Source: Oscillospiraceae bacterium
Lineage (GTDB): Bacteria > Bacillota > Clostridia > Oscillospirales > Ruminococcaceae
Assembly (NCBI GenBank): GCA_017427265.1
Contig: JAFRTG010000027.1
Location: forward strand, 248,001 to 312,000
DNA: 64,000 nucleotides
Direction of reading: 5' to 3'
This document shows positions 1 through 64,000 of this stretch, in pieces. Each line of letters begins with the position of its first letter. Positions within the stretch are counted from its first letter, which is position 1. The translations under genes and the position numbers were made by a program. Under the pieces are notes generated by a model. That model had not been told where the DNA came from, ran no database searches, and saw only the letters and a list, made by a program, of their open reading frames with translations.

Positions 1-1
1 G

Positions 2-85
2 AAAAATTTTGTCTCATCGCTGATTGTCGGTCTGTTTCTGGCCGCGCTGGGGCTTCTGATTCTCATCAATCTGCCCCGCCTATAA
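2..85 (+). CDS. C-terminal end of a membrane protein (partial)
   Basis: The reading frame is open from the window edge and stops at TAA 83-85. The 27 visible residues form one hydrophobic helix (SLIVGLFLAALGLLILINL) followed by a short basic tail, so this is the last membrane segment of a multi-pass protein such as a transporter. Nothing more specific can be said. A strong hairpin terminator follows. Confidence 0.5.
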   Translation, partial: KNFVSSLIVGLFLAALGLLILINLPRL

Positions 86-149
86 GCAATACGCGCAACA
101 GCATTCTCCGGCGGGCTGTTCCTCAGCAAACCGGGAAATAATATGAAAA

Positions 150-196
150 AAACAGCGAACGCTCCGCTTTGATGCGGAGTGTCCGCTGTTTTTGTT
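150..196. terminator. Bidirectional intrinsic terminator
   Basis: The arms AACAGCG..GCTCCGC and GCGGAGT..CGCTGTT form a long stem, with an A-run on the left and a T-run on the right. It sits between the partial plus-strand gene and the convergent dockerin gene and can serve both. Confidence 0.85.
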
Positions 197-241
197 TATG
201 CAAAATGCGTCATTTCAGAAATGATGCTGGGGGGGAATCGT

Positions 242-1084
242 TTATTCCACAAAATCCTTGAAGCGGACATCCTCGATGCCGTCCGGCCATGTCGGCTTCA
301 GCTTCACCATTGCGGTGGTGTAGAACGTCAGAATATAGCGCTGATCACGCAGGCCGATCTTGCCGTCCGCGTCGATGTCGCAGGAAGCAATCTGCATCGG
401 ATTTGCGGCATCATCCCGCTCGGTGCCGACAAAATTATAGACATATTCTTTGAGCGTATCACGGGAATCATGCAGATCCGTTTTGGTGTCATTGTTATAG
501 TCGCCGCGGTGGCAGTCATAGCGCTCCAGCGTGACACTGTTGATGATCTGCTTGGCGCCGGCCTTGAACTGCGTCTCGGTATTCGTCAGGACGGACTCAG
601 CCTTCTTTTGCGCCTCAATAAACTTCGATTCGAGCTCAATGTGGTACTGTGTCTGGGAGAAAATCTCCGGTTCTGCGGAGTAATCCGCATTTTCGATGGT
701 AAAGTCGCTGACGTAGCTGCCGATCATCGGACCGCTGTAAACAAGCGGATAATTGATTGTGACCGTATACTGACCGGGCTCGACATGGTACATGTAGACC
801 GGGTTTTCAGCCTGCTCAAACTGGTTGTCGTACATCACGAGGTTTTCGCGTTCCGGGGAATGCTGCACGACCTTGATATGCAGGGGCGTGCCGCTCTTTC
901 CGTGGACGGCAATGACGTCCGTGCTCGTCGGGACATAGTCACTGATGACGGATTCCACAACCGTGACAACCGGCGCTGCCTCGTCGGCGGGTGCGCTTTC
1001 CGCTGCGCTTGCCGGTGCTGCGGCCGCCGTGCAGGCGGTTGCTGCGCAGAAAATCGCGGCAATACGCAGAATAAATGTTTTCAT
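242..1084 (-). CDS. Secreted dockerin-domain protein
   Basis: A 280-residue protein with a signal peptide (about residues 1-27, ending APASA). A middle region of roughly 160 residues is unrecognised and looks beta-rich. The C-terminal region, about 193-262, is a dockerin-like duplicated calcium loop: DYNNDTKTDLHD and DIDADGKIGLRD both match the D-x-N/D-x-D-x3-N/D/G-x2-D pattern, each followed by a helix. Dockerins dock secreted proteins onto cohesin scaffoldins in cellulosomes, so an extracellular location is expected. No catalytic domain is visible, so the middle could be a binding module or an inhibitor. The start at 1084 was chosen because GGAGGA lies 6 bases upstream; an in-frame extension to 1126 lacks a good site. 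It is transcribed alone from a strong promoter at 1117-1145. Confidence 0.75.
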   Translation of the reverse strand: MKTFILRIAAIFCAATACTAAAAPASAAESAPADEAAPVVTVVESVISDYVPTSTDVIAVHGKSGTPLHIKVVQHSPERENLVMYDNQFEQAENPVYMYHVEPGQYTVTINYPLVYSGPMIGSYVSDFTIENADYSAEPEIFSQTQYHIELESKFIEAQKKAESVLTNTETQFKAGAKQIINSVTLERYDCHRGDYNNDTKTDLHDSRDTLKEYVYNFVGTERDDAANPMQIASCDIDADGKIGLRDQRYILTFYTTAMVKLKPTWPDGIEDVRFKDFVE

Positions 1085-1116
1085 ACTGATTCCTCCGATA
1101 TATTTTTTTCGCATAT

Positions 1117-1145
1117 AGTATAACATATGATTCTGATTTTGTCAA
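1117..1145 (-). promoter_or_regulatory. Sigma-A promoter of the dockerin gene
   Basis: On the minus strand TTGACA and TATACT are separated by 17 bases, about 30 bases before the chosen ATG. Confidence 0.75.
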
Positions 1146-1253
1146 TCTGATACGGACGGTTTTCAACAAGGTTTCATATTTGCTTCATATACCGGAACGG
1201 ATTCCGCGGCGGCCTGCTTTGGAAATACCGGCTTGATCGCTTTCTGTTGCCGC

Positions 1254-1282
1254 TTGCTTTTTTCCGGGAAATGTATTATAAT
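1254..1282 (+). promoter_or_regulatory. Sigma-A promoter of the CNNM gene
   Basis: TTGCTT, a 17-base spacer and a perfect TATAAT lie about 40 bases before the gene at 1321. Confidence 0.65.
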
Positions 1283-1320
1283 AGAGCTACCTATCCGATT
1301 GATCCAGAAAGGAACTGTTC

Positions 1321-2589
1321 ATGTTTTATCCTGTTGCGATTCTGTTGCTGCTTGTACTCTCGTCGGCCTTTTCTGCCTGCGAGACAGCATTTTCCAGTGT
1401 CAATAAGATCCGCCTCAAATCTGATGCGATGCAGGGCAATCAGCGCGCCGGTCAGGCCCTTGAGCTGGCCGAATCCTTTGACCGCGCGCTCACGGCCATT
1501 CTCATCGGCAACAATCTTGTCAATATTCTCTCCGCCTCGCTCGGTACCATTCTCTTTACGCGATGGTTCGGGCAGGGCGGTGTCGGTATTTCCACCGCTG
1601 CGATGACCGTGCTTGTCCTGATTTTCGGTGAGATTCTGCCGAAGAGCTACGCGAAAACACATGCCGAAAAAATTGCTGTCAGTTTTGCCGGACCGCTCCG
1701 CGGACTGATCTTTCTGCTGACGCCGCTGATTTTTCTGCTCAATCAGCTTTCCAGACTCGTGCAGAACAAGAGCGGCGCGCCGTCTGTGACCGAGGATGAG
1801 CTGAAGGTCATCGTCGAACAGATCGAGGAGGAGGGTGTGCTGGAGGAGCAGGAAAGCGATCTTGTGCGGTCTGCACTGGAATTTGACGAAATTTCCGTCG
1901 ATGAGGTGCTGGTTCCCCGTGTGCGCGTTACCGCAATCGAGCAGAATATGCCGATCAGCGAAATCAAATCACTGTTTCTCTCTGAGCGCTATTCGAGACT
2001 GCCGGTCTATCATGAATCCATTGACGATATCATCGGATTTATTACGGAAAAGGACTTTTTCGGTCTGCTCGAACGGCGCGGCACTTCCATCAAGCCGATT
2101 CTGAAAAATATTCTCCGGCTGCCCGAATTTGCACGCATCAGCGAGGCGATGCGGCAGATGCAGCGTGCCAAATCGCATATTGCACTGGTCGTCGATCAGT
2201 ACGGCGGTACCAAGGGCATTGTCACGTTGGAGGACATCATTGAGGAGCTTGTCGGTGAAATCTACGACGAGGCGGACGAGGTTGTCCCCATGCTGACGAA
2301 AATCTCCGAAAACAGCTGGGAAGTCTCCGGTGAGCTTTCCATCGCCGATATCTGCGACGCGCTTGAGCTTGAGGAGCGCAGCATTGAAACGGAATGCACA
2401 TCGGTCGGCGGCTGGTTCACGGAGCTCGCCGGACATATCGCAGAGCCGGGGGAGACCGTCAGCGGTGAATGGTTCCGCATGACCGTTCTGCAGATGCAGG
2501 AGCAGCGCGTGCAGCGCATTCTGCTGGAGCTGATTCCGCAGGACGGCGGCGGCGCGCCGGAGGAGGACGAAAACAAGCCGGAGGGATAA
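1321..2589 (+). CDS. CNNM/CorC (hemolysin C) family membrane protein
   Basis: A 422-residue protein with the usual architecture and length of this family. An N-terminal DUF21/CNNM membrane domain (about 1-185) contains the typical 'CETAFSSVNKIRL' start and 'LIGNNLVNIL' and 'FGEILPKSYAKTHAEK' motifs. A CBS pair (about 200-320) has 'VPRVRVTAI' and 'VVDQYGGTKGIVTLEDIIEELVGEI'. A CorC_HlyC transporter-associated domain follows (about 335-415). Family members are linked to magnesium or cobalt efflux; the old name hemolysin is probably misleading. AAAGGA precedes the ATG. The next gene begins 45 bases downstream with its own ribosome site and could be co-transcribed. Confidence 0.9.
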   Translation: MFYPVAILLLLVLSSAFSACETAFSSVNKIRLKSDAMQGNQRAGQALELAESFDRALTAILIGNNLVNILSASLGTILFTRWFGQGGVGISTAAMTVLVLIFGEILPKSYAKTHAEKIAVSFAGPLRGLIFLLTPLIFLLNQLSRLVQNKSGAPSVTEDELKVIVEQIEEEGVLEEQESDLVRSALEFDEISVDEVLVPRVRVTAIEQNMPISEIKSLFLSERYSRLPVYHESIDDIIGFITEKDFFGLLERRGTSIKPILKNILRLPEFARISEAMRQMQRAKSHIALVVDQYGGTKGIVTLEDIIEELVGEIYDEADEVVPMLTKISENSWEVSGELSIADICDALELEERSIETECTSVGGWFTELAGHIAEPGETVSGEWFRMTVLQMQEQRVQRILLELIPQDGGGAPEEDENKPEG

Positions 2590-2634
2590 CCGCTGCAGAT
2601 ACAGTAAGGAATACGAAAATAAAAGGAGCATACT

Positions 2635-4146
2635 ATGACGGAATTTATTCTGGAGGATCAGATCTGCAATGTAAAAAACGCAAGAACACGCGACTATCTG
2701 CGTGAGATCGTTTCGACCTATCAGCACGGGGATTACCGCAGCTGCATTGTGACGCTGTATGTGGTTACCGTTTACGATCTGCTGGAACGCATCCGGATTC
2801 TGGATGTGATGTACGGAAATTCGGAAGCGCATCGGTTTATGGAGGATTTTAAGCGAAAAACTGCGCCCGGTGTGGATGCAAAGTATTCTGATCTGGAAAA
2901 GGAGATCATTCAGGAAGCTACCAATTTGCAGATTCTGACCGATATCGGAAAGCGAAAGGTCGAGGAGCTCCGGACGCTCCGGCATGACTGCGCGCATCCG
3001 TCCATTGATGCGGCCGGCATCGGGGCTGCGGAGCTGTATATGCCGAACCGTGATGAGGTGCGCGCCAAGATCCGGACGATGTTTGAACTGCTGTTCCTGA
3101 AGGATCCGAGCGTGATGAAAACCGTTCTGAACGGCTTTGATGCCGATCTGCTGCAGGTTTATCAGGCGTTCGGTGAGGAAAAGCTGCCGGATTATCTGCT
3201 GAAAACCTACTATAAAAGAATGACTGCCGACGAGAAGAAGCGGCTGCTGTATTCACCGCTCTGGTATAAGACCTTTCTGGAGGACAAACCGGAGAGCGAC
3301 GGAAACCGCCGCGCTTACTATATTGCAATGCGCACACTGATCCGTTCGGATAAGGATGTGCTTGTGCAGTATATGTGTGAGAATCCCGACAAATTCAGCG
3401 GAGATACGCTGAAAAAACGGCTGCTGAAGGATATCGCGGATGAACCGGATGCCAAAAAACTCGGAAGATCCCATTCCCGTCTGGTTTACATCTCCGGCCT
3501 GGCGTTCCATTTTCCGGACATTGTGAAGGGATGGACAGATGATATCCGGACTGTTGTTGAAAACTGGAATAACCTCAGACTTGCAAGAAAATGGCGTGCG
3601 TACTGTTTTTATCAATCGCTTGAAGAACATGCTGCTGCGCTGAAAGCATATGCGGAAGGCGTCAAAAAGCCCGAAGTCTGGGAAGCTGTCGGACCGGTGC
3701 GGCAGATGTACGAGTTTGCCGCGGAGCGCGGGGCTGCGTCGCTCTATCATCCGGTTGTGAAAGCAATTTTTTTCAGCGATCAGTTTGCTACGCCGTATCT
3801 GCTGAACGGCGTGTATTATGCGGTTCTGGCGCCGGCGATTCCGTATATGGATGAGGAGAACTTGCTCGATCTTGTGAATCGCTGCAAGGCGCATCCGGTG
3901 ATTCCGGCGTGTCCTTTTTATGAGGATGCGTTTCTGCCCGGTATCCGCGAACTGGCTGAGGAAAAACACTATTCCGGTGTTCTGGCGGCTCTGACTGAGA
4001 AGAAGGATGCGGACAGCGATTCATATAAAGAGACTCTTGCCTCTGAAATCAGCGCAGATGCGAATGAAACAAAGTTCCAGACCGTTTCAGCGGAAAAGGA
4101 CGGCAACCGGAAATCGGATGCTGCGGAAGCAGATGAACTAAATTAA
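2635..4146 (+). CDS. HEPN-like protein of unknown function
   Basis: A 503-residue cytoplasmic protein with no signal or membrane segment. The first ~150 residues look like a HEPN-type helical domain: a helix pair around 'YQHGDYRSCIVTLYVVTVYDLLERI' carries the acidic/hydrophobic pattern of the family, and residues about 118-125 read LRHDCAHP, an R-x4-H motif of the kind that forms the RNase site in HEPN toxins. The remaining ~350 residues are helical and unrecognised. AAAGGAG precedes the ATG and a terminator follows directly. It could be a lone defence or RNA-processing nuclease. The motif is seen directly; the HEPN assignment is inference from sequence pattern. Confidence 0.55.
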   Translation: MTEFILEDQICNVKNARTRDYLREIVSTYQHGDYRSCIVTLYVVTVYDLLERIRILDVMYGNSEAHRFMEDFKRKTAPGVDAKYSDLEKEIIQEATNLQILTDIGKRKVEELRTLRHDCAHPSIDAAGIGAAELYMPNRDEVRAKIRTMFELLFLKDPSVMKTVLNGFDADLLQVYQAFGEEKLPDYLLKTYYKRMTADEKKRLLYSPLWYKTFLEDKPESDGNRRAYYIAMRTLIRSDKDVLVQYMCENPDKFSGDTLKKRLLKDIADEPDAKKLGRSHSRLVYISGLAFHFPDIVKGWTDDIRTVVENWNNLRLARKWRAYCFYQSLEEHAAALKAYAEGVKKPEVWEAVGPVRQMYEFAAERGAASLYHPVVKAIFFSDQFATPYLLNGVYYAVLAPAIPYMDEENLLDLVNRCKAHPVIPACPFYEDAFLPGIRELAEEKHYSGVLAALTEKKDADSDSYKETLASEISADANETKFQTVSAEKDGNRKSDAAEADELN

Positions 4147-4161
4147 AACAAAAATATTTTT

Positions 4162-4199
4162 GAAAAAGTTGTACGGAAACGTGCAACTTTTTCTGTTTT
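4162..4199 (+). terminator. Intrinsic terminator after the HEPN-like gene
   Basis: GAAAAAGTTG..GCAACTTTTTC is a clean stem with T-rich sequence on its right side. Confidence 0.7.
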
Positions 4200-4272
4200 C
4201 TGACCCCTTTGCAGGGAGCAGTTTCCGTCTGCCGGCAATCAGCCGGCCTGTGTCCATGGAAAGGAGAATGCG

Positions 4273-4743
4273 ATGGAGATTCCCGTAACGGTCCGGAACC
4301 GGTGCGCAGACGCCGGTCATGCCGCGATTGTATGCGGAAACAGCGACTATACCGTTCGCTTTGACTTTGACGGGGAATGGGATCCCCTTGCCCCGAAACA
4401 TGCCCGCTTCCGCTTCCGGAAAAACGGGCAGGAATGCTGCATTGACGTACCCTTTGCCGGTGACTGCTGCACGGTTCCGGTGCTCAGCGGGATTGATCTG
4501 GTCGCACTCGGCGTTTGGACAGATGCGCTCAGAACATCAGCGCCGGCACGGATTCCGTGTATCAGCTGCATTTCCGACCTGGAAGGGGAGCGCAAGCAGC
4601 CTTCCGGCTCGCTGATTTGCCGGATTTTGCAGCGGCTTGCTGAGATCCGCGGCGGCTTTGCAGGCAGATTCTGCGCACTCGCAGATTCCGGCGGCGACTT
4701 TATCTGCACGGCGGACGGCGCTTACATCATTTGCAAGGAGTGA
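4273..4743 (+). CDS. Phage tail/baseplate-associated-like protein (copy 1)
   Basis: A 156-residue protein whose 'IVCGNSDYTVRFDFDGEW' stretch, followed by 'ARFRF', 'VPVLS..DLVALGVWTD' and 'PARIPC', matches a pattern I associate with small proteins next to tail-fibre genes in Firmicute prophages. It is clearly paralogous to the gene at 5493 (VCGNGDYTLVFEFDAEW; AVAVGVYAGDLHTTSPAWIPC). It is first of four tightly packed genes (gaps of 4 bases or overlaps) ending in one terminator. AAAGGAG precedes the ATG. No capsid, terminase or integrase gene is nearby, so this is either a prophage remnant or a domesticated cassette. Exact function unknown. Confidence 0.6.
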   Translation: MEIPVTVRNRCADAGHAAIVCGNSDYTVRFDFDGEWDPLAPKHARFRFRKNGQECCIDVPFAGDCCTVPVLSGIDLVALGVWTDALRTSAPARIPCISCISDLEGERKQPSGSLICRILQRLAEIRGGFAGRFCALADSGGDFICTADGAYIICKE

Positions 4744-4747
4744 ACAA

Positions 4748-5500
4748 ATGGACGAGAAGTTTTATACGCCGTATTCCAGAGCGGAAATTCTTGAGGCCTT
4801 CCGCAGGGCGCTCGGAGATCTCAGCGATGCGCAGATCTTTGCGCTTGTCGATGCCGAGGCGGCGGAACGCAGCAGCGGCGATTCCAGACTGACGTATCTG
4901 ATCTCCGATATCCGGGCAGATCTGATTACGCTTTATGCCAGAAAAACGGAGGTCGATGACGAAGCCGCAATCCGTGAGGATGCTGACCATGTGCTCACGG
5001 AGGCCGCTGCATCGCTCGCCGACCGCGGTGCGAAGAATTTTCTGCCGGTGAACAGCGGTACAACAAGTTCCGGCAACGGTTATTTTGTCAATACGCTGCC
5101 AATCACTTTGCCCGCCGGAAAATACGTCTTTACGCTGAAGCGCGACAATGCCGCTGCGACCTCCATGTCTTTGCTGGACAGCGGCGGAAACCGGATCTAC
5201 AGCCTGAACACCGGTGCGCAGACCGTCGTCGAAAAAGAATTTGAAATCACAGCAGATGCCGCGTTTATCAACATCTATACCGGCTATTCCGTCACCGTGA
5301 GCGAGGCGATGATCTGCACGCAGTCCGACTGGGCGCTTTCAGAGGCGTTTGTGCCCTATGCGCCGACCAATGCGCAGCTTTATCAGATGATTGCGGCACT
5401 GCAGCCGACGTCTGTTCGCGGAATGCACACACAGTCGGGGGAGAACGATGCGGATTCCGCAGACTGTTCGTCCGGAGAAACGGAGGTGCAGGATGCCTGA
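4748..5500 (+). CDS. Phage-tail-fibre-like protein with beta-sandwich region
   Basis: A 250-residue protein starting MDEKFYTPYSRAEILEAF, 4 bases after the previous gene. The first ~90 residues are helical and acidic and carry 'RSSGDSRLTYLISDIRADLITLYA'. About residues 95-205 look like a jelly-roll/carbohydrate-binding module ('GYFVNTLPITLPAGKYVFTLKRDNAA', 'FINIYTGYSVTVSEAMICT'), as found in appendage or tail-fibre proteins. A longer frame beginning at 4637 overlaps the upstream gene and was rejected. The stop overlaps the next start (ATGCCTGA). Binding to a surface glycan is an inference. Confidence 0.6.
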   Translation: MDEKFYTPYSRAEILEAFRRALGDLSDAQIFALVDAEAAERSSGDSRLTYLISDIRADLITLYARKTEVDDEAAIREDADHVLTEAAASLADRGAKNFLPVNSGTTSSGNGYFVNTLPITLPAGKYVFTLKRDNAAATSMSLLDSGGNRIYSLNTGAQTVVEKEFEITADAAFINIYTGYSVTVSEAMICTQSDWALSEAFVPYAPTNAQLYQMIAALQPTSVRGMHTQSGENDADSADCSSGETEVQDA

Positions 5501-5987
5501 GATTCGGATTGCGGTCAGGGATAAGATCGCCGCGGCAGAGGGCTTGCCCGAAATTGTCTGCGGAAACGGCGATTATACGCTTGTTTTCGAGTTCGATGCG
5601 GAGTGGACGCCGTACCGGACGAAAACCGCACGCTTTTTCTGGTATGATATTCCGAGCGGCACACCGCGTATGACTGAGCTGCTGTTTGACGGCAGTGCGG
5701 TCACGGCGCCTGTGATGCGGGATACCCATGCGGTCGCGGTCGGGGTGTACGCGGGCGATCTGCACACGACCTCACCTGCGTGGATTCCCTGCCGGCAGGC
5801 CATCACCGATATGGTGCCGTTTCCCGATGATCCGCCGCCGGAGCTTGCGGCGCAGCTGCTCAGCTATCTGCGCGATATTGCGGAGGAAACGGCCGTCCGG
5901 AATGTGCGGCGCTGTGTGCGGGCCGTACCCGGTGTCATCTGCGGCTGCGGCAGCTTTACGCCGCTTTCAGAGTCAGGAGGTATGTAA
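5493..5987 (+). CDS. Phage tail/baseplate-associated-like protein (copy 2)
   Basis: A 164-residue paralogue of the protein at 4273, sharing the [IV]VCGN[SG]DYT core, an ARF strand, a V-G-V-x-A/T-D block and the IPC motif. The ATG at 5493 follows GGAGGTGCAGG and overlaps the upstream stop by 8 bases, so translation is coupled. The upstream extension to 5391 is out of context and lies inside the previous gene. Its own stop overlaps the next start (TAATG). Same caveat as copy 1: a tail-associated origin is inferred. Confidence 0.6.
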   Translation: MPEIRIAVRDKIAAAEGLPEIVCGNGDYTLVFEFDAEWTPYRTKTARFFWYDIPSGTPRMTELLFDGSAVTAPVMRDTHAVAVGVYAGDLHTTSPAWIPCRQAITDMVPFPDDPPPELAAQLLSYLRDIAEETAVRNVRRCVRAVPGVICGCGSFTPLSESGGM

Positions 5988-6640
5988 TGGCGATTCAGGT
6001 ATATACGGTCGGAAACGATCTGGCGCAGATTGTTTCGGTGCTTGAAAATTCCGGGCTGTTCCATGCGGTCAGCTATGACAGCTCAGATCATGTTCTGATC
6101 TGCCGCGGTGCGGACGGCAATCCGCGGCTGCGCATTGAAACGGGATACGCGCTCGGTGCGCCCAATGCGCTGTTCCGCATTTACGTCAGTGGGAGCAGCT
6201 CTTATGCAAACAGCGGTTCTGTGGCGACGGTGCAGATGTTTGCAGTCAACCGGCTCTATGCCTGCAGAAACGGTGTGATCTTTGACTGTGTGTCCGGCGC
6301 GGTGCTTGTCACGACGAATCAGGCAGGGGAGATTCTCACGGTTATGACCGACTGGCAGCAAGAGACCGAAGCGGAAGGATTCCGCAATCTGCGCGTGCAT
6401 TCCTACGGCGATGTGCCCGCGGGAAGCTATCCGGTGAATCTGGTGCTGACGCCCGTACAGCGCGAAAATGCGACGCTTTTCGTTCCGTTTGTTTCCGAGT
6501 CGGCAGATCCTGTGCAGGCGGCCTTCTCTCCGGATGCGTTCTGTACGCCGGTCTGTCAGTTTACTGAGAACGGCGCCGTCACCGTGGACGGAAGAACATA
6601 TCTTGTCTACCGCGGCTGCTTTGCGATTGCAGATGACTGA
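5987..6640 (+). CDS. Hypothetical phage-tail-cassette protein
   Basis: A 217-residue beta-rich protein with no signal peptide or membrane helix. The start 'MAIQVYTVGNDLAQIVSVLE' resembles small structural proteins of gut Firmicute prophages, but I do not recognise a named family. It ends the four-gene cassette, with AGGAGG upstream, a 1-base overlap with the previous stop, and a strong terminator 17 bases downstream. It probably works with its three neighbours as a surface or tail-like assembly; that is context-based only. Confidence 0.5.
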   Translation: MAIQVYTVGNDLAQIVSVLENSGLFHAVSYDSSDHVLICRGADGNPRLRIETGYALGAPNALFRIYVSGSSSYANSGSVATVQMFAVNRLYACRNGVIFDCVSGAVLVTTNQAGEILTVMTDWQQETEAEGFRNLRVHSYGDVPAGSYPVNLVLTPVQRENATLFVPFVSESADPVQAAFSPDAFCTPVCQFTENGAVTVDGRTYLVYRGCFAIADD

Positions 6641-6657
6641 TATATAATATACCGTGA

Positions 6658-6697
6658 CCGCCTGACTGTGTCTGTGACAGTCAGGCGGCATTTTTGT
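6658..6697 (+). terminator. Intrinsic terminator of the phage-like cassette
   Basis: CCGCCTGACTGT and ACAGTCAGGCGG form a perfect 12-bp stem, followed by CATTTTTG. Confidence 0.9.
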
Positions 6698-6721
6698 ATC
6701 TCTGCCGGAGCACAGCGTACA

Positions 6722-6750
6722 TTGACTTTTGACGCAAAATATGATAAGAT
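6722..6750 (+). promoter_or_regulatory. Promoter of the ABC exporter operon
   Basis: TTGACT, a 17-base spacer and TAAGAT lie about 54 bases before the first ABC gene. Confidence 0.65.
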
Positions 6751-6803
6751 AATAGCATCAATCCAATGGAGATGCGGAGCGACTCCGCCCGGAAGGACAG
6801 AAT

Positions 6804-8540
6804 ATGAAAAAATTGCTGCGTCTGCTTGCAGACTATAAAAAAGAATGCATGCTCGGCCCGCTGTTCAAAATGCTCGAAGCAACCTTTGAACTGTTTGTGC
6901 CGCTGGTTGTCAAATCCATGATTGACCGCGGAATCGGAAACGCTGACCGCGGTCATATTATCCGCATGTGCCTGCTGATGGCGCTGCTCGCTGCGGTCGG
7001 CCTCAGCTGCACGCTGATTGCACAGTATTTTGCCGCGAAGGCTGCGACCGGCTTTTCCGCAAAGCTGCGCCGTGCGCTGATGCAGCATATTCAGCGCATG
7101 ACCTATACCGATCTCGATACGCTCGGCACATCGTCGCTCATCACGCGCATGACAAGCGACATCAATCAGCTGCAAACGGGCGTCAATCTGACAATCCGTC
7201 TGTTGCTGCGCTCGCCGTTTATCGTGTTCGGCGCGATGATTATGGCGTTTACCGTCGATGTCAAGGCGGCGCTGATTTTTGTCTGTGCGATTCCGCTGCT
7301 TTCGGTTGTCGTATTCGGCATCATGCTGCTGACAATTCCGATGTACCGCAGGGTGCAGGAGCAGCTTGACGTTCTGACGGAGACAACCCGCGAAAACCTC
7401 ACCGGCGTCCGCGTGATCCGCGCATTCCGCAACGAAAAAGCAGAGGCACAGGCATTCCGGCAGGAGAACGATCTGCTCGTTTCGATGCAGAAGCGCGTCG
7501 GCCGGCTTTCCGCGCTCATGAATCCGCTGACCTATGTCATTGTAAATCTGGCCGTGGTCGCACTGATCTATACAGGAGCACTTCGCGTGCAGACCGGTGT
7601 GCTGACACAGGGCGCGGTCATTGCGCTGTATAATTATATGTCGCAGATTCTGGTGGAACTGATTAAATTTGCAAACTTTATTATTTCCGTGACAAAGGCC
7701 GTCGCCTGCGGAAACCGGATTCAGGCCGTGTTTGAAAGCGGTCATCCCGTTCCCGACGATGACAGCGAGCCTGAGATCCGCCCGGAAAACCGTGGAACCA
7801 TCACCTTCGACCGCGTTTCGTTCACCTATGAAAACGCAGCAGAGCCTTCCGTGAAGGATATCTCCTTTACCGCGAAGCGCGGCGATGTCATCGGCATCAT
7901 CGGCGGCACGGGCTCCGGCAAATCGACGCTTGTCAGCCTGATTCCGCGGTTCTATGAGCCGACAGCCGGAACAATCACGATCGACGGCATTCCGAGCACC
8001 GAATTCCCGCGCAGAGCACTCCGGAACCGGATCGGCACGGTGCCGCAGAAGGCTGTGCTCTTTCACGGAACCATCCGGCAGAATCTGCTCTGGGGCAGGG
8101 GAGACGCTTCTGACGATGAGATTCTGGATGCGCTGAAAACCGCGCAGGCACTCGATATTGTTGCAGCAAAGGCGGACGGTCTCGACGAGATGATTACCGA
8201 AAACGGCCGCAATCTCTCCGGCGGTCAGCGGCAGCGTCTGACCATCGCAAGAGCGCTTGTCCGGAAGCCGGAGTTCCTGATTCTCGACGACAGCGCTTCT
8301 GCGCTCGATTTTGCAACCGATGCCGCGCTCCGGAAGGCGCTGCAGGAATTGCCAGACCGTCCGACGGTGCTGATTGTCTCGCAGCGGACGGCCTCGATTC
8401 AGCATGCAGATACCATTCTCGTGCTCGATGACGGGCAGCTTGCCGGAATCGGTACGCACGAACAGCTGCTCAAACGCTGTGAGGTTTACCGCGAGATTCA
8501 TGCATCCCAGTTCTCGAAGGAGGTGCGCAGCAATGGATAA
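6804..8540 (+). CDS. Heterodimeric ABC exporter, subunit with degenerate ATP site
   Basis: A 578-residue half-transporter: a six-helix type IV exporter membrane domain (about 1-310), then a nucleotide-binding domain with Walker A 'GGTGSGKST', signature 'LSGGQRQR' and Walker B 'FLILDDSASALD'. The residue after the Walker B aspartate is Asp instead of the catalytic Glu. This is the hallmark of the degenerate subunit of heterodimeric exporters such as TM287/288, LmrCD and BmrCD. It overlaps the next gene by 8 bases, so the two are translated together and should dimerise in the membrane to export drugs or lipids. The substrate cannot be read from sequence. Confidence 0.9.
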   Translation: MKKLLRLLADYKKECMLGPLFKMLEATFELFVPLVVKSMIDRGIGNADRGHIIRMCLLMALLAAVGLSCTLIAQYFAAKAATGFSAKLRRALMQHIQRMTYTDLDTLGTSSLITRMTSDINQLQTGVNLTIRLLLRSPFIVFGAMIMAFTVDVKAALIFVCAIPLLSVVVFGIMLLTIPMYRRVQEQLDVLTETTRENLTGVRVIRAFRNEKAEAQAFRQENDLLVSMQKRVGRLSALMNPLTYVIVNLAVVALIYTGALRVQTGVLTQGAVIALYNYMSQILVELIKFANFIISVTKAVACGNRIQAVFESGHPVPDDDSEPEIRPENRGTITFDRVSFTYENAAEPSVKDISFTAKRGDVIGIIGGTGSGKSTLVSLIPRFYEPTAGTITIDGIPSTEFPRRALRNRIGTVPQKAVLFHGTIRQNLLWGRGDASDDEILDALKTAQALDIVAAKADGLDEMITENGRNLSGGQRQRLTIARALVRKPEFLILDDSASALDFATDAALRKALQELPDRPTVLIVSQRTASIQHADTILVLDDGQLAGIGTHEQLLKRCEVYREIHASQFSKEVRSNG

Positions 8541-10287
8541 AAAAGAAACCGGCGTTCAGATGCAGACGCTGCGCCGCGTTTTGCAGGATCTGAAGCACGA
8601 TTGGTTCCGGCTTGTTCTGACGCTTCTGCTTGCTGTTCTGACCGTTGCGTTGACGCTCTGGGTGCCGATTCTCGTCGGCAATGCCATCGACGGAATCAAA
8701 GGTGCGGGATTTGTCGATTTTGACGCTGTTACAAGGATTCTGCTGACAATCGGCATATCGGTCGCGGTGACTGCGCTCGCGCAGTGGGTCATGAGCATCG
8801 TACAGAATAAAATTGTCTATGAGGTTGTTGAGGATATCCGGAACCGCGCAATTGAACGGCTCGAACATCTGCCGCTTGCCTATTTTGACAGCCATCCGAC
8901 CGGCGTGACAATCAGCCGCATGATCTCGGATGTCGATCAGTTTGCCGACGGTCTGCTCATGGGCTTTACGCAGCTGTTCACCGGTGTCCTGACAATCATC
9001 GGCACGCTCATTATGATGCTGCGGATTCATCCCGGCATCACGGTCGTTGTCTTTGTCATGACGCCGCTCTCGCTGTTTGTCGCGGCGTTTATCGCAAAGC
9101 GTACCTATACGATGTTCCGCGTGCAGGCCGAGACCCGCGCTGCCCAGACTGCGATGATTAACGAGACGATCACCAATCAGAAGGTCGTGCAGGCCTTCGG
9201 GCATGAGCAGCTGACAATGGACGAATTCGATGCGGTCAACCGCGAGCTGGAAACGGCTTCGCGCAAGGCGACATTTTACTCCTCGCTGACGAATCCCTGC
9301 ACGCGCTTTGTCAATGCGCTGGTCTATGCAGCAGTCGGTGTGACCGGTGCGCTGGCGGCCATCCGCGGCAGCATCAGCGTCGGTCAGCTTTCGACCTTCC
9401 TCAGCTACGCGAATCAGTATACGAAGCCGTTCAATGAGATTTCAGGCGTCGTGACCGAGCTCCAGAATGCGCTGGCCTGTGCAGACCACGTCTATGCACT
9501 GATTGACGAGGCGGCTGAATCGCCCGATCAGCCGGACGCATTGGAATTGCAGCAGGCAGAGGGCACTGTCCGCTTTGACGATATTTCCTTCTCGTATACG
9601 CCGGAGCGCCCGCTTATTTCGCATTGCTCGATTGATGTCAGACCGGGGCAGCGCGTTGCAATCGTCGGGCCGACCGGCTGCGGCAAAACGACGCTCATCA
9701 ATCTGATTATGCGGTTTTATGATGTCAATGACGGCGCCATCCGCATTGACGGACATGATCTGCGCGATCTGACGCGGAGCAGTCTGCGCACACAGATCGG
9801 CATGGTGCTGCAGGAAACATGGCTCAAGGCCGCGACTGTCCGTGAGAATATCCGCATGGGTATGCCCGATGCAACGGATGAACAGGTCATTGCTGCTGCC
9901 AAGGCTGCCCACGCGCACAGCTTTATCAAGCGGCTGCCGCAGGGATATGATACCGTTATCAGCGATAAAAACGGCGCGCTCTCTCAGGGACAGCGGCAGC
10001 TGCTCTGCATTGCCCGCGTGATGCTCTGTCTGCCGCCGATGCTGATTCTCGACGAGGCAACATCCTCGATTGACACACGTACCGAGCAGAAGATTCAGTC
10101 TGCTTTTCAGAAGCTCATGCAGGGGAGGACGTCGTTTATCGTCGCGCACCGGCTCTCGACAATTCAGGAAGCCGACCTTATTCTTGTGATGAAGGATGGG
10201 CAGATCATTGAGCAGGGGAATCATGAATCGCTGCTGCGGCTCGGCGGGTTCTATGCCAATTTGCACCAGTCACAGTTTGCACATTGA
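8533..10287 (+). CDS. Heterodimeric ABC exporter, catalytic subunit
   Basis: A 584-residue half-transporter with six membrane helices, then Walker A 'GPTGCGKTT', a signature of the form 'LSQGQRQL' and a canonical Walker B/Glu 'LILDEATSSIDT'. The LSQGQRQL signature is typical of the TM288/LmrD/BmrD-type partner, fitting the degenerate neighbour. The ATG at 8533 follows GGAGGTGCGCAGCA and overlaps the upstream stop; the longer frame from 8374 runs inside the upstream gene and was rejected. A bidirectional terminator separates it from spoVT. Confidence 0.9.
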   Translation: MDKKETGVQMQTLRRVLQDLKHDWFRLVLTLLLAVLTVALTLWVPILVGNAIDGIKGAGFVDFDAVTRILLTIGISVAVTALAQWVMSIVQNKIVYEVVEDIRNRAIERLEHLPLAYFDSHPTGVTISRMISDVDQFADGLLMGFTQLFTGVLTIIGTLIMMLRIHPGITVVVFVMTPLSLFVAAFIAKRTYTMFRVQAETRAAQTAMINETITNQKVVQAFGHEQLTMDEFDAVNRELETASRKATFYSSLTNPCTRFVNALVYAAVGVTGALAAIRGSISVGQLSTFLSYANQYTKPFNEISGVVTELQNALACADHVYALIDEAAESPDQPDALELQQAEGTVRFDDISFSYTPERPLISHCSIDVRPGQRVAIVGPTGCGKTTLINLIMRFYDVNDGAIRIDGHDLRDLTRSSLRTQIGMVLQETWLKAATVRENIRMGMPDATDEQVIAAAKAAHAHSFIKRLPQGYDTVISDKNGALSQGQRQLLCIARVMLCLPPMLILDEATSSIDTRTEQKIQSAFQKLMQGRTSFIVAHRLSTIQEADLILVMKDGQIIEQGNHESLLRLGGFYANLHQSQFAH

Positions 10288-10308
10288 TTTCACGCAGATA
10301 CGCAAAAA

Positions 10309-10341
10309 CAGCAGGGAAGAGCTTTCTTCCCTGCTGCTCTT
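10309..10341. terminator. Bidirectional terminator between ABC exporter and spoVT
   Basis: AGCAGGGAAGA and TCTTCCCTGCT form an 11-bp stem with a 4-base loop, an A-run to the left and a TCTTTT run to the right, between two convergent genes. Confidence 0.85.
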
Positions 10342-10887
10342 TTATGCTTCCATTTGCTTGCCGAGAAACTGCGCTGCAGCTGAGATCAGTGAGCGCTGCA
10401 GATCTGTCGGGCGGATCAGTGCGTCCGCAGCGTCCAGAAATGCGACTGCGCCTGTCACGTCTCCGGCGGTCAGAATCGGCATACACGCGAAGGCGCTCCG
10501 CGGCACGCCCTCCGCCGGCCGGATATGCTGTGTGGCCTCTGCGGGGGCTGCGTAGCTGCGGCGGTTTTCCATCAGCTCCTCCAGCTCCGGCGAGACGCGG
10601 CGTTCGTAAAATTCCCGCTTCTGCGTGCCCGATACTGCAACCACATGATCGCGGTCGAATACCAGTACCGCACAGCCCGCCAGCCGCTGCATGATCTCTG
10701 CAACCTGTGCCGCGTTTTCACTCATCTCGCCCAGCACGGAGTATTTGCGGAAAATGACCTCTCCGTCCGGGCTCGTGTAAATTTCAAGGGGGTCGCCCAT
10801 CCTGATCCGGAGCGTTCGACGAATTTCTTTTGGTATCACAATGCGGCCAAGATCATCAATTCGCCTGACGATTCCTGTTGCTTTCAT
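10342..10887 (-). CDS. spoVT: Stage V sporulation protein T (AbrB-family regulator)
   Basis: A 181-residue protein. Residues 1-50 are a swapped-hairpin AbrB/SpoVT DNA-binding domain ('KATGIVRRIDDLGRIVIPKE', 'RRTLRIRMGDPLEIY'). About residues 60-180 form the GAF-like domain ('AVLVFDRDHVVAVSG', 'GDVTGAVAFLDA', ending 'LGKQME'). Length and order match Bacillus SpoVT (about 178 residues), a forespore regulator acting with sigma G. The gene supports descent from a spore former, though it also persists in non-sporulating relatives. A shorter paralogue lies at 13287-13463. Confidence 0.9.
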   Translation of the reverse strand: MKATGIVRRIDDLGRIVIPKEIRRTLRIRMGDPLEIYTSPDGEVIFRKYSVLGEMSENAAQVAEIMQRLAGCAVLVFDRDHVVAVSGTQKREFYERRVSPELEELMENRRSYAAPAEATQHIRPAEGVPRSAFACMPILTAGDVTGAVAFLDAADALIRPTDLQRSLISAAAQFLGKQMEA

Positions 10888-10990
10888 ATTACTCTTTTCT
10901 CCTATTACAAAATTATTTGCAGAATACTGCTGTAGATATTGTTTGCAGGTTCAGGAGAATTATGCGAAGCAGTCTTAGTGCAAAGCACTA

Positions 10991-11593
10991 TCACTGAACA
11001 CGGAACTCATGGATGCTTTCAGTCAATTCCCCTGCAAGCAACTCATCCTCGATTCGCAGCACACAGTCATCCCCAATATTTCCGAACAGTTCGCCGCTGG
11101 CATACCAGACTGTTTTTCTGTCGATCACAACAAAACTGCTTGGGATTTTGTTTTTGATGTGATGTTCAACACCATGTGCCACCATCATCTGATGCATTCT
11201 CTCTGCATAAGTATTATCGGCTTTCTTCGTTATGATGACCACTTTTGCGCCGTTCATCATGCACTGATCTGCCGCACGCATCAGCATACTGAGCTTTCCG
11301 GAGATGAAATATGCCCCTGCTGCAATGACTGTTTTCTTCGCAGCGGCAATTTCTCTGAACAGATCGTTTTCGTAATGCTCTGTGTAAATGGTCTGGAATC
11401 CGTCCTGATGAATCAGTTCAGGTTCATAGCCGAGCCTCGCATAACCGCGCAGCCGCTTCTTATACATATTTTCAAGCATATGCACATGGATATCCGCGTA
11501 ATCATAGATCATCACACTGCTTTTGCCCGGATAATCACGATGCAACCGACCGACATACTGCGACAGCGTACCGCTCCATGATATCGGCATTGC
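10991..11593 (-). pseudogene. Helicase C-terminal remnant with PLD-like domain
   Basis: About 200 codons starting abruptly inside a helicase motif: 'LAMPISWSGTLSQYVGRLHR' looks like motifs V-VI of a superfamily 2 helicase. It is followed by 'VMIYDYADIHVHMLENMYKKR' and a C-terminal region resembling the phospholipase-D-like domain of large DEAD/DEAH proteins. All upstream helicase motifs (Walker A, DEAD box) are missing. The frame runs straight on from a flavin-reductase fragment, so a deletion joined two genes. Probably non-functional, although an open frame from a Met at 11617 could still be translated. Confidence 0.7.
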
Positions 11594-11770
11594 AAGATAT
11601 GCATAGATTTCCTGCATCTTATCCCTGAGCGGACAGTATAACCGTTCACGGCAGCATCGGCAGTCAACGCAGGGCGAGATGTTTGCCGCATAGCATTCAA
11701 TGATCTTGTATTCGCCTTGCAGACGGTACAGCAGCTTGTTAATCAGGAAAGCAGTATCTCCGTCTTTTCA
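11594..11770 (-). pseudogene. NAD(P)H-dependent FMN reductase fragment
   Basis: In the same frame as the helicase remnant the sequence reads 'GDTAFLINKLLYRLQGEYKI', then '..ISPCVDCRCCRERLYCPLRDKMQEIYAYL'. This is the second helix and Cys-rich loop of flavodoxin-fold FMN reductases, which normally continue into '..CDNVVIASPIYF'. Here it changes to the helicase sequence at about 11593. The N-terminal 'NGSPR' segment is not in frame: a GTG with a ribosome site just upstream (about 11769-11775) reads in another frame and stops quickly. It is a broken gene. Confidence 0.6.
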
Positions 11771-11901
11771 CGGAATCACCTCTGCAACATTTCTGCTATT
11801 ATTGTATCACATCCGAACTCAAAGCACAAGATATTTGATATTGAATGTGAAAGCTTTTAAGTCAAACTAAAATTCGGGATTTCAAATTCAGCAATACCAT
11901 C

Positions 11902-11930
11902 TTGACTTTTGTATCAGAAAATGATATAAT
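11902..11930 (+). promoter_or_regulatory. Promoter of the DUF4143 ATPase gene
   Basis: TTGACT, a 17-base spacer and TATAAT, about 50 bases before the ATG. Confidence 0.75.
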
Positions 11931-11978
11931 AGTGACAAAAGCAGAAAGTGATTCTGGATTAGTCGAAAAGGAGACTGT

Positions 11979-13238
11979 ATGGATTTTATTCACCGGCATA
12001 TCGAAGACATCGTTATGAAAACGAACAGCACCTTCAAAGGTGTACTTTTGACCGGCGCTCGCCAGACGGGAAAATCGACACTTCTTAAGGAACTGTTTCC
12101 TGATAAAAGATATGTCTCGATTGATGACCCTTTTATCGAAGCACAGGCAAATGAAAACCCGAATGAGTTTATGATGCTGAATCCGCCGCCTGTCATTTAT
12201 GACGAGGTGCAGCGGGCACCGGGCTTATTCCGGTTCATCAAAATCAAATGTGATGAAAGCAAAGAACGCGGGCTTTTCTGCCTGTCGGGGTCTCAGCCGC
12301 TTGAACTGATGGAAAAGGCATCGGAATCCCTGGCAGGCAGAGTCGGAATTCTGGAATTAAGCGGTCTTTCCCTCAGAGAACTGCAAAACTGTCCGTTCAG
12401 AGAGCCGTTTATCCCCACGATGGAATATCTGACAAGCAGGAATCAGTCAGCCGTTCCGGTCGCAAACATCTGGGAGATGATTCATCGCGGCGGATATCCG
12501 GAATTGCAGAACAAAGATGTTGACTGGTCGCTTTTCTTCGGCAGCTATATCAGAACATATCTGGAACGGGATGTCAGAAAGCTGACTGCCGTACAGGATC
12601 TGAACGATTTTCGCAGATTTATGGTTGCAGTTGCTGCAAGAACAGGACAGATGCTGAATTACACCAATATTGCGGATGAAATCGGAAAGGATGCAATGAC
12701 CGTCAAGCACTGGATGTCCATTCTGGAAGCAACGGGAATTATTTATATTCTGGAGCCTTACACTGCATCGGCATTGAAACGAGCCATCAAAACGCCAAAG
12801 ATTTATTTCAGGGATACGGGACTTGCTGCGTATTTAACAAGATGGCTGACGCCGGATGCCTTGGCTTGCGGTGCAATGAGCGGTCAAATATTTGAAACCT
12901 ATGTGATTACTGAAATTCTGAAATCCTATTCCAACCGCGGACTGGACTATCGGTATTTTGTTTCCTATTATCGCGGAAAAGACAAAAAGAAGACAAAAAA
13001 AGACGGCATGGAGATTGCCGTCGAAAGTGAAATTGATTTCATCATCGAAGAGAACGGCGTTCTGTATCCGATTGAGATCAAACAGGCATCCAATGTCACT
13101 GCCGACATGACAAGTGCTTTTACGGTTCTTGACAAAATCCCTGACAAAAAGCGCGGAACCGGTGCGATTGTTTGTATGTGCCCGCAGCCGGGTGTCCTGA
13201 GAGAGAATATCCTTGCGATACCGGTTTGGTATCTGTAA
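11979..13238 (+). CDS. AAA-family ATPase with DUF4143 domain
   Basis: A 419-residue protein. The N-terminal AAA_14 ATPase has Walker A 'GARQTGKST' (about residues 26-34), Walker B 'PPVIYDEVQ' and a sensor 'CLSGSQ'. The C-terminal DUF4143 region (about 205-375) contains 'YIRTYLERDVRKL' and ends with a nuclease-like fold signature 'EIDFIIEENGVLYPIEIK' (ExD..ExK arrangement). These proteins are abundant in gut Firmicutes and Bacteroidetes and often behave as mobile or defence-like genes; their function is unsettled. GGAG precedes the ATG. An interspersed repeat begins right after the stop. Confidence 0.9.
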   Translation: MDFIHRHIEDIVMKTNSTFKGVLLTGARQTGKSTLLKELFPDKRYVSIDDPFIEAQANENPNEFMMLNPPPVIYDEVQRAPGLFRFIKIKCDESKERGLFCLSGSQPLELMEKASESLAGRVGILELSGLSLRELQNCPFREPFIPTMEYLTSRNQSAVPVANIWEMIHRGGYPELQNKDVDWSLFFGSYIRTYLERDVRKLTAVQDLNDFRRFMVAVAARTGQMLNYTNIADEIGKDAMTVKHWMSILEATGIIYILEPYTASALKRAIKTPKIYFRDTGLAAYLTRWLTPDALACGAMSGQIFETYVITEILKSYSNRGLDYRYFVSYYRGKDKKKTKKDGMEIAVESEIDFIIEENGVLYPIEIKQASNVTADMTSAFTVLDKIPDKKRGTGAIVCMCPQPGVLRENILAIPVWYL

Positions 13239-13242
13239 TACA

Positions 13243-13366
13243 ACACCGCCGCCTGCAACATTTACGCAGACGGCGGTTCGCTGTATTTATTTCCCGATGT
13301 ACCGTTCCTTCGCCGATTCCAAACCCATGCAGAACACCAGATCTTGTGTCAATGTTTTCAGTGAGG
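13243..13366. repeat. Interspersed repeat copy A
   Basis: It begins with a GC-rich hairpin (ACCGCCGCCTGC..GCAGACGGCGGT) followed by a conserved tract containing GATGTACCGTTC, GCCGATTCCA, CCATGCAGAAC and CTTGTGTCAATGTTTTCAG, and ends at about 13366. The right tract recurs at 16880-16954 and a degenerate full-length relative at 25410-25500. On the minus strand its right end is read as the tail of a small AbrB protein. Confidence 0.75.
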
Positions 13367-13463
13367 GGTCTCCTTCCCGGATTCTCATGGTTCTGCGGAT
13401 TTCTTTCGGGATCACCACCCGCCCTAAATCGTCGATTCTGCGTACAATACCTGTTGCTTTCAT
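13287..13463 (-). CDS. Minimal AbrB/SpoVT-type regulator with repeat-encoded tail
   Basis: A 58-residue protein. Residues 1-33 are nearly identical to the SpoVT N-terminus (MKATGIVRRIDDLG, VVIPKEIRRTMRIREGDP). At the point where SpoVT continues 'LEIY', the frame enters repeat copy A and reads SLKTLTQD..FCMG.ESAKERYIGK. GGAGG lies 6 bases before the ATG. The DNA-binding domain may be slightly truncated at its last strand. It may be a dominant-negative or independent small regulator, or simply a gene truncated by repeat insertion. An inverted repeat GTGTA..TACAC lies upstream near 13539-13554. Confidence 0.65.
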   Translation of the reverse strand: MKATGIVRRIDDLGRVVIPKEIRRTMRIREGDPSLKTLTQDLVFCMGLESAKERYIGK

Positions 13464-13746
13464 TTTGTGCCTCCTTTTGTGTTTCGCTATTTTGGGATAG
13501 CTTCGCTTTTTCAAAGCTACAGGTATTGTTTGCCGTATGTGTAAATATATACACTTGTATTTTTTCATGCGAAAGAGAAATCAGAAACACACGCTTAGCT
13601 GAAAGCAGATAATTTAGTGAAAATAAGCATTTTTCACAGGGGAATAATTACTTTCCACTGCTTTTTCAGTTTTATCACAAATATTTCTTATTTTGCCCAT
13701 GCTTTTATGATAAGCTGTATCTATATTCAGGAAAGGAGCAGCTTTC

Positions 13747-14367
13747 ATGGAGCAATCATCAATCTACGGTGGATTCCGCCCTGTGCTGGAACAGATCAAG
13801 GAAACCTTTGAGAATCGAATCACGGAATACACTGCTGAAGAATATAAAAAAACCGGGATAAAAATATATGAGCATCTGATTGCGCGTGTAAAATCGGAAG
13901 AAAGTGCTCTGGAAAAGTGTGAACGCAAAGGATTGCCGCAGACCCCGCATTCTGCCATGAAGGTGCTGACAGACAGCATCGGCATCCGCATCGTCTGCTC
14001 GTTCATAGATGATATCTATGCGAATATCGAAAAAATCCGCGCCTTTCCGGATTGCAGAGTCATCGAGGAAAAAGACTATATCCGCCACGCAAAGCCAAAC
14101 GGCTACCGCAGCTATCACATGATTCTGGAATATACTGCACCCTTTGCTGATGCAGACGGAAATGATCCCGGAACATTCTTCATTGAGATTCAGTTGCGCA
14201 CGATTGCAATGGATTCATGGGCGGCGCTTGAACACAAGCTCAAATACAAGAAAAATATTGCAAATCAGGAGATGATCGTTGCGGAACTGAAACGCTGTGC
14301 GGATGAGCTTGCATCCTGCGACTTATCCATGACAACGATCCGTGATCTGATCGAACACGCGGAATGA
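13747..14367 (+). CDS. Small alarmone synthetase (GTP pyrophosphokinase, RelP/RelQ-like)
   Basis: A 206-residue RelA/SpoT-nucleotidyltransferase-domain protein with no hydrolase or TGS/ACT domains. Visible motifs: 'DSIGIRIVCSFIDDIY', 'DYIRHAKPNGYRSYHMIL', and 'FIEIQLRTIAMDSWAALEHKLKYKK' carrying the catalytic Glu and the Gln-x-Arg pair. Such enzymes make ppGpp or pppGpp from ATP and GDP/GTP during stress. AAAGGAG precedes the ATG. Its stop is 12 bases before a response regulator, so alarmone synthesis and the two-component system appear to be one operon. Confidence 0.9.
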   Translation: MEQSSIYGGFRPVLEQIKETFENRITEYTAEEYKKTGIKIYEHLIARVKSEESALEKCERKGLPQTPHSAMKVLTDSIGIRIVCSFIDDIYANIEKIRAFPDCRVIEEKDYIRHAKPNGYRSYHMILEYTAPFADADGNDPGTFFIEIQLRTIAMDSWAALEHKLKYKKNIANQEMIVAELKRCADELASCDLSMTTIRDLIEHAE

Positions 14368-14379
14368 ACGGAGGACATC

Positions 14380-15063
14380 ATGAAAATTTTACTGGCTGAA
14401 GATGAAAAAGAGCTGTCGCGTGCAGTGACGGCAATTCTGGAGCACGCAAAATATGCGGTGGATGCGGCATATGACGGCGCAGAAGCTTTGACGTATGCGG
14501 AAAACAATGCATATGATGTCATGGTGTTTGATATCATGATGCCGAAAATGGACGGCATTGAACTGCTGAAGCGGATCCGGCAAAGCGGCAATTATACCCC
14601 TGTCATCATGCTGACCGCCAAATCTGAGATCGACGACCGCATTACCGGACTGGATGCCGGTGCGGACGATTACCTGACAAAGCCCTTTGCAATGGGCGAA
14701 TTGCTGGCAAGACTTCGCTCTCTGACGCGCCGCAGTACAAGCTATACACCGACAAAATTGCAGGTCGGTTCTGTGATACTTGATACAGAGGAGCAGGAAA
14801 TGCGCAGCGAGAACAGCATCCGGCTTGCAGGCAAGGAAGCGCGGCTGATGGAATATCTGATGCATAATGCAGGCAAAGCGTTTTCGACAGAGGAACTGTT
14901 CCGGCATATCTGGGGCAGGGATGAAAATGCCGAGCCGAAAATCGTCTGGATGTATATCAGCTTTCTGCGCAATAAGCTCCGTGCCATCAATGCGGATCTT
15001 GTGATTGACGGCGAACAGAACGGCAGCTTTTCGCTGCATCAGACGGCAGGTGATTTCGGATGA
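14380..15063 (+). CDS. OmpR-family response regulator (system 1)
   Basis: A 227-residue protein. The receiver domain occupies about 1-120 with phospho-acceptor D51 in 'VFDIMMPKMDG' and the conserved 'LTKPF' lysine near 101. A winged-helix DNA-binding domain occupies about 130-225. It overlaps the kinase gene by ATGA. It follows the alarmone synthetase by 12 bases. It is a paralogue of the regulator at 37527. Confidence 0.92.
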   Translation: MKILLAEDEKELSRAVTAILEHAKYAVDAAYDGAEALTYAENNAYDVMVFDIMMPKMDGIELLKRIRQSGNYTPVIMLTAKSEIDDRITGLDAGADDYLTKPFAMGELLARLRSLTRRSTSYTPTKLQVGSVILDTEEQEMRSENSIRLAGKEARLMEYLMHNAGKAFSTEELFRHIWGRDENAEPKIVWMYISFLRNKLRAINADLVIDGEQNGSFSLHQTAGDFG

Positions 15064-16313
15064 TCCGCGCCCTGCGAAAAAAATTTATCCTGCTTGCGTC
15101 AATCTGCATTTTTCTGATATTAGCCGTAGTGCTGACTTGCATCAATGTCATCAGCTATTATTCCGGCTATAAGGAATCCATGTCCCTGCTCAGTTATATT
15201 GCCGACCATAACGGCAGAATGCCTGATGAAAACCCGAACAGCGGCGATGTGGATTTCTTTGTCTCACCGGAACTGCGGTTTGAAACGCGGTATTTCAGCG
15301 TGATTACCGATGCGGACGGGAACTATATTGACTCGGATAATGAGCATATCGCCGCAGTCAGCGATGCCGAAGCGGCGGAGATGTATCAGTCAGTTGTTGA
15401 CGGAAACAAGTCAAAGGGTGTGCTGAATCTTTCCGACAGAGTATTTCTTTATCAGGTCAAAGAAATCAGCAGCAAGGAGCCCGGCGAAAACAACGACTAC
15501 CGACTGATTTTGTTTATGGATTGCTCCAACCGGTTTCACCGGATACGCTCGATGCTGACGTTTTCCATCCTGATCGGTGCGGGCTGTCTGCTCATGTTTG
15601 TACTGCTGATTTCCGTTTTCTCAAGACGTGCGGTCAGACCGTTTGCGGAAAACTACGAAAAGCAGAAGCAGTTTATCACCAATGCCGGTCATGAGTTGAA
15701 AACGCCGCTGGCAATCATTTCTGCAAATACTGAGGTCATTGAAACGCTGCATGAGAACAGCGAATGGACGCAGAGCATCCGGCATCAGGTCGATCGTCTG
15801 ACGGGGCTTGTCAACGATCTGATTACGATTGCAAGGCTGGACGAATCCGCCGAACGGCGTGATGCAGTTATGACGACTGTTGATCTGTCTGCCCTTATGC
15901 AGAATACTGCCGCAGATTTCCGGACACTGGCAGAACAGCAGCAGAAAAGCTTTGAAACAGATATTGCACCGTCTGTCTCGGTCTGCGGCAATGAAAAGAC
16001 GCTGAAGGAACTGATTTCTATTCTGCTGGACAATGCTGTGAAATACTGCGACGACGGCGGCAGCATTCGGGCAGAGCTGAAACAGCAGAAGCATTCTGTC
16101 AGCCTGACGGTCTCCAACACACATTCCGAACCGACCGACTGCACGCGCTTCTTTGATCGGTTTTACCGCGGCGACACCTCACACAATTCCGAGAAATCCG
16201 GCTACGGCATCGGACTTTCCATGGCGGATACAATCGTCCGTCTGCACAAGGGAAAGATCACAGCACAGCAAAAGGAGCAGCGCGTCAGCTTCACGGTCAC
16301 GCTGCCGAATTGA
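15060..16313 (+). CDS. Sensor histidine kinase (system 1)
   Basis: A 417-residue kinase. TM1 is about 13-33, the extracytoplasmic sensor about 34-160, TM2 about 162-184, and HisKA carries H211 in 'NAGHELKTPLAII'. HATPase_c has N-box 'LLDNAVKYC' and G-box 'GYGIGLS'. A HAMP domain is minimal or absent. It pairs with the overlapping response regulator. The sensor closely resembles the kinase at 36310-37530, so the two systems are likely duplicates with related signals. Confidence 0.92.
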   Translation: MIRALRKKFILLASICIFLILAVVLTCINVISYYSGYKESMSLLSYIADHNGRMPDENPNSGDVDFFVSPELRFETRYFSVITDADGNYIDSDNEHIAAVSDAEAAEMYQSVVDGNKSKGVLNLSDRVFLYQVKEISSKEPGENNDYRLILFMDCSNRFHRIRSMLTFSILIGAGCLLMFVLLISVFSRRAVRPFAENYEKQKQFITNAGHELKTPLAIISANTEVIETLHENSEWTQSIRHQVDRLTGLVNDLITIARLDESAERRDAVMTTVDLSALMQNTAADFRTLAEQQQKSFETDIAPSVSVCGNEKTLKELISILLDNAVKYCDDGGSIRAELKQQKHSVSLTVSNTHSEPTDCTRFFDRFYRGDTSHNSEKSGYGIGLSMADTIVRLHKGKITAQQKEQRVSFTVTLPN

Positions 16314-16323
16314 ATGAACAACG

Positions 16324-16356
16324 CAAAAGCGGCTGAAATGACTCAGCCGCTTTTCT
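16324..16356 (+). terminator. Terminator of the alarmone/two-component operon
   Basis: AAAAGCGGCTGA and TCAGCCGCTTTT form a 12-bp stem ending in TTTTCTG. Confidence 0.85.
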
Positions 16357-16364
16357 GTATGCAG

Positions 16365-16400
16365 ACAAAAACAGACAGTCTGTGGAAGGCTGTCTGTTTC
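16365..16400 (-). terminator. Terminator of the proline-rich gene
   Basis: AACAGACAG..CTGTCTGTT forms a stem; on the minus strand it is followed by TTTTTG, 60 bases beyond the proline-rich gene stop. Confidence 0.6.
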
Positions 16401-16462
16401 CTGTTGTTCTGTATCATCGCCGACCAGAGCTTCAAAGTCATCGGGAGGGGAGAATGACTATG

Positions 16463-16711
16463 TCAGTCTTTGTTTGGCGGCTTAAATCCGTCCGGAGGCG
16501 GCAGAGGCTTTCCGTCTGCTCCCATCGGAGGCTTGAATCCGTCCGGAGGCGGCAGCGGTTTTCCGTCCTCACCCACTGGCGGCTTAAATCCGTCCGGAGG
16601 CGGCAACGGTTTTCCGTCTTCACCCAGCGGTGGTTTGAATTCGTCCGGCGGTGCAAGCGGTTTTCCGTCTGCGCCCATCGGCGGCTGCGGTCTTTTCATT
16701 TCATCACTCAT
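16463..16711 (-). CDS. Proline-rich tandem-repeat small protein
   Basis: An 82-residue protein starting MSDEMKRPQPP and composed almost wholly of about four 17-residue repeats of the form PPMGADGKPLPPPDGFK (51-base DNA repeats), ending PPNKD. There is no signal peptide or membrane segment, so export is not evident. AAGGAC precedes the ATG. A 17-base inverted repeat overlaps its probable -10 region. The P-x-x-GF-x-P rhythm recalls the PEGFDPSN repeats in the export operon at 38-44 kb. Function unknown; a disordered linker or adaptor is possible. Confidence 0.6.
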   Translation of the reverse strand: MSDEMKRPQPPMGADGKPLAPPDEFKPPLGEDGKPLPPPDGFKPPVGEDGKPLPPPDGFKPPMGADGKPLPPPDGFKPPNKD

Positions 16712-16754
16712 AATTCTCAAGTCCTTTCTTTGATTTGTGATCCACCGTTGTTGT

Positions 16755-16771
16755 GGTATCTTTATGATACC
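16755..16771. promoter_or_regulatory. Inverted repeat in the promoter of the proline-rich gene
   Basis: GGTATC-5-GATACC is a perfect 6-bp palindrome about 45 bases before the ATG at 16711; on the minus strand its left half contains TATCAT, a plausible -10. A likely operator. Confidence 0.45.
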
Positions 16772-16879
16772 GCATCTGGTTGTTTGTTTGATGTGAGAAT
16801 CATGAATGAACCGTGTGTTTTTGTCGGGCATTTTAAAATGAATACGCGAATAGACGGTGTTCTCTCGGTCTGCTCACGT

Positions 16880-16954
16880 CCCGATGTACCGTTCTCTTGC
16901 CGATTCCACCTCCATGCAGAACCGAATATCTTGTGTCAATGTTTTCAGTGAGGG
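16880..16954. repeat. Interspersed repeat copy B (right part only)
   Basis: It shares CGATGTACCGTTC, TTGCCGATTCCA, CATGCAGAAC and CTTGTGTCAATGTTTTCAG with copy A at 13295-13366, about 90 percent identical by eye. The GC-rich left hairpin of copy A is absent. On the minus strand it again encodes PSLKTLTQD..FCM.VESARERYIGT. Confidence 0.75.
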
Positions 16955-16973
16955 CGCACAGTCGCATGGTGCT

Positions 16974-17010
16974 GCATGCGGAAAAATATGCAGTTGACAG
17001 ATATTTCCGT
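16974..17010. repeat. Short repeat shared with 29088-29119
   Basis: GCGGAAAAATATGCAG followed by TTGACAGATATTTC matches GCGGAAGAATATGCAG followed by ATGACAGATTTTC at the other site. It lies directly beside repeat copy B and may be another piece of the same family. Confidence 0.45.
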
Positions 17011-17040
17011 GAAATACAGAACGGCTGTTCAAGGATTTTT

Positions 17041-17610
17041 TTAGAGCAGCATGGCTCCCGACATGATGCATGCACCAGCTGCACCGCTTTCTGCAATCTG
17101 CGGCAGCTTTTCAGAATCAATTCCGCCGATTGCATATACCGGAACGGATGAATGTATACATATGTCCGTCAGAAACGGAATGCCGCGCGGCGGCAGATCT
17201 TTCTTGCAGTCCGTAGCAAAAATGTGCCCTGCCGTTACATAATCCGCGCCGCATTCTTCCGCCTGCTGTAATTGTCCGATACTGTGGACAGAAGTTCCGA
17301 CGGTATGAAATTCACGGCAAATGTCTGCGTTCAGAAACGGCAGCGGCATATGCAGCGCGTTTATACCGAGTTTTCGTGCAGCTTCGGGATAACGATGTAT
17401 CACAAGCGCGACACCGCATTCTTCACAAGCCCGCAATACCGTTTCCGCCAGCGCAGTATAATCATCAGCAGAGAGGTCTTTCTCGCGCAGAATTACGCGG
17501 GTAATCCCCGCTTCCCGGATACGCGGTATCTGTTCCCGCAGCGGACGCGGGCACAGATACCGCGCTGTCACCGCAATGATCTCTAATCCTTCAAATGTAA
17601 ACATAATCAT
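17041..17610 (-). CDS. Thiamine phosphate synthase / TenI family protein
   Basis: A 189-residue TIM-barrel protein with ThiE/TenI signatures: 'RVILREKDL', 'GTSVHSIGQLQQAEECGADY', 'ITAGHIF-T--K' type loop ('TAGHIFATDCKKD') and 'VPVYAIGGI'. The usual ThiE 'HLGQxD' substrate loop is replaced by 'HMPLPFLN', which points to TenI (thiazole tautomerase) as much as to ThiE. It is last in the thiS-F-G-H operon and overlaps thiH by 20 bases, a position where either enzyme would fit. A second start two codons downstream (17604) is equally possible. Confidence 0.75.
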   Translation of the reverse strand: MIMFTFEGLEIIAVTARYLCPRPLREQIPRIREAGITRVILREKDLSADDYTALAETVLRACEECGVALVIHRYPEAARKLGINALHMPLPFLNADICREFHTVGTSVHSIGQLQQAEECGADYVTAGHIFATDCKKDLPPRGIPFLTDICIHSSVPVYAIGGIDSEKLPQIAESGAAGACIMSGAMLL

Positions 17611-18745
17611 TCAATACCGGCTGCAGCCCGCGTCCTTTGATCGCAGCAATGACTTCATCAAGCGAGCGGCCGTCACTGATCTCAAACTGTGAATCGCCCG
17701 CATCTTCCTCCTCTGTATGACTGCCGATGCCCGTGCTGACACCTGCGGAAATCTTTGTCGCGCACATGCCGATGACGTGATCACGGAAACCGGCGCGTTC
17801 GCGTGTGGAGATCGTCAGTCCTGCAAACGGCATGAAGATGCGGTATGCACACATGACCTGCAAAAGCTGACGTTCATGCACATCCTTCGGGTTGATCCTG
17901 TCGTTGTTGATGATCGGGCGAAGGCGCGGGCAGCTGAACGATATCTCTGCGTGCGGATACTTCCGCTGTATCAGATAAGCGTGCGTACCGACCGCAAACG
18001 CATCCTTCCGGAAATCCGCAAGTCCGAGCAATGCCGCAAACGCCACACCGCGCATCCCGCCGCGTATGGCTCGTTCCTGCGCATTCAGGCGGTACGGAAA
18101 TACGCGCTTATGGCCGGCAAGATGCAGTTCCGCATAGCGGTCGCTGTTGTAGGTTTCCTGAAAAACAGTGACATAATCTGCGCCGCATTCATGCAGAAAT
18201 GCGTATTCGTCGGTGTTCATCGGATAGACCTCAATGCCGACATTTTTGAAATATTCATGCGCGATTTTGCAGGCACGCCCGATATATTCCACGTCGCTCA
18301 TCTTCCGGCTTTCGCCTGTCAGGATCAGCACTTCTTCCATGCCGGTTTTCGCAATGGCTTCCATTTCACGGCGGATGCCGTCCTCATCGAGCTTTGCGCG
18401 GCGTATCCTGTTCTTGCAGTTGAAACCGCAGTAAATGCAGTGATTTTCACAGTAGTTTGAGATATACAGCGGCGTAAACAGCAGAACGGAATTGCCGAAA
18501 TGCTTCTGTGTTTCCAGCGCGGCACGCCTTGCCATTTGCTCCAGAAACGGTTCGGCGGCAGGAGAGAGCAGTGCGCCGAAATCATCCGGCGAAAGGTATT
18601 CTGCGGCAAGGGCACGTTTCACATCGGCTGCGGTATAACGGTTGTAGTCATAGTTCTGCATTGCACGGACAACCCGTTTGCCGATATCGGAATCCTCCAG
18701 CACTTCCATATCCGGAAGATACTGCATATGGTCAATTCGCTCCAT
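17591..18745 (-). CDS. thiH: 2-iminoacetate synthase ThiH
   Basis: A radical-SAM enzyme of 384 residues that cleaves tyrosine to dehydroglycine for thiazole formation. The cluster motif CENHCIYC (CxxxCxxC) lies near residue 95-105 after 'LFTPLYISNY'; the family C-terminus 'GDSQFEISDGRSLDEV' is present. The start at 18745 (MERIDHM) has GAGGTG upstream; an alternative ATG at 18757 overlaps the thiG stop as ATGA. ThiH rather than ThiO implies an anaerobic route. Confidence 0.93.
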   Translation of the reverse strand: MERIDHMQYLPDMEVLEDSDIGKRVVRAMQNYDYNRYTAADVKRALAAEYLSPDDFGALLSPAAEPFLEQMARRAALETQKHFGNSVLLFTPLYISNYCENHCIYCGFNCKNRIRRAKLDEDGIRREMEAIAKTGMEEVLILTGESRKMSDVEYIGRACKIAHEYFKNVGIEVYPMNTDEYAFLHECGADYVTVFQETYNSDRYAELHLAGHKRVFPYRLNAQERAIRGGMRGVAFAALLGLADFRKDAFAVGTHAYLIQRKYPHAEISFSCPRLRPIINNDRINPKDVHERQLLQVMCAYRIFMPFAGLTISTRERAGFRDHVIGMCATKISAGVSTGIGSHTEEEDAGDSQFEISDGRSLDEVIAAIKGRGLQPVLNDYVYI

Positions 18746-18753
18746 ACTGCACC

Positions 18754-19515
18754 TCATTCCTGAATGAAGCCCGTCAGCGGCGAGGATGCCGATGCGCGGT
18801 CAAGCACACGGCCTGTTCCGGCAAGATACGCGGTTCGTCCGGCGATGATTGCATGACGGAATGCTTTTGCCATTTCGACGATATTGCCGGCGGTCGCAAT
18901 GGCTGTGTTTGCCATGATTGCAGCCGCGCCCATTTCCATTGCTTCACATGCCTGCGAAGGCTTGCCGATACCTGCATCAACGATGACCGGCAGGTCGATC
19001 TCCTCAATCAGAATGCGGATGAACTGCTTTGTCGAAAGTCCCTGATTGGAGCCGATCGGCGCGGCAAGCGGCATGATCGCAGCAGCACCTGCATTGACCA
19101 TATCACGCGCTGCATACAGATCGGGATACATATACGGCATCGGGATGAAGCCTTCCTTTGCAAGCATTTCGCAGGCTTTTGTAGTCTCGTAGTTATCCGG
19201 CAGCAGATATTTGGAATCGTGGATGACTTCGATCTTGATGAACTCCCCGCAGCCTGCTTCCCTTGCCAGCTTTGCGATTTTTACCGCTTCTTCGGCGTTT
19301 CTGGCACCGGATGTATTCGGCAGCAGCGTCACACCCGCCGGAATATGTTCCAGAATATTGCCGCTGAAGCTGTTGACGCGGCGCAGCGCAAGCGTAACGA
19401 TTTCTGCGCCTGCGTGTTCTACCGCCGCATGAATGAGGTCAAGGTCAAATTTGCCCGAACCCAGAATAAAACGGGAGGAGAATTCGTGTCCTCCGATCAC
19501 CAGTTTATCGCTCAT
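18754..19515 (-). CDS. thiG: Thiazole synthase ThiG
   Basis: A 253-residue TIM-barrel enzyme that joins dehydroglycine, deoxyxylulose phosphate and ThiS thiocarboxylate into the thiazole phosphate. Typical blocks: '[20 protein letters not shown]' start region, '[11 protein letters not shown]', '[20 protein letters not shown]', 'FIKIEVI', '[20 protein letters not shown]' and '[11 protein letters not shown]'. Length is standard. It overlaps thiF by 11 bases and thiH by the ATGA junction. Confidence 0.95.
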
Positions 19516-20155
19516 TGTTTGATACTCCTTTTTGCAGAATGATTTCGACTGCGCGTGCAGCCATATGTCCGGCGCAGATCATCACGCGCGAGGCTGTCAG
19601 ACCGACACCGTCTGCAACATCTGTGATCCCGTCACCGCAGAGTGTCAGTTTCTCTGTGATCATGCGCGTGGTGATTGCATTTGCATTGCCGAAGCCTGCC
19701 ATTCCGCTGCCGCTGATGAGATATTGATCCGGCATCTGTTCCAGAACAGTATTCACGAGCATGGCCTTCTGCTCCGGCACATCAAATGCTTCCATGATGA
19801 TATCACAGTCAGCAAACAGCGCCTTGCAGTTCTCAGCAGTGACGCGGAGCGTATGGGCAGAAATCCCGCAGAATGGGTTGATTTCCCGTAAAATATCCCG
19901 CAGTGCTTCAGCTTTCTTCTGCCCGATATGGGACAGCGTATAAAGCTGCCGGTTGATGTTGGAAAGCTCGACGGTATCAAAATCCGCAAGCGTCAGATGC
20001 CCGATGCCACTGCGCACAAGCGCTGCCGCGATATTGGAACCGAGCCCGCCAAGTCCGGCAATTCCGACCCGTGCCTGTTTCATGATGCTGTAAATGGGCT
20101 TGTCACTGCGGGAATCGACGGCCTGCGCAAATTCAGCTTCTGTAATTGTCTGCAT
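19505..20155 (-). CDS. thiF: ThiS adenylyltransferase ThiF
   Basis: A 216-residue E1-like protein with nucleotide motif '[19 protein letters not shown]', '[15 protein letters not shown]' (the Arg finger/Asp region), and '[14 protein letters not shown]'. It adenylates the C-terminal glycine of ThiS. The start MQTITEAEF at 20155 sits one base after the thiS stop; an upstream extension to 20218 lies inside thiS and was rejected. This is the short ThiF form (about 200-250 residues) common in Firmicutes. Confidence 0.92.
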
Positions 20156-20156
20156 A

Positions 20157-20348
20157 TCAGCCGCCCCCCACAAAGCCGATGATATCAACCTCATCACCGT
20201 CGGCAAGTATTCTTTCATATTCTGTTTTCGGCAGGATTTCTCCGCCGATCATGACAGCTGTGCGTTCCGGCATAAGTTTCATTTCTGAGAGCAGATCTGA
20301 AACCGTTTTGCCGGCTGTATCCTGCTGTTCCCCGTTGACCGTGACCAT
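20157..20348 (-). CDS. thiS: Sulfur carrier protein ThiS
   Basis: A 63-residue beta-grasp protein starting MVTVNGEQQD and ending GFVGGG; the C-terminal Gly-Gly is adenylated by ThiF and converted to a thiocarboxylate. GGAGTG lies 7 bases upstream of the ATG at 20348; the longer frame to 20420 would run through the leader hairpin and was rejected. First gene of the operon, behind a promoter and a leader terminator. Confidence 0.93.
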   Translation of the reverse strand: MVTVNGEQQDTAGKTVSDLLSEMKLMPERTAVMIGGEILPKTEYERILADGDEVDIIGFVGGG

Positions 20349-20376
20349 TCCGATCACTCCTTTCCGAAAAATCCGC

Positions 20377-20434
20377 AAAAAAAGACAGCACGCCCGGAGT
20401 TTGCACCGACGGTGGTACACCCCGGACGCGCTGT
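20377..20434 (-). terminator. Leader attenuator of the thiS operon
   Basis: In the thiS leader, ACAGC-GCG-TCCGG pairs with CCGGGCG-T-GCTGT, with an inner GTACCACC/GGTGCA stem, and is directly followed by seven T. It is a full intrinsic terminator between the promoter and thiS. The TPP-riboswitch core (CTGAGA, ACCTGA) is absent. I recall a candidate 'thiS motif' leader RNA in the literature but cannot verify a match. Confidence 0.75.
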
Positions 20435-20449
20435 TTTGCGTCTGTTATC

Positions 20450-20478
20450 ATTATAGCACAAAGTCGAAAAAATGTCAA
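20450..20478 (-). promoter_or_regulatory. Consensus sigma-A promoter of the thiS operon
   Basis: On the minus strand, perfect TTGACA, a 17-base spacer and perfect TATAAT. Transcription would start about 8 bases before the attenuator stem. Confidence 0.92.
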
Positions 20479-20554
20479 CCCGTACATTTCAGTCTGACGG
20501 AGACAAAAGGGTTTCTTTCCGCATGAATCATCCGCAGCAATTATCAAATCAGAT

Positions 20555-21078
20555 TCAAATATCTCCGATCATTTCCAGAATGAGTGCGGTAATATCCTCC
20601 GGCGGTTCCGGCTGTTCTGACAGCAGCCATTTTTGATGACCGAATACGAACCGAAAACTACAAACTCCGTTGCATATTCTTTCCTGAAACCGGTATAACG
20701 CGGTGCAAACTGTTCCTCAAGCTGCTGCGTAATCAGCGAAAGAGAGAGGATTTTATGCAGAAAACCGCTGTCAGATGCGGAACGCAGCAGAGCCCTGCAG
20801 GCTGTTCTGTGCGTATCAATATAAGTCAGGATATTCAGCAGGCTGATCGGGTGATTGTTTTCCCGCAGACTGTTTTCCAGCTCGTGCAGAAAATCCGCCT
20901 GCATATCTTCCAGCAGATTGAGCGGACTCCCATAGTATTTATAAAAGGTCGTGCGGTTGATCTCTGCCTCACTGCAAAGCTCATAGACTGTGATTTTGTC
21001 AATGGATTTCTGATCCATAAGCCGGACGAGTGCTTCCTTCAGCATTCGTTTGGTCAGTCGTATCCGCTGATTTTCCAT
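20555..21078 (-). pseudogene. TetR-family regulator with a 3' frameshift
   Basis: The N-terminal helix-turn-helix is intact ('RLTKRMLKEALVRLMDQKS', 'KITVYELCSEAEINRTTFYKYYG'). After 'FVVFGSYSVIK' the open frame changes to 'NGCCQNSRNRR' and stops at 20569. In the alternative frame it reads KWLLSEQPEPPEDITALILE then MIGDI, a normal TetR C-terminus, ending at 20555. One missing A in the A5 run near 20632 explains this. It could be a real mutation, phase variation or an assembly error. It is divergent from the MMPL transporter and probably its repressor; the DNA-binding part would survive. Confidence 0.75.
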
Positions 21079-21164
21079 GCGATCACCTCAACAAATTTCC
21101 CGGATGTGTTGACTATGCGGCAAAAACTGTTTGTTCTGTATGCCGCACATCAATATCAAATAAA

Positions 21165-21200
21165 CAGTTGGTTGACTTTGCAACTGATGTATGTTATATT
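21165..21200 (+). promoter_or_regulatory. MMPL promoter with overlapping inverted repeat
   Basis: TTGACT (21172-21177), a 17-base spacer and TATATT (21195-21200). The inverted repeat CAGTTG-10-CAACTG (21165-21186) covers the -35 box, a position suited to TetR repression. A second inverted repeat, TGCGGCA..TGCCGCA (21116-21147), lies closer to the tetR start. Confidence 0.65.
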
Positions 21201-21237
21201 ATATCATATGAATCAGAAACTGTCAAGGAGTGTTCTT

Positions 21238-24200
21238 ATGAAGAAAATTGCGGACTTTATTGTTGAGAAAAGAACAATTATCCTGATTGCCGTTCTGCTG
21301 CTGGCCGGTGTGTGCGGCTTTCTGATACCCAAGGTCGGGATCAATACCGACATGACGAAATATCTGCCGGACAGCTCCTCTATGAAAATCGGCATGGACA
21401 TCATGGACGAAGAATTTCCGGACGCAGATCCGGACTATACGATCCGTGTGATGTTCAGAGGCCTGACAACGCAGCAGAAAACCGCTATGCAGGAAAAGCT
21501 CGCGGGCATCAGCAATGTGACGGATGTTGACTATAAGCCGGATGACGAGGACTATAACCGCGGCGAATACACAAAGTATCTGCTGCATACGGAGTATGAT
21601 TACGGTACTGCGGAGGAGCTTGCGATTGAGCAGGCACTCGAAAGCGGTTTTGCACAGCATGAAATGCAGTATCAAAACGACAGCACGGACGGACCTGATC
21701 TGCCGACATGGGTTGTGATTACGGCAGTCGTACTGCTGACGGTGATTCTGATTATTATGAGCGGTTCGTGGATTGAGCCGTTTTTATTCCTGTTTACGAT
21801 CGGCATTGCCGTCACAGTCAATCTCGGCACGAATATCTTTCTCGGCGAAATCTCCGAAAAGACCTTTTCTGTTGCGGCAATCCTGCAGCTGATTCTTTCG
21901 ATGGATTATTCCATTATCCTGACCAACCGCTACCGTCAGGAGCTTGCCGGAACGAGTGACAAAAAGGAAGCTATGAAAGCGGCGATCGCCGGGGCGTTTT
22001 CCTCGATTTCCAGCAGCTCCCTGACGACCGTCGTCGGTCTGCTCGCAATGGTATTCATGAGCTTCAAAATCGGCTTTGATATGGGCGTGGTACTCGCAAA
22101 AGGCGTGTTCCTGAGCGTTGTCTGCGTGTTTCTGGTGCTGCCGGGACTGCTCCTGCTTTTTTCAGGTTTGCTGGAAAAAACCGCCAAGCCTTCCCCGAAC
22201 ATTCCGACCGGCGGTCTGGCCAAGCTCTGCAACAAGCTGCGTGTGCCGCTGACAGTCTGTTTTGTTGTGCTGTTCGCCGGTGCATATCTGCTCCAGCAGC
22301 GTACTGCAATCAGCTATTATATGGGCGAAGAGGATCCGATCGCAGAGATTTTCCCGACCGGCAGCACAGTCGTTTTGCTGTATGACAATCGGGACGACGA
22401 ACAGATCACGGAACTCGCAGAGAAGCTCGAACAGCAGGACAATGTCAAAAGCGCCTCGAATTACTCCAACACGCTTGCAAAGCAGCATACCGCAGCCGAT
22501 ATGGTCGATGCGATCAATGACCTGTCCGAAAACATGGGCAGCGGCAAAAAGCGGGATATTGACCCGGACGAAAGCCTGTTCAATATGCTGTATTATCATT
22601 ATTACGGCGGCAAAACCGGCAAAATCAAGGCGAGCGATTTCATGCGTTTTCTCACGGAGGATGTGCTGACAAATGAAACATTCAAAGACTATCTCAGCGA
22701 TGAAATGACAAAAAACACGGATATGATCGAAAGGCTTTCCGATGCGGCAGCACTCCGCAGGCCGATGAATGCGGCGGAGCTTGCAGAATTCTTCGGTATG
22801 AAGCAGGCGGACTGCGAGCAGCTTTTCCTGTATTATTTCATCAGGCATGAGGGCGCGGAAACAAAGCAGATGACAGTCAGCCAGTTTGTGGATTTTGTGC
22901 TCAATGATCTGGCAGCGGACAAAACCTATGCAGATATGTTTGACGAAGACAAGCTATCGCAGATGAAAATGCTGCACAGCTTCACGGACAAGGACGCATT
23001 GCAGAAAAAATGCACTGTCAGGCAGATCGCAGACATGCTCAGTATGAAAGAGGATGATGCAAAGCTGCTGTTTGTCTATTATTTTGCAAAGCAGAAGGAC
23101 TATGTGCCGAAAGCGATGACAATACAGAATCTGACAGCATTTCTGAAAAATGATGTTGCTTCGGACAAAACCTTCTCCGCATATTTTCAGGGAGATACGG
23201 CAGAAAAGCTCGGACAGCTTGCCGCTTTTACCGATCCGGCGCAGATCACAGCAGAGCGCGATGCTGCCGCACTCGCACAGTACCTTGGCATGGAAACCGC
23301 GTATGTGCAGCAGCTGTTCCGCATGGACACAAGCATCTGGGACTACAGCGGAACAACCGTGACTATACCGGAATTTACTGCGTTTCTGGAACAGATGATG
23401 CAGGATCCGACGTTCGGGAGCAGCTTTGATGAAGCAGCACGCACAAAGCTCGCCGGACTGAAACAAATCACGGACACCGCTGCATCCGGGCAGGCGTTGC
23501 CGGCTTCTGCACTGGCGCAGATTCTGCAAATGGATGAAGGCATGATTACACAGCTTTTCATGGGATATTCCGCACAGACAGGGCAGAATATCACTGCAAT
23601 GCCGCTGACGGATTTTGTTGATTTTCTGGTGAACTTTGTTCTGCCGAATCCGGATTATGCGCCGTATTTTGATGCGGAAACCGCTGCAAATCTCGGCATG
23701 ATGCAGCAGCTTTGCCGTGCGGCATCCTCCGGCGATGCGTTCCGTTCCTATGAATATGCGCAGATGTTCGGCATGGATGAAAGTCAGATCAAGCTGTTCT
23801 TCGCACTCTATTACGGCACCGATGACAGAACCATGTCGCTCTATGATTTTGTCAGCTATCTGCAAGCAGATGTATTGCCAAATCCGATGATTGCCGCGAA
23901 AATGGATGCAGGTGCAGCAGAAAAAATCGGAATGCTCAAAAATATCATGGATATGGCTTTGAGCGGCAAGACACTGCGTTATCAGGATATAGCCGGCGTG
24001 TTCGGCATGGATGCCGATACCATGAAGCTGCTCTATACGCTGAAAGATTCGCAGAATGCGGCATGGGAAATCACGCCGGCAGAGATTGTTGCGTTTTTGA
24101 ACGACAATCAGAAAACACTTTCTGCACTGGCAGATGCTGCAATGCTGGAAAAGATCGGTCTGCTGAAAAATATCACGGATGCGGTTTCGGCGGACGAAAA

Positions 24201-25377
24201 ACTGGATGAAGCGCGCCTTGCAGAGCTGACAGGCATGGAAGCCGGTCAGGCGCAGCAGCTTTCCCTTCTCTATACATACAAAAAAGGTGACACTGCCGGC
24301 TGGAAGCTCTCGACGGAACAATTCATCAGATTTCTTTCCGATGAAGTTCTGAACGATCCGGAAATGTCAGACAGAATCAGCACAGACGACCGCAAAAAGC
24401 TCACAAGCGCATCTGCGGTGATCGGAGCGGTGCTGTCCGGAAAGCAGTATTCCGGCAGGGAAATGGCGGCACTGTTTGACGGCATGACCGAGGATATGGA
24501 TGCGAATGCGATCGAAATGCTGTATCTGTACCACGACGCAAATCAATCACCGGACAATACAAAGACCATGTCAATCGAACAGCTCATGAACTACCTGAAC
24601 GATACGCTGATTTATGATGATACATTCAAAACAATGCTCGATGATGAAACGGCTGCAGATATCAGACAGAATGCTGCCGATCTGAATGACGGCATCCGGC
24701 AGCTCAAGGGCGAGCGGTATTCCCGCCTGATTCTGTCTGTCACCGTACCGGAGGAGGGCGAAGAAACAAGGGCGTTTTACGATCAGATCAATGCGGCGTG
24801 CAGCAATCTGCGCGGGGACTGTCATCTGATCGGCTCCTCTGCGATGAACGATGAAATGAGCCGTACCTTCGGCAGAGAATATCTGTTCATCACGCTTCTG
24901 ACTGCCGCAGCAATCTTCCTTGTGGTGCTGCTGACATTCCGCTCATTTGCGGTTCCTGTCATTCTTGTACTGCTCGTGCAGTGCGGTGTGTATATCACCG
25001 TCACGGTCATCGGGTTCCAGGGCTACAGCATCCATTATCTTGCGCTGATGATTGTGCAGTGTATTCTGATGGGTTCCACGATCGACTACGGCATCCTGTT
25101 CAGCAGTTATTACCGGGAATGCCGCAGGACTGCGCCGCGAGCGGAAGCACTGCAAATGGCGTTCCGCGGCTCGATTCATACCATTCTGACCTCCGGTCTC
25201 ATTATCGTGACCGTGACGGCAATTCTCGGACAGTGCTTCGGAGAACCGACGGTGGAGCAGATCTGCCAGACGATTTCAATCGGTGCAACAAGCGCCATTC
25301 TGCTGATTGTTTTCATTCTGCCCGGCATTCTTGCCTGCCTTGACAGATTCACTGCCGGAAAACATCGTTTACAGTAA
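21238..25377 (+). CDS. Giant MMPL-family RND transporter with internal repeats
   Basis: A 1379-residue inner-membrane transporter. TM1 (about 8-28) and a first loop are followed by a five-helix block (about 158-320) with MMPL motifs 'LSMDYSIILTNRYRQEL' and 'SSISSSSLTTVVGLLAM'. The second block (about 1205-1375) has 'MGSTIDYGILFSSYYRE'. The two blocks are separated by a ~700-residue extracytoplasmic region with about nine helical repeats of ~81 residues, each with an aromatic 'LFxYY'-like helix and a 'MTxxxFxxFLxxDV' helix. Usual Firmicute MMPL proteins are ~700-1000 residues. The start at 21238 has AAGGAG 7 bases upstream; the 161-codon extension from 20755 lies antisense to tetR and was rejected. 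Probably exports a lipid, drug or peptide under TetR control. Confidence 0.88.
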   Translation: MKKIADFIVEKRTIILIAVLLLAGVCGFLIPKVGINTDMTKYLPDSSSMKIGMDIMDEEFPDADPDYTIRVMFRGLTTQQKTAMQEKLAGISNVTDVDYKPDDEDYNRGEYTKYLLHTEYDYGTAEELAIEQALESGFAQHEMQYQNDSTDGPDLPTWVVITAVVLLTVILIIMSGSWIEPFLFLFTIGIAVTVNLGTNIFLGEISEKTFSVAAILQLILSMDYSIILTNRYRQELAGTSDKKEAMKAAIAGAFSSISSSSLTTVVGLLAMVFMSFKIGFDMGVVLAKGVFLSVVCVFLVLPGLLLLFSGLLEKTAKPSPNIPTGGLAKLCNKLRVPLTVCFVVLFAGAYLLQQRTAISYYMGEEDPIAEIFPTGSTVVLLYDNRDDEQITELAEKLEQQDNVKSASNYSNTLAKQHTAADMVDAINDLSENMGSGKKRDIDPDESLFNMLYYHYYGGKTGKIKASDFMRFLTEDVLTNETFKDYLSDEMTKNTDMIERLSDAAALRRPMNAAELAEFFGMKQADCEQLFLYYFIRHEGAETKQMTVSQFVDFVLNDLAADKTYADMFDEDKLSQMKMLHSFTDKDALQKKCTVRQIADMLSMKEDDAKLLFVYYFAKQKDYVPKAMTIQNLTAFLKNDVASDKTFSAYFQGDTAEKLGQLAAFTDPAQITAERDAAALAQYLGMETAYVQQLFRMDTSIWDYSGTTVTIPEFTAFLEQMMQDPTFGSSFDEAARTKLAGLKQITDTAASGQALPASALAQILQMDEGMITQLFMGYSAQTGQNITAMPLTDFVDFLVNFVLPNPDYAPYFDAETAANLGMMQQLCRAASSGDAFRSYEYAQMFGMDESQIKLFFALYYGTDDRTMSLYDFVSYLQADVLPNPMIAAKMDAGAAEKIGMLKNIMDMALSGKTLRYQDIAGVFGMDADTMKLLYTLKDSQNAAWEITPAEIVAFLNDNQKTLSALADAAMLEKIGLLKNITDAVSADEKLDEARLAELTGMEAGQAQQLSLLYTYKKGDTAGWKLSTEQFIRFLSDEVLNDPEMSDRISTDDRKKLTSASAVIGAVLSGKQYSGREMAALFDGMTEDMDANAIEMLYLYHDANQSPDNTKTMSIEQLMNYLNDTLIYDDTFKTMLDDETAADIRQNAADLNDGIRQLKGERYSRLILSVTVPEEGEETRAFYDQINAACSNLRGDCHLIGSSAMNDEMSRTFGREYLFITLLTAAAIFLVVLLTFRSFAVPVILVLLVQCGVYITVTVIGFQGYSIHYLALMIVQCILMGSTIDYGILFSSYYRECRRTAPRAEALQMAFRGSIHTILTSGLIIVTVTAILGQCFGEPTVEQICQTISIGATSAILLIVFILPGILACLDRFTAGKHRLQ

Positions 25378-25409
25378 CAAAAGCCGGATTCACATTCAAA
25401 CCCAGAAAA

Positions 25410-25500
25410 CCGCCGCCTGCAAATCTCGCAGACGGCGGTGCACTGTCTATTCAGTTCCCGGTGCATTGTGCCTTGGCAGATTTCACCCCCAAATAGAACC
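25410..25500. repeat. Interspersed repeat copy C (degenerate)
   Basis: It starts with the same hairpin as copy A (AACCGCCGCCTGC..GCAGACGGCGGT) and continues with diverged matches to the conserved tract (TTCCCGGTGCATTGTGCCTT; CCCCCAAATAGAACCGGGTG). On the minus strand it reads FGGEICQGTMHRELN against FGIGEGTVHREIN in copy A. The hairpin also sits where a terminator for the MMPL gene is expected, but lacks a T-run. Confidence 0.6.
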
Positions 25501-25512
25501 GGGTGTTCTTGT

Positions 25513-26475
25513 TTATTTATGGAATGCGTGAACCAGACGTCTGCCGTTCCTGATTGTGCGTTGCGCAGCCTGTTCGCTGTATAGGAACGATGCGCCGACC
25601 AAAACAGAAATGCCAAGCGATATTTGCAGCGGAAAAACAAGCAACGCTTCTGCCGGAATCAGAAATGCAAGAATCGCAATCGCTGCCGCCGGAGGGAGCA
25701 TCAACCGGAGCGCTTTCATGATGCCGTACACTGTCAGAACCGTCAGTATTGCAGCGATACAGGCGGGAATCCCGAACCGTTCGCAAAACAGAAACCGAAT
25801 CCCTGCGCCGCAGGCTGCACAAAGAGAAAGCAGGGAAATGACAGCAAACGGACGCTTGCGTGATACGGCCGCCGGCTTCCAGAATTCCGTAAAGGCAACG
25901 AGAAGCGGCGGTGCTGCGGCAAACCGGACATTCCAATGCAGTGCGGTGAAGATGACTGCACTTGCAATCAGCCAGCGGATCACAGCTTGAAAAATACTGA
26001 TTTTATCCGGCAACGGTGCCTTTTCAAACGCCGTTTCAGTCAGGATTCCGTTTCTGACCAGAATCCGGCGCACACACAGAATTCCAGCAGTCAGGATACA
26101 GGCAGCAATCAGATAAACAACTGATTCGGTCTGCAGAAGAACAGGCAGAACTGCCGCCGATATCATCGGTGCAAAGCTGGTGCGGGACAGCAGAAACAGC
26201 ACCGATGCCAGCAGATATGCAATGCTCATTTGCAGCCATACCGCGCCGGGCAGCCACAGCACAATACCGAGCCCCAGTGCTGCACAAACTGTAATTGCCG
26301 CAAACGTGTGCAGATCATCGGTGCGCCACGCAAGCTGCGGCGTCAGCAGTGCGCCGGCTGCAATCGCAGCGATCTCCGGAAAAATAATCTCATTATTCTG
26401 AAAAATATCCGCTGCGCCGACCATGCCGCCGATCAGCAGCATTGCACAAAGCAACGGAAGATATGCCTTTTTCAT
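25513..26475 (-). CDS. Multi-pass membrane protein (HPP-like)
   Basis: A 320-residue hydrophobic protein with about nine or ten predicted membrane helices and short loops, basic N- and C-termini (MKKAYLP.., ..RRLVHAFHK). Two halves look similar: each has a 'PPAAAIAILAFLIPAEALLVFP'- or 'ISAAVLPVLLQTESVVYLI'-like segment, reminiscent of the HPP membrane family (HPP-A-G-A motif replaced). The family assignment is weak. It is monocistronic between repeat copy C and the GNAT gene. Possibly a transporter; no substrate can be proposed. Confidence 0.55.
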   Translation of the reverse strand: MKKAYLPLLCAMLLIGGMVGAADIFQNNEIIFPEIAAIAAGALLTPQLAWRTDDLHTFAAITVCAALGLGIVLWLPGAVWLQMSIAYLLASVLFLLSRTSFAPMISAAVLPVLLQTESVVYLIAACILTAGILCVRRILVRNGILTETAFEKAPLPDKISIFQAVIRWLIASAVIFTALHWNVRFAAAPPLLVAFTEFWKPAAVSRKRPFAVISLLSLCAACGAGIRFLFCERFGIPACIAAILTVLTVYGIMKALRLMLPPAAAIAILAFLIPAEALLVFPLQISLGISVLVGASFLYSEQAAQRTIRNGRRLVHAFHK

Positions 26476-26536
26476 GCATCACACTCCGTTTTTATTTTTC
26501 ATCCGGTAAGTATTATAGCACAAACGGAAGAGGATT

Positions 26537-27685
26537 TCAAGACCTGTGACTGCCGAATTGTTCCAGCAGATTGTAAACACCGTCCTCAGAAAGCACGCCG
26601 CGTTTCAGGTCCTTCGGGAATAATCCCGCTTCATCCGCAGCAAAATCGCGTTTCCATGCAGGACTGCCGTAATAGTCAGAGAGCTGCTGCAGCAGTTCCG
26701 GCGCACCGCTTTCCGCCTGCTGCATGATATTCTCATAATATGTGACGCGCTGAATCTGTGCCTGTACGGATTCAGGCGTATCTGGCAGAATCTTTTCAAA
26801 CGCAAACATATCGAACATTTCACCCGAATCATCATCCGGCGCACAGAAATGCTCGTTATAATACGCAACGATATGAAACCCGCAGCGATTTACATAGAAA
26901 TGGATATTGCGCTTTTCAAAATAAGGCGTGACGGTGTCCCAGACCGTGACCTCCGGATGCATCGCTTCGATCGCGCACCACGCTGCATAGCCAATGCCCT
27001 TGCTGTGAACGGAAGGCGATACAAACAGCAGTTCCAGTTCGCCCTGATCGTATTCTGTCCGGATGACAGCACCGCCGACCGGCTTGCCGTTCTGCAAAAT
27101 GCGGTACGCCGCGCCTTCGTCGATTGCATGTGCAATCGTGTCATGGGAGATGATCTCGCCGTCTTCTTCAAAATGGTCATCACGCTGACCGAATTCTGCC
27201 AGCGCGCCGTAATTGAATGCATCCTGATTGTCCCGGATGAACCGCGCACGGTCTGATGCTTCAAGCGGAACGAGCTGAACATTTCCGCTTCTGCGGTCGT
27301 TGATAATTTCATGTGCTTTGGCGATGATTTCATCATATGATTCTGCTCTGATGACAGTGAAATTCTTTTCAATCTCAGCTGTCCACAAGTCGATTTCGCC
27401 TTCGATATCGGATACTTCCGGCAGGAGAAAGCCCCAGATTCTGCATCCTGTTTTCTTTAGTTCAGGGAGAAAATACTGAAAGCCCCATTCCACATCCTCC
27501 GGGACATCTTCAAAACCGTTGCGTGCATCCACAATGAACAGACTGTCCGGATGCATCCGGAGCATTTCCAGGGAAGCCGTCACAGGGGTTCTGTAATCGT
27601 CGAAGTGCGCTTCTTTTTTCCAGATGTGAAATACAGCATTGTCCTTGGCAATATATTTGGTTTCCGCAAATTCACTTTCAAACAT
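26537..27685 (-). CDS. STAS-like + GNAT acetyltransferase + DUF4298 fusion
   Basis: A 382-residue protein with three parts. About 1-130 looks like a STAS-like fold ('DSLFIVDARNGFEDVPEDVEWG'). About 135-300 is a GNAT domain with acetyl-CoA loop 'LELLFVSPSVHSKGIGYAAW', followed by 'VTPYFEKRNIHFYVNRCGF'. About 300-380 is a DUF4298-type helical tail ('IQRVTYYENIMQQAE', 'WKRDFAADEAGLFPKDLKRG', 'LSEDGVYNLL'). GGAG lies before the ATG and a perfect promoter upstream. A small-molecule or protein acetyltransferase is expected; the substrate is unknown. The fusion order is unusual in my experience. Confidence 0.75.
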   Translation of the reverse strand: MFESEFAETKYIAKDNAVFHIWKKEAHFDDYRTPVTASLEMLRMHPDSLFIVDARNGFEDVPEDVEWGFQYFLPELKKTGCRIWGFLLPEVSDIEGEIDLWTAEIEKNFTVIRAESYDEIIAKAHEIINDRRSGNVQLVPLEASDRARFIRDNQDAFNYGALAEFGQRDDHFEEDGEIISHDTIAHAIDEGAAYRILQNGKPVGGAVIRTEYDQGELELLFVSPSVHSKGIGYAAWCAIEAMHPEVTVWDTVTPYFEKRNIHFYVNRCGFHIVAYYNEHFCAPDDDSGEMFDMFAFEKILPDTPESVQAQIQRVTYYENIMQQAESGAPELLQQLSDYYGSPAWKRDFAADEAGLFPKDLKRGVLSEDGVYNLLEQFGSHRS

Positions 27686-27714
27686 GAGAAAACTCCTTTG
27701 GTTTTTATATGCTT

Positions 27715-27743
27715 ATTATACCAGATCCGGGGTGATTCGTCAA
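27715..27743 (-). promoter_or_regulatory. Promoter of the GNAT fusion gene
   Basis: Minus strand TTGACG, 17-base spacer, TATAAT; about 30 bases before the ATG at 27685. Confidence 0.8.
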
Positions 27744-27794
27744 TGCAAATACCCATGATTTGTACTTGACATAAGTCAGAAAGGAGATGCTGCT

Positions 27795-28508
27795 ATGCCA
27801 AGACCGCAGAAAGCGCGCCGTATCTGCTGTTATCCGGATTACTGGAGCTTTGCGCCCGATCAGGACACAGCGAATGATACGGTCACATTGTCGCTTGACG
27901 AGTTTGAAACGGTACGTCTGATTGACTATCAGTCAAAGACGCAGGAACAGTGCGCGCAGGAGATGAACGTGGCAAGAACGACCGTCACGGCGATCTATGA
28001 CGCCGCAAGAAAAAAGCTCGCGCGGGCGTTGGTTGAGGGCAGACGCATCGTCATTTCCGGCGGAAACTATACCCTTGATAACACGTTCTCTGAGGAGATC
28101 GCACGGAAAGGAAGCACGATTATGAGAATCGCAGTCACCTATGAAAACGGATAGATTTTTCAGCATTTCGGCAGAACCGAACAGTTCAAGCTCTATGATG
28201 TTGCTGACGGAAAGATCATCAGGGAGCAGGTTGTCGGCACCGACGGCGCAGGGCACGGCGCACTTGCAGGATTCCTCAAAAATGCGCAGGCGGATGTGCT
28301 GATCTGCGGCGGAATCGGCGGAGGTGCGCAGATGGCAATGCAGGAGGCGGGAATTACGCTCTATGGCGGAAATTCCGGCAGTGCAGATGATGCGGTTGCA
28401 GCTTATCTTGCACAGACACTGGTGCAGAACGAGAATCCGACCTGCGATCATCACCACGGTCACGGCGAAGATCACGCCTGCGGAAATCACGGCTGCGGGA
28501 ATCACTGA
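27795..28508 (+). pseudogene. DUF134-NifX/NifB fusion gene with in-frame TAG
   Basis: Codons 1-119 encode a DUF134 (UPF0251) helix-turn-helix protein ('PRPQKARRICCYPDY', 'TLSLDEFETVRLIDY', 'EQCAQEMNVARTTVTAIYDA') running directly into the start of a dinitrogenase iron-molybdenum-cofactor-type domain ('MRIAVTYENG'). Codon 120 is TAG (28152-28154). The same frame then continues 'IFQHFGRTEQFKLYDVADGK' through 'LICGGIGGGAQMAM' and a His/Cys-rich tail to TGA at 28508. Relatives usually have Glu or Lys here, so a single nonsense change splits the protein. An internal ATG at 28296 exists but cuts the fold. The truncated DUF134 part could still bind DNA. AAAGGAG precedes the ATG. Confidence 0.8.
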
Positions 28509-29057
28509 TGAGAATAGTAACCCTTGTAGAAAACGCCTGCGGACATGAAAAATGCATCGCAGAACACGGTCTTTGCCCTGCCGAATGTGCGGCTGATTGA
28601 CGGCGATTTGCAGCTTGATGAGGAGCTGTTTCTGTTCAGCGGCATTACCGGCAGACGGTGCTATCCGCAGGGCAACCGCAAGCTGTCCCGTATAGTAGAC
28701 GGCGTACAGATTCCGGATGATTTTGCCCATGAGCAATGCCTTGTCATTCAGCAGGACGGCAAAAACTGGCTGCTGTCCGGCTGCGCACACAACGGCATTC
28801 TCAATATCCTTGACCGGTACAAAGAGATTTTCGGGAATGCTCCCGATTATGTGGTTACGGGCTTCCACATGATGAAAAAGGACGGCGCGCATACCGAAGC
28901 AGAAAAAGCGGTTATCATACAGACCGCGCAGGAGCTGTCAAAAATGAAAACTGTCTTTTACAGCGGTCACTGCACGGGGCTTCCTGCATTTGAGATGATG
29001 AAAGAGATCATGGGAAATCAGCTGATCGCGCTGCACACCGGAGAAGTCATAAGATGA
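28508..29057 (+). pseudogene. Metallo-beta-lactamase-fold gene with internal deletion
   Basis: The start ATG (28508) overlaps the previous stop as TGATG. The first ~22 codons (MRIVTLVENACGHEKC, IAEHGL) are a normal N-terminus of the MBL-fold family related to dihydropterin-phosphate synthase-like proteins. The frame then stops at about 28599. A second frame, open from 28545, carries the C-terminal part ('PNVRLIDGDLQLDEELFLF', 'LLSGCAHNGILNIL', 'YVVTGFHMM', 'FYSGHCTG', 'LIALHTGEVIR'). The segment with the HxHxDH metal site is missing. This partner is commonly found beside DUF134/NifX genes, so the operon as a whole has decayed. Confidence 0.75.
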
Positions 29058-29081
29058 TGAAATCTTCTTGATTGCGAACCT

Positions 29082-29120
29082 CCGCCGTCTGCGGAAGAAT
29101 ATGCAGATGACAGATTTTCT
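29082..29120. repeat. Degenerate piece of the interspersed repeat family
   Basis: CCGCCGTCTGCGGAAGAATATGCAGATGACAG combines the CCGCCGTCTGC hairpin arm of the repeat family with the GCGGAARAATATGCAG tract also found at 16974-17010. Confidence 0.4.
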
Positions 29121-29178
29121 ATGAATGCGAAAAAATGATTTTGTCATGAATGGGAATGACTAAATGAATAAAGCGCTG

Positions 29179-29212
29179 AACTGACTCCGCAACGCAAGCG
29201 GAGTCAGTTTTG
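29179..29212 (+). terminator. Intrinsic terminator
   Basis: AACTGACTCCGC and GCGGAGTCAGTT pair perfectly over 12 bp with a 7-base loop and a TTTGT tail. Confidence 0.8.
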
Positions 29213-29446
29213 TATTCATCTGCATGTGCTGCGGTGCAGGATTACAGATTTGTAATCCTGCCGGTTTCTCATAAAACATCTTGCAGTGTTATCATTATCA
29301 CAGAGTGAATACCGGTAGCTGACGGAGCCGTCAGGATGCGTATCTTCGCCGATTCTGACTTTTCCGCACGCGTGCTGCCGGCAGCGGCAATACATTATTT
29401 TGCAAGCTGAGCGGGTGCTGCCCTCTGATATCTTATGCCGGAATAC

Positions 29447-29475
29447 TTGACGGACACTGCTGCTTATGGTAAAAT
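29447..29475 (+). promoter_or_regulatory. Sigma-A promoter upstream of the truncated ABC gene
   Basis: TTGACG, 17-base spacer, TAAAAT. It would drive the small ORF at 29500 and possibly the ABC fragment. Confidence 0.65.
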
Positions 29476-29499
29476 ATAGATGGCGCAGGAAGGAACAAT

Positions 29500-29661
29500 A
29501 TGTATCTGACATTCATCTTTCCATACCTGCGTTCAGCACAATACAGAACACAGGATATACCCGGTTATGTGCAGCCGATGGTCACGGAAAGGACAGCACG
29601 ATTGACAAGTGACAAAACAGTCACTTTGCGGTCACCGAACTGTAAGAATAGGGGGGTATAG
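29500..29661 (+). CDS. Small ORF, unknown (53 residues)
   Basis: ATG preceded by AGGAAC at good spacing, directly downstream of a promoter. The protein starts MYLTFIFPYLRSAQY and is basic toward its end (LRSPNCKNRGV). No family is recognised and no neighbour supports it. It may be a leader peptide, a remnant of a deleted gene, or chance. Confidence 0.25.
   Translation: MYLTFIFPYLRSAQYRTQDIPGYVQPMVTERTARLTSDKTVTLRSPNCKNRGV
29608..29625. promoter_or_regulatory. Inverted repeat upstream of the Bce-like ABC gene
   Basis: AGTGAC-6-GTCACT is a perfect 6-bp palindrome, followed by another GGTCAC half site, about 80 bases before the ABC gene. Bce-type transporter promoters carry response-regulator boxes of this general kind; the assignment is inferred. 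Confidence 0.4.
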
Positions 29662-29703
29662 TTAATATCATAACAGACCGACACATGAACCGGGAGGATT
29701 AAA

Positions 29704-30312
29704 ATGGAAATTTTAAGATGTGAAAACGTATCCAAAGTATACGGCAAAGGCGAGACGCAAGTAAAGGCACTTGATAACGTGAGCTTTACAGTTGAAAAAG
29801 GAGAATTCGTATCCATCATCGGACCTTCGGGAAGCGGCAAGTCTACGCTTCTGCACATTCTGGGCGGGGTCGATAAGCCGACGGACGGAAAGGTCTATAT
29901 AGACGGTACGGATATCCACAGTCTGAGCGAGGACAAGCTGGCGATCTTCAGAAGAAGACAGATCGGCTTAGTGTATCAGTTCTATAACCTGATGCCGGTG
30001 CTGAATGTCGATGAAAATATCGCACTTCCGCATCTTCTGGACGGGAGACCGCTGGATCAGAAAAGACTGGATCAGGTGGTCGGGCATCTGGGCCTGACGG
30101 ACAGGCGGAGCAATCTTCCAAGTCAGCTTTCCGGCGGACAGCAGCAGAGAGTATCAATCGGACGCGCACTGTACAGCCATCCTGCGATTCTGCTGGCAGA
30201 TGAACCGACCGGTAATCTGGACCGCAGAACCGGCGAGGAAATCATTGATCTGCTGAAAGAATCCAATCAGAAGAACAAGCAGACCCTGATTCTGATTACG
30301 CATGATGTCTGA
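29704..30312 (+). pseudogene. Bce/MacB-type ABC ATPase, C-terminally truncated
   Basis: Two hundred and two residues with Walker A 'GPSGSGKST' (40-48), signature 'LSGGQQQR' and Walker B 'LLADEPTGNLD'. It ends 'LILITHDV' and stops, where family members continue about 20-50 residues after the H-loop ('ITHD..'). The downstream permease expected for a Bce-type peptide-sensing module is absent; instead the sequence runs into a histidine-kinase fragment overlapping by 11 bases. All core ATPase motifs survive, but without a permease a transport role is unlikely. Confidence 0.75.
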
Positions 30313-30961
30313 TATTTCACATCAGTTCAAAACGCCGCTTACGGCTATATCCCTGATGAATGAGCCGCTCATGAACGAATCAGTCAGCGACGAGCAGCGG
30401 CTGGAATATGCCGGAAAAATTGATGCACAGATCAGCAAGATGACATGGCTTCTCAGGAGTCTCCTGACGCTTTCTCAGCTGGAAGCGGGTGTTCTGGAGA
30501 TGAAACCGGAGAAAGCGGAATTAAGTGTGCTGATGACGGATTTGTCTGAGCCGCTGCTGATTATGGCGGAAGTCGCAGAGGTGGAATACATTTGCAGCAT
30601 TCCTGACGGAATCGTACTCCGGGCAGATGTACACTGGCTGAAAGAAGCACTTTCAAATATCATCAAAAACTGCATCGAGCATACGGATGCGGGCGGATTT
30701 GTCAAGATCACCGCCAGTCAGAATAATCTGCGCACCGCAATCGTCATAGAGGATAACGGAAGGGGCATCGAAAAAGAGCATCTTCCCCATATTTTTGACA
30801 GATTCTATAAGGCAGGCAACTCATCCCATGACAGTGTGGGCATCGGCCTTGCCATGGCCAGACAGATCATCCGTGTTCATGACGGAAACGTCGAGGCAGA
30901 GAGTGAAGTCGGGAAAGGGACAAAGTTCACGGTCAATCTGTATCAGAATTCCTCCGTTTGA
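30302..30961 (+). pseudogene. Sensor kinase fragment (catalytic core only)
   Basis: Two hundred and nineteen residues starting exactly at the phospho-acceptor helix ('MSDISHQFKTPLTAI', H7 by this start), then a complete HATPase_c domain with 'IIKNCIEHT', 'DNGRGIEKEHLPHIFDRFY' and 'GIGLAMARQII'. All membrane and sensor sequence is gone. The junction with the ABC gene lies at ACGCATGATGTCTGAT, where CATGATG can be read in both parents. A deletion therefore removed the permease, response regulator and kinase N-terminus. No ribosome site precedes the ATG. Confidence 0.75.
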
Positions 30962-30985
30962 AATGATAGAAGTAACGGGAAAATC

Positions 30986-31027
30986 ACCGCCGTCTGCATA
31001 TTGGGCAGACGGCGGTTCGCCTTTTTT
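30986..31027 (+). terminator. Terminator made from the repeat-family hairpin
   Basis: ACCGCCGTCTGC..GCAGACGGCGGT is the same stem as in repeat copies A and C, here followed by TTCGCCTTTTTT, making a good intrinsic terminator. Confidence 0.75.
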
Positions 31028-31140
31028 CGGCCGAATGCGGCGATTTGACTGCGCAATCTTTCATGCGGCGGACGGAATGATCCTTATTATTGAATGAACG
31101 GAACAAAATGCTGAACAGTACAAAATATCTGTTTTCCCTA

Positions 31141-31169
31141 TTGATTTTTCTTTCGTAATATGTTATAAT
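31141..31169 (+). promoter_or_regulatory. Promoter of the zinc-ribbon/TPR operon
   Basis: TTGATT, 17-base spacer, perfect TATAAT; the leader before the ATG is about 100 bases. Confidence 0.7.
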
Positions 31170-31274
31170 ATAATTATAACAAATTCATTCAACGTACCAC
31201 ATTAAATTTAGTTGTTATTGAGACGCTTTGCATGACTTGGGATTGACTGCAATGTCACCGGAAAGGAGTAGCTT

Positions 31275-33923
31275 ATGGCAAAATTCTGCACAAACTGCGG
31301 TACTCCGCTCAAAGAGGGTGCGAAATTCTGCATCCAGTGCGGAAAACCGCTTTCCGCAGCGGTATCACCGCCTGTCCCGGATCCGGCAGAGGCTCCGGAA
31401 GTACCGGCGGTGCCTGCGGCATCGGCTCCGGCCGTGTCTGCCGAAACGCCGGATGCGCCGTCGGCGCCTGTTCAGTCCGCGCCGGCCGAAACGCCGGGCG
31501 ACTCCTCAGCGGAACCGCAGGCGCAGCCGTCCGCAAAGGAGAAGAAGCCGAAGCGTGACAGGAAGAAGCAGCAGACGAAGGCAGCAGCACCGGCTCAGCC
31601 CGCGGAGAACGGCAGGCCGCAGAGCGCGGTTCTGACTGTCGGGAGCGTGATTCTCCTTGCATGCATGGCAATGGAATGCATGCCGTATCTGCTGAAAGCA
31701 ATCCTGTTTCTCGCGCACAAGGGGCCGTTTGCGAATACCGTCAGCATCCTGCTTGATATTCTGGGGTTTGTGGCTGCGGGCGTTATTTTATATTTCGGTG
31801 CGAAACGCATCTCAAAGCAGCCAAAGCTCTCCTGCGCTATTCTGTTTCCTGCGCTATGGGGCGGCGTGCGTGCAGCAGATCTCGCACTGATGAAGGGCAC
31901 GCAGATCTGGGACAGCAAGCTGACCATTGCACTCATGGCAGCAGATATTCTCGTTTTTCTGCTGTTCACGGCGATTGCGGTCAGACCGCTCTGCGACCTG
32001 TTCTCCGGCAAGGGAGAATGCCGCAGGCGCGGTGTGTTTCCCGCATGGCTTCTTACGGTTCTCGCAGGCCTGATTCCGTATTTTCTGCCCATGCTTGCAG
32101 AGCTGACGCCGGCCGGCGATGCCCATTCTTTCTTCTCTGGCATGGGACGCAGGCTGTTCACGGCATTTCTGGAAGCAGGGCTGCTGACGCTTGCGGCAAG
32201 GCTTCAGCTGAAACATCTCGGCGAAGAGAAAAAACCCGCCTCCGGCAAGGCCATGACGCCTGCCGGCATATTCGGCACGGCGGTTGCGGTCTGCGGAGCC
32301 GTGGCCTGCTTTTACGCCGAAGGGCTGTATTCAATTCCGGATACCGTGCTCAAGGATGTCGAATTCTATCTGGTACAGGGCGAATTCAAGGCATCTGCCG
32401 GAAATATCAATCAGCTGCTCTATCACTATGAAGCGGCTGCCGAACACATCGAAGCGTGGCGTTCGGTCTCTGGCGGCGGCAGTTATTCTGTTCCCGGCAA
32501 ATTTGTCGATGACAAAATGCTCAAATATCTCTCAAAGCTCAACACATCGGCGGACAATCTCCGGAATGATCTTGTCACTTCGCTGAATGATAACGACATC
32601 GACATGTGGGGGCCGCTGATGCTGACGCGCTATCGGGAGCAGGAAAAGGGCGGCACGCTGAACGAACAGGCACAGGCGCACCGCGACGAGATCATCGCAA
32701 AATGCATTGCGGAAGGCTGCTTTACCGCGGATTATCCGCTCGCTGCCGATCTGATCGAGAATAGTTCCGAAATTGATCGGGTCCTCGATGCCGACACCCT
32801 GATTCAGGAGAAAATCGAGATCGCGTCTGCCGTTGCAAAGGCACAGCGCGGCGAGATCAACGGCGTGGAGTCCGCGAAGAATCTGCTCTCGCTTGCAGAA
32901 AAATATCCGCAAAACATGAACCTGCAGCTGGTCGCCGGTTATATCACCTCGCAGAATCCCGTGGACAACAACGGTGCGAACTATGAACGTGCCGTCAAGG
33001 CGCTCCGGCATTACATGGAAATGTGGGAAGAGGAATACGGCGAGACTTCGACTTCCGAGCAGCGCACAGATCTGAATCTCTCTGTTGCGGGCATCATGCA
33101 GGACATGGAACAGTATGAAGCTGCGATCCCGCTTTACGAAAAGGCTCTGCCGGAAAAGGGCGATGACTGTGATCTGCTGCAGGCACTTTCCTTCTGCTAC
33201 ACCGAGGCAGGCGACACGGACAAGGGCTATGAAATGAGCCGGAAGCTCTTCGGTCTGCGTCCGGATGATGTGACGGTACTGTGGAGCTACTGCATCGGCG
33301 CACTCAAGCACGGCGATACAGTCGAGGCAGTGGACGCGGTCGGAAAGCTGGCCGATCTGGTGCGCACCGATCCGGGAGACAACGCCGACAGCCGCGACGA
33401 GCTGCTGTATAATCTTGTGACCTATCTCGCACTGAATGACAGTGCTTCGTGGACAGATTATCAGTACCGCGTCTACGACGGCGACGGGAACACCGATGAG
33501 GCAGTTCTGGCGGCACTCAGGAATAACGAATTTCTCTACGACTATGTGCGCGCCGTTTATTATGAAAAGCAGAAGAACGATCAGGAGACTGCGCTGCCGT
33601 TTGCAAAGAAAGCGCTTGCAGCACAGGAAAACTCCGGACGCTTGTGGTTCCTCAACGGCATCATCTATTTCGATTCCAAGCAGTACGACGAAGCCATCAG
33701 GGCTTATGAGCAGGCCAACCGCCTTGAAGGCAATGACCCGACGCTGATGTTTGCGCTGGCCAATGCCTATGATGCGACTGAACAGTATGCGCTGGCGCTG
33801 GAATACTGCGAAAAGGTGATGGCCTGCTACCCGAACGGCGTCGATCACAGCGAGGACAATTACGGCGTGAGTGCCCATGTTTCAGGTCTTTATACTGCCG
33901 TCAAAAGACATTTGGAGGGATGA
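31275..33923 (+). CDS. Zinc-ribbon membrane protein with TPR domain
   Basis: An 882-residue protein. Residues 1-26 are a double-CxxC zinc ribbon ('FCTNCGTPLKEGAKFCIQCG'). Residues ~30-110 are a Pro/Ala/Glu linker with a basic KKPKRDRKK patch. About six membrane helices occupy ~112-345. The rest (about 360-880) is helical, with recognisable tetratricopeptide repeats in the last 300 residues ('YEAAIPLYEKALPEKGDD', 'YDEAIRAYEQANRLEGNDP'). GGAG precedes the ATG. The next gene starts 3 bases after the stop. It likely anchors a protein complex at the membrane. Unknown role; the three-gene operon is consistent and intact. Confidence 0.7.
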   Translation: MAKFCTNCGTPLKEGAKFCIQCGKPLSAAVSPPVPDPAEAPEVPAVPAASAPAVSAETPDAPSAPVQSAPAETPGDSSAEPQAQPSAKEKKPKRDRKKQQTKAAAPAQPAENGRPQSAVLTVGSVILLACMAMECMPYLLKAILFLAHKGPFANTVSILLDILGFVAAGVILYFGAKRISKQPKLSCAILFPALWGGVRAADLALMKGTQIWDSKLTIALMAADILVFLLFTAIAVRPLCDLFSGKGECRRRGVFPAWLLTVLAGLIPYFLPMLAELTPAGDAHSFFSGMGRRLFTAFLEAGLLTLAARLQLKHLGEEKKPASGKAMTPAGIFGTAVAVCGAVACFYAEGLYSIPDTVLKDVEFYLVQGEFKASAGNINQLLYHYEAAAEHIEAWRSVSGGGSYSVPGKFVDDKMLKYLSKLNTSADNLRNDLVTSLNDNDIDMWGPLMLTRYREQEKGGTLNEQAQAHRDEIIAKCIAEGCFTADYPLAADLIENSSEIDRVLDADTLIQEKIEIASAVAKAQRGEINGVESAKNLLSLAEKYPQNMNLQLVAGYITSQNPVDNNGANYERAVKALRHYMEMWEEEYGETSTSEQRTDLNLSVAGIMQDMEQYEAAIPLYEKALPEKGDDCDLLQALSFCYTEAGDTDKGYEMSRKLFGLRPDDVTVLWSYCIGALKHGDTVEAVDAVGKLADLVRTDPGDNADSRDELLYNLVTYLALNDSASWTDYQYRVYDGDGNTDEAVLAALRNNEFLYDYVRAVYYEKQKNDQETALPFAKKALAAQENSGRLWFLNGIIYFDSKQYDEAIRAYEQANRLEGNDPTLMFALANAYDATEQYALALEYCEKVMACYPNGVDHSEDNYGVSAHVSGLYTAVKRHLEG

Positions 33924-33926
33924 ACA

Positions 33927-34748
33927 ATGATCTTGATATTCAGCACCGCAGTTTTCGTGACGGCGCTGCTCGCAGTGTTCGTCTTTCACAGCGCGGTTTT
34001 GCCGAGCCTGATAATCGCCGCTGCCGCTGCGGCAACCGGCATCGGAGAATTCCTGATCTTCCGCCGTAAGCCGAAGCTGCGCGTTTTCGGTATCCTTGCG
34101 TGTTTCGTGACAGCGGGAGCAGCCGCTCTGATTCCTGCCAGAGCTGCGCCCTTCGGCTCGGAGGATTACGGCAGACTGTATGCAGATTATGCATCGCTGA
34201 TCGAGCGGGGAAAATATGACAAAGCCGCGGCCGCACGTCAGACGCTCGAAGAAAAATACGGCATGAACGATGATATCCGTTTTCTGGAGGGTGTTGCCGC
34301 AGTGGCGCGCAAGGATGTCAACAAGGCTGAAGAATATGCGAACGGCTTCAGCGACAAATCATCTTTGTCTTATTTCTCGCTCTGCGCGGAAACAATCAAG
34401 CTGCGCTATCCTGACATAAATGACTGTCGGAAAGCGCTCCGCGAGCTCTATGAGAATGCAGTGAAATATCACCAGACATGGAGCGAGGCGCAGAAGCAGC
34501 TCGGCATCCTGATGTTCTATGACAAGGAGTATGACGCAGCGCGCTATCATCTCATCACCGCGGCAGAGAACAAGGATGAGCAGGACGGCGAGATTCTCTA
34601 CTACATGGGCGCTTCGTTTGTGGAGCAGGGCGACAACGAAAAGGGGCTTGCGCTGCTCAGCGAGGCATATGCCTATGAGACGGACGAAACGGTCAAAAAT
34701 GCCATTGTCTGGTATGCCGATCAGGCAGGATTGGAGGGAGAGTCATGA
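33927..34748 (+). CDS. Membrane-anchored TPR-like protein
   Basis: A 273-residue protein with three hydrophobic segments in the first ~75 residues (ILIFSTAVFVTALLAVFVF; LPSLIIAAAAAATGI; VFGILACFVTAGAAALI). A soluble C-terminal helical domain with TPR-like repeats follows ('YDKAAAARQTLEEKYGMNDD', 'YDAARYHLITAAENKDEQDG', 'DNEKGLALLSEAYAYETDE'). GGAGGG lies upstream. It ends by ATGA overlap with the next gene. Probably a partner of the preceding zinc-ribbon protein. No named family recognised. Confidence 0.65.
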   Translation: MILIFSTAVFVTALLAVFVFHSAVLPSLIIAAAAAATGIGEFLIFRRKPKLRVFGILACFVTAGAAALIPARAAPFGSEDYGRLYADYASLIERGKYDKAAAARQTLEEKYGMNDDIRFLEGVAAVARKDVNKAEEYANGFSDKSSLSYFSLCAETIKLRYPDINDCRKALRELYENAVKYHQTWSEAQKQLGILMFYDKEYDAARYHLITAAENKDEQDGEILYYMGASFVEQGDNEKGLALLSEAYAYETDETVKNAIVWYADQAGLEGES

Positions 34749-36175
34749 AGCCGCACAACAGACTGAAACGACTGACTGCGCTTTTCGTGAGCCTTTTCAT
34801 GCTGGTGACGTTTTCCGCCAATGCTGTGCCGGCCTCCGCGGTCGGGGATATTTTCCAGATCGGAGACATAAAATACCGCTGGAGCGAATCGAATCTGAAC
34901 CCGGTGTACAAAGATATGAACAGGGCCGTCCAAGGGCTGGAGAAGCTCCGGGCTGCACTGAAAAATCACCGGCCGGAGCCCGGTTCACCGGGAGACGATC
35001 TGCTCAAGGATCTGAAAAAGGGCAAGGAGAAGCTGGAGGAATATGAAAGAGGAAATGTCGTTACCAAACTGCTGGAGGAAATATACAAACAAACCGGCAA
35101 AATGAAGGGCGCTGCCAAAGCCTTCAACATCTTTTCCGCCATCTGGTCGTTCTACGATATGGGTGCAAACCCAAAGGTCGGCTATGAAGACCCCGCCATG
35201 GAGTTCGGTGCGAATACCGTCCGCGGTATGTCGGCCGCATCCGGTGTGGTGCTGCCCGGTGTCGGCCCGCTTGTGATGGGCGGAATAGAGTACCTTGTCA
35301 CGAGTGAAACCGGCGTGAAATTCGGCAATTATATGTACAGAAAAAGAAAGGAATTTATAAACAGCCTGCCGCCGAACAGTCACTTGAGAGCGGAAATGGA
35401 AGGAAATGAACTGGCACTGCAATATACCGTGAAAGGCTTAAACTGGATCGGTACAAAGAGCTGGGAAATCCAGCCGCTCTGGATGCTCTGGTATGACGTG
35501 CCGAACTACTTGCAGGAACGCGAAATGGCAAAACGGCTTGCAGAGGCGAAAAAGCGGTATCAGATGATACACGGTGTACCTTATGTCAAGGGCGCAAAGG
35601 GCGCGACAGCGCCTGCAAACAATGTCGGTGTTTACAAGCCGAATATTTACCTCTATCCTGAGGAGAAGACCGGATTCAGCGTGATCTTTGCAAGGCCGGA
35701 GCTGCTGACCGTCAGCGATCCGCTATATGAAGCAGGATGGCAGGGAACTGCGTTCCCGGACGGCACGCTCTGTGTGGACGGCGATGCACACCGCTTCCTG
35801 TTCTATGAATCCCTTACCGATGAGCGGTATTATCAGCGGGATACGGGCTTCCTGATTCCTGCTGAAAACCGCGAGGCAGTGTTCACGGAGATTCTGACGG
35901 GCTACGGCCTGAATGCACAGGAAATTGCAGACTTCAACGAATTCTGGTGCGGAAAGCTCAACGCAGGCAGCGATTACGCCATGTATCCGCAGCTGACGGA
36001 AACGGTTGATACCGCAATGCCGGTCACTGTGATGCCTGCGCCGGATTCCGTGCTACGCATCTGGTTTGCGTTTGCAGAGAACGAAACACCCGCCGTTTCT
36101 GCAAAGCCGCAGGCATTTGCCCGCGAGGGCTCTGTCATGGTGGAATGGGGCGGATTCTTCTTCAGCGACCAATAA
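34745..36175 (+). CDS. Secreted protein with 'IYLYPE' C-terminal domain
   Basis: A 476-residue protein with a signal peptide (about 1-33, ending VPASA). A middle region has an amphipathic/hydrophobic stretch around 'SAASGVVLPGVGPLVMGGIEYL'. The C-terminal domain (about 295-475) starts 'KPNIYLYPEEKTGFSVIF' and ends 'VMVEWGGFF', a recurrent Firmicute extracellular domain of unknown function that I recognise by the 'PxIYLYPE...WGG' ends. It is last of the operon and overlaps the TPR gene by 4 bases. It is probably the exported effector or surface component the two membrane proteins serve; that is inference. Confidence 0.65.
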   Translation: MKPHNRLKRLTALFVSLFMLVTFSANAVPASAVGDIFQIGDIKYRWSESNLNPVYKDMNRAVQGLEKLRAALKNHRPEPGSPGDDLLKDLKKGKEKLEEYERGNVVTKLLEEIYKQTGKMKGAAKAFNIFSAIWSFYDMGANPKVGYEDPAMEFGANTVRGMSAASGVVLPGVGPLVMGGIEYLVTSETGVKFGNYMYRKRKEFINSLPPNSHLRAEMEGNELALQYTVKGLNWIGTKSWEIQPLWMLWYDVPNYLQEREMAKRLAEAKKRYQMIHGVPYVKGAKGATAPANNVGVYKPNIYLYPEEKTGFSVIFARPELLTVSDPLYEAGWQGTAFPDGTLCVDGDAHRFLFYESLTDERYYQRDTGFLIPAENREAVFTEILTGYGLNAQEIADFNEFWCGKLNAGSDYAMYPQLTETVDTAMPVTVMPAPDSVLRIWFAFAENETPAVSAKPQAFAREGSVMVEWGGFFFSDQ

Positions 36176-36187
36176 CGCACAGCAAAA

Positions 36188-36214
36188 GACCCGCCGGAAG
36201 CACTCCGGCGGGTC
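36188..36214 (-). terminator. Hairpin terminator, minus-strand oriented
   Basis: GACCCGCCGGA and TCCGGCGGGTC form a perfect 11-bp stem with a 5-base loop; the T-run (TCTTTTGC) follows on the minus strand. It is a backup for the kinase operon transcribed toward it. Confidence 0.6.
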
Positions 36215-36271
36215 TCAGACTGATAACATTATCCGGTGAAAGCGGGAATCGTCAAAAGGCAGTTTTCAGTC

Positions 36272-36306
36272 AGGCAGCGCAGCAGCGGTTGTGCTGCCTT
36301 TTTTTA
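36272..36306 (+). terminator. Intrinsic terminator of the TPR operon
   Basis: AGGCAGC..GCTGCCT stem followed by seven T, immediately before the convergent kinase stop. Confidence 0.75.
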
Positions 36307-36309
36307 TGC

Positions 36310-37530
36310 TCACAGTTTTACGGTAAAACCGATTATCCCGTCAGCAGCCTTCACGGCCTGAATGGTTCCCTTGTGCCGCTCAGCAATGGACTGCGCAATC
36401 GAGAGCCCGATTCCGAAACCGGAACCGGCTGTTCTGGCGGTATCCTCGCGGTAAAAGCGGTCAAACAAACGGTCAAGCTGAATGCTGTCCACGTTTTTGC
36501 AGGTGTTCGTCACGGACAGTGTCGGATGCTTTTTCAGTATCAGCGACGCATGGATTTCACCGCCTTCATCGCAGTATTTCACCGCATTGTCAAGCAGAAT
36601 CGCCGTCAGCCGCCGCAGTTCAGCTTCATCGCCGCGGAAGCGGATATCCGGTTCAATCTCTGCGGTCAGCGTCTTGCCGCACATGCCGGCAAGCTCGGTA
36701 AATTCAGAAACCGTATCGCCAACTGCTGCCGACAGATCGAATTCAGCGAAATTGTCATCTTCTTTTTCCTCGTCCATACGGGAAAGCGTAACCAGCCGGT
36801 TGACAAGCCTGCTCATGCGTTCACCCTCGGTACGGATATCGTCCAGCCATTCGTTCTGCCCGAATTCCGATTCTGCAATATCCACATTCGTCAAAATCAG
36901 TGTCAGCGGCGTTTTCAGTTCATGGTTTGCATCGGTGATAAACTGTTTCTGCTTCCGGTAGCTTTCCTCTGCCGGACGCAGCGCAAATTTGGAAAGCAGA
37001 ACAATCAGCCCCAGAACGGCAAGGCTGCCGATTCCGAAAACGCTGACAGTTGAGCGCATAAAATCCTTTGCGGTTGCCCGGTGATTTTTTCCGCTGACAA
37101 AAACAACCTGCTGCAGACCGTCGGATTCCCGGACCTTATACCGGAAATCGCCGTACCAGCCGCGTTCCTTTCCTTTTTTGCAAACGGCATCGGCACTTTG
37201 TTCCGCATCTTCTGCGGTAATATCGGAAACAAAGGAAATATCGCTGTTCTGCACGGAACCGTCCGTATTGAATGTGACGGTGTAAAATCTTGTCGTAAAG
37301 GGCGTATCATTGTTGATGAAATCCGGCAGCGGCTTGATGGAGATCGGCGCGGCCGATTTCGGCTGCGGAAAGCTCCCGCCGTTGTCTGAGATCAGGTCGG
37401 CAAGGATGTCCAGACGGTGATTCTGCCGAACAAGATTGGTGATAAAGATCGCAGCCGTCATAATCAGAAACACCGTCAGAAATGAAACGGTGCAAATCAG
37501 AATAAAGCGCCTGCGCAGATGTTTAATCAT
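36310..37530 (-). CDS. Sensor histidine kinase (system 2)
   Basis: A 406-residue kinase. TM1 is about 8-30 and the extracytoplasmic sensor about 31-150 ('FINNDTPFTTRFYTVTFN'). TM2 is about 155-175. HisKA carries H203 in 'DANHELKTPLTLIL'. HATPase_c has 'LLDNAVKYCDEGGE' and 'GFGIGLSIAQ'. It overlaps the response regulator as ATGA, so the start is 37530; the frame continuing to 37818 lies inside the regulator and was rejected. Paralogous to the kinase at 15060. It is divergent from the efflux operon at 38419 and is likely its regulator. Confidence 0.92.
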   Translation of the reverse strand: MIKHLRRRFILICTVSFLTVFLIMTAAIFITNLVRQNHRLDILADLISDNGGSFPQPKSAAPISIKPLPDFINNDTPFTTRFYTVTFNTDGSVQNSDISFVSDITAEDAEQSADAVCKKGKERGWYGDFRYKVRESDGLQQVVFVSGKNHRATAKDFMRSTVSVFGIGSLAVLGLIVLLSKFALRPAEESYRKQKQFITDANHELKTPLTLILTNVDIAESEFGQNEWLDDIRTEGERMSRLVNRLVTLSRMDEEKEDDNFAEFDLSAAVGDTVSEFTELAGMCGKTLTAEIEPDIRFRGDEAELRRLTAILLDNAVKYCDEGGEIHASLILKKHPTLSVTNTCKNVDSIQLDRLFDRFYREDTARTAGSGFGIGLSIAQSIAERHKGTIQAVKAADGIIGFTVKL

Positions 37531-38201
37531 GTCTGTGCCTCCAGCAGATAGCCTGCATTCCGGACAAAGCGGATTTCCGCCTTTGCACCGATGGAATGCA
37601 GTTTTTTGCGCAGATTGGAGATATGTACCCACACGACACTGGAATCCACATCGGCATCCCAGCCCCAGATATGCGACAGGAGCTGCTCGGTTGTGACGAT
37701 TGTGCCGGCGCGTTCCATCAGCATTTCCGCGATCTGATATTCCTTTGCGCTCAAAGGCTGTGCAGTTTCCCCGCAGGAAAGCGCATAGGTCGATCGGTTG
37801 AGCTGCAAGCCAAAGCATTCGAGCATATCAGGGGTAAAATTATCCTTGCGGCGCAGCATCGCACGCACACGGGCAAGCAGCTCCGCTGTGGAAAACGGCT
37901 TGGGTAGATAATCGTCTGCGCCGGCATCGAGGCCTTCCACACGCTGATAGACCTCTGTGCGCGCAGATAAAAACATTGCAGGTGTGTTGATTCCGGCGCT
38001 GCGAAGCTGCCGCAGCACATCCAGTCCGTTCATTTCCGGCATCATAATGTCCAGAATCAGACCGTCATAATGGTTGCTTTTGGCATAGGCAAGCGCATCT
38101 GCACCGTTGGTGACACCGTCTGCCTGGAAACGGTTGCGCGCAAATACATGGAGCAGCGATTTCAGCAATCTGGTATCGTCCTCCGCAATCAGCAGTTTCA
38201 T
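37527..38201 (-). CDS. OmpR-family response regulator (system 2)
   Basis: A 224-residue regulator: receiver with D51 ('LILDIMMPEMNG') and 'LPKPF' lysine, then a winged-helix domain ('VTTEQLLSHIWGWDADVDSS', 'VWVHISNLRKKL'). It is divergently transcribed from the adaptor/permease operon, with 217 bases between the starts, the normal arrangement for direct control of an ABC efflux module. Confidence 0.92.
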   Translation of the reverse strand: MKLLIAEDDTRLLKSLLHVFARNRFQADGVTNGADALAYAKSNHYDGLILDIMMPEMNGLDVLRQLRSAGINTPAMFLSARTEVYQRVEGLDAGADDYLPKPFSTAELLARVRAMLRRKDNFTPDMLECFGLQLNRSTYALSCGETAQPLSAKEYQIAEMLMERAGTIVTTEQLLSHIWGWDADVDSSVVWVHISNLRKKLHSIGAKAEIRFVRNAGYLLEAQT

Positions 38202-38418
38202 AGTGTTTCCCGTCCTTTCATCTTGATGTTCAGTACTAATATATCATATCACCCTAAAATCAAACTAAAGAACAAGTGTGAAAAATATGAAAAGCAGATG
38301 GAAATTCAGCACGTTTTTTTCATTCAGACTTCACATAAAATTTAGTGCAGATTTAGCCGCGTATGGTATCATCATAAGCGAAGCACAAAACAACCATGAA
38401 CCAAAGGATGTGGAGTAC

Positions 38419-40332
38419 ATGAAAGAGCAAACAGGCAAGCAGCGAATCAAACGCATCGTCGCAGCGGTCTGTGCTGTCCTGATTGTCGGCGGCGGGACTG
38501 CCGGCGCACTGGCCTTTCGTTCCCGTGCCGGGAATCAGCCGGAAGCTGCACAGCGGAATACAAGATCGCTCAGTGCATCGGCTGCAGGCAGCGATACAAT
38601 CAGTGCAGGCGGAACGGTCGAATCCGAACAGTTCGGTGATGATCTCGGTCTGGTGAATACCGGCGTGCGGCTGACAGTCGAAGCCGTGCTGGCAGAAGCA
38701 GGTGATACGGTTACAGCTGGTACGCAGCTGTATCAGATCACTGAGGATTCGCTTGCAAAGGCGGAAAAGACACTGCGTTCGGAACTGCAGTCGGCGGAAA
38801 ATGCGCTGATTGAGCAGAAGGTTTCCTATCAGGAGGAGCAGGGCAAAGCCACTGTTCTCTGTGAATCGGAACAGCAGCTCGGCAAATCCGCACAGCAGAC
38901 CTATGAAAGCGGAATTACCGCGCTGGAGACCAGTCTGGAGCAGGCATACAGCGACTATATGGATGCGCTCGATACGATCGGCAATCTGCCGTCGGAAATC
39001 GCCGCAAAGCAGTCTGAACTGGATGCCAAGCAGGCGGATGCGGAGCAGATGCAGGAAGAACAGAAGGCGGCAAAGGCTGATGCCGGACAGGCAGAGGACG
39101 GATACCGCAGCGCAGCAGCGCAGTATAACAGCACTGCAGCAGAATACAATGCCGCTGCCGGTGTTGTCCGGTATCTCGGAAACGCACTCGGCAAAGATGT
39201 ATCCGGCATTTCTCTTGCAGAGAACGTCAATGCAGCGCTGCAGGCTGCACAAAGCAATGCAGAACCGGCATCCGCGCCCGACAGGGAAGCACCGGATACG
39301 GCGGCATCCGCAGACCGGCCGGATATGCAGGATTTCGGCTTTATCAGCAAATCCACCTTCCAGAGCGCAGCCGTGAACACGGCGGAATCGCTGCCGGACA
39401 AGACCGGGACGAATGACAGCCTGACACAGCTGTATGATGCTGCATACGCAGAATACGAAGCACAGAAAACACGGCTTGCGGATGCAGAGTCCGCATTCCG
39501 GAATGCGGAAAGCGAATATCAGAGATGCACCGAATCACAGAGTGCATGTGAAGCTGCACTGAAGGAAGCGCAAAGCCGGATTTCTTCTCTCGAAAAGGAA
39601 ATCAGCTCGCTGAACAGCACGCTCTCCAAAGCAAAAACCAATCTCAGCAAGCTGCGTTCGGAATATAATTCGCTCAAGGCATCCTATGAGACCGACCGGC
39701 TTGATCTGAAGCATACGCTGGAAACGGACACCGCTGCCGGTGAGAATGCGGAATACCATTATGAGATCACCTGCGCAACCATCGAGGATGAACTTGCAGA
39801 GGCACAGGCGGCGTATGATACCGCGGAGGAAAATCTCCGTATCTTCGAGGAGAATCTCGCAGGCGGCTATGTATGTGCCAAGCAGGACGGCATCATTTAT
39901 TCGCTGAACTGTCAGGAGGGCAGATCGGTGAATCTGAATACTTCGTATGTGTCCTATGTGGATGAGAGCAGTTACTATACGACCGTTGAGCTTGATCAGA
40001 ACGATGTCACACAGGTCAGCATCGGGGATTCCGTCCTGATTTATTCCTCGGAAACCGGCACGGCAAACGGAAAGGTCACGGCCATTGCCGCAGGAGAATC
40101 CGCGAGCCTTGCAGATGTCCGGTTCAATGTGACCGTCACAGCGGATGAAAACGCAGAGCTTTACAGCGGAGAATCGGTCAATGTCTATTTCAATGCCGGC
40201 AATCTGAAACAGAGTGATTTCAGGGATTTTGACGGCGGCGGGGACAGCGAACGCCCCGATTTCAGCGGCAGAATGCCGGAGGGCTTTGACCCGTCGAATA
40301 TGCCGGATTTCGGCAGAAGAAAGGATGATTAA
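38419..40332 (+). CDS. HlyD/MacA-type membrane-fusion adaptor 1 with long coiled coil
   Basis: A 637-residue protein with an N-terminal membrane anchor (about 10-32) and a lipoyl/barrel-sandwich half near 55-115 ('ISAGGTVESEQF'). A very long coiled-coil region follows (about 120-520, Glu/Gln/Ala-rich with Pro/Asp insertions), then the returning lipoyl half ('ENLAGGYVCAKQDGIIYSLN') and a beta-barrel. The C-terminal tail is low-complexity: 'RPDFSGRMPEGFDPSNMPDF'. The start at 38419 follows AAAGGATGTGGAG; the extension from 38278 has no support. First gene of a five-gene export operon. Confidence 0.85.
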   Translation: MKEQTGKQRIKRIVAAVCAVLIVGGGTAGALAFRSRAGNQPEAAQRNTRSLSASAAGSDTISAGGTVESEQFGDDLGLVNTGVRLTVEAVLAEAGDTVTAGTQLYQITEDSLAKAEKTLRSELQSAENALIEQKVSYQEEQGKATVLCESEQQLGKSAQQTYESGITALETSLEQAYSDYMDALDTIGNLPSEIAAKQSELDAKQADAEQMQEEQKAAKADAGQAEDGYRSAAAQYNSTAAEYNAAAGVVRYLGNALGKDVSGISLAENVNAALQAAQSNAEPASAPDREAPDTAASADRPDMQDFGFISKSTFQSAAVNTAESLPDKTGTNDSLTQLYDAAYAEYEAQKTRLADAESAFRNAESEYQRCTESQSACEAALKEAQSRISSLEKEISSLNSTLSKAKTNLSKLRSEYNSLKASYETDRLDLKHTLETDTAAGENAEYHYEITCATIEDELAEAQAAYDTAEENLRIFEENLAGGYVCAKQDGIIYSLNCQEGRSVNLNTSYVSYVDESSYYTTVELDQNDVTQVSIGDSVLIYSSETGTANGKVTAIAAGESASLADVRFNVTVTADENAELYSGESVNVYFNAGNLKQSDFRDFDGGGDSERPDFSGRMPEGFDPSNMPDFGRRKDD

Positions 40333-40333
40333 G

Positions 40334-41785
40334 ATGAAGAAAAGAATCGTTGCGGGTGTTGCCGCACTGGTTCTGGCCGGCAGCGGCGTATTCGGATACA
40401 ATGCATTTCATAAATCGACTGCGACAAGCGCAGCGGAAATCGCAAAAGAGGTAACGGTTCAGCGCGGCAATGTAACCGCGGGCGTCACCGAAAGCGCAGC
40501 AGTCAATGTGGAATCACTTGCGCAGACCTATGATCTGACGCTGACCTCAACCAGCGTTTCCGCTTCCGTTGAAAGCAGCAGCGGCGGCTCTTCCCGCGGC
40601 GGCGGCATGAGCGGTATGCCGGGCGGCGGTATGGGCAGTATGCCGGGCGGGATGAGCAGCATCGGCTCGACCAGCGTGTCCACGCAGTCGGAATCCTCAG
40701 CAGTTGCACTGATTGTCGATGAGGTTCGCATCACCGAGGGACAGACGGTCAAAAAGGGCGATGTGCTTATGACGATTACGCAGGAGAGCATCGACGAGGC
40801 GCGTGCCGCACTGACGGAAGCGGTTCAGGATGCGGAGCTGGCACTCAAGCAGGCGCAGATCGAGGAAAGCGAAACCCGTCTTTCTGCGCAGTACGATTAC
40901 GATACGCGCATGACGGAAGGCCGGAATGCACTGGCGGTTTATAACGCCGCGATGAATGAGATTGCACAGAACATCAGCGATCTGGAAACGCAGATTGCGG
41001 AATGCACTGACAGTCGGCAGCTCGCATCGCTGGAATCGCAGCTTGCATCGGCAAAAAGCTCGCGTACCGCAGATGAGCTTGCGGCAAAGCAGACTTATGA
41101 AGAAGCCCTGATGTATTACGAAAACGCACAGGATCTTTACGATGTCTCGGTGAACAATGTCGGCTCTGCTTCGGAAGAGGCGGAAGAAGCCGTCGAGGCG
41201 GCGCAGGCGGATCTCAATGCGTTTGAGGCGTATATCAGCGACGGGCGCATCCGCGCCGAATACAGCGGAACGGTTACGGGCGTCGGCTATTCATCCGGCG
41301 ACACGCTGAATGCAGAGACCGCGATCGCCAGCTTTGCAGATGCGGAGAGCATCACTGTGACGGTGAATGTCACCGAGGATGACATTGCGGCGGTGCATCT
41401 CGAAGATACAGTCGATGTGAGCTTTCTCTCCTATCCGGATGAGATGTTCTCCGGTTATGTTTCGGGCATCGGTTCGTCCTCGTCAAGCGGCAATTCACAG
41501 ACGGTCAGCTATCCGGTTACAGTTGTCATCACCGAGGTACCGGAAACACTGCTTTCCGGCATGACCGCCAATGTGACGTTCATCACCAAGCAGGTGCAGG
41601 ATGTGCTCTATGTTTCCAATAAGGCGGTCATCACCGAGGGAGCAGACAGCTATGTGCTGCGGAAAACAGATACCGGCAGCGAGGAAAAGGTCAGAGTACA
41701 GCTCGGATTTTCCAACGGCAGCATAGCCGAGATCGAAGGCGTGTCGGAGGGCGATACCTTGCTTATCAAAGGAAAGGTGAGCTGA
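40334..41785 (+). CDS. HlyD/MacA-type membrane-fusion adaptor 2
   Basis: A 483-residue adaptor starting MKKRIVAGVAALVLAG, 1 base after the previous stop. It has an N-terminal membrane anchor (5-25), a Gly/Met-rich segment near 90-115 ('GGGMSGMPGGGMGSMPGG'), a coiled coil (about 150-290), a lipoyl return ('IRAEYSGTVTGVGYSSGDTL') and a C-terminal barrel ('VTFITKQVQDVLYVSNKAVI'). AAGATG lies around the start. Two adaptors beside one permease is unusual: they may form a hetero-oligomeric conduit or serve different substrates. Confidence 0.85.
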   Translation: MKKRIVAGVAALVLAGSGVFGYNAFHKSTATSAAEIAKEVTVQRGNVTAGVTESAAVNVESLAQTYDLTLTSTSVSASVESSSGGSSRGGGMSGMPGGGMGSMPGGMSSIGSTSVSTQSESSAVALIVDEVRITEGQTVKKGDVLMTITQESIDEARAALTEAVQDAELALKQAQIEESETRLSAQYDYDTRMTEGRNALAVYNAAMNEIAQNISDLETQIAECTDSRQLASLESQLASAKSSRTADELAAKQTYEEALMYYENAQDLYDVSVNNVGSASEEAEEAVEAAQADLNAFEAYISDGRIRAEYSGTVTGVGYSSGDTLNAETAIASFADAESITVTVNVTEDDIAAVHLEDTVDVSFLSYPDEMFSGYVSGIGSSSSSGNSQTVSYPVTVVITEVPETLLSGMTANVTFITKQVQDVLYVSNKAVITEGADSYVLRKTDTGSEEKVRVQLGFSNGSIAEIEGVSEGDTLLIKGKVS

Positions 41786-41786
41786 T

Positions 41787-43205
41787 ATGCGGTTTTCAGA
41801 GATACTTAATCTTGTGAAGCTCAATCTGATCCAGAATAAATTCAAAGTGCTTCTGACATCCATCGGCATTATCGTCGGTGCAGCGACCATCGTGATCGTG
41901 ATTGCGGTCGGACGCGGCGGCAAAGCCGATGTCGCAGAGCAGTTCCGGAATCTCAACGCCGGTGCGCTGGATATCAGCTATGAGCAGGCACAGGACAGCG
42001 GCGGCTTTTCGTTCCGCGGCAGCAGACCGGGCGGCAGCTCCGGCGAAAGCAGCGGCAGACCGAGTTTTCAAGGCGGAGAGGCTGCGGCATTCAGCGGAAA
42101 TATACCGGATTTTTCCGGCAAAAAACCGGAAAGCAGCTCCGGCGAAAGCAGCCGCGGAGGCGGCGGATTCTTCTCCGGATTCAATAATATGTTCGGCGGC
42201 ATCTTCGGCAGCAGTGATACCAAAAACACGGAGCGCATCACGCTTTCCGATGAGGATATGGAAGACATCACCTCGTATGTGCCGGGGCTGAGCGACGCAA
42301 CCATTTCCTACACGACCAAGCAGAATATCTACGGCGGCAATATTGAGGAAACCGAATCCTATACCGTTGCCGGTACGCTTTCCAATTATGCAGATCTGAG
42401 CAATCTGACGATGCTGTTCGGAGATTATCTCAGCGATGCAGACAATGAAAACAAGACAAAGGTCTGTGTGCTCGGCTACAGCGCAGCAAAGCAGATCTTT
42501 GGCAGCGCAGAGGAAGCCTACGACAGTCTGGTTTATATTGATGACCGCCCGTATACGGTCGGCGGTGTGCTCGCAGAGCAGGGGACTGTGGAGGCCGGCA
42601 TCAGCGCAGATGATGCAATCTTCATCCCGTATGCAACCGGCATCAAGTATCTGACCGGCAGCGACATCAGCCCGACGATTACCGTCATTGCGGCGGATGT
42701 GGACAACATTGAAGCCGTCAGGGAAAACGTGAAAACCGTTCTTGCCGCAAGCTATCCGAATGCAGAGTTCACGATTTCCGATGCAGGCAGCAAGATGGAG
42801 GCTGCAAACAAATCCAACGAAACACTGACGCTCATGCTCATTGCAATGGCCTCGATTGTGTTTATCATCGGCGGCATCGGCATCATGAACGTGCTGTTCG
42901 TATCCGTCAAGGAGCGCACCGAGGAGATCGGCATTCTGAAAGCGATCGGAGGTTCCCGCAAAGACATTCTGCTCGAATTCATCATGGAAGCCTGCTTCAT
43001 CAGTCTGATCGGCGGCATCATCGGTGTGCTGGTGAGCTTTGTCATCAATCCGGTGCTGAGCGGTTTCAGCATCCGCACGGAAATGTCCGTGAGCGGCGCA
43101 GTTCTGGCGCTGGCATTCTCGATCGTGACCGGCACCGTGTTCGGTTTCTATCCGGCATGGAAGGCATCCAAGCTTGTTCCGGTCGAGGCGCTTTCCAGTG
43201 AATAA
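41787..43205 (+). CDS. MacB-type ABC transporter permease
   Basis: A 472-residue FtsX/MacB permease: TM1 (about 18-42, 'LLTSIGIIVGAATIVIVIAVG'), an extracytoplasmic MacB_PCD domain, and three C-terminal helices (about 345-465: 'LTLMLIAMASIVFIIGGIGI', 'TEEIGILKAIGGSRKDIL', 'VPVEAL'). The periplasmic domain has a low-complexity insert (about 68-145) of Ser/Gly/Phe repeats ('GGSSGESSGRPSFQGGE', 'SGNIPDFSGKKPESSSGE'), compositionally related to the tails of the adaptor and lipoprotein. One base after adaptor 2, so co-transcribed. Confidence 0.9.
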   Translation: MRFSEILNLVKLNLIQNKFKVLLTSIGIIVGAATIVIVIAVGRGGKADVAEQFRNLNAGALDISYEQAQDSGGFSFRGSRPGGSSGESSGRPSFQGGEAAAFSGNIPDFSGKKPESSSGESSRGGGGFFSGFNNMFGGIFGSSDTKNTERITLSDEDMEDITSYVPGLSDATISYTTKQNIYGGNIEETESYTVAGTLSNYADLSNLTMLFGDYLSDADNENKTKVCVLGYSAAKQIFGSAEEAYDSLVYIDDRPYTVGGVLAEQGTVEAGISADDAIFIPYATGIKYLTGSDISPTITVIAADVDNIEAVRENVKTVLAASYPNAEFTISDAGSKMEAANKSNETLTLMLIAMASIVFIIGGIGIMNVLFVSVKERTEEIGILKAIGGSRKDILLEFIMEACFISLIGGIIGVLVSFVINPVLSGFSIRTEMSVSGAVLALAFSIVTGTVFGFYPAWKASKLVPVEALSSE

Positions 43206-43219
43206 AAAGGAGATCAGTT

Positions 43220-43927
43220 ATGAAAAGAATTTTGACCTTGGCAATGGCAGCAGCCTTGCTTGCATCCCTGACAGGCTGCGGCACTTCCGCCGCTGCCTCC
43301 GATACGGATTATATTTACGGACAGATCGACACCATATCCGGCAATGATATCGTGCTGCTGCTGGCAGATTATAACGAAAACGCTGACAGCGGCGATACGG
43401 ATTCCGAGGAAAAAACGGATTCCGGTGATTCCAGACGCGAAAAGCCGGAAGGATTCGATAAATCGAAATTCAGCGGCGAAATGCCCGAAGGCTTTGACCC
43501 TTCCAATCTGCCGGAAGGTTTCAGCCGTCCCAAAAAGGACGGAGATTCGGACGATCAATCCGGCGAAACCAAGCGCGAAAAACCGGAAGGATTCGATAAA
43601 TCGAAATTCAGCGGCGAAATGCCGGAGGGCTTTGACCCTTCCAATCTGCCGGAAGGCTTTGAGAAACCGGCAGACGGTGAGATGTCCGAAGGCTTTGACA
43701 AATCGAAATTCGGCGGCAGCCGTTCGCGTTCCGGCGGAAACAGCCGTTATACGCTGACCGGCGAACAGGAAGAGATCCGTGTTCCGGTCGGAACGACAGT
43801 CACGACCGCATTGGGTGTTGAAACAGATTTTGAAGTGCTGAAATCCGGCGATATGGTCAAATGCAGCATTGCAAAGGACAGCGACGGCAATGATGTCATT
43901 ACGGCAATCTGGATTTTGGACAATTAA
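43220..43927 (+). CDS. Lipoprotein with PEGFDPSNLPEGF repeats
   Basis: A 235-residue lipoprotein with signal and lipobox 'LLASLTGCG' (Cys about 20). The N-terminal ~60 residues and the C-terminal ~65 residues ('RYTLTGEQEEIRVPVGTTVT') form a small beta domain. In between lie two near-perfect 28-residue repeats containing 'EKPEGFDKSKFSGEMPEGFD' and 'PSNLPEGF', plus a partial third. AAAGGAG precedes the ATG. It is within the ABC operon, between permease and ATPase. Likely an outer-leaflet accessory or substrate-capturing protein for the exporter; not known to me as a named family. Confidence 0.75.
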   Translation: MKRILTLAMAAALLASLTGCGTSAAASDTDYIYGQIDTISGNDIVLLLADYNENADSGDTDSEEKTDSGDSRREKPEGFDKSKFSGEMPEGFDPSNLPEGFSRPKKDGDSDDQSGETKREKPEGFDKSKFSGEMPEGFDPSNLPEGFEKPADGEMSEGFDKSKFGGSRSRSGGNSRYTLTGEQEEIRVPVGTTVTTALGVETDFEVLKSGDMVKCSIAKDSDGNDVITAIWILDN

Positions 43928-43943
43928 ACAGTGAGGAATCATT

Positions 43944-44627
43944 ATGGCTGCAGAACAGGTTATTTCCATGAAGCAGGTATGCAAGAGCTATCAGATGGGT
44001 GCAGAAAAGCTGAATGTGCTCAAAAAAATTGATTTTACAGTAAACAAGGGCGAGTTTACGGCAATTCTCGGACCGTCCGGTTCCGGCAAATCGACGCTGA
44101 TGAATATTATCGGCTGCATGGATACCATGGACAGCGGTTCCTATGAACTGAACAGTATTCCGATTCATGCGGCAAAAGAAAAGGAACTGACCAAGATCCG
44201 GAATCAGGAAATCGGGTTCATTTTTCAGAACTATCATCTGATTCCGACCTATACAGTCATGCAGAATATCATCATGCCGCTGCTGATGCGCGGCAAGGAT
44301 CGGAAAACCGCGGAAAAGGAATGCGAGGAAGTCATTTCGATGCTCGGGCTTGCAGAGCGTCTGCGGCATAAGCCTTCGGAGCTTTCCGGCGGTCAGCGGC
44401 AGAGAGTTGCAATCGCAAGAGCGCTTTGCAGCAAGCCTTCGCTGCTGCTTGCCGATGAACCGACCGGCGCGCTCGATCAGAACAGCGGCACTGAGGTTCT
44501 CAAGCTGTTTACGAAGCTGCATGAAATGGGCAACACGATTGTCATGATTACCCATGATATGAATGTGGCAAAATGGGCGCAGAGAACTGTTCGCATCGTT
44601 GACGGGGAAATGTTTGAGGAAAACTGA
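43944..44627 (+). CDS. MacB-type ABC transporter ATP-binding protein
   Basis: A 227-residue ATPase of the LolD/MacB class: Walker A 'GPSGSGKST' (43-51), Q-loop 'IGFIFQNYHLI', signature 'LSGGQRQR', Walker B 'LLADEPTGALD', H-loop 'MITHD', ending 'VRIVDGEMFEEN'. Full length. It energises the permease at 41787. A strong terminator follows. Confidence 0.93.
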   Translation: MAAEQVISMKQVCKSYQMGAEKLNVLKKIDFTVNKGEFTAILGPSGSGKSTLMNIIGCMDTMDSGSYELNSIPIHAAKEKELTKIRNQEIGFIFQNYHLIPTYTVMQNIIMPLLMRGKDRKTAEKECEEVISMLGLAERLRHKPSELSGGQRQRVAIARALCSKPSLLLADEPTGALDQNSGTEVLKLFTKLHEMGNTIVMITHDMNVAKWAQRTVRIVDGEMFEEN

Positions 44628-44647
44628 GATAAAATAGAAATTGCATA

Positions 44648-44695
44648 TAAAAAACACAGACCGGAACATATTGATACCGGTCTGTGTTTTTTGTG
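44648..44695. terminator. Bidirectional terminator
   Basis: AAAAAACACAGACCGG and CCGGTCTGTGTTTTTT form a 16-bp stem with A and T runs on either side, between the ABC operon and the convergent Rrf2 gene. Confidence 0.92.
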
Positions 44696-44696
44696 A

Positions 44697-45131
44697 TTAG
44701 ATTGCATAGACGCCGCGTGATTCAAATTCATCGCACTGCGCAAGCAGTTCTGCCAGTGTCAGACTGTCCATATACTCGCGCATATTGCGGTTGATTTTGT
44801 CCCACAGACAGAATTTGAGATTCATGCGGATGCCGTCCTCTGAATCAAGCTCCGAGGAATCCGCAAGAATGCTGCTGTCCAGTGCGTTCAGCACTTCCGT
44901 GATGGTAATGCTGGAAGCAGCCTGCGAAAGAGAATAGCCGCCGTTTTTTCCTTTTGCCGCGTGAATCAGATTCGACCGGCGAAGCTGAAGCAGGATCTGT
45001 TCCAGATATTTCTGTGATATATTCTGACGCCTTGCAATTTCAGAGGTTACGGCTTTTTTGCCCTGCTCGTGCTGAAGCGCAATGTCTGCGATCGCAGCGA
45101 GACCGTACTCTGCTTTCGTTGTAAATCTCAT
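44697..45131 (-). CDS. Rrf2-family transcriptional regulator
   Basis: A 144-residue winged-helix protein: 'MRFTTKAEYGLAAIADIALQ', 'EIARRQNISQKYLEQILLQL' and wing 'LIHAAKGKNGGYSLSQ'. Only one cysteine (FCLWDK) lies in the usual Fe-S loop region, so the three-Cys IscR cluster site is absent. This points to the cluster-free branch that includes the cysteine-metabolism regulator CymR. It lies 44 bases after the aminotransferase and may be in that operon. A candidate controller of the shared promoter motif in this region; that is inference. Confidence 0.85.
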   Translation of the reverse strand: MRFTTKAEYGLAAIADIALQHEQGKKAVTSEIARRQNISQKYLEQILLQLRRSNLIHAAKGKNGGYSLSQAASSITITEVLNALDSSILADSSELDSEDGIRMNLKFCLWDKINRNMREYMDSLTLAELLAQCDEFESRGVYAI

Positions 45132-45175
45132 TTGCTGCCTCCTTTTAGAATCATTGATGCCGACTTCTGCTATAT

Positions 45176-46342
45176 TTATGCGCGGGGCATTTTGGCGCGG
45201 ATTGCGCTCAGGCGTTCGAGCGCCTCGTTCAGTGTCTCATTTTTCTTCGCAAAATGCAGCCGGATATAGCGGTTTTCCGGCTCCTTGAAGAAGCTCGAAC
45301 CCGGCACTGCGCCGACGCCGACATGCTCTGCGAGCTTTTCGCAGAAATCAAGGTCGCTGGCATAGCCGTATTCCGAAACATCAAGCAGAATATAGTATGC
45401 GCCCTCCGGCACGGTATGCGAAATGCCGATGCGATCAAGTCCCGCAAGGAACAGATCCCGCTTTTCGGTATATTCCGCCTGCAGACCGCGGTAATAGTCG
45501 TCGCCGAATTTCAGGCCGGTGACGGCAGCCTCCTGCAAGGGCGCTGCTGCACCGACTGTCAGGAAGTCGTGCACCTTTTTCACGGTGTCGATGATCTCCG
45601 GCGGCGCAATGACGTAGCCCAGACGCCAGCCTGTGATCGAATAGGTCTTGGAAAGCGACGAGCAGGAGATTGTGCGCTCCCACATGCCCGGCAGCGACGC
45701 CATATAGGTATGCGTGTGCGGCGCATAGAGGATGTGCTCATAGACCTCGTCCGTGATGACAAAGGTGTCGTATTTCTTTGCAAAATCAGCGATAATCAGC
45801 AGCTCGTCGCGGGTAAATACCTTGCCGCAGGGATTGGACGGGTTGCAGAGAATCAGGGCCTTCGGATGCTGCTTGAACGCAGCTTCGAGGACATCTGCAT
45901 CAAAGGTGAAGGCCGGCGGAATCAGCGGCACATAGATCGGCTCTGCGCCGGAAAGAATCGTATCGGCACCGTAATTCTCATAGAACGGCGAGAACACAAT
46001 CACCTTGTCGCCGGGGTTCGTGACGCTCATCATGGCGGCCATCATGGCTTCCGTGCTGCCGCAGGTCACGACAATCTCGCCGTTCGGGTCGATCGGTCTG
46101 CCCATGAAATGCGACTGCTTTTCAGCGAGTGCCTCGCGGAAATTCTGAGCGCCCCATGTGATCGAATACTGGTGAAAATCTTCCTTTGTCACTTCTGCAA
46201 GGCGGTCGAGGATCGCCTTCGGCGGATCGAAATCGGGAAAGCCCTGCGAGAGATTGACTGCGCCGAACTGATTGGAAATGCGCGTCATCCTGCGAATTAC
46301 GGAGTCTGTAAAATTCGCGGTTCTGCTTGATAATGTTGGCAT
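45176..46342 (-). CDS. Class I/II PLP-dependent aminotransferase
   Basis: A 388-residue fold-type I aminotransferase: 'LSQGFPDFDPP', 'CGSTEAMMAAMM', 'CNPSNPCGKVFTRDEL', 'VITDEVYEHILY', PLP-lysine motif 'SSLSKTYSITGWRLGY', and 'YIRLHFAKK'. It resembles the aspartate/kynurenine/aromatic aminotransferase group. Together with the upstream ligase and 2-oxoacid oxidoreductase it would interconvert a 2-oxoacid and its amino acid. It has its own promoter inside the end of the ligase gene, with a large inverted repeat at the transcript start. Confidence 0.88.
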   Translation of the reverse strand: MPTLSSRTANFTDSVIRRMTRISNQFGAVNLSQGFPDFDPPKAILDRLAEVTKEDFHQYSITWGAQNFREALAEKQSHFMGRPIDPNGEIVVTCGSTEAMMAAMMSVTNPGDKVIVFSPFYENYGADTILSGAEPIYVPLIPPAFTFDADVLEAAFKQHPKALILCNPSNPCGKVFTRDELLIIADFAKKYDTFVITDEVYEHILYAPHTHTYMASLPGMWERTISCSSLSKTYSITGWRLGYVIAPPEIIDTVKKVHDFLTVGAAAPLQEAAVTGLKFGDDYYRGLQAEYTEKRDLFLAGLDRIGISHTVPEGAYYILLDVSEYGYASDLDFCEKLAEHVGVGAVPGSSFFKEPENRYIRLHFAKKNETLNEALERLSAIRAKMPRA

Positions 46343-46361
46343 GTTGCCCTCCTAAAAACAT

Positions 46362-46389
46362 GGTGTACCGGGTTTGCACCCGATACACC
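46362..46389. promoter_or_regulatory. 12-bp-arm inverted repeat at the aminotransferase transcript start
   Basis: GGTGTACCGGGT-4-ACCCGATACACC: 12-bp arms with one mismatch, beginning 2 bases downstream of the -10 box. It could be an operator or a 5' UTR hairpin; there is no T-run. Confidence 0.55.
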
Positions 46390-46390
46390 C

Positions 46391-46419
46391 ATTATACAAC
46401 AATCAGATCGTATAGTCAA
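46391..46419 (-). promoter_or_regulatory. Promoter of the aminotransferase gene
   Basis: Minus strand TTGACT, 17-base spacer, TATAAT; the -35 half overlaps the last codons of the ligase gene. Confidence 0.75.
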
Positions 46420-47743
46420 GCTTGCGCTCGTCAATGATGCGCTTGGACTTGTGCTCGGAACGGGTATTCAGACCGCCGTCCGGATGCACGATGACACGCG
46501 CAGGCTTGACGCCGATTCTGGCCTTGAGTGCTGCGGAGATCTCAGCAGCAACCGTCTCGTCGTCCTTCGGGTTATCTGCATTCTTTTCGATCTCGACCGC
46601 GTATTTGTTTGTGAAATCCTTTTCAAAGATGCGGATCAGATATTCGCCGGTGATATCATGCTGCTCACGGATGACCGCTTCAATGTCGCTCGGGAACACA
46701 TTGACGGCGGAGACGATGAACATATCGTCCTTTCTGCCGAGAATGTGGATTCTGCCGTGGGTTCTGCCGCACTTGCACGGTGTCTGGTCGATGCGGCCGA
46801 TGTCGCCGGTGCGGAAGCGGATCAGCGGTCTTGCGTGCTTGCGCAGCGTGGTAAAGACCAGCTCACCGGTCTCGCCGGGCGGCAGGATTTCGCCGGTGTG
46901 GAGGTCAACGGTCTCGACGAGAATGTGGTTCTCAGCGATGTGCAGGCCGTCGTGGTATTCGCATTGTGCCGCGCAGGCGCCGAAGATATCGGAAAGACCG
47001 TAGAAGTCAAAGACCTCTGCGCCCCAGATGTCCTCGATGGCCTTTCTGGTTGCGTCAATCGAACCGCCGAGCTCACCGGCCACAATGATCTTCTTGATGT
47101 TGAAATCCTTCTTCGGATCGTAGCCGGATTTCAGTGCCTTCTCACCGAGCTGCCATGCGTAGGAGGGGGAGGTCCAGATGACGGTCGGCTGATAGGTTTT
47201 CAGGATGAACAGCAGGCGTTCGCTCGGAAGCGTACCGCCCCAGATGCACAGTGCGCCGAGGTTCTGTGCGCCGATGACGTCCGGGCCGCCGACATACAGA
47301 GAGAAGTTCAGCGCGTGCACATAGCGGTCATTCGGTCTCATGCCGATCTGCCAGAACCAGCGGGATTCCGTATCCTGGAATTCGTCGAAGTCCTTCTTGG
47401 TGAACGGGCTCATGGTCGGCACACCGGTCGAACCGGACGATGTGGAAATAAAGACCACATCCTCTTCCGGAACGGCTGCGAGCTCACCGAGGAACGAGCC
47501 GACGCCCTGCGTATCACGCTGGGTTTTCTTGTTGATGAACGGGAACTTCTGAAGATCCGAAAGCTGCTTGATATCCGACGGCTTCACGCCTGCTTCGTCA
47601 AACGAGCGCTTGTAATACGGTGCATGATCGTATGCGAACAGCACGATCTCCTGCAGGTCGGCAAGCTGCCGCTTTTCAAGCTCTTCACGGGGGAGCGTTT
47701 CGAGCTCCTCGTTCCAGTATTTGCTGTTAATATCTCTGCCCAT
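46403..47743 (-). CDS. paaK: Phenylacetate-CoA ligase family protein
   Basis: A 446-residue AMP-forming acyl-CoA ligase of the PaaK type: 'LQEIVLFAYDHAPYYKRSFD', P-loop 'STSSGSTGVPT', 'DFYGLSDIFG', 'LVFTTLRKHARPLIRFRTGD', 'HILGRKDDMFIVSAVNVFPS'. It activates phenylacetate or related aryl acids. It lies downstream of a 2-oxoacid:ferredoxin oxidoreductase, which can reductively carboxylate aryl-acetyl-CoA to the arylpyruvate. AGGAGG precedes the ATG and a TTGGAC-18-TATAAT promoter lies upstream. Confidence 0.85.
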   Translation of the reverse strand: MGRDINSKYWNEELETLPREELEKRQLADLQEIVLFAYDHAPYYKRSFDEAGVKPSDIKQLSDLQKFPFINKKTQRDTQGVGSFLGELAAVPEEDVVFISTSSGSTGVPTMSPFTKKDFDEFQDTESRWFWQIGMRPNDRYVHALNFSLYVGGPDVIGAQNLGALCIWGGTLPSERLLFILKTYQPTVIWTSPSYAWQLGEKALKSGYDPKKDFNIKKIIVAGELGGSIDATRKAIEDIWGAEVFDFYGLSDIFGACAAQCEYHDGLHIAENHILVETVDLHTGEILPPGETGELVFTTLRKHARPLIRFRTGDIGRIDQTPCKCGRTHGRIHILGRKDDMFIVSAVNVFPSDIEAVIREQHDITGEYLIRIFEKDFTNKYAVEIEKNADNPKDDETVAAEISAALKARIGVKPARVIVHPDGGLNTRSEHKSKRIIDERKLDYTI

Positions 47744-47795
47744 TGTTTTTATCCTCCTAATATATCGAGTAATTCTATCGGATTGGTATGCATTT

Positions 47796-47825
47796 ATTAT
47801 ACACGGTTTGACGGCATTTGTCCAA
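47796..47825 (-). promoter_or_regulatory. Promoter of paaK with GTATTGGACAAA motif
   Basis: Minus strand TTGGAC, 18-base spacer, TATAAT, with GTATTGGACAAA across the -35 box and GCATACCAATCCGATAG after the -10. The first motif recurs at 50749 and 59463, the second in part at 50749 and 56216. Confidence 0.75.
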
Positions 47826-47854
47826 TACCGGCATTTTATAATGAGCGATAGAAT

Positions 47855-48760
47855 TTATTGATAAGTAAAGTTCTTTTCAATGAATGCCCACTTCTTGTCG
47901 CGGGATTCAATGACTGTCTTGATATCGTCAAGATCGAGGTGTTTGAAGCGTCCCTGTTTTTTCAGGTATGCTTCGACGCTGGTAAAGTCCTTCGGCTTAT
48001 GATTCAGCGTAAATTCGCCGTTTTCGTATTCCGCAAGATACCAGAGGCCGCAGTCCACGACTTCCTTTGCGATCTCGACCGTTTCATCCGGCGCGATGCC
48101 CCAGCCGGTCGGACAGGGCGCGATCACATGGATATATTTTGTACCCTTGATTCTGGAAGCCTTTTCGACCTTTTTGATGAAATCCGGCAGGTAACCGACG
48201 CTTGCTGTTGCCGCATAGGGAATATCATGCGCGGCTGCAATCTCAAACATATTCTTTTTCGGGCGCAGATTGCCGTGGATATTCGCACCGGCCGGCGTGG
48301 TTGTTGTTCTTGCACCGAACGGCGTCAGGCCGCTCTTCTGGATGCCGGTGTTCATATAGGCTTCGTTGTCGTAGCAGATATAGATGATGTTGTCATTGCG
48401 GTCGATTGCGCCGGACAGTGCCTGAATGCCGATGTCCGCCGTGCCGCCGTCGCCTGCAAAGCCGACTGCTGTGAAATCGCTGTAGCCCTTTGCACGCAGA
48501 CCGGTCTCAATACCGGTCAGCATGGATGCCGTGCCGGCAAAGGTCGAAATGATCGAGTTGTTCGAGAAGCAGAGCTGCGGAAAATTGAAACCGACCGCCG
48601 ACATACATCCTGCCGGCAGCACAGAAACCGCATTCTGCCCAAGCACCTTGAGTGCTGCCCGGACGGCAAGGCTGCCGCCGCATCCTGCACAGGCCTTGTG
48701 CCCGTAGAAATATTCGTCGCGGGAAAGCCGTTCAGCTGTTGGATTCGCCATTGCCGTCAC
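47855..48760 (-). CDS. 2-oxoacid:ferredoxin oxidoreductase, beta subunit
   Basis: A 301-residue TPP-binding subunit: 'GHKACAGCGGSLAVRAALKV' (CxxC cluster ligands), TPP motif 'GDGGTADIGIQALSGAIDRN' with 'YICYDNEAYMNTG', and 'APCPTGW'. It is the last gene of the gamma-delta-alpha-beta operon and overlaps alpha by 29 bases. It could act on pyruvate, branched-chain or arylpyruvate; the neighbouring aryl-CoA ligase favours aryl or branched acids. Confidence 0.88.
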   Translation of the reverse strand: MTAMANPTAERLSRDEYFYGHKACAGCGGSLAVRAALKVLGQNAVSVLPAGCMSAVGFNFPQLCFSNNSIISTFAGTASMLTGIETGLRAKGYSDFTAVGFAGDGGTADIGIQALSGAIDRNDNIIYICYDNEAYMNTGIQKSGLTPFGARTTTTPAGANIHGNLRPKKNMFEIAAAHDIPYAATASVGYLPDFIKKVEKASRIKGTKYIHVIAPCPTGWGIAPDETVEIAKEVVDCGLWYLAEYENGEFTLNHKPKDFTSVEAYLKKQGRFKHLDLDDIKTVIESRDKKWAFIEKNFTYQ

Positions 48761-49913
48761 CTCCGATTCCGATAAAGTTTACATGTTCTGTGCCGCTCCG
48801 GATATCTGCAAAAATCTGCGCGATATCGCCGGCGGAGATGTTTCTGCCGCCCAAGCCTCCGATGAAATTATAGCCCGGAAGCTGAATTCCCGCTTTTTGC
48901 AGCGCGGAATTGACATTTGTAAAGACCGTGCCCTCATTGCCGAAGGAAATATCCTTTTCCAGCACGCCGAATGCCTTTGCACTTTTAAGTGCTGCGGCGA
49001 TTTCCTCATTCGGGAACGGCCGCATATAGCGGATGCGCACAACGCCCGCTTTGATGCCCTGCGCACGCAGTTTGTCGGCCGTTTCGCGGCAGAGTCCTGC
49101 AATGCTGCCGAGCGTCACGAGGATATAGTCTGCATCCTCTGCGCGGTAGCTGTCCAGCAGACCGGAATACCGTCTGCCGAAGATCTCCGCAAATGCGTCC
49201 TCGGTTTCGCGGACAGCTTCTTTTGCTGCAAGCATTCCTTCATGCGCCTTATATTTGAAAATATAGTTGGTATCCGGCCCGGCCGAGAACGCCATGTTTT
49301 TCGGGTTGTCGAAATCAATGCGGTTTTCGGTCACATAGGGCGGCAGGAATCTGTCTGCCTGCTTTTGCTCCGGAATCTCAACTGTTTCATATGTATGCGT
49401 GAGCACAAAGCCGTCCAGATTGACCATGACCGGCGTGGAAACACGGCTGTCCTCTGCGATGCGCCAGCTCATCAGCGCAAGATCAAGCGCCTCCTGTGCG
49501 TTTTCCGCATAGACCTGAATCCAGCCGCTGTCCAGCTGCGAAAGACTGTCGCGCTGGTCGCCGTAGATGTTCCACGGCAGCGCGGTCGAACGGTCTGCGT
49601 TCATCATGACGATCGGGAACCGTCCGCCGGATGCGTAATACAGACATTCTGCCATGTAAAGCAGTCCCTGCGAGGAGGTTGCCGTGAAGGCTCTTGCGCC
49701 GGCCGCACTTGCGCCGATCGCGCAGGAGAGTGCCGAGTGCTCCGATTCCACATGGATAAACTCCGATTTCAGGCTGCCGTCCTCGACCATCTCCGAGAGC
49801 CGTTCCACAACGATTGTCTGCGGGGTGATCGGATATGCAGAGATGACATCGGGCTTTGCAAGGCGGATGCCCTCGGCAAATGCCTCATTGCCGGATAAAA
49901 ACCGTTTGCTCAT
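48732..49913 (-). CDS. 2-oxoacid:ferredoxin oxidoreductase, alpha subunit
   Basis: A 393-residue subunit: 'GNEAFAEGIRLAKPDVISAY', 'PITPQT', 'FIHVESEHSALSCAIGASAA', 'ATSSQGLLYMAECLYYASG', 'NIYGDQRDSLSQLDSGWIQ'. It carries the pyrimidine-binding domain I and domain II of PFOR-like enzymes. It overlaps delta by 4 bases. The loop NIYGDQRD differs from the NIxxDH-type loop I remember for pyruvate enzymes, so pyruvate specificity should not be assumed. Confidence 0.88.
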   Translation of the reverse strand: MSKRFLSGNEAFAEGIRLAKPDVISAYPITPQTIVVERLSEMVEDGSLKSEFIHVESEHSALSCAIGASAAGARAFTATSSQGLLYMAECLYYASGGRFPIVMMNADRSTALPWNIYGDQRDSLSQLDSGWIQVYAENAQEALDLALMSWRIAEDSRVSTPVMVNLDGFVLTHTYETVEIPEQKQADRFLPPYVTENRIDFDNPKNMAFSAGPDTNYIFKYKAHEGMLAAKEAVRETEDAFAEIFGRRYSGLLDSYRAEDADYILVTLGSIAGLCRETADKLRAQGIKAGVVRIRYMRPFPNEEIAAALKSAKAFGVLEKDISFGNEGTVFTNVNSALQKAGIQLPGYNFIGGLGGRNISAGDIAQIFADIRSGTEHVNFIGIGGDGNGESNS

Positions 49914-50203
49914 TTGTGCTCTGCCTCCGTTCCGATTGCGCCGATTTTACAGATTTTAGCGCAGATGCCGCATCCCTTGCAGAAATCATAGTCAATGACG
50001 GCCTTGCCGTTTTGAATCGCAATCACGCCGTCCGGACAGTATAAATAGCACTGCTCGCAGCCGATACATCGCCCTGTGTCAATCACCGGCCGGATACTGC
50101 GCCAGCCGCTGTTGACGGTTACCAGATAGCCCGCTTCAAATGCGGTTGCCTCCGGGATTTCCGCTGCGGAAAATGTTTTCTTTTCTCTGAGGAAGGGTTT
50201 CAT
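49910..50203 (-). CDS. 2-oxoacid:ferredoxin oxidoreductase, delta (ferredoxin) subunit
   Basis: A 97-residue 2[4Fe-4S] protein with 'CIGCEQCYLYCPDGV' and 'CKGCGICAKICKIGAI' (two CxxCxxCxxxC motifs) that passes electrons between the TPP core and soluble ferredoxin. It overlaps both neighbours (ATGA-type junctions). Confidence 0.92.
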   Translation of the reverse strand: MKPFLREKKTFSAAEIPEATAFEAGYLVTVNSGWRSIRPVIDTGRCIGCEQCYLYCPDGVIAIQNGKAVIDYDFCKGCGICAKICKIGAIGTEAEHK

Positions 50204-50715
50204 TTCTGCACCGCCTCTCTGGCCAGCTTCACAGCGCCGATGTTGCGCGCCTGAATTTTCTGCGGCATATAGCCCTCGATTGCGCTGACCGCCTGTTCTT
50301 CCGTGATGTAACCCGACAGCGCCGACACGATGCCGAGCATGACGGTGTTGACCGTCGGCAGCCGGAATTCCGCTGCAATGGCTTCGCCGTCAAAGGGGAA
50401 GGCACCGGGAATCGGCAGCTTCGAGTTGACGATGATTCTGCCGCCGGGCTTCAGCTGTGCCGAAAGGTCTGGCGTGTACAGCGTATCATCGAGCACGACG
50501 ATAAAATCTGCCTGCTCGGTCTGACTGCGGTCAAGCACCGGCTTTTCATCGAGCTTTGTAAATGCCCTGACCGGTGCACCGCGCCGTTCCGGACCGAAGG
50601 ACGGGAATGCCAGCGCATACTGTGCATCATTGTCTGCGGTGTAGGCCGCGCCGAACAGCTTTGCTGCCGTAAAGGCGCCCTGGCCGCCGCGTCCGAGCCA
50701 AAGAATTTCTTTCAT
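50200..50715 (-). CDS. 2-oxoacid:ferredoxin oxidoreductase, gamma subunit
   Basis: A 171-residue subunit with 'LGRGGQGAFTAAKLFGAAY', 'SFGPERRGAPVRAFTKLDE' and 'NTVMLGIVSALSG', standard for the gamma domain III. First gene of the operon, with AGGAGAATGAGATT before the ATG and a TTGGAC promoter about 35 bases upstream. Confidence 0.9.
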   Translation of the reverse strand: MKEILWLGRGGQGAFTAAKLFGAAYTADNDAQYALAFPSFGPERRGAPVRAFTKLDEKPVLDRSQTEQADFIVVLDDTLYTPDLSAQLKPGGRIIVNSKLPIPGAFPFDGEAIAAEFRLPTVNTVMLGIVSALSGYITEEQAVSAIEGYMPQKIQARNIGAVKLAREAVQK

Positions 50716-50748
50716 AATCTCATTCTCCTACCTGTTTGGTATGCTATT

Positions 50749-50778
50749 ATGATACACCGTTTTCCGGTTTTTGTCCAA
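50749..50778 (-). promoter_or_regulatory. Promoter of the oxidoreductase operon with GTATTGGACAAA motif
   Basis: Minus strand TTGGAC, 18-base spacer, TATCAT, with GTATTGGACAAA over the -35 and GCATACCAAACAGGTAG after the -10, closely matching the paaK promoter. Confidence 0.72.
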
Positions 50779-50794
50779 TACGAAAGAATAATTG

Positions 50795-51718
50795 TCAGTT
50801 ATCAGTTTTTTCGATACCGAGATACCGTTTCAGCTCCTCAATGTAGATCGTTCCGGCCTTGCTGCGCAGTGTCTTTTTCAGCGTGACATAGCCGATCTCC
50901 ATTGCGTCCTCGTCCTCGGTTTCAAACGGCACGGCGATATAGTCGCTGCCGTTGAGCTCCTCGCAGATGATGCCGGAGCACAGCGTATAGCCGTTCAGAC
51001 CGATCATCAGATTGAGCATCGTAGCGCGGTCGTTCGCCTTGATCGTGCGCGGATATTCCGCTGTGCTCAGAATCTCCTCTGCATAGTAGAACGAGCTGTT
51101 TGCGCCCTGCTCAAAGGAAAGGCAGGGGTAATCCGCAAGATCGGCCAGGGTGATATTTTTCTGCGCTGCGAGCGGATGCCCCTTCCAGAGATACACAAAC
51201 GGGCGGCATTTTGTCTGCGGCGTGAATTCCAGATTGTTTGTGTGGAGCAGCTTGGTGATCGCCTTGCGGTTGAAGTCGTTGAGATACAGAATGCCGATCT
51301 CGCTGCGAAGATTCGCCACATCGCTGATGATCTCGGCTGTTTTGGTCTCGCGGATTGCAAACTCATATTTTGCCGTATCAAACCGCTTGACCATCTCCAC
51401 GAACGCCTTGACCGCAAAGGAATAGTGCTGCGTCGAGACACCGAATTTCTTTTTGATATTGCCCCTGGCGTTGTATTTTTCCGTCAGGATATCAAACTGT
51501 CCGACAACCTGATGCGCATACTGCAAAAACTCCGCGCCGTCATTTGTGACGGTGACACCGCGGCCGCTGCGGTTGAAAATCAGGATGCCGGTTTCCTTTT
51601 CCAACTCCTGCACAGAAGCCGTCAGGGAAGGCTGCGAGACATAAAGCTGTTCCGCCGCCTTGTTCATGGAGCCGGTTTCTGCAATAATCAGTGCATATTT
51701 CAGCTGCTGCAAAGTCAT
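50795..51718 (-). CDS. LysR-family transcriptional regulator
   Basis: A 307-residue regulator with N-terminal HTH 'QQLKYALIIAETGSMNKAAE', 'LYVSQPSLTASVQELEKETG' and a LysR substrate-binding domain. It is 15 bases after cysK in the sulfur operon, so it is probably made with those enzymes and may sense O-acetylserine or a related effector like CysR/CysB/CmbR regulators. The next operon's promoter begins just beyond its stop. Confidence 0.9.
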   Translation of the reverse strand: MTLQQLKYALIIAETGSMNKAAEQLYVSQPSLTASVQELEKETGILIFNRSGRGVTVTNDGAEFLQYAHQVVGQFDILTEKYNARGNIKKKFGVSTQHYSFAVKAFVEMVKRFDTAKYEFAIRETKTAEIISDVANLRSEIGILYLNDFNRKAITKLLHTNNLEFTPQTKCRPFVYLWKGHPLAAQKNITLADLADYPCLSFEQGANSSFYYAEEILSTAEYPRTIKANDRATMLNLMIGLNGYTLCSGIICEELNGSDYIAVPFETEDEDAMEIGYVTLKKTLRSKAGTIYIEELKRYLGIEKTDN

Positions 51719-51733
51719 GCTCTCACCTCATTA

Positions 51734-52642
51734 TCAGAATAATCCGGTACTGAAATAACGGTCGCCGCGGTCGGGGAATACCGTCACGATATTGCCGCTT
51801 TGGACGCGCTCAGTCAGTTTCAGAACCGCAGCCATCGCCGCACCCGACGATGAACCTGCAAAAATGCCCTCTGTTTTCGCAAGCAGACGGGCGGTTTCAA
51901 AGGCTTCCCCGTCGTTCACCTTGATGACATCATCAACCAGTGACATATCCATTGTATCTGCGATGAAATCATTGCCGATGCCCTCGATGTTGTAGTCGCT
52001 GTGTTCGCCGCCGCCCATGGTCGAGCCGACCGGATCGGCAAGGATGCCGCGGATCGCCGGGTTCTGCTCCTTCAGATAGCGCAGAATGCCGGAGTAGGTT
52101 CCGCCGCTGCCCGCGCCTGCGACAACGTAGTCGATTTTGCCGTCCAGATCTTTGTAGATCTCCCTGCCGGTTGTTTCGTAGTGGGCGAGGGGATTGCTCC
52201 GGTTTTTGAACTGCTCCAGCGAGATTGAGCCGGGGATTTCCGCCTTGATCTGCTCTGCCTTTTCGACGGCGCCGAGCATGCCCTTTTCACGCGGCGTATT
52301 GATGACCTCTGCACCGAGCGCGCGCATCAAAGCCTGCTTTTCTGCTGAAAACTTTGTCGGTACGACAAAAATGATGCGGTAGCCGCGGTTCAGCGCCGCG
52401 AATGCAATGCCGAGCCCCGTATTGCCTGCGGTCGCTTCGACAATCGTGCCGCCGGCTTTGAGCAGGCCGCGCTGTTCGGCGTCGTTGACCATATAAAGTC
52501 CGGTTCTGTCCTTGACACTGCCGGACGGGTTCCAGAGCTCCAGCTTTGCAAAGACATTCACGCCCTTATTTTTCACGATGTTTCCGAGCCTGACCAGCGG
52601 CGTATGACCGATCAGCGCCTGCATCGAATCATAATACTGCAT
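51734..52642 (-). CDS. cysK: Cysteine synthase (O-acetylserine sulfhydrylase)
   Basis: A 302-residue fold-type II PLP enzyme: 'IGHTPLVRLGNI', PLP lysine in 'ELWNPSGSVKDRTGLYM', 'EATAGNTGLGIAFAALNRGY', 'GAGSGGTYSGI', 'GSSSGAAMAA'. The motif SGNTG is TAGNTG here. It makes cysteine from O-acetylserine and sulfide, although some relatives are cystathionine beta-synthases, which would also suit a neighbourhood with AhcY and a cystathionine enzyme. The start at 52642 has GGAGGGG upstream; the 12-residue extension was rejected. Confidence 0.85.
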   Translation of the reverse strand: MQYYDSMQALIGHTPLVRLGNIVKNKGVNVFAKLELWNPSGSVKDRTGLYMVNDAEQRGLLKAGGTIVEATAGNTGLGIAFAALNRGYRIIFVVPTKFSAEKQALMRALGAEVINTPREKGMLGAVEKAEQIKAEIPGSISLEQFKNRSNPLAHYETTGREIYKDLDGKIDYVVAGAGSGGTYSGILRYLKEQNPAIRGILADPVGSTMGGGEHSDYNIEGIGNDFIADTMDMSLVDDVIKVNDGEAFETARLLAKTEGIFAGSSSGAAMAAVLKLTERVQSGNIVTVFPDRGDRYFSTGLF

Positions 52643-53885
52643 GTGATTCCCCTCCATAGAGGTATGCACGCTGTTCATCCGTCAGCGTATCAATTTCAAT
52701 CTGCATACTTGCGAGCTTCTGCCGTGCGACGGCTTCGTCCACTTCGCGCGGCACATTGTTCAGCACGGATGTAACCGCATCGCGGTGTGCAATCAGCCAT
52801 TCGGCACTCCGCGCCTGAATGGCAAAGCTCATATCCATGATCTCCGCCGGGTGACCGTCACCGGCCGCCAGATTGACCAGTCTGCCCTCTGCAATGACGT
52901 AGACCGTCACGCCATTCGGCAGCGTGTACCCGGTGATATTGTTCCTTGCTTCAAACGATTTCACCGCGAGCCTTCTGAGCCCTGCCATATCAACTTCGAC
53001 ATCGAAATGGCCTGCATTGCTGAGAATCGCGCCCTCATGCATTCTGAGGAAGCTCTTTTCGGTGATGACATGGCTGCATCCCGTTACTGTGACGAAGAAG
53101 TCACCGAGCGGTGCGGCATCCTCCATTTTCATGACCGTGAAGCCGTCCATGACCGCCTCGATTGCCTTGACCGGGTCAACCTCGGTGACGATGACCTTTG
53201 CACCCAGCCCCTTTGCGCGCATCGCCGCGCCTTTTCCGCACCAGCCGTAGCCCGCAATGACAACGGTCTTGCCTGCGACAATCAGATTTGTCGTGCGGTT
53301 GATGCCGTCCCAGACGGACTGGCCTGTGCCGTAGCGGTTGTCAAACAGATGCTTGGAGTCTGCATCATTGACCAGCATCATCGGGAATTTCAGTTCATTG
53401 GCCGCTGCCATTGCCTTGAGCCGCAGAATGCCGGTCGTGGTTTCTTCGCAGCCTCCGATGACATTTGCAAGATACTGCGGGTATTCCTTGTGAATCAGCG
53501 TGACAAGGTCGCTGCCGTCGTCAATGATAAAGTGCGGCTTTGCCTCGATCACACGGCGCGTATGCGCTTCGTATTCTTCCGGCGTAACGCCGTGCCATGC
53601 ATAGACATTCAGGCTGCTGTGCACAAGCGCTGCTGCAATATCGTCCTGCGTCGAAAGGGGATTGGAGCCGGTGATATACATCTCCGCGCCGCCTGCCGCA
53701 AGAACACGGCAGAGATATGCGGTCTTTGCTTCCAGATGAATGGACAGCGCAATGCGCTTGCCTGCGAACGGCTTTGTCTTTGCAAATTCAGCTTCGATGC
53801 CGCGCAGCAGCGGCATATTTCCTTTTACCCACTGTATTTTCCGTTCGCCGCTTTCCCAGAGCGCAATATCCCTGATTTCAGACAT
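52629..53885 (-). CDS. ahcY: Adenosylhomocysteinase
   Basis: A 418-residue enzyme hydrolysing S-adenosylhomocysteine to homocysteine and adenosine. Motifs: 'SIHLEAKTAYLCRVLAAGGA', 'GSNPLSTQDD', 'EETTTGILRL', 'VNDADSKHLFDNRYGTGQS', NAD-binding 'VIAGYGWCGKGAAMRAKGLG', 'SNAGHFDVEVD'. The start MSEIRD at 53885 overlaps the cystathionine gene stop; the extension to 53945 was rejected. It supplies homocysteine to the neighbouring transsulfuration enzymes and recycles the product of the methyltransferase at 55053. Confidence 0.93.
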   Translation of the reverse strand: MSEIRDIALWESGERKIQWVKGNMPLLRGIEAEFAKTKPFAGKRIALSIHLEAKTAYLCRVLAAGGAEMYITGSNPLSTQDDIAAALVHSSLNVYAWHGVTPEEYEAHTRRVIEAKPHFIIDDGSDLVTLIHKEYPQYLANVIGGCEETTTGILRLKAMAAANELKFPMMLVNDADSKHLFDNRYGTGQSVWDGINRTTNLIVAGKTVVIAGYGWCGKGAAMRAKGLGAKVIVTEVDPVKAIEAVMDGFTVMKMEDAAPLGDFFVTVTGCSHVITEKSFLRMHEGAILSNAGHFDVEVDMAGLRRLAVKSFEARNNITGYTLPNGVTVYVIAEGRLVNLAAGDGHPAEIMDMSFAIQARSAEWLIAHRDAVTSVLNNVPREVDEAVARQKLASMQIEIDTLTDEQRAYLYGGESHAVL

Positions 53886-55041
53886 TCGGCGCCGCCTTTC
53901 CGATGGCCTGCTCCAGATCGGCAAGAATATCCGCAATGTTTTCAATGCCGGTTGACAGGCGGATCAGTCCGTCCGTGATGCCGACCTTTTTGCGGATATC
54001 GGCCGGAATCGAAGCGTGCGTCATCGTCGCGGGGTGGCAGACCAGCGACTCCACGCCGCCGAGACTTTCCGCAAGCATAATGAGCTGCAGACTCTCGAAA
54101 AATCTGTTGATATCATAGCCCTCGTGCAGTTCAAAGGAGATCATGACGCCGCCGTTTTTCGCCTGCTTTTTGTTGATCTCATAGCCCTGTGCATCCGGCA
54201 GACCGGGATAATAAACCGTTTTGACAGCCGGATGGTTTTTGAGATATTCCGCGGCCTTCTGCGCGTTTTCCACATGTCTGTCCATGCGGACGGCCAGCGT
54301 CTTGATGCCGCGAATCAGCAGGAACGAGTCAAACGGGCCGAGCACGCCGCCGGTCGAATTCTGGATAAACGCGATTTTCTGTGCGAGCTCTTTGCTGTTC
54401 ACAACGGCAAGTCCCGCGACGACATCGCTGTGGCCGCCGAGGTATTTTGTTGCGCTGTGCACGACGATATCTGCGCCGAGTTCGAGCGGCTTCTGCAGAT
54501 ACGGCGTCATGAAGGTGTTGTCCACGATGACGAGCAGTCCGTGCTTATGCGAAATCTCTGCAACGCCTGCAATATCCGTGACCGTCATCAGCGGGTTGGC
54601 CGGGCTTTCGATGATGACCGCCTTCACATCATCGGTGATCTGCGTTTCATATTTTGCAAGGTTTGCGGTATCCGCGATGGTATATGTGATGCCGAAATGG
54701 TTGAATACCTTATCGAGCACGCGGAAGGTTCCGCCGTAGACATTGCTGGAAATCAGTACGCGGTCGCCGCTGTTCAGCAGACTAAGAACCGCCGTAATTG
54801 CAGCCATGCCGGAGCCGAATGCAAAGCCTGCATAGCCGCCCTCCAGTTCTGCGATCAGCTTTTCAAGAGCCTCACGGGTCGGGTTGCCGGTGCGGGAATA
54901 TTCGTATCCGCGCATTTTTCCGAGTCCGTCCTGCTGATAGGTCGATGTCTGATAGATCGGCACATTGACTGCGCCGGTGTGGATATCGCTGGAAATGCCG
55001 CCGTGAATGAGTGCGGTCTCTGTATGTTCAAATCTGCTCAT
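53878..55041 (-). CDS. Cystathionine gamma-synthase / beta-lyase family PLP enzyme
   Basis: A 387-residue Cys/Met-metabolism PLP enzyme: 'TALIHGGISSDIHTGAVNVP', 'YEYSRTGNPTREALEKLIAE', 'AFGSGMAAITAVLSLL', PLP lysine in 'VVHSATKYLGGHSDVVAG', 'ESLGGVESLVCHPATMTHAS'. Sequence alone does not separate gamma-synthase, gamma-lyase and beta-lyase. With AhcY and CysK-like neighbours, conversion between homocysteine, cystathionine and cysteine is likely. It overlaps ahcY by 8 bases. Confidence 0.9.
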   Translation of the reverse strand: MSRFEHTETALIHGGISSDIHTGAVNVPIYQTSTYQQDGLGKMRGYEYSRTGNPTREALEKLIAELEGGYAGFAFGSGMAAITAVLSLLNSGDRVLISSNVYGGTFRVLDKVFNHFGITYTIADTANLAKYETQITDDVKAVIIESPANPLMTVTDIAGVAEISHKHGLLVIVDNTFMTPYLQKPLELGADIVVHSATKYLGGHSDVVAGLAVVNSKELAQKIAFIQNSTGGVLGPFDSFLLIRGIKTLAVRMDRHVENAQKAAEYLKNHPAVKTVYYPGLPDAQGYEINKKQAKNGGVMISFELHEGYDINRFFESLQLIMLAESLGGVESLVCHPATMTHASIPADIRKKVGITDGLIRLSTGIENIADILADLEQAIGKAAPNV

Positions 55042-55052
55042 GATGATTCTCC

Positions 55053-55952
55053 TTATTCAAAGTTATAGCCTGCGGTATAGGTCGCCGAAAGCAGGCTGAC
55101 ATTTTCAAATGCTTTCATCCGGTCGGCGCGTCCGGCAAAATATTCTGCCTGTACCTTTTCCGGCGGCAGATAGGTGTCGATCTGGAAGCCCAGCGCATAG
55201 AGTGCGCGGGATACCTCATTGTAATCATAGCCGCCGCGCATGTGCTCGCCGAGCGAAGCGGTAATCTGTTCAAGCCGGTATACGCGCTCCGGAAAGTTTC
55301 CGGTTTTCATCGGATAGTCAAATACCACGGCACTGCCCGGCACGGACAGCTCCGCGATCTGTCTGAGCGTATCCGAGAACACATCCAGCGTGAGGTAATA
55401 GGTCACGCCGAGCATGCTGAAAAACGTCGGCTTCTGCGGATCGAATCCTGCTTTCAGCAGCTGATCTGTCATGCGCTGCTTTTCAAAATCGACCGGCACA
55501 AAATGCACATTCTGCGGAATATTCCATTCCAGCTGCCGGATGCGTTCCAGCTTATAGCGCTGCGTGTCCGGGTGGTCGATCTCGTAGATTTCAATCTCCG
55601 GATTGTCATTGCGGAACAGGAATGTATCCGATCCGGCGCCGCAGATCACATATTGGATTCTGCCGTGTTTTGCAGCAAATTCATGCAGCCGTTTTTCCGC
55701 AAAATGAATGCGGGAAAGCGGGATCGGCGCGAGATATTCGCGGATGATCTGTTCCGTATCCTCCCGCGAATACGGCTTTGCGAGTCCCGTCAGTCCGCGG
55801 CTCACAATATCGTACATTTCGTCATATTCCGCTTTGCCTATGATGTCAAAAGCAAGGTCGTCGTCAAATATTTTGTCTCTGTTATGTATCGCGTGCCACG
55901 CTCTTGCAAAGGCACAGAGCTTTGCGGTCACGCTTTCTCTCTCATCAACCAT
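55053..55952 (-). CDS. SAM-dependent methyltransferase (LCMT/Ppm1-like)
   Basis: A 299-residue protein of the leucine carboxyl methyltransferase-like class: N-terminal 'VTAKLCAFARAWHAIHN' and 'IFDDDLAFDIIG', SAM motif 'YVICGAGSDTFLFRN', 'EIYEIDHPDTQRYKLERIR', 'FFSMLGVTYYLT', 'VVFDYPM'. Bacterial members methylate diverse carboxylates or natural products. As first gene of the sulfur operon, followed by ahcY, its substrate may relate to sulfur metabolism. GGAGG precedes the ATG, right after the leader terminator. Confidence 0.8.
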   Translation of the reverse strand: MVDERESVTAKLCAFARAWHAIHNRDKIFDDDLAFDIIGKAEYDEMYDIVSRGLTGLAKPYSREDTEQIIREYLAPIPLSRIHFAEKRLHEFAAKHGRIQYVICGAGSDTFLFRNDNPEIEIYEIDHPDTQRYKLERIRQLEWNIPQNVHFVPVDFEKQRMTDQLLKAGFDPQKPTFFSMLGVTYYLTLDVFSDTLRQIAELSVPGSAVVFDYPMKTGNFPERVYRLEQITASLGEHMRGGYDYNEVSRALYALGFQIDTYLPPEKVQAEYFAGRADRMKAFENVSLLSATYTAGYNFE

Positions 55953-55968
55953 AGATCCTCCAGGGCAT

Positions 55969-56000
55969 AAAAAAGCGCAGAATGCTCAACCGCACTCTGC
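55969..56000 (-). terminator. Attenuator terminator before the sulfur operon
   Basis: On the minus strand GCAGAGTGC-GGTTGA-GCATTCTGC with GC and six T, ending 17 bases before the first structural gene. It lies 60 bases downstream of the Cys-rich leader ORF, the geometry of a leader-peptide attenuator. Confidence 0.8.
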
Positions 56001-56060
56001 GTATCCATACATGTGAACGACTAGCGTCATGGGTGTTTTCGCTTTCGGAGCGGATCACAC

Positions 56061-56171
56061 TCATGATGTCTGAGAGAGAAGCCGACATCGCCGTTCTGCC
56101 GCGTGTGTTTGAGACATTCGTATATGATTGTTCCGGTAACAGCAACACTGCAGACAGCGCATCATATTCAT
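56061..56171 (-). CDS. Cysteine-rich leader peptide of the sulfur operon
   Basis: A 36-codon ORF beginning 45 bases after a perfect promoter, with AAGGAG 8 bases before the ATG. Codons 5-12 read R-C-L-Q-C-C-C-Y; a further Cys is at codon 29. Its stop overlaps a possible hairpin (CATGAGTGT..ACACCCATG), and an intrinsic terminator follows before the methyltransferase gene. The Cys run suggests that ribosome stalling at Cys codons under cysteine shortage changes leader folding and allows read-through. A different minus-strand frame of 99 codons (55945-56244) crosses the terminator and lacks a ribosome site. The ORF and terminator are seen directly; the mechanism is inferred. Confidence 0.75.
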   Translation of the reverse strand: MNMMRCLQCCCYRNNHIRMSQTHAAERRCRLLSQTS

Positions 56172-56215
56172 GGTGATTTCTCCTTATTCTTATTTTGCCT
56201 ATCGGATATGTATGC

Positions 56216-56244
56216 ATTATAGCACAGGGGATTATAAATGTCAA
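56216..56244 (-). promoter_or_regulatory. Consensus promoter of the sulfur operon
   Basis: Minus strand perfect TTGACA, 17-base spacer, perfect TATAAT. GCATACATATCCGATAGG follows, sharing GCATAC and TCCGATAG with the paaK promoter; possibly an Rrf2/CymR- or LysR-type site. Confidence 0.88.
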
Positions 56245-56360
56245 TAGTCATGGCCTATATTCGGAAATCTGTACAAAACAAACCTAGCAAGCATATATGA
56301 TAATAGGCACAAGAGAGGCGAATGTGCTGATCTGCACAGCAGTCAAGGCATTTGCTGCAA

Positions 56361-56403
56361 AAAGCAAGGGCACTGATGATTTCATCAGCGCCCTGTTGCT
56401 TTT
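56361..56403. terminator. Terminator of the ABC importer operon
   Basis: AAGCAAGGGC.CTGATG..CATCAG.GCCCT.TTGCTTTT forms a long stem with A and T runs on both sides, beyond the permease stop at 56463. Confidence 0.75.
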
Positions 56404-56462
56404 CAGATATGGATCATGACGGTTGATTGCGTCTGAAGGGAAATGCCGGCTGGAGTTCTCCG

Positions 56463-57383
56463 TTATTTTTTCCATTTCAGCATCCGCTTCTGAAGCGCGT
56501 TGAACAGGAATGTCACGGCGATGACCACGATGCCGATGACCAGCAGTCCGGCGATCGTGCGTGTATAGTCGCCGAAATCAGAGTAATATTTCACGTAGTA
56601 GCCCATGCCGTCGCGTGCGCCGATCATCTCCGCAGAGGTCAGCAGGATGAACGAGACGCTTAGTCCCTGATTGCAGCCGAGGAAGATCTGCGGGAGTGCG
56701 GCCGGCAGAATCACCGTGAACAGCATTTCCAGCTTCGGCACATTCAGAACCTTCGCGGAATCAATGATGCGTTGATCGACATGCATCACGCCGCTCATTG
56801 TTCCGGCAAACACCGGCCAGAAGGTCGCCAGAAAAATGACGAACACGGAAACCGACTGGAATGTCGGCAGCAGCGCGATGCCGTAGGGGATGTAGACGAT
56901 CGGCGGAATCGAGCTGAAAAACTTGGAAATATAGGTCGCAGCACCGCCGAGACGGGCGTTCCAGCCGAGGAACAGTCCGAGCGGAATTGCCACGACGGAT
57001 GCAAGCACAAAACCTTTGACGGTGATGCCGAGCGAGCTTTTAATGTTGATGAATATTTTCTCTCTGTCCTCTGCAAACTGGTGCAGTACCTTGCCGGGCG
57101 CCGGGAACAGCAGGTCGTTCAGTACATTGAATTTTGCCGTTGCCAGCGACCAGAGCGTCAGCAGCACGAAAATGAAGCCGACGATATCCAGCAGCAGTGT
57201 GAGGCTTTCCTTCTTCTTTATGAGAAAGCTCAGTCCGAGCGTAATTGCTTCCAGTCCGACTGCAAAGGCAATCAGCGCACCGGTGAATACATCCTTGGTC
57301 GATCTGTCAGGCAAAAGCTGCACAAGCAGCAAAATCACGAACAAAAGATGCGTCACGCGGAGCAGGCGGTTTTTCAGTGTCAC
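56463..57383 (-). CDS. Sulfonate/taurine-type ABC importer permease
   Basis: A 306-residue BPD_transp_1 permease: an N-terminal extension with three helices (about 10-90), then the core with 'IKSSLGITVKGFVLASVVAI', 'PLGLFLGWNARLG', and EAA-type loop 'IIDSAKVLNVPKLEMLFTVI', 'LPAALPQIFLGC'. It matches the SsuC/TauC/NrtB class. It overlaps the ATPase gene by 4 bases. The operon delivers an organosulfur or related compound, consistent with the neighbouring sulfur genes; nitrate or thiamine-precursor import cannot be excluded. Confidence 0.85.
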   Translation of the reverse strand: MTLKNRLLRVTHLLFVILLLVQLLPDRSTKDVFTGALIAFAVGLEAITLGLSFLIKKKESLTLLLDIVGFIFVLLTLWSLATAKFNVLNDLLFPAPGKVLHQFAEDREKIFINIKSSLGITVKGFVLASVVAIPLGLFLGWNARLGGAATYISKFFSSIPPIVYIPYGIALLPTFQSVSVFVIFLATFWPVFAGTMSGVMHVDQRIIDSAKVLNVPKLEMLFTVILPAALPQIFLGCNQGLSVSFILLTSAEMIGARDGMGYYVKYYSDFGDYTRTIAGLLVIGIVVIAVTFLFNALQKRMLKWKK

Positions 57384-58198
57384 AGGACGACCTCCTCTCC
57401 GCCGATGCGGTCAGCCACATCCTGATACAGCAAAGAGAGCAGACGGTTCCGGAATTTGCCGTACTCGTCAGTCTTGACCAGCTCTGCACGGTTACGCGGG
57501 CGTGCAAACGGCACCTGCACGATCTCGTTGACCGTGCCAGGATGTGCCGTCAGCACCACGATCTTATCCGAGAGCAGGATTGCCTCGTCAATATCGTGTG
57601 TAACGAACACGACCGTTTTGCGCTTGTCCTTGTGGTCACCCTCCCAGAGAGAGAGCAGCAGTTCCTGCAGTGTTACGCGGTTTTTCGCGTCAATTGCGCT
57701 GAACGGCTCGTCCATCAGCAGGATTTCGGTATTCATCGCAAGCGCCCTGGCAATCGCAGCGCGCTGCTGCATACCGCCCGAAAGCTGCGAGGGATATTTT
57801 TTGCCGAATTCCGCAAGGCCGACCTTGCCGAGAAACTCATCCGCAATCTGAAAACGCTCTTTGCGGCTGAGTTCATGCCGTGCCTGCTTGATACCGAACG
57901 CAATGTTGCTGCGCGTGGTCATCCACGGGAACAGCGAATAATGCTGAAATACAACGCCGCGTTCCCGGCCGGTTCCGTGCAGCGGCGCACCGTCGATTTC
58001 AACGCTGCCGCCTGCCGCCTGATACAGTCCTTCCAGAACGCTCAGCAGTGTGGATTTTCCGCATCCGCTCGCGCCGATCACGCTGACAAATTCACCGGCA
58101 CCGACCCCGAAGGATACATCGTGCAGTGCGTTGAATTTTTTGCCGCGCTCGGTATAATCAACCGTGAGATGCTTGATCTCGATCTTATTCGTAGGCAT
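57380..58198 (-). CDS. Sulfonate/taurine-type ABC importer ATPase
   Basis: A 272-residue ATPase of the SsuB/TauB/NrtD class: Walker A 'GASGCGKST' (42-50), Q-loop 'GVVFQHYSLFPWMTTRSNIA', signature 'LSGGMQQR', Walker B 'ILLMDEPFSAIDA', 'VFVTHDIDEAILLSDKIVVL'. The start MPTNKIEI at 58198 overlaps the binding-protein gene by 14 bases; the longer frame to 58321 was rejected. Confidence 0.9.
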   Translation of the reverse strand: MPTNKIEIKHLTVDYTERGKKFNALHDVSFGVGAGEFVSVIGASGCGKSTLLSVLEGLYQAAGGSVEIDGAPLHGTGRERGVVFQHYSLFPWMTTRSNIAFGIKQARHELSRKERFQIADEFLGKVGLAEFGKKYPSQLSGGMQQRAAIARALAMNTEILLMDEPFSAIDAKNRVTLQELLLSLWEGDHKDKRKTVVFVTHDIDEAILLSDKIVVLTAHPGTVNEIVQVPFARPRNRAELVKTDEYGKFRNRLLSLLYQDVADRIGGEEVVL

Positions 58199-59327
58199 TG
58201 AAATGCTCCTCCAATGATTTGTAGATATCATCGGAGCCTTCGGCGAGAATGCTGTCCAGGGCAGTCTTGTAGATTTCGGTATTGTACAGCGGTTCGATGT
58301 CGTAATCTTCTGTATAGCCAAGCTCTACAATGGTATCCTTCAGCGTCAGCGTACCCTTTTTGTCCGGATCGGGACTGGACACGCTGTAACCGCCGTAAAC
58401 CTCCGTTTCGATGAATTCGTCATCAATGTCGATGTACTTTTTCACATCGGCGATCGTCTTTTCGTGATCCTCTTGCGTCAGGTGATATGCCTTGATAAAG
58501 GCGCGTTCCAGTGCGGTGAAGGTGTTCGGATTTGCCTTGACTGCCGCTGTGGACGCGACCTGCCGGCAGCAGGGCTGGTTTTCCAGCGCCTTTTCATGTG
58601 CGCAGTAGTAGACGACCTTGTAGCCCTGTGATTTTGCAAGCGATGCATACGGCGAATAGACCGATGCAGCGTCAATGGTCTGATTGGAGAGTGCCGCGTA
58701 GGCATCCTTCTGGCTGTCGAAGTAGACGATGTTGACTTTGTCCTCGCCCTCGCCGATCTCGATATGGGCATTTTTCAGCAGAATCTGCAGCTCGGCATCC
58801 TGAACAGAATTCTTGACGGATGCAACATTTCTGCCCTTGAGGATTTCGACGCCTTCCTCATCCTTTTCGGCATATTCGGATTTGATGACATAGCCGTGAC
58901 CGTTTGTCATCGCGCCGCCGACGACCGTGACATCATGTCCCTGACTCTGGAAGGTCAGCGTCGGCACGGAGCCGATGAATGCGAGGTCGAGCTTGCCGGA
59001 TTCCAGACCGTTGACGAGCTCGCCTGCGCTGGAAAACTGCGTCAGTGTGACGTTCAGCCCTTCTTCCGTGAAGTAGCCTTCTTCTGCGGCGACAAACGCA
59101 AGCAGATGCGCGGTCGAGTTGAGATAGCCGAGATTGATGTCAGCTTTTTCCGGGACGGCTGTATCGGTGCTGTTGTTTTCAGCCGAATCAGCCGCGAGTG
59201 TTTCGGGTGCCTCTGTCTGCACAGCGCTGTATTCTGCGGACTGTTCAGACGGATTATTCAGTGCGCCGCAGCTTGTCAGAAGTGCAAGCGATACGAGAAC
59301 TGCGGTCAGTCTTATATACTTTTTCAT
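58185..59327 (-). CDS. ABC importer substrate-binding lipoprotein (SsuA-like)
   Basis: A 380-residue lipoprotein with lipobox 'LALLTSCG' (Cys about 20). The NMT1/SsuA-type binding domain has 'DINLGYLNSTAHLLAFVAAE', 'GYFTEEGLNVTLTQFSSAGE', 'LAFIGSVPTLTFQSQGHDVT' and 'NVASVKNSVQDAELQILL'. This family binds sulfonates, taurine, nitrate or pyrimidine precursors. First full gene of the importer operon; a short Cys-ending leader ORF lies 47 bases upstream. Confidence 0.88.
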   Translation of the reverse strand: MKKYIRLTAVLVSLALLTSCGALNNPSEQSAEYSAVQTEAPETLAADSAENNSTDTAVPEKADINLGYLNSTAHLLAFVAAEEGYFTEEGLNVTLTQFSSAGELVNGLESGKLDLAFIGSVPTLTFQSQGHDVTVVGGAMTNGHGYVIKSEYAEKDEEGVEILKGRNVASVKNSVQDAELQILLKNAHIEIGEGEDKVNIVYFDSQKDAYAALSNQTIDAASVYSPYASLAKSQGYKVVYYCAHEKALENQPCCRQVASTAAVKANPNTFTALERAFIKAYHLTQEDHEKTIADVKKYIDIDDEFIETEVYGGYSVSSPDPDKKGTLTLKDTIVELGYTEDYDIEPLYNTEIYKTALDSILAEGSDDIYKSLEEHFNAYE

Positions 59328-59374
59328 AAATCAAATTCACCTTTCCATTTTTCTAAACTCATAATGCGGACGGC

Positions 59375-59431
59375 TCAGAGGCAACATCGCATTCGCTCCG
59401 AAAAAGAAAGATAAACGGGATTTCGGTTCAT
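59375..59431 (-). CDS. Short leader ORF ending Arg-Cys-Cys-Leu
   Basis: An 18-codon ORF starting MNRNPVYLSF and ending ERMRCCL-stop, with GGGAG 8 bases before its ATG, about 30 bases after the promoter and before the binding-protein gene. Two adjacent Cys codons directly before the last sense codon resemble the Cys run of the leader at 56061. No terminator lies between it and the next gene, so any control would be translational coupling or stalling. Short ORFs arise by chance; the Cys pair and location raise its standing. Confidence 0.5.
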   Translation of the reverse strand: MNRNPVYLSFSERMRCCL

Positions 59432-59462
59432 TGGATTCACTCCCTGTCGTTGTGATGTCTAT

Positions 59463-59492
59463 ATCATAGCACACCTATAGGAATTTGTCCAA
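59463..59492 (-). promoter_or_regulatory. Promoter of the importer operon with GTATTGGACAAA motif
   Basis: Minus strand TTGGAC, 18-base spacer, TATGAT, preceded by the same GTATTGGACAAA word as the paaK and oxidoreductase promoters. The spacer holds ATTCCTATAGG, reminiscent of CymR-type boxes; that likeness is from memory. Confidence 0.68.
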
Positions 59493-59721
59493 TACAGAAT
59501 GATGATAAGCGGTTATCGGAAAAAGCTATTGATACAGCCGCTGCCCCGATCTGTCCGTTTGAAACGGGTTCCGCATTCTCAACGGCCGCCTTTATCATAA
59601 TTCCGACACGTTATTCCCGGATAATTCCACAATCACCTCATAATCAGCTCATATTGGTTCTGTATAATAAAGCCATAGAAACAAACCGAATCCGAAACAC
59701 GATATGAAAGGATGTATGAAT

Positions 59722-61140
59722 ATGAAAAAGATGAATATGATTTCGGCCGCACTGGCAGCCATTCTCGCAGTTACAATGACAGGGTGCAGCATGACGCAGA
59801 ACACCGGCAGCACCGTCGCAGATCTCACCGTGCAGAGCAGCGATACAGCTGATACAGAGGAAGCTGCTTCTGTGAATCCAGAAGCAGACGACACGGTCAC
59901 GGCAATGGAGCTTTCTCAAAAGACAGAACCCGCAGAACAGGACAGCGAACTGTTCTCAAAGCGCGATCTTGCGCAGTCTGCCGATCTGAGCGATGCGCAG
60001 AGCATCACGGTCGCTGACGGCGAGACGATCGACATTACAGACGAGGGCGTTTATGTAATCCGCGGCAGCGCGAAGAACTGCACGCTCCGTATTAATGCAG
60101 ACGACACGGCAAAGATTCAGCTCGTGCTGGACGGCGTCAGCATTGAAAACAGCGATTTTCCTGCAATCTATGTGGTTTCCGCAGATAAGGTGTTCATCAC
60201 GACAACAGACAGTGAAAACACGCTGACCGTCAGCGGACAGTTCAGAGCGGACAGCGATACGAACACCGATGCGGTTATCTTCTCGAAGGACGATCTGGTT
60301 CTGAACGGAACCGGCACGCTGAATGTCACTTCCGATTCCGGAAACGGCATCACCTGCAAGGATGATCTGAAAATTACCGGCGGTACTTACAATGTCACGA
60401 CCGCACTGGACAGCTTTGAAGCAAATGACAGCATCTCCGTATACGACGGCACATTCAATATCCGGGCTGAAAAGGACGGCTTCCACTGCGAAAACGACGA
60501 AGCGGAGGGAACAATCACGATTCTCGGCGGAACGTATACAATCAGCGGCGGAAGCGACGGCATGCAGGCCTGTGCACTGCTGCAGATCGACGGCGGCACA
60601 ATGGAAATCACGGCTTCTGAGGGTCTGGAAGCAACCTACGTGCAGATTAACGACGGCAATATCACAATCTCTGCAAGCGATGACGGCATCAATGCCTCTG
60701 CATCGACAAATGCATATGAAACCGCGATCGAGATCAACGGCGGCAATCTGAATGTGACGGTCGGACAGGGCGACACGGATGCGATCGACTCGAACGGCTC
60801 GATCTATGTCAACGGCGGCACGATCAGCATTACCGCACAGATGTCCTCGTTCGATTATGACATAACAGCCGAATTCAACGGCGGCACAATCATCATCAAC
60901 GGGGAGGAGGTCTCTGAGATTCCGCAGAGCATGATGGGCGGCAGAGGCGGCATGAACGGATTTGGCGGCAGATTCGGAATGCAGGGCGGCAGCGAAGGCG
61001 AACCTGACGGCATGCAGGGCAGTATGCGCGGATTCGGCGGGAAACACCGGATGCAGTCCGGCACCGAAGGCGAAACGAATGAATTGCCCGGCAACATGAA
61101 AGGCAACACCGGATCCGATGATGCACAGAACGTATTATAA
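59722..61140 (+). CDS. Lipoprotein with DUF4353 beta-helix (carbohydrate-binding-type)
   Basis: A 472-residue exported protein. The signal peptide ends in lipobox 'VTMTGCS', followed by an acidic linker (about 25-85). From ~95 to ~405 there are regular beta-helix rungs of the DUF4353 type ('GTLNVTSDSGNGITCKDDLK', 'ITGGTYNVTTALDSFEANDS', 'NGGNLNVTVGQGDTDAIDSN', 'GSIYVNGGTISITAQMSSFD'). The C-terminal tail is Gly/Met-rich (GGRGGMNGFGG, repeated GSEGEPDGMQG / GTEGETNELPG units). ATGs at 59704 and 59716 are also in frame; AAAGGA spacing favours 59722. Likely a surface protein; glycan binding is a database-style guess. The two-component system downstream may sense the same condition. Confidence 0.75.
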   Translation: MKKMNMISAALAAILAVTMTGCSMTQNTGSTVADLTVQSSDTADTEEAASVNPEADDTVTAMELSQKTEPAEQDSELFSKRDLAQSADLSDAQSITVADGETIDITDEGVYVIRGSAKNCTLRINADDTAKIQLVLDGVSIENSDFPAIYVVSADKVFITTTDSENTLTVSGQFRADSDTNTDAVIFSKDDLVLNGTGTLNVTSDSGNGITCKDDLKITGGTYNVTTALDSFEANDSISVYDGTFNIRAEKDGFHCENDEAEGTITILGGTYTISGGSDGMQACALLQIDGGTMEITASEGLEATYVQINDGNITISASDDGINASASTNAYETAIEINGGNLNVTVGQGDTDAIDSNGSIYVNGGTISITAQMSSFDYDITAEFNGGTIIINGEEVSEIPQSMMGGRGGMNGFGGRFGMQGGSEGEPDGMQGSMRGFGGKHRMQSGTEGETNELPGNMKGNTGSDDAQNVL

Positions 61141-61153
61141 CAGCTGAAAATGC

Positions 61154-61193
61154 GAAAAAACGCCCGCAGTGTCTTTACAAGCGGGCGTTTTTC
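61154..61193 (+). terminator. Terminator of the DUF4353 gene
   Basis: AAAACGCCCGC and GCGGGCGTTTT pair over 11 bp, followed by TTTTTC. The loop contains the -35 box of the next promoter. Confidence 0.85.
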
Positions 61194-61202
61194 GTGTATA
61201 AT
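61174..61202 (+). promoter_or_regulatory. Promoter of two-component system 3 overlapping the terminator
   Basis: TTTACA in the terminator loop, 17-base spacer across the right stem arm, then a perfect TATAAT. Confidence 0.6.
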
Positions 61203-61232
61203 AAACATATATTACCGATGCGGAGGTGCACG

Positions 61233-61907
61233 ATGGCGAAAATTCTGATTGCTGATGACGAACCGAATATTGTGACGCTCATCCGCCGTTACGCGGAACG
61301 CGAGGGCTATGAAGTAACCGGTGTTTCCGACGGCAGACAGGCAATCCGCGCCTGTCAGGCAGATGTGTTCGATGTCATTATTCTGGATGTGATGATGCCG
61401 GATACCGACGGTTTTACCGCCTGCAGAAAGATCCGGGAGTTTACGGAAACGCCGGTCATTATGCTTTCTGCCCGCGGAACAGAATTCGATAAGCTGCACG
61501 GCTTTGAGGTCGGTGTGGATGATTATGTCACAAAGCCGTTCTCCCCGATGGAGCTGATGGCACGCATCCGGGTCGCTCTCAAGCGCGGAACGCAGAAGGT
61601 ATCGGAAAAAAAGGAGGAAATCCTGACAGCCGGCGGCATCGTGATCGACACGCCCGGCATGACAGTTACGGTGGACGGCGACAGGCTGGAGCTGACGGCC
61701 AAGGAGTATGCACTGCTGCTTTATCTTGCGGAGAATCAGGGCGTTGTGCTGTCACGCGAGCAGATTCTGAATGCCGTGTGGGGGTATGAGGATTCTGCTC
61801 CCGACCGGACGGTTGACTGGCAGATCAAGCTGCTGCGCGGCAAGCTCGGTGCATACCGTGATTGTATCAGAACAGTCCGGGGGGTGGGGTACAAATTTGA
61901 AACGTAA
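61233..61907 (+). CDS. OmpR-family response regulator (system 3)
   Basis: A 224-residue regulator: receiver with D52 in 'VIILDVMMPDTDG' and 'VTKPFSPMEL', then a winged helix ('LSREQILNAVWGYEDSAPDR', 'TVRGVGYKFET'). The ATG at 61233 follows GGAGGTGCACG; the 13-codon extension was rejected. It overlaps the kinase gene by 11 bases. Confidence 0.92.
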   Translation: MAKILIADDEPNIVTLIRRYAEREGYEVTGVSDGRQAIRACQADVFDVIILDVMMPDTDGFTACRKIREFTETPVIMLSARGTEFDKLHGFEVGVDDYVTKPFSPMELMARIRVALKRGTQKVSEKKEEILTAGGIVIDTPGMTVTVDGDRLELTAKEYALLLYLAENQGVVLSREQILNAVWGYEDSAPDRTVDWQIKLLRGKLGAYRDCIRTVRGVGYKFET

Positions 61908-63339
61908 GGTTTTCACATTTCAAAAGAAGCTCCTCAGTTTTTTTCTGTTTTTCACCGCAGTGATTTTTACTGTGCTGTGGCTGCTGCAAACGGTCTTTCT
62001 GCAGCGGTTCTATGACGGTATGATTATCAAAAACACAGTTTCCGCAGCGGAGAGTATCGTGTCACAAAACGGGAATACCCGCATTGCAGATTATATTGAT
62101 GAGGTTTCCAGAGAAAACTCAATCGTTGTATATGTGACAGATACGGAGGGGAAACTGCTGTACAGCTCAGATGAATTCCGGAAGATGGAGAAAAAACCGA
62201 ACGGACGGGACGGCCGCCCTCCACAAGGGGATAAAGGCGAACGCCGGCAATACAGGGAACTGCCGGAAAACTTCGGTAAATTCCTGCATACCATCCGGGG
62301 TTCGGAGGACGGCACCACCGAGCTGCGCTCTGATGAGCTGTATGTTTACGGCAGATATATCACGTTCAACGGCGAGGACGCTCTGCTGTATCTCGGTGCA
62401 ACGCTCGGTGCAGTCGGTTCTGCAGCCCGGATCATCCGGACGCAGCTTCTTTGGGTGACGCTGCTTTCTGTGGCAGTCGGAATGGTACTGGCGTGGTTCC
62501 TGTCCCGCAGCTTTGCAAAGCCGATCGCGCAGCTGAATGAAAAAGCGCATGTGCTTGGTGAAAATCAGCCGGATATTCCGTTTGCAGAGGGGTTCCGCTC
62601 AGAGCTGGACGATCTGAACGGCACGCTGGACAGAACTGCTGAAAAGCTGAAACAGAACAGAGAGTTTCAGAATGAATTTCTTGCCAATGTTTCGCACGAT
62701 CTGCGCACGCCGCTGACCATGATCAAGGGCTATGCGGAGATGATCCGGGATATTTCCCGCGAGGACGAACAGCAGTGCGCCGCAGATGTTGCCGTTATTG
62801 TCGAGGAATCCGACCGGCTGACCGCGCTGGTCAATGAGATTCTGGAATATTCCGAGCTGCAGATGACCGACAAGGAACCGGTCACGGAACAGGTCGAGCT
62901 CAGTGAGATTGTCATTTCCGCCGCGGACAGCTTTGAAAAGCTCTATTCAAAGGACGGATTCACCTTTGCGCGGGACATTGCTGCGGATATTCAGATTACC
63001 GGCAACGCTTCCCGGCTGCAGAGAGCAGTCTACAATCTGCTCGACAATGCCGTGCGCCATGCCGGTGATGACAAATGGATCGGTGTGGTGCTCAGACTGG
63101 AAGGACAGTTTGCAGCTGTGGAAATCTCCGATCACGGCAGCGGGATTGCACCGGATGATCTGGAACGCATCTGGGAGAAATATTATACAAACCGCCAGCG
63201 GCGCGGCAAGGGTGTTTCCGGCCTCGGCCTTGCGATTGTCCGGCAGACTGTTGCGATGCACAACGGCAGATGCGAAGTGCGCTCCGTGCAGGGCGAGGGC
63301 AGTACGTTTCGGATTCTGTTCCCGCTCAGCGCGGAATGA
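61897..63339 (+). CDS. Sensor histidine kinase (system 3), TTG start
   Basis: A 480-residue kinase: TM1 about 10-32, extracytoplasmic domain about 33-180 with a charged KKPNGRDGRPPQGDKGERR stretch, TM2 about 185-205, HAMP about 206-255, HisKA with H267 ('NVSHDLRTPLTMI'), HATPase_c with 'LLDNAVRHAGDD' and 'GVSGLGLAIVRQ'. The only well-placed start is TTG at 61897 (LKRKVFTFQKK), 6 bases after a G-rich ribosome site (GGGGGGTGGGG) inside the regulator gene. An ATG-initiated frame at 61771 would add 42 residues read antiregister to the regulator and is unlikely. Confidence 0.88.
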   Translation: MKRKVFTFQKKLLSFFLFFTAVIFTVLWLLQTVFLQRFYDGMIIKNTVSAAESIVSQNGNTRIADYIDEVSRENSIVVYVTDTEGKLLYSSDEFRKMEKKPNGRDGRPPQGDKGERRQYRELPENFGKFLHTIRGSEDGTTELRSDELYVYGRYITFNGEDALLYLGATLGAVGSAARIIRTQLLWVTLLSVAVGMVLAWFLSRSFAKPIAQLNEKAHVLGENQPDIPFAEGFRSELDDLNGTLDRTAEKLKQNREFQNEFLANVSHDLRTPLTMIKGYAEMIRDISREDEQQCAADVAVIVEESDRLTALVNEILEYSELQMTDKEPVTEQVELSEIVISAADSFEKLYSKDGFTFARDIAADIQITGNASRLQRAVYNLLDNAVRHAGDDKWIGVVLRLEGQFAAVEISDHGSGIAPDDLERIWEKYYTNRQRRGKGVSGLGLAIVRQTVAMHNGRCEVRSVQGEGSTFRILFPLSAE

Positions 63340-63357
63340 CCCGAAGCTCCATAGCAC

Positions 63358-63397
63358 AACAAACCCGCAGTTCTGAATCACAGAGCTGCGGGTTTGT
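63358..63397. terminator. Bidirectional terminator
   Basis: AACAAACCCGCAG and CTGCGGGTTTGTT form a 13-bp stem between the kinase and the convergent metF gene. Confidence 0.85.
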
Positions 63398-63423
63398 TCA
63401 ATTATCGGTTCCGGATTCCGGAA

Positions 63424-63999
63424 TCAGCTGCATACGCGGTTTGCCACAGAGATCTGACTCTGCACTGCGTCAAAGATTCTGTGTGCGATATAGGAATTGT
63501 TCATTGTATAAAGGTGGATGCCGTCTGCGCCCTCTGCAATCAGATCGGTGATCTGGTCGATCGCATACGCGATGCCCGCATCGCGCAGTGCGGTTTCGTT
63601 GTGCTCATATTTTTCGAGCACGCGCACGAATTTTTTCGGGAGCTCGACACCGCAGAGCTTCACCATGCGTTCAATCTGCCGTTTGTTTGTAACCGGCATA
63701 ATGCCCGCTTCGATTGGTGCACTGATTCCTGCAATGCGCGCTTTTTCCTGAAAATCAAAGAAATATCCGTTGTCAAGAAACAGCTGTGTAATCAGATGGT
63801 CGGCGCCGCAGTCTACCTTGTATTTCAGCCATTTCAGATCCTCGACGGCGCCGGTGCTTTCCGGATGCACCTCCGGATAACATGCTGCAATAATATTGAA
63901 ATCATAGTGCGCTTTGATGAAGGCAATCAGGTCGCTTGCATGGCGGAAATCGCCGGGAACTTCTGTATCGCCGGTGCGGTCGCCGCGCAGTGCCAGGAT
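63424..63999 (-). CDS. metF: Methylenetetrahydrofolate reductase, C-terminal part
   Basis: The frame is open to the window edge. The visible 191 residues contain 'LALRGDRTGD', 'ACYPEVHPES', 'DCGADHLITQLFLDN', 'IPIEAGIMPV'-type sequence ('APIEAGIMPVTNKRQI') and 'GIHLYTMNN', all standard MetF blocks. The enzyme makes 5-methyl-THF for methionine synthesis, fitting the sulfur and methyl-cycle genes upstream. About 100 N-terminal residues lie outside the window. Confidence 0.92.
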   Translation of the reverse strand: MLALRGDRTGDTEVPGDFRHASDLIAFIKAHYDFNIIAACYPEVHPESTGAVEDLKWLKYKVDCGADHLITQLFLDNGYFFDFQEKARIAGISAPIEAGIMPVTNKRQIERMVKLCGVELPKKFVRVLEKYEHNETALRDAGIAYAIDQITDLIAEGADGIHLYTMNNSYIAHRIFDAVQSQISVANRVCS

Positions 64000-64000
64000 A

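Follow-up and report, generated by a model that had tools for sequence, protein, structure and literature searches.

A short leader ahead of a sulfur amino-acid operon in an Oscillospiraceae bacterium probably acts as a transcription attenuator of the ribosome-mediated kind, with charged tRNA-Cys as the signal it senses. Comparison of the locus with its relatives shows a leader ORF led by a Shine–Dalgarno sequence (SD) and carrying clustered Cys codons, a predicted leader hairpin and an intrinsic terminator before the operon. Judged from these sequence comparisons, the leader class as a whole is well supported. If the reading is correct, the class would constitute a widespread cysteine-sensing leader system in Firmicutes of the gut and rumen, where a T-box might be expected, and one that matches neither an Rfam family nor an NCBIfam model above cut-off. 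It would also predict a set of enzymes and transporters that gut and rumen bacteria induce under cysteine shortage.

The leader locus and its operon

The window, meaning the whole 64,000-nucleotide stretch of DNA that was analysed, carries the leader and its operon on the reverse strand (Table 1). The initial annotation had described a perfect promoter, a 36-codon ORF with AAGGAG and a C-L-Q-C-C-C run at codons 6–11, a hairpin starting at the ORF stop and an intrinsic terminator with six T, all before a methyltransferase–cystathionine–ahcY–cysK–lysR gene row. Every one of these elements was recovered in the sequence, the gene row by Pfam- and NCBIfam-type matches. Cys occupies codons 6, 9, 10, 11 and 29 of the leader ORF. 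The layout is that of an attenuator: a short, SD-led ORF lies between the promoter and the first gene, its conserved control codons match the amino acid of the operon, and an intrinsic terminator (3:4) precedes the first gene.

Table 1. Features of the leader locus, the sulfur operon and the second uORF (window positions).
Feature	Position	Strand	Basis or remark
Sigma-70-type promoter	56216..56244	−	TTGACA-17-TATAAT, 12/12 consensus; TG ahead of −10 (extended −10)
CCGATAGG block 3′ of −10	56198..56205	−	Invariant columns, 19/19 rows of leader alignment A2
Shine–Dalgarno AAGGAG of leader ORF	56180..56185	−	Sequence
Leader ORF, 36 codons, MNMMRCLQCCCYRNNHIRMSQTHAAERRCRLLSQTS	56061..56171	−	Homologues in relatives
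Control codons Cys 6, 9, 10, 11 (region 1)	56139..56156	−	
Region 2 (CUCAAACACACGCGGC), predicted pairing partner of region 1	56098..56113	−	
GCGATGTCG, codons Arg28-Cys29	56083..56091	−	GCGATGT invariant, 19/19 aligned leaders
Hairpin from codon 36/stop of leader	56027..56066	−	In extra stretch, absent from aligned relatives
Intrinsic terminator	55969..56001	−	Stem 56001–55976 CGCAGAGUGCGGUUGAGCAUUCUGCG, then C and six U
LCM-type SAM-dependent methyltransferase, first gene of operon	55053..55952	−	PF04072, TIGR00027
Cystathionine gamma-lyase/gamma-synthase-type PLP enzyme	53878..55041	−	PF01053 and NCBIfam
Adenosylhomocysteinase (ahcY)	52629..53897	−	NCBIfam above cut-off
cysK-type PALP enzyme	51734..52678	−	PF00291
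LysR-family regulator	50795..51718	−	End of gene row
ssu uORF MNRNPVYLSFSERMRCCL (FSERMRCC type)	59431–59375	−	Before 58185–59327, adjacent sulfonate-type ABC operon

The promoter is common to all 19 collected leaders, with at most one mismatch. The CCGATAGG block, which has no other exact match in the window, is a possible regulator site. More broadly, the promoter surroundings (56264–56198, reverse strand) are strongly conserved among the 19 leaders, with a CCGAATATAG-like block and CCTATTGACA before, and CCGATAGG after, the −10 element. In many of the 19 rows, an ATAG-N7-CTAT palindrome overlaps the −35 element, and we take this palindrome to resemble a LysR or Rrf2/CymR-type site. Past the sulfur operon, positions 44697–50715 (reverse strand) hold 2-oxoacid:ferredoxin oxidoreductase genes, an AMP-binding ligase, an aminotransferase and an Rrf2 gene. 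The product of the latter (44697–45131, reverse strand) scores above the superfamily cut-off for Rrf2-family regulators, while the IscR and CymR models score below cut-off.

At gathering scores, Rfam gave no match anywhere in the window, whether to a SAM riboswitch (S-box) or to any other family, and the T-box model RF00230 did not match at the locus; an Rfam riboswitch or T-box at this place was ruled out on these grounds. The earlier statement that neither a T-box nor an S-box is visible at the locus was thus borne out. T-boxes do occur elsewhere in the genome, with six matches, two of which pass the Rfam cut-off; read from their first residues, the genes that follow are valS-, trpB-, trpE- and aspS-like, plus two others. 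Four leader peptides scanned against NCBIfam gave nothing above cut-off, and a search for a second leader copy in the same genome returned one weak stretch only (E 0.0067).

Conservation of the leader within and beyond the genus

An alignment across related genomes had been suggested as a check on the initial annotation, and its outcome was favourable. The methyltransferase gene is present in 18 of 30 genus genomes and is preceded by a Cys leader in all 18; the terminator and the leader hairpin covary. With its Cys codons conserved and its terminator covarying, the element originally proposed, a Cys-codon leader attenuator, gains support. In 16 of the 18 genomes, the leader profile matches at E 4.3e-10 or better, and the remaining two carry divergent leaders at the equivalent position (MTSVNGKMMMCCCMMNLCNLQIRSAHEKALRCCTESVCTHP and MKREMMCSCMMTNTAALLPDMRIRLWRCCA). 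Against the 12 genus genomes that lack the methyltransferase, the best profile match has E 0.007. The named relatives are Ruminococcus or Oscillospiraceae assemblies, several of them rumen-derived. Loci L002–L014, whose leader peptides are identical to those of named records, were counted once; the L038 row of alignment A1, whose frame continues into the next gene, was trimmed to 35 residues; and no leader is visible in the 147 nt available upstream in L041.

The consensus from 17 leader peptides is MKTMCCMxCCxxxxNRIRMSHTHAAxRRC. In the 12 gap-free leaders of the 19, pN/pS, used descriptively, is 0.57 over codons 2–29, and it is lower in the Cys block (codons 5–10; 0.27) than in the variable codons 11–15 (0.71). 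The overall value and that of codons 5–10 speak for translation of the leader ORF.

Outside the genus, overlapping sets of genomes (295 from the order, 396 from the family and 391 from the class) were searched for the methyltransferase, which was found at E 1e-60 or better in 22 genomes. A Cys-rich uORF precedes the gene in 19 of them, spanning seven families (f1, f2, f24, f35, f42, f51 and f55). In two more genomes (G605 and G644) no leader accompanies the methyltransferase gene, which there seems to lie directly 3′ of another gene, and in the third (G672) the upstream region is ambiguous. The leaders diverge widely, as in MMCACCFYLYNRINR, MMRFVICPCCCCRNNWIFTAEKQLPGNQFIMP, ...NCCCCPCCIDTGG... 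and ...VCRCCAVKHTGG, and many share little except the Cys cluster. They may be regarded as a natural experiment in which attenuators appear to have been rebuilt and the control codons kept.

Terminators were located and folded in 12 of these 19 leaders and read by eye in G746, G410, G591 and G697. In G666 (L209), three leader Cys codons lie inside a terminator-like hairpin, a single-hairpin arrangement, and no clear terminator was seen in the leaders of G037 and G636. Two candidate leader uORFs are present in G601. G081 has, in addition, a Cys leader (MFAVNTLNTCCCCCAYYNC...) and terminator before its cystathionine-lyase gene.

A chance ORF was ruled out by a strict test that required at least three Cys within six codons, an SD and an ORF entirely inside the 400 nt upstream. 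The test was satisfied by 34 of 40 upstream regions (16 of 18 in the genus and 18 of 22 elsewhere) and by 0 of 40 reverse strands; two shuffled sets gave means of 0.30 and 0.29 with a maximum of 2. Five methyltransferases at 33–37% identity were left out of these counts. Three of the five (L135, L136 and L137) have no Cys-cluster leader, apart from a doubtful uORF in L137.

Predicted leader RNA structure and the proposed antiterminator

Across the 19 aligned leaders, the terminator is paired in 98.6% of cells and its covariation was reached by 0 of 500 shuffles; for the leader hairpin, in which the Cys codons lie, the corresponding values are 80.7% and 1 of 500 shuffles. Both structures were taken from row L034, a choice that gives them an advantage over slid versions. 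In the leader hairpin (1:2), the Cys codons pair with codons about 20–29, as is expected of an attenuator.

It is proposed that, when Cys-tRNA is ample, the ribosome passes through the leader, and that the ribosome or the leader hairpin would then keep region 2 off the terminator, causing transcription to stop. When Cys-tRNA is scarce, the ribosome would stall at the Cys codons and cover region 1. Region 2 would then be free to hold the 5′ arm of the terminator, and RNA polymerase could continue into the methyltransferase–lyase–ahcY–cysK genes.

The antiterminator is the weak step of this model, as its predicted pairing has modest support over controls and the model folds conflict in several relatives. 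In close relatives, the segment predicted to compete for the terminator arm comprises codons about 20–25. When folded with a stalled ribosome, 18 of 19 leaders show the terminator arm paired to sequence upstream of it (0.51–0.91). With the ribosome masked on the Cys run, pairing between the arm and region 2 averages 0.59; the other states gave 0.22 without a ribosome, 0.15 with the ribosome at Arg-Cys and 0.21 with the ribosome at the stop (15 testable). The share of region 2 reaches at least 0.5 in the stalled state in only 13 of 19 leaders, and is 0.02 in L044. In several leaders, the arm is occupied without a ribosome or with the ribosome at the stop, where termination is expected. With the ribosome at the stop, for example, region 1 ties up the arm in L040, L035, L031, L045 and L033 (0.45–0.98), and in L043, L092 and L093 region 2 holds the arm at 0.60–0.88 in states that are expected to terminate.

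The GC-rich terminator arms also pair with shuffled letters, giving a mean of 0.65 in the stalled state against an observed mean of 0.73 (Wilcoxon p 0.003, Fisher p 0.015). The duplex energies of the arm have a mean z of −0.95, with 152 of 20000 re-dealt sets equally good. For the antiterminator columns, covariation was reached by 16 of 500 shuffles and the share of paired cells by 71 of 500. Distant leaders contain complementary segments 3′ of the Cys codons, for example an uninterrupted run of 11 pairs in G383 and one of 8 in G297. Among the 13 located distant leaders, a set that excludes L211, pairing exceeds the shuffle mean in 11 with the stall at the first Cys and in 8 with the stall at the last; taken singly, few exceed their shuffles clearly.

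The copy in the window is an exception. Its arm pairing in the stalled state is 0.06, with 188 of 200 shuffles equally good, and the terminator arm finds no partner in any of the four modelled ribosome states. Region 2 of the window copy corresponds to the segment that close relatives are predicted to use as antiterminator, and it pairs weakly with the terminator arm. The leader fold that had been suggested earlier gave a divided answer: the window's own leader yielded no antiterminator and a z of −1.54, which is not unusual, and the relatives gave stalled-state pairing modestly above shuffles. Because the fold of a single leader is unremarkable by itself, the case rests on comparison.

The strongest partner of the window arm is the segment of codons 4–8, which includes TCTGC (−17.1 kcal/mol). 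The initial annotation had named TCTGC at codons 6–8 as the competing segment; it can pair with the arm, yet it would be hidden beneath a ribosome halted at the Cys codons, and it was rejected as the antiterminator. At 260 nt, the window leader is longer than the other 18 (200–243 nt), and it carries an extra stretch with a hairpin between the leader stop and the terminator. Several relatives (e.g. L032, L035 and L040) are predicted to form a different hairpin of smaller size near the leader stop, so a role for this place is conceivable. From the model folds, the window copy may have kept its leader and terminator while its antiterminator was rewired or partly decayed.

A stronger version of this idea, in which the window copy is a decayed attenuator and the operon is governed mainly by promoter control (LysR or Rrf2/CymR-like) with constant partial termination, is unlikely. 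It would fit the lack of a predicted antiterminator in all of the window's states, the longer leader with its extra hairpin, the sequence conservation that surrounds the promoter across the 19 leaders and the lysR gene that closes the gene row. However, the leader ORF, SD, Cys run and terminator of the window are all intact, and kinetic and tertiary effects escape fold programs.

Peptide-based readings, known systems and a second Cys uORF

The invariant end of the leader peptide raises a different reading, nascent-peptide arrest, in which a stall at Arg-Cys near the peptide end, due to the conserved peptide with its Ile-Arg about 11 residues before Arg28-Cys29, would set the terminator. The peptide would perhaps sense cysteine or another thiol. 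Arg28-Cys29 is coded CGA-TGT in all 19 aligned leaders, Ile17 is nearly invariant and codons 16–19 have a pN/pS of 0.22. Furthermore, at 16 of 19 loci the ssu uORF found in this genus terminates in RMRC, with GCGATGT present every time, and Arg-Cys is also seen in 9 of the 19 outside-genus leaders. Over codons 26–29, however, pS (0.10) is lower than pN (0.21; 12 leaders), which points to conservation of nucleotides over peptide, and the other 10 outside-genus leaders keep their Cys clusters without Arg-Cys. Arrest of this kind is distinctly unlikely. Metal- or redox-sensing leader peptides are also known, and the consensus MCCMxCC..HTH..RRC, rich in Cys, Met and His, has metal-binding residues, but sensing of copper or zinc instead of cysteine is very improbable here, given that the operon encodes sulfur amino-acid enzymes, that the part recurring outside the genus is the Cys cluster (e.g. 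MMCACCFYLYNRINR) and that the HTH codons fall in the paired region 2.

The attenuator reading places the leader beside the trp, his and ilv attenuators, with which it shares the SD-led leader ORF, control codons, leader hairpin and intrinsic terminator before a pathway operon. It differs from them in amino acid (cysteine) and host (Clostridia), and an antiterminator is not predicted in the window copy. A pause site in the leader was also considered: E. coli hisL contains GGCGATGTG, presumably its pause region; the bases 3′ of GGCGATGTG are unlike those of the window leader. In Bacilli, His leaders are reported in the accessible part of PMC2965389. A T-box would resemble the present leader in sensing tRNA, in that case uncharged, before amino-acid genes in Firmicutes.

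Cys leaders had been described at the outset as mainly actinobacterial. They are indeed known there, but not exclusively, as the accessible text of PMC8632094 describes uORFC-8-2, a candidate Cys leader with a terminator before cysS in Rhodobacterales. According to the same text, uORFC-8-2 resembles the present leader in its tandem Cys codons, a short uORF in the first stem, a 3′ U run and proposed Cys-tRNA attenuation; it differs in phylum and gene, and its Cys pair usually occupies codons 14–15 rather than forming a cluster near the start. The present leader is set apart from it by operon and host, not by motif score. Polycysteine ORFs of mycobacteria are reportedly called leaderless in the title of Canestrari 2020. 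They are cited as leaderless in the accessible part of PMC13236596 as well. The parts of PMC1262725 that are available describe runs of Cys codons ahead of cysteine operons in Actinobacteria, a likeness to the present leader, and report no conserved terminator hairpins. In contrast, the leader described here is SD-led and has an intrinsic terminator; with its AAGGAG and an ATG 44 nt after the −10 hexamer of the predicted promoter, it falls outside the leaderless mycobacterial class. No Cys leader attenuator in Firmicutes was found in the literature, a search that mostly did not reach subscription papers and is not proof.

A second Cys uORF lies before the adjacent sulfonate-transporter (ssu) operon of the window. 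The genus has 23 places with an ssu solute-binding gene, and the 19 upstream regions examined, from 16 genomes, all contain an ssu-type uORF, with RMRC in 16 and RMRFC or RMRYC in three. A profile built from these uORFs also detects one in G022. No terminator was seen in the upstream regions examined, and the eight of 17 members long enough to scan had no match in NCBIfam. In many loci, a CGCAU-like segment further downstream is complementary to the RMR codons; in 9 of the 17 located loci, a count that leaves out two of the 19, no more than 10 of 200 shuffles matched this pairing.

It is conceivable, though doubtful, that the Clostridia cysteine regulon employs two uORF devices, Cys-cluster attenuators with terminators and terminator-less FSERMRC(C) uORFs, and that the CGA-TGT Arg-Cys of the genus would be a specific cysteine-shortage stall signal beyond codon hunger.

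Two further SERMRC-type uORFs were noted in one other genome, on the reverse strand of the same contig. The first (L192; G003:C13:5921-5865, reverse strand; MKQTPAYLSYSERMYCLLSAF) precedes a small Cys-rich lipoprotein that has ABC genes after it, and the second (L193; G003:C13:21753-21697, reverse strand; MNRIKYYPVSGVRSRCCPPVSAS) precedes a LysR-like frame.
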